Positions 1-6,319 of a stretch of 6,319 nucleotides of DNA are shown piece by piece; positions within the stretch are counted from its first letter, which is position 1, and every line of letters starts with the position of its first letter. The notes under the pieces are model-generated. The model had not been told where the DNA came from. It made no database searches and worked only from the letters and a program-made list of their open reading frames with translations. The DNA lies in the NCBI GenBank assembly GCA_030628225.1, contig DAOVRJ010000148.1:1-6319 (forward strand), read 5' to 3'. This DNA is from Candidatus Zixiibacteriota bacterium (lineage in GTDB: Bacteria > SM23-81). The translations under genes were made by a program, and so were the position numbers.

Positions 1-170
1 AAGGGCGTGTTTTCGAGGTGACCAGGGAAGGGGAGATGGCCTGGGTGTGGTTGAATCCGGCAGCCAAAGAAAGGCGCAGTATTGGCTCCCGGGAGACCGT
101 CTACAGGATGTTTCGATTGCCTACAGCCCAGGTGGAGTACTTGATCAGCAGGGGGTGGTGGTGGGAGTGA
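1..170 (+). CDS. C-terminal end of an arylsulfotransferase-like protein (partial)
   Basis: This is an open frame entering from the left edge (first complete codon at position 3) and ending at TGA 168-170, giving about 55 residues. It starts GRVFEVTREGEMAWVWLNP and continues with ETVYRMFRLP and a tail VEYLISRG. From family knowledge, the pattern 'G-R-[IV]-[FL]-E-V-[TD]-x-x-G-E-[IVM]-x-W-x-[WY]-x-NP', then a short linker and 'VYR-x-x-R-x-P', matches the last blade and C-terminus of arylsulfotransferase (ASST / Arylsulfotran_2) beta-propeller proteins, often exported or membrane-attached. No active-site region lies inside the window, so catalytic activity cannot be judged. An overlapping frame with an ATG at 47 (69 codons, ending at 256) lacks a good ribosome site and has no family resemblance, so I prefer this frame. 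No obvious terminator separates it from glyQ, which begins 127 bp later. A different propeller family remains possible. Confidence 0.6.
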   Translation, partial: GRVFEVTREGEMAWVWLNPAAKERRSIGSRETVYRMFRLPTAQVEYLISRGWWWE

Positions 171-186
171 GAGAAAAGAAAAACCG

Positions 187-204
187 ATCCAGTATCCAGT
201 ATCC
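187..204. repeat. Short tandem repeat ATCCAGT
   Basis: The 7-bp unit ATCCAGT occurs twice in direct succession (187-193, 194-200), followed by a partial third copy ATCC (201-204). It lies in the 127-bp gap between the partial upstream gene and glyQ. No convincing -35/-10 pair, T-box or terminator was found in this gap, so how glyQ is transcribed is not evident. The repeat may be simple slippage without function. Confidence 0.5.
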
Positions 205-297
205 CTTAACTCCTGCGTTCTTAGCAGATCGCCATAAATATCTTAAGTTGCAATAAATCCGCAGAAGCACCAGACTGAGAAAGGGAGATCGTTCGAG

Positions 298-1158
298 ATG
301 ACCTTTCAGGAAATTATCCTTCGATTGCAGAAATACTGGGCCGATTATGGTTGCCTTCTTTTGCAGCCCTATGACATCGAGGTGGGCGCCGGCACCTTTC
401 ATCCGGCCACCTTTCTTCGTGTGCTGGGACCGAACCCCTGGAATGTGGCCTTCGTGCAACCGTCGAGGCGGCCCAAGGACGGTCGCTATGGGGAAAATCC
501 CAACCGCTGGCAGCACTACTACCAGTATCAGGTGGTCCTCAAGCCGTCACCGGAGGACGTCCAGGACATCTACTTGGCCAGTCTCCAGGCCCTGGACATC
601 GACCTGCGCCGTCACGACGTACGCTTTGTGGAGGACGACTGGGAATCGCCGACCCTGGGCGCCTGGGGCCTGGGTTGGGAGGTGTGGCTTGACGGTCTGG
701 AGATCACGCAGTTCACCTATTTTCAGCAGGTGGGCGGCATCGATCTGAACCCCATCTCCGCCGAGCTGACCTATGGGCTGGAGAGGATCGCCATGTACAT
801 CCAGGGGGTGGAGGATTTCCAGGACATCCGCTGGGTGGAGGGAGTTACCTACGCCGACGTCCATCTGCAGGAGGAGATCGAGCACTGCCGGTACAACTTC
901 GAGGAAGCCTCCGTGGAGATGCTGTTTGAGCTTTTCTCCCTGTGCGAGAAGGAGGCCGACAGGCTCGTGGAGACCGGGCTGGTATATCCCGGCTACGAGC
1001 AGGTGTTGAAATGCTCCCACCTGTTCAACCTGCTGGAGGCCCGGGGGGCGCTGAGCGTGACGGAGCGAACCGGATACATCGCCCGGGTGAGAAATCTGGC
1101 CCGGAAGGTGGCCAGAACGTATGTCAAGCAGTTTGAGGAGCAGAAGAATTCGAAATAG
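298..1158 (+). CDS. glyQ: Glycine--tRNA ligase alpha subunit
   Basis: GlyQ is the catalytic subunit of the bacterial alpha2beta2 glycyl-tRNA synthetase, a cytoplasmic class II enzyme that activates glycine with ATP and charges tRNA-Gly together with GlyS. The 286-residue product is close to the usual length (about 290-300) and opens with the family signature [14 protein letters not shown]. Visible family blocks are [16 protein letters not shown] (about 21-36), the class II motif 2 region [16 protein letters not shown] (55-70), [20 protein letters not shown] (111-130), [12 protein letters not shown] (136-147), and the motif 3 region [14 protein letters not shown] (156-169) with its ATP-binding arginine. 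The ATG is preceded by GGGAG at 283-287, about 10 nt upstream, and no earlier in-frame start fits the family N-terminus. The glyS gene follows after 58 bp, consistent with one operon. No truncation or frameshift is seen. Confidence 0.98.
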
Positions 1159-1173
1159 AATAGATGCGTCCGT

Positions 1174-1186
1174 GGCCCCAGGGGCC
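1174..1186. repeat. Small GC palindrome in the glyQ-glyS gap
   Basis: GGCCCC-A-GGGGCC is a perfect inverted repeat with a single central base. As RNA it could fold with only 4-5 base pairs around a small loop. There is no T-tract after it, so it is not an intrinsic terminator. It could affect RNA processing between the two subunits' coding regions, but may be fortuitous in GC-rich DNA. Confidence 0.35.
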
Positions 1187-1216
1187 GGGAATCTCAGATC
1201 AAGATGAGGTGAAGGT

Positions 1217-3328
1217 ATGGCCAAGGAGTTATTGTTGGAAATCGGCACAGAGGAGCTGCCCCCCGGCTACATCGCCCCGGCTTTGCAGAACCTTGGGGCC
1301 GCTGCCGAGATGGCCCTGAAGGAGGCCCGCATTCACTTTGCCGGGGTGGAGACATGGGGGACCCCGCGGAGGCTGGTCCTGCGTGTGACCGGGATGGCCG
1401 AGATGCAGACCGATCTGGTCCAGGAACAGCAGGGGCCGGCCAAGTCCGTGGCGTTCGACAAACAGGGACACCCCACCAAGGCGGCCCAGGGCTTTGCCCG
1501 GGGCCGGGGGCTCTCGGTGGAGGATCTGCTGATCAAACAGACCCCGCGGGGAGAGTATGTCTTCGCCAAGGTGCTCACCTCGGGGCGTCCCGCCGCGGAG
1601 ATCCTGGCCACCCTCTTGCCGGAGTTGATTCACGACCTGCCCTTTGCCAAATCCATGCGCTGGGGCACTGACGAGTTGCGCTTCGCTCGTCCCATCCGCT
1701 GGCTCCTGGCTTTGCTGGGAAGCCAGATCATCCCCTTCTCCCTGGGGGAAGTTCAATCTGCCGACAAGACTTTTGGCCACCGGCAGCTGAGCCCGGGCCC
1801 CTTTCGAGTAGCCTCGGCCGGTGCCTACTCGAAGGTGTTGGCCAAGACGGGGATCATCGTGGATCAGAGGACCAGAGAGAAGATCATCCGGGACGGCTTA
1901 AAGAAAGCGGCGGCGGCCGAGGGTGGCCAGCCGTTGCCCGACGAGGATCTCCTGGAGACGGTCACCTATCTGGTGGAGCTTCCCACGGCCCTCTGCGGCC
2001 GCTTCGACAAGCGCTATCTTTCTCTGCCCCGGGAGGTGTTGATCACCGCCATGTCGGAGCACCAGAAGTACTTCGCCGTGGTAGACGAGAAAGACAGGCT
2101 TCTGCCCCTGTTTCTGGCTGTCAGCAACGGCGATCCCCAGTGCCGGGAGCTGATCCTGGCCGGCCAGCAGAGGGTTCTGGCGGCCCGCCTGGAGGACGCC
2201 AAATTTTTCTTCGAGGAGGACGGCAAGGTTCCCCTGGCCGATAAGGTGGACATGCTAAAAGAGGTGGTCTTTCAGAAGAGCCTGGGGACCCTCTTGCAGA
2301 AAACAAAGCGCATCGAGGCTCTGGTGGATCACCTGTCCGAAATTCTGGATCTCTCCGCGGCCGATAGCCGCGACGCCCGCCGGGCCGCCCGGTTGTGCAA
2401 GGCCGATCTGGTTAGCCACATGGTCGGCGAGAAGGAGTTCTCCAAGCTGCAGGGGTACATGGGACAGCAGTATGCCCTGGCTTCCGGCGAGCCGCAGCCG
2501 GTGGCCGTGGCCATCTTTGAGCACTATCTGCCCCGCTTTGCCGAGGACCGGCTGCCCGAATCTCTTCCCGGCTCCATGGTGGCCATCGCCGACAAGCTGG
2601 ATACCATCGCCGGCTGCTTTGGGGTGGGGCTGATCCCCACCGGCTCGCAGGATCCCTATGCCCTCCGTCGCGGGGCCCTGGGTGTGATCAGAATTCTCCT
2701 GGGCAGTGAGCTGCACATCGATCTGCACCGGCTGGTGGACAGAGCCCTGGATCTTTTGGTGGATAAGTTGAAGGGAGATCGGGCAGAAGTACGGGAGGGG
2801 ATATTGACTTTTTTCCGGCAGCGGATGGAGAGTCAGCTATTTGAGGCAGGCCTGGATCAGGATGTGACCGATGCGGTGCTCACAGCCGATGAGCGGGATG
2901 TTGTGGACGCCCTGGGACGCGGCCGGGCTTTACAGGAGCTGCGCACACAGAAGCAATTCCAGGCGCTGGTTCAGGGCTCCAAGAGGGTGGCCAACATCCT
3001 TCGCCATCAGACCATCAGCGGCAAGCCGGACCCGGCCCTGTTTCGAGGAGAGGCCGAGAGCGAGTTGTTCCGCTGTGCCCAGGTTGCCGGAAAGAGAATA
3101 ACGGAGAGCCTTAAGGCTCGAGCATATGCCTCGGCCCTGAAGGCCACCCTAAAATTGGTGGAGCCAATCGATGCCTTCTTCGAGCAGATTTTGGTTATGG
3201 ACAAGGACCAGCAGCTCAGGGAGAATCGTCTGCGGCTTCTGGCCCTGGTTGGGGAGGATTTCCTGGCCATGGCCGACTACGCCAGGATTGTGATCAGGGG
3301 AGAAGCGGATTCCGCTAAGTCAGGATAA
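1217..3328 (+). CDS. glyS: Glycine--tRNA ligase beta subunit
   Basis: GlyS is the tRNA-binding partner of GlyQ in the alpha2beta2 glycyl-tRNA synthetase. The 703-residue product has normal family length and begins with the diagnostic AKELLLEIGTEELPP. Further family blocks are FAKSMRWG and RFARPIRWLLALLG (about 142-167), EHQKYFAV (about 280), NGDP, and RVLAARLEDAKFFFEED (about 319-335). The HD-like domain segment KADLVSHMVGEKEFSKLQGY with DPYALRR downstream is present (about 395-490). The DALR-type anticodon-binding end appears in FFEQILVMDKDQQLRENRL (about 653-671). The ATG at 1217 has GAGGTGA four bases upstream (1206-1212). The gene lies 58 bp after glyQ, so co-transcription is likely. No terminator follows the stop. 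Instead, a sigma-54-type promoter for the next gene starts within 10 bp, so activator-binding DNA for that promoter would lie inside the 3' end of glyS. Confidence 0.98.
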   Translation: MAKELLLEIGTEELPPGYIAPALQNLGAAAEMALKEARIHFAGVETWGTPRRLVLRVTGMAEMQTDLVQEQQGPAKSVAFDKQGHPTKAAQGFARGRGLSVEDLLIKQTPRGEYVFAKVLTSGRPAAEILATLLPELIHDLPFAKSMRWGTDELRFARPIRWLLALLGSQIIPFSLGEVQSADKTFGHRQLSPGPFRVASAGAYSKVLAKTGIIVDQRTREKIIRDGLKKAAAAEGGQPLPDEDLLETVTYLVELPTALCGRFDKRYLSLPREVLITAMSEHQKYFAVVDEKDRLLPLFLAVSNGDPQCRELILAGQQRVLAARLEDAKFFFEEDGKVPLADKVDMLKEVVFQKSLGTLLQKTKRIEALVDHLSEILDLSAADSRDARRAARLCKADLVSHMVGEKEFSKLQGYMGQQYALASGEPQPVAVAIFEHYLPRFAEDRLPESLPGSMVAIADKLDTIAGCFGVGLIPTGSQDPYALRRGALGVIRILLGSELHIDLHRLVDRALDLLVDKLKGDRAEVREGILTFFRQRMESQLFEAGLDQDVTDAVLTADERDVVDALGRGRALQELRTQKQFQALVQGSKRVANILRHQTISGKPDPALFRGEAESELFRCAQVAGKRITESLKARAYASALKATLKLVEPIDAFFEQILVMDKDQQLRENRLRLLALVGEDFLAMADYARIVIRGEADSAKSG
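3304..3316. repeat. Palindrome AGCGGA-T-TCCGCT in the glyS 3' end
   Basis: A perfect 6-bp inverted repeat with one central base lies in the last codons of glyS. It sits about 30 bp upstream of the sigma-54 -24 GG. It could be an operator or activator half-site, but it is rather close for a classical sigma-54 enhancer (usually about 80-150 bp upstream). No second copy was found upstream of the other sigma-54 site. It may simply reflect coding sequence. Confidence 0.3.
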
Positions 3329-3336
3329 AGAGATGG

Positions 3337-3353
3337 TTGGCACAGACATTGCT
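3337..3353 (+). promoter_or_regulatory. Sigma-54 (RpoN) -24/-12 promoter upstream of the T9SS protein gene
   Basis: TTGGCAC-AGACA-TTGCT matches the sigma-54 consensus YTGGCACGNNNNTTGCW at every defined base except the G after TGGCAC. The invariant GG (3339-3340) and GC (3351-3352) are separated by exactly 10 bp. The expected start is about 3364, giving a leader of about 240 nt before ATG 3606. It lies 8 bp after the glyS stop codon, on the same strand as the gene it would serve. Such promoters need an AAA+ enhancer-binding protein; none is encoded here. Whether it is active is unknown. Confidence 0.65.
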
Positions 3354-3388
3354 TTACCTATAGTATAAAGAAACCGGTCTATTTGTGT

Positions 3389-3402
3389 TTGACAAAAATA
3401 AA
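3389..3402 (+). promoter_or_regulatory. Degenerate FNR-like half-palindrome with A-tract
   Basis: TTGAC-AAAA-ATAAA has the same left half-site as the two tandem boxes at 5536-5570 but a poorer right half (8 of 10 positions of TTGAT-N4-ATCAA). It is followed by a long A-rich run up to 3415, immediately upstream of the -35 at 3419. The A-tract could act as an UP element that contacts RNA polymerase alpha subunits. The FNR-like reading is weak on its own. Confidence 0.25.
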
Positions 3403-3414
3403 AAAAATAAAAAA

Positions 3415-3433
3415 AGGCTTGACAAAAAAGCCT
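3415..3433. repeat. Inverted repeat AGGCTT/AAGCCT over the -35 box
   Basis: AGGCTT (3415-3420) and AAGCCT (3428-3433) are perfect reverse complements separated by 7 bases. The -35 hexamer at 3419-3424 lies inside them. A symmetrical site here could be a repressor operator. As transcript (from an upstream start such as the sigma-54 promoter) it could form a short hairpin, but without a following U-tract. Confidence 0.4.
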
Positions 3434-3447
3434 AGTTGTGCTAAGAT
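3419..3447 (+). promoter_or_regulatory. Sigma-70-type promoter of the T9SS protein gene
   Basis: A perfect -35 TTGACA (3419-3424), a 17-bp spacer and -10 TAAGAT (3442-3447) form a strong housekeeping-type promoter. The expected start is near 3454, giving a leader of about 150 nt. It resembles the promoter at 5579-5607: both have GCTTGACAAAAA at the -35, the same 17-bp spacer, and GGT directly after the -10. An A-rich UP-like tract lies upstream. Confidence 0.75.
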
Positions 3448-3459
3448 GGTTTGTGGAAC

Positions 3460-3477
3460 GGATGGTATATGTCATCC
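3460..3477 (+). other. Small stem-loop near the 5' end of the leader
   Basis: GGATGG (3460-3465), loop TATATG, TCATCC (3472-3477) form a 6-bp stem with one G-U pair, a few bases after the predicted sigma-70 start. A 5'-end hairpin of this type can stabilise an mRNA. It is short, so formation and role are uncertain. Confidence 0.3.
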
Positions 3478-3510
3478 AGGGTCGTGCTTCCTTAACAGAG
3501 AACTTCAGAG

Positions 3511-3520
3511 AAAGGAGGTG
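3511..3520 (+). promoter_or_regulatory. Extra Shine-Dalgarno-like site inside leader 1
   Basis: AAAGGAGGTG is a long match to the anti-Shine-Dalgarno end of 16S rRNA but lies about 85 nt upstream of the real start codon. The following possible starts are poor: GTG 3519 gives 15 codons and overlaps the site, and TTG 3532 gives a ~22-codon frame that runs into the next Shine-Dalgarno. It could drive a leader peptide or act as a ribosome standby site. The second leader has comparable extra sites. Confidence 0.4.
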
Positions 3521-3586
3521 CGAGAGGAAAGTTGTGTGCAGGAAAGTTATCGATCTGGATATTGATCGTGGATAAAATCTCTTATG

Positions 3587-3597
3587 AAAGGAGGTGA
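3587..3597 (+). promoter_or_regulatory. Ribosome binding site deciding the start at 3606
   Basis: AAAGGAGGTGA gives a 10-base uninterrupted match to the 16S 3' end. It contains the GTG at 3594 that would otherwise be the earliest in-frame start, so that GTG is very unlikely to initiate. The ATG at 3606 lies 8 bases after the site, ideal spacing, and begins directly with the signal peptide KRLLMIGM. Confidence 0.85.
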
Positions 3598-3605
3598 AAA
3601 AGACA

Positions 3606-4910
3606 ATGAAGAGACTTCTAATGATTGGCATGTCGCTGGCTCTGGTTCTGGGACTAGCTGCCGGGTCATCTGCTCAGTTCATTCAGCCTGATGTCAGTGG
3701 TCTCGAGGTGCAGTACCGGACGCAGCAGGTATCGCTGGGTGGTTTGGCTACCAAGGATTCCTGCGATATCTGGTCGGATGAGTGGTTCCCCTGGGACGAT
3801 TGTGAAATGTGGTATTGGGGAGATATACCGATGCCTGTCAGCTTCATGTTCAAGAAGTATCTCGATCCGGACTATGAATACAACAGCTGTCAGTATCCTG
3901 AGAAGCCTATCTTCCCGTTCAATGTGGAGTCCATGCATCTTCTCCTGTGGATACAAGAAGATACCGTGGATGCCATAATCGAGCTGGACATCGAAGAGCC
4001 AGGCGAATGGGATCCGGATATGGGATGCTATTTGCCAGGCACTGTCCTCTGGACGTCGTCGCCCTTCAGCTTGCACATGGAAGTTCCAGCTGGTTACTAC
4101 ACCCTGTATTACTGGGATTTTATCTTCCCAAGCTGGTGGGTGCACGGGCCGTTCTTTATCTCGTGGCATGTGGTCGACGTTCAACCTCCAGATGCGCTGT
4201 GGGGCTGGTGTGCGGATTTGGTTGCTCCCACCCATGGTTGCTCGAACTGGTTGCGCAACCCAGACGACGGCCTCTGGTACAATTGGAATTACCATTATGG
4301 GAAAACCAGCGACTGGATCTTCCGTGCGGATGGGCGTCCTGCGTGGAACGTGGCCGTGGATATGGGCAGCTTCGAGGCTGTGCCCGGCGACCAGATGGTC
4401 ACTCTCAACTGGCAGTCCATGTCCGAGACCAACAACTCCCACTGGATCGTCAAGCGGGATGAGGTGGAGATCGCTCAGCGGGACGGCCAGGGCAACAAGG
4501 AGACGTCCACTGACTACGTCTATGTGGATAGAGATGTGGTCAACGGCGTGACTTACTCCTACACCATCGAGGCCGTCAACTATGAAGGTTTCCCCGATGT
4601 TTATGGACCGGTCACGGCAACTCCTCTGGCTTCCGGTGCTGTTCCGGGCGAGTTCGCGCTGTTGCAGAACTACCCGAACCCGTTTAATGCCAGCACGGTA
4701 ATCCGTTACCAGCTTGCCTCCGACGAGCATGTGACCTTGAAGATTTACAACATCCAGGGTCAGGAGGTGGCGAGCTTGGTCGACGCAGATCAGAAAGCCG
4801 GTATGTACACCGTGAACTGGACGGGCAAGGATGTCAGCAGCGGCATGTACATCTACACCTTGACTGCTGGCGATTTCAGCGACACCAAGAAGATGGTCTT
4901 CCTGAAGTAG
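3606..4910 (+). CDS. Secreted tryptophan-rich protein with FnIII-like region and T9SS type A sorting domain
   Basis: The predicted 434-residue exported protein probably ends on the cell surface or outside. Residues 1-23 form a Sec signal peptide (KR, a hydrophobic LLMIGMSLALVLGLAAG core, cleavage after SSA). Residues about 24-250 are unfamiliar: rich in W, Y, D and P, with six cysteines at about 53, 66, 95, 141, 202 and 212, which could form three disulfides. Residues about 255-342 look fibronectin-III-like (VTLNW, HWIVKRDE, VVNGVTYSYTIEAVN). Residues about 350-434 are a type A T9SS C-terminal sorting domain with LLQNYPNPFN (352-361), LKIYNIQGQEV, SGMYIYTL and a final K-K-M-V-F-L-K. By family knowledge this domain directs export through the type IX system followed by cleavage or anchoring; no T9SS machinery gene is in view. 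An in-frame GTG at 3594 lies within the Shine-Dalgarno and is rejected as start. The gene appears monocistronic, with its own promoters and a strong terminator. The function of the N-terminal domain is unknown. Confidence 0.9.
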   Translation: MKRLLMIGMSLALVLGLAAGSSAQFIQPDVSGLEVQYRTQQVSLGGLATKDSCDIWSDEWFPWDDCEMWYWGDIPMPVSFMFKKYLDPDYEYNSCQYPEKPIFPFNVESMHLLLWIQEDTVDAIIELDIEEPGEWDPDMGCYLPGTVLWTSSPFSLHMEVPAGYYTLYYWDFIFPSWWVHGPFFISWHVVDVQPPDALWGWCADLVAPTHGCSNWLRNPDDGLWYNWNYHYGKTSDWIFRADGRPAWNVAVDMGSFEAVPGDQMVTLNWQSMSETNNSHWIVKRDEVEIAQRDGQGNKETSTDYVYVDRDVVNGVTYSYTIEAVNYEGFPDVYGPVTATPLASGAVPGEFALLQNYPNPFNASTVIRYQLASDEHVTLKIYNIQGQEVASLVDADQKAGMYTVNWTGKDVSSGMYIYTLTAGDFSDTKKMVFLK

Positions 4911-4935
4911 AAAGAGATCATCGTCAGTTGTTATT

Positions 4936-4970
4936 GGTGGCTGGGTGCCTAATCATGGCGCCCAGCCACC
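4936..4970 (+). terminator. Strong hairpin after the T9SS protein gene, lacking a U-tract
   Basis: GGTGGCTGGGTGCC (4936-4949) pairs with GGCGCCCAGCCACC (4957-4970) around loop TAATCAT: 14 base pairs with one U-G. It is followed by GGCAAAACC, not by T residues, so it would not terminate alone. It more likely protects the mRNA 3' end from exonucleases or helps the terminator 3 bp downstream. Confidence 0.65.
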
Positions 4971-4973
4971 GGC

Positions 4974-5010
4974 AAAACCGTTGGGCTTTCGAGCTCAACG
5001 GTTTTTTCTT
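4974..5010 (+). terminator. Rho-independent terminator
   Basis: AAAACCGTTGGGCT (4974-4987), tetraloop TTCG, and AGCTCAACGGTTTT (4992-5005) form a 14-bp stem with one G-U pair, running into TTTTTTCTT. This is a canonical intrinsic terminator located 64 bp after the stop codon at 4910. Its A-rich left arm means it could also work, less well, on the opposite strand. Confidence 0.92.
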
Positions 5011-5437
5011 TCAGGGGGGCATGAATAAAGGCCCTCTTTAAAAAAGAATGCACTTCTCTTCTCGTCCTGCTCCTCTTCGCCCTGTTGATTTATCTACCTG
5101 GGTCAGCCCCGCGGTAGCCTGTTGTTGGGCTCTTTCATCATAACAAATACCAAGTACCGTGACGAATGAGCCTGGGCAAATCCGCAATGACCAGGTATTG
5201 CGCGAAGGCGCTCGTTTTCTCGCCATTAGCTGTGCCCTTTTCAGCCGCAGCTATATTACCGTGCGTATAGTCCAGCTTCTCAGGGGCGGAGAAATGTACA
5301 TCAACGAGGGGGAGTTGAACCCAGCCAGGGAAATTTTCAGGAACATAGCTAGGAAAAGCAGGAGGAAGTACCTCTGAAGGAAGGGTTTTATTGAACTGGA
5401 AGATTAAGAGCCGTGTCGTGGAGATTCACCAGCGCAA
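5011..5437. other. Long intergenic stretch without a convincing gene
   Basis: This ~430-bp stretch lies between the terminator and the second sigma-54 site. No tRNA, rRNA or known riboswitch pattern was recognised. A + strand frame at 5159-5377 (72 codons, or 27 codons from ATG 5294) ends in a charged, helix-like tail with AREIFRNIARKSRRKYL. It lacks a good ribosome site and a recognisable family, so I do not call it a gene; it could be a decayed gene or a small protein. A - strand frame at 5038-5226 has no support. If the sigma-54 site at 5438 is real, enhancer-binding sites should lie in the right part of this stretch, but I saw no clear repeated dyad. Confidence 0.5.
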
Positions 5438-5454
5438 CTGGCATGATCTTTGCG
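5438..5454 (+). promoter_or_regulatory. Second sigma-54 (RpoN)-like -24/-12 promoter
   Basis: CTGGCAT-GATCT-TTGCG matches YTGGCACGNNNNTTGCW except for T in place of the C after TGGCA, and the last base. GG (5440-5441) and GC (5452-5453) are exactly 10 bp apart. The expected start is about 5465, which would give a very long (~435 nt) leader to ATG 5900. It is less perfect than the first site, but it occupies the same relative place upstream of a TTGACA promoter and a secreted-protein gene on the same strand. Confidence 0.5.
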
Positions 5455-5535
5455 TTTGTTTGAAGGAGCAGGCAAGACAAAGGTTTTGAGTCTATGTGCC
5501 AGTATAGATTCTCACGAGGAGCCTTCTGTTTTGGC

Positions 5536-5549
5536 TTGACACACATCAA
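5536..5549. promoter_or_regulatory. FNR/CRP-family-like box 1
   Basis: TTGAC-ACAC-ATCAA matches 9 of 10 defined positions of the FNR-type palindrome TTGAT-N4-ATCAA. Its centre (5542.5) is about 71 bp upstream of the start predicted for the promoter at 5579-5607, a position used in class I activation by this family. The particular regulator (FNR, DNR, FixK-like or another) cannot be told from the site. Confidence 0.45.
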
Positions 5550-5556
5550 AAAAAAC

Positions 5557-5570
5557 TTGACACATATCAA
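5557..5570. promoter_or_regulatory. FNR/CRP-family-like box 2
   Basis: TTGAC-ACAT-ATCAA is nearly identical to box 1 and lies exactly 21 bp downstream of it, two helical turns, so both sites would face the same side of the DNA. A run of A and G-A follows, up to the -35. Its centre is near -50 relative to the predicted start, which is unusual for activation, so repression or use of another start is possible. Confidence 0.45.
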
Positions 5571-5578
5571 AAAAGAGC

Positions 5579-5607
5579 TTGACAAAAATTGGTATTTATG
5601 ATAGAAT
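5579..5607 (+). promoter_or_regulatory. Sigma-70-type promoter of the second secreted-protein gene
   Basis: Perfect -35 TTGACA (5579-5584), 17-bp spacer, -10 TAGAAT (5602-5607, one mismatch to TATAAT), followed by GGT as in the promoter at 3419-3447. The expected start is near 5614, giving a leader of about 285 nt. The -35 hexamer is the third TTGACA in a phased series (5536, 5557, 5579). Confidence 0.75.
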
Positions 5608-5690
5608 GGTATTACAGGGTGAAAGATGACTATTGGTTTTCTTTCTTATCTGCACGCGAAGTTTTCCATTCGTCACGCTAACGATTGATA

Positions 5691-5698
5691 AGGAGGTG
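5691..5698 (+). promoter_or_regulatory. Extra Shine-Dalgarno-like site in leader 2 (first)
   Basis: AGGAGGTG (preceded by A, so AAGGAGGTG) lies about 200 nt before the real start. GTG 5699 is too close and gives six codons. GTG 5712 opens a 45-codon basic frame (to TGA 5847-5849) that starts VRRGFFSLQKAFRKPGKYKF, 15 bases from the site. That frame is a possible leader peptide but has no independent support. Confidence 0.35.
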
Positions 5699-5733
5699 GT
5701 GTATTTCATTCGTGCGTAGAGGTTTCTTTTCAC

Positions 5734-5755
5734 TTCAGAAAGCCTTCAGAAAGCC
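5734..5755. repeat. 11-bp tandem duplication in leader 2
   Basis: TTCAGAAAGCC occurs twice head-to-tail (5734-5744 and 5745-5755). The similar string ACTTCAGAGAAAG precedes the first extra Shine-Dalgarno in leader 1 (about 3503-3515), so part of the motif may be shared between leaders. Its role is unknown; a recent slippage duplication is the simplest explanation. Confidence 0.6.
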
Positions 5756-5811
5756 GGGGAAGTACAAATTCACTATCGTTAATGTAATACAAACTTTAAG
5801 ATGCAAAAAAC

Positions 5812-5822
5812 AAGGAGGTGAT
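5812..5822 (+). promoter_or_regulatory. Extra Shine-Dalgarno-like site in leader 2 (second)
   Basis: AAGGAGGTGAT is an 11-base match to the 16S 3' end, longer than the functional site of the downstream gene. It lies about 80 nt before ATG 5900. The ATG at 5821 overlaps it (MSRER, five codons) and its stop overlaps another ATG at 5835 (four codons, ending in the hairpin at 5841). Neither is a credible protein. Ribosome capture or attenuation is possible. Confidence 0.4.
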
Positions 5823-5840
5823 GAGCCGAGAACGATGACT

Positions 5841-5860
5841 CCGGGCTGAAAACAGCCTGG
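5841..5860 (+). other. Leader hairpin between the internal and true ribosome sites
   Basis: CCGGGCTG (5841-5848), loop AAAA, CAGCCTGG (5853-5860) form an 8-bp stem with one G-U pair. There is no T-tract, so it is not a terminator. It sits between the strong internal Shine-Dalgarno (5812-5822) and the functional one (5889-5895), a suitable place for translational control or a structural spacer. Confidence 0.5.
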
Positions 5861-5899
5861 CCAAGAAGTTAACTATTGACCATCGTTTAGGAGGTCAAG

Positions 5900-6319
5900 A
5901 TGAAAAAGTATTTGATGATCACCGTATTGGCCATGTTTGTTCTTGTTGCCGTCACGGCAGCCTTTGCCGACGGGCCGATACATATGAACATGACCAAGAA
6001 GGAGATGGGCGCCCCCCCCATTCCTTCAAATCTGGCTTCGACCGGTCCGTCGAAGGGCACCATCTGGTACGAGGATTTCGAGGACGAGTGGCCCCTTGGT
6101 CCCTTTCTGCCCGATGGGTGGGGCAACCACATCTTGGGCGATACGCTGAATAACTGGTTCCCGAATGGAGGTTACGGGGCGATCGCGATAGACAGTCTGT
6201 GCTGGTTGCACATAGACGATGATGTGACCACACTCTGCGATGACTGGCTGGTGACTGATACCATCGACGTACCTACCTCCAAAGCCTTTTTGGTTCTGCT
6301 CGACTTCCAGCATTTCGGT
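5900..6319 (+). CDS. Secreted protein with choice-of-anchor J / cleaved-adhesin-like N-terminal domain (partial, runs off the right edge)
   Basis: The frame is open from ATG 5900 to the window end (140 codons). AGGAGGT at 5889-5895 lies four bases before the ATG. Residues 1-23 form a clear Sec signal peptide: KK, hydrophobic LMITVLAMFVLVAVTAAF, cleavage after AFA. After a short linker come YEDFEDEWPLGPFLPDGW (about 56-73) and, further on, DDWLVTDTIDVPTSKAFLVL (about 115-134) followed by DFQHFG. From family knowledge, an acidic 'FE-x-x-FPP-x-GW' start and a later 'DDWL-[IV]-T-x-x-[IV]-D' motif are typical of choice-of-anchor J and cleaved-adhesin jellyroll domains of surface or secreted FCB proteins. 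Such proteins often end in a T9SS sorting domain, but the C-terminus lies beyond the window. The promoter layout resembles that of the T9SS protein gene at 3606, suggesting joint regulation. Confidence 0.85.
   Translation, partial: MKKYLMITVLAMFVLVAVTAAFADGPIHMNMTKKEMGAPPIPSNLASTGPSKGTIWYEDFEDEWPLGPFLPDGWGNHILGDTLNNWFPNGGYGAIAIDSLCWLHIDDDVTTLCDDWLVTDTIDVPTSKAFLVLLDFQHFG

What the first reader, a model, noticed from the sequence alone, without database searches (positions are those of the whole stretch)
3337..5902. Repeated control module: sigma-54 element, then TTGACA promoter, then long leader with spare ribosome sites
Both secreted-protein genes share the same order of elements: a -24/-12 site, an A-rich tract, GCTTGACAAAAA with a 17-bp spacer and a -10 ending in ATGGT or AATGGT, a long leader, one or more extra AAGGAGGTG sites, and finally the true start. 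The glyQS operon has none of this. This suggests a family of cell-surface genes under one combined programme, possibly switching between a sigma-54-dependent state and a basal sigma-70 state with different leader lengths. The sharing is seen in sequence; the regulon is inference.
Basis: partly seen in the sequence, partly recalled or inferred. Interest (0 to 1): 0.7.

Follow-up and report, generated by a model that had tools for sequence, protein, structure and literature searches.

The report
Start-less ribosome sites before secreted genes
In this uncultured bacterium and its nearest relative, a set of genes for exported proteins shares a very strong promoter and a long untranslated leader with an extra ribosome-binding site that has no start codon, probably to protect or pre-load the mRNA; a few of them, including both in the window, also carry a second (sigma-54) promoter.

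Summary
The elements are real and above chance. Both window genes have a sigma-54-type site, then TTGACA-N17-TANNATGGT, then a long leader with extra AAGGAGGTG.

The promoter pattern occurs 9 times in this genome (reversed control 0) and 14 times in the sister genus (control 1). All nine in this genome precede exported-protein genes.

Extra SD sites 65-110 nt before the start occur in 14/78 signal-peptide genes and 0/181 others. In this family they avoid usable start codons (1/19; about 9 expected), so they look like start-less 30S-binding sites of the cry3A STAB-SD type, not upstream ORFs. RNase J, the nuclease of that mechanism, was not found over cut-off in four genomes of the phylum.

The sigma-54 element is genuine (rpoN present; 50 sites vs 11 control) and sits 73-86 bp upstream of TTGACA at three orthologous loci in two genera, including glyQS-T9SS. 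But only 3 of the 9 strict promoters have it upstream, so it is an add-on, not the family's defining switch. The link is to signal peptides, not to T9SS domains.

The switching model is untested. Most likely: a strong sigma-70 promoter plus a ribosome-protected leader for abundant surface proteins, with optional sigma-54 induction at a few genes.

The parts
3338..3352 (+). sigma-54 (-24/-12) site TGGCACAGACATTGC, predicted start about 3364
   Evidence: 0.09 expected; conserved as TGGCATAGATATTGC in the orthologous locus L270; rpoN in the genome
3389..3418 (+). upstream TTGACA copy plus A-tract, UP-element-like
   Evidence: an A-tract next to the -35 recurs upstream of most of these promoters
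3419..3450 (+). sigma-70 promoter TTGACA-17-TAAGAT with extended -10 TGC and GGT after the -10
   Evidence: conserved in L270
3455..3605 (+). predicted leader of about 151 nt of the first secreted-protein gene
   Evidence: inferred start 7 nt after the -10
3511..3520 (+). extra start-less SD AAAGGAGGTG, about 94 nt before the start
   Evidence: no start codon 4-11 nt downstream; same distance in L270
3587..3597 (+). true SD AAAGGAGGTGA of the first secreted-protein gene
   Evidence: conserved in L270
3606..4910 (+). signal-peptide protein with C-terminal T9SS sorting domain (434 aa)
   Evidence: PF18962 and TIGR04183 over cut-off; orthologue 231/420 identical after glyQS in G001
4974..5005 (+). 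intrinsic terminator (14-bp stem) after the first secreted-protein gene
5439..5453 (+). sigma-54 site TGGCATGATCTTTGC, predicted start about 5465
   Evidence: no good counterpart before the second gene in G001 L270
5536..5562 (+). two upstream TTGACA copies (5536-5541, 5557-5562) with A-tracts, 21-22 bp apart
5579..5610 (+). sigma-70 promoter TTGACA-17-TAGAAT with extended -10 TGA and GGT after the -10
5615..5899 (+). predicted leader of about 285 nt of the second secreted-protein gene
5690..5698 (+). first extra SD AAGGAGGTG (about -210)
5812..5820 (+). second extra SD AAGGAGGTG (about -88)
5889..5895 (+). true SD AGGAGGT of the second secreted-protein gene
5900..6319 (+). second secreted-protein gene (signal peptide; cut by the contig end)

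Best explanation
The module drives high expression of abundant exported proteins. A near-consensus sigma-70 promoter (A-tract next to the -35, TTGACA, 17-bp spacer, extended TGn -10, GGT after the -10) gives strong basal transcription. The long leader carries one or two full-length anti-SD matches without a start codon, mostly 65-110 nt before the real start, so a 30S subunit probably parks there without initiating, shields the 5' part of the mRNA and/or keeps ribosomes near the true site. At a few genes an additional sigma-54 promoter 73-140 bp upstream of TTGACA adds an activator-dependent longer transcript that carries the same SD sites. Shown: the elements, their association with signal-peptide genes, their conservation at orthologous loci, the avoidance of start codons. 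Inferred: 30S binding, mRNA protection, actual use of both promoters.
For: Promoter pattern 9 vs 0 control in this genome, 14 vs 1 in the sister genus and near control level in 39 other genomes; all nine here precede exported-protein genes. TGn before the -10 in 28/34 signal-peptide-gene promoters vs 4/13 others, p=0.0014. Extra SD at -65 to -110 in 14/78 signal-peptide vs 0/181 other genes, p=2e-8, reversed control 1 vs 3; none at -30 to -64 in signal-peptide genes. Promoter and extra SD co-occur among signal-peptide genes, p=1.5e-4. Usable start codons after the extra SD 1/19 vs 9.4 expected from shuffles. rpoN found; sigma-54 sites 50 vs 11 control. Composite at three orthologous pairs, TGGCA-to-TTGACA 81/73, 81/81 and 86/84 bp, with alignable sites.
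Against: No transcript, ribosome-profiling or decay data exist. RNase J, the nuclease in the best-studied analogue, was not found over cut-off in four genomes of the phylum; only another beta-CASP/RMMBL protein was seen. Folding predicts many extra SDs to be partly paired; that of the first window gene is almost fully paired. In the more distant G002 a loose SD test shows no enrichment before signal-peptide genes (1/33 vs 4/94), and in the sister genome it is weak (6/38 vs 3/42). Gene starts and signal peptides come from home-made predictors; the -65 to -110 range was set after seeing the data; the sample of contigs was partly chosen by promoter, sigma-54 and T9SS hits (not by SD).
Confidence: 0.5

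Rival explanations
1. The extra SDs serve short upstream ORFs (leader peptides) coupled to the main gene.
For: Short ORFs can be drawn, e.g. a TTG ORF after 3511-3520 that ends in the true SD (read). Start codons occur at chance frequency after extra SDs in other phyla (16/43).
Against: In this family usable starts are depleted (1/19 vs about 9). In the orthologue L270 the only start in range (a TTG) gives a 2-codon ORF; L179 and L282 have no start in range.
Confidence: 0.12
2. One reading: one regulon that switches between sigma-54 and sigma-70 promoters with different leader lengths.
For: rpoN present; composite at four loci here and three in the sister genome, with similar spacing.
Against: Most members of the promoter-leader set have no upstream sigma-54 site. 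Among signal-peptide genes promoter and sigma-54 site are only weakly associated (4/17 vs 4/61, p=0.06) and not in G001.
Confidence: 0.15
3. The leader is a structured regulatory RNA (riboswitch, attenuator or thermosensor) in which the extra SD competes for pairing with the true SD.
For: Predicted pairing of both SDs in several leaders; a possible long-range pairing ATCCAGGRTC/GATCNTGGAT around the extra SD in the first window gene and L270 (by eye).
Against: No Rfam match in nine sources; predicted folds of the window leader and L270 differ; no structure shared by the leaders was established.
Confidence: 0.13
4. The extra SDs are relics of duplicated or decayed upstream genes, or chance purine-rich sequence.
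For: Secreted-protein genes are often duplicated (e.g. paralogous loci in C300 and the six G058 loci).
Against: Strict double-SD pattern 6, 6, 7, 6 vs 0, 0, 0, 1 reversed controls in four genomes; position concentrated at -65 to -110; conserved in orthologues while flanks drift.
Confidence: 0.05

Closest known systems
STAB-SD of Bacillus thuringiensis cry3A (review PMC4113751, citing Agaisse & Lereclus 1996 and Mathy et al. 2007)
   Same: SD-like sequence in the 5' UTR of a highly produced protein, far from the start codon, not directing translation, able to pair with the 16S tail; cry3A too has a longer, minor transcript from further upstream.
   Different: RNase J1, which trims cry3A mRNA up to the 30S, was not found over cut-off in these genomes; here a whole set of exported-protein genes is marked; extra SDs lie tens to hundreds of nt inside the predicted transcript, not at its 5' end.
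Sigma-54 control of exterior functions (Francke et al. 2011, PMC3162934)
   Same: -24/-12 sites upstream of genes for the cell exterior; rpoN present.
   Different: Here a minority of sites is combined with a downstream near-consensus sigma-70 promoter at 73-86 bp; many other sites stand alone.
Tandem sigma-70/sigma-54 promoters such as E. coli glnAp1/glnAp2 (from general knowledge)
   Same: Two sigma classes serve one gene.
   Different: At glnA the sigma-54 promoter is the downstream one; here it is upstream (a downstream one is seen only at C300, L175).
S-layer and cell-wall-protein gene leaders with several promoters or translation starts (e.g. Bacillus brevis cwp; from general knowledge)
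   Same: Long leader, repeated promoter and ribosome-site elements before abundant surface proteins.
   Different: Extra sites here lack start codons and recur at many unlinked genes.

Membership tests
STAB-SD 5' mRNA stabiliser | SD-like sequence in the 5' UTR, far from the start codon | tested here: met
   14/78 signal-peptide genes, -65 to -110
STAB-SD 5' mRNA stabiliser | does not direct translation initiation | tested here: inconclusive
   usable starts depleted, 1/19 vs 9.4 expected, but sequence evidence only
STAB-SD 5' mRNA stabiliser | 5'-3' exonuclease RNase J as the opposing activity | tested here: not met
   TIGR00649 not over cut-off in G000-G003; a beta-CASP/RMMBL protein is present
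STAB-SD 5' mRNA stabiliser | site near the 5' end of the stable transcript; longer mRNA half-life | not testable with these tools
   needs RNA data
sigma-54-dependent promoter | GG-N10-GC (-24/-12) motif above chance | tested here: met
   50 vs 11 control in the genome; 0.09 expected in the window, 2 found
sigma-54-dependent promoter | RpoN encoded in the genome | tested here: met
   PF04552 and PF04963
sigma-54-dependent promoter | enhancer-binding activator and upstream activator site | not tested
   an NtrC-type protein was seen in the sister genome (L302); not searched in G000; no activator site analysed
extended -10 sigma-70 promoter | TTGACA, 17-bp spacer, TGnTANNAT | tested here: met
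T9SS regulon | module preferentially before T9SS-domain genes | tested here: not met
   extra SD 5/30 T9SS vs 9/57 other signal-peptide genes; promoter 7/30 vs 10/57

The most novel reading that the evidence does not exclude
A start-less, full-length anti-SD site about 70-100 nt upstream of the start is a widespread mark of exported-protein mRNAs in several phyla, working as a 30S parking or protection site that does not need RNase J.
Probability: 0.25. Interest if true: 0.75.

Novelty: new variant of a known kind. Interest (0 to 1): 0.5.

Why it matters
If true, export genes in these bacteria (and perhaps elsewhere) can be recognised from DNA alone by a shared leader grammar, and a ribosome-parking or stabilising device known mainly from Bacillus would be shown to serve secreted proteins broadly, in lineages where its known nuclease partner was not found. 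It would also explain why strong surface-protein genes have long leaders with unused ribosome sites.

Tried and rejected
T9SS-specific regulon: tested, no enrichment over other signal-peptide genes. Known regulatory RNA: no Rfam match. Upstream ORF: starts depleted. The C79 site in G001 with the identical 15-mer to the window site is not the orthologue; it precedes an SSB-like gene. Loose extra-SD test in G002 and in 80 glyQ loci from diverse bacteria: no enrichment, so the claim is limited to this family plus strict double-SD cases. The sigma-70-like reading of 3337 (TTGGCA-16-TATAGT) rejected because its -10 is not conserved. One pattern had a wrong gap length and is void. Two paper searches found nothing describing the extra-SD/secretion link.

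Full report
The window is one whole contig (C195) of a 2.34-Mb, 306-contig, 92%-complete genome. It carries glyQ (298-1158), glyS (1217-3328), a signal-peptide protein with a T9SS sorting domain (3606-4910), a strong terminator (4974-5005), and the start of a second signal-peptide gene (5900-end). The assembly's taxon could not be named: no very near record came up in the one genome-contig scan.

Observation. Two TGGCA-N6-TTGC sites (0.09 expected), four AAGGAGGTG (0.07 expected) and two TTGACA-17-TANNATGGT promoters sit in the order described. One of the four AAGGAGGTG is the true SD of the first gene. TTGACA is repeated in tandem upstream of both promoters; the upstream copies lack a -10. 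The A-rich tract abuts the -35 and is best read as an UP-element-like feature (inference); an A-tract next to the -35 recurs before most promoters of this set.

Promoter family. TTGACA-N16-18-TANNATGGT occurs 9 times in the genome and 0 times reversed. Most were read directly and the rest through gene calling; all precede exported-protein genes with leaders of about 140-320 nt (one, L178 +11370, has a mis-called start but a clear signal sequence). In a related genome of another genus of the family (G001) there are 14 vs 1 in the control, while 39 other genomes stay near control level. Promoters with a 17-bp spacer before signal-peptide genes have TGn before the -10 in 28/34 cases, others in 4/13 (p=0.0014); the GG after the -10 is not by itself significant.

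Leader. Among genes with at least 110 nt of free upstream sequence, an extra SD at -65 to -110 is found in 14/78 signal-peptide genes and 0/181 others (p=2e-8); reversed-motif control 1 vs 3. No signal-peptide gene has one at -30 to -64, which fits a bound 30S that must not collide with the initiating ribosome (inference). The extra SD goes with the promoter (9/17 vs 5/61 signal-peptide genes, p=1.5e-4). In this family (plus one G002 gene), start codons 4-11 nt after the extra SD are depleted: 1/19 against 9.4 in shuffles. This speaks against leader peptides and for start-less 30S sites.

Breadth of the leader. A strict pattern AGGAGGTG-N50-80-GGAGG-N4-11-ATGA gives 6, 6, 7 and 6 hits against 0, 0, 0 and 1 control in four genomes of the phylum; nearly all non-coding hits precede signal-peptide genes. 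In 116 genomes of many phyla, hits outside long ORFs are again mostly before signal-peptide genes, among them solute-binding and TonB-type proteins by appearance. The pattern requires ATGA, which favours MK/MR starts, and the loose test in G002 and in 80 diverse loci is negative. I therefore treat the general claim as a lead only.

Sigma-54. The genome encodes RpoN. TGGCA-N6-TTGC occurs 50 times vs 11 in the control; about 30 sites are intergenic, many before signal-peptide genes with a short leader and no sigma-70 promoter. A composite with a downstream sigma-70 promoter is found at four loci: the two window genes, C146 and C9. By arithmetic promoters x 150 bp x 50 sites / 4.68 Mb gives 0.014 expected; three of the nine strict promoters have one. 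In G001, two of 14 strict promoters and one variant have it. Three pairs are orthologous: glyQS-T9SS locus (window and L270, 81 and 73 bp), C146 and L282 (81 and 81 bp), C9 and L320 (86 and 84 bp); alignments show the sigma-54 site, A-tract, promoter and SDs as conserved blocks in drifting sequence. The second window gene's sigma-54 site (140 bp upstream) has no good counterpart in L270. The PWM scan is bimodal: sites are either near perfect or absent. So the element is real but optional.

Mechanism. The best fit is high-output expression of surface proteins: strong basal promoter, leader with start-less ribosome sites, and sigma-54 induction at some genes. The closest known device is the cry3A STAB-SD (PMC4113751). 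A defining part of that mechanism, RNase J, was not found over cut-off in any of four genomes, though a beta-CASP/RMMBL nuclease-like protein exists. I say it works like STAB-SD and do not file it as one. Predicted folding often pairs the extra SD, which remains an open objection.

Limits. Gene starts, signal peptides and transcript starts are predictions by simple scripts; the contig sample (747 kb) was partly chosen by promoter, sigma-54 and T9SS hits; the distance range was chosen after looking. No RNA or protein data were available.

Noticed in passing
L221 (C245) 2997-3159: A 29-bp tandem array (5.7 copies) with TTGACA in several copies, upstream of a small membrane-protein-like ORF; not followed by an obvious -10.
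   Followed up: partly
window 5536-5584; also L195 (C211) 1238-1266: TTGACA repeated every 21-23 bp (about two helical turns) upstream of the active -35; could be activator sites or slippage products.
   Followed up: partly
L353-L358 (G058): Six paralogous loci (signal-peptide proteins) share a very similar leader with AAGGAGGTGAT about 75-80 nt before the start, in a genome outside the window's phylum.
   Followed up: partly
window 3329-3418: No terminator was detected between glyS and the secreted-protein gene: read-through from glyQS is possible; this gene order is conserved in G001 (L270).
   Followed up: no
window 3455-3605; L270 4116-4261: Possible long-range pairing ATCCAGGRTC / GATCNTGGAT around the extra SD in both orthologues.
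   Followed up: partly
L175 (C300), reverse strand, position 5503: A sigma-54-type site lies inside the leader, downstream of the sigma-70 promoter, the reverse of the window's order.
   Followed up: no
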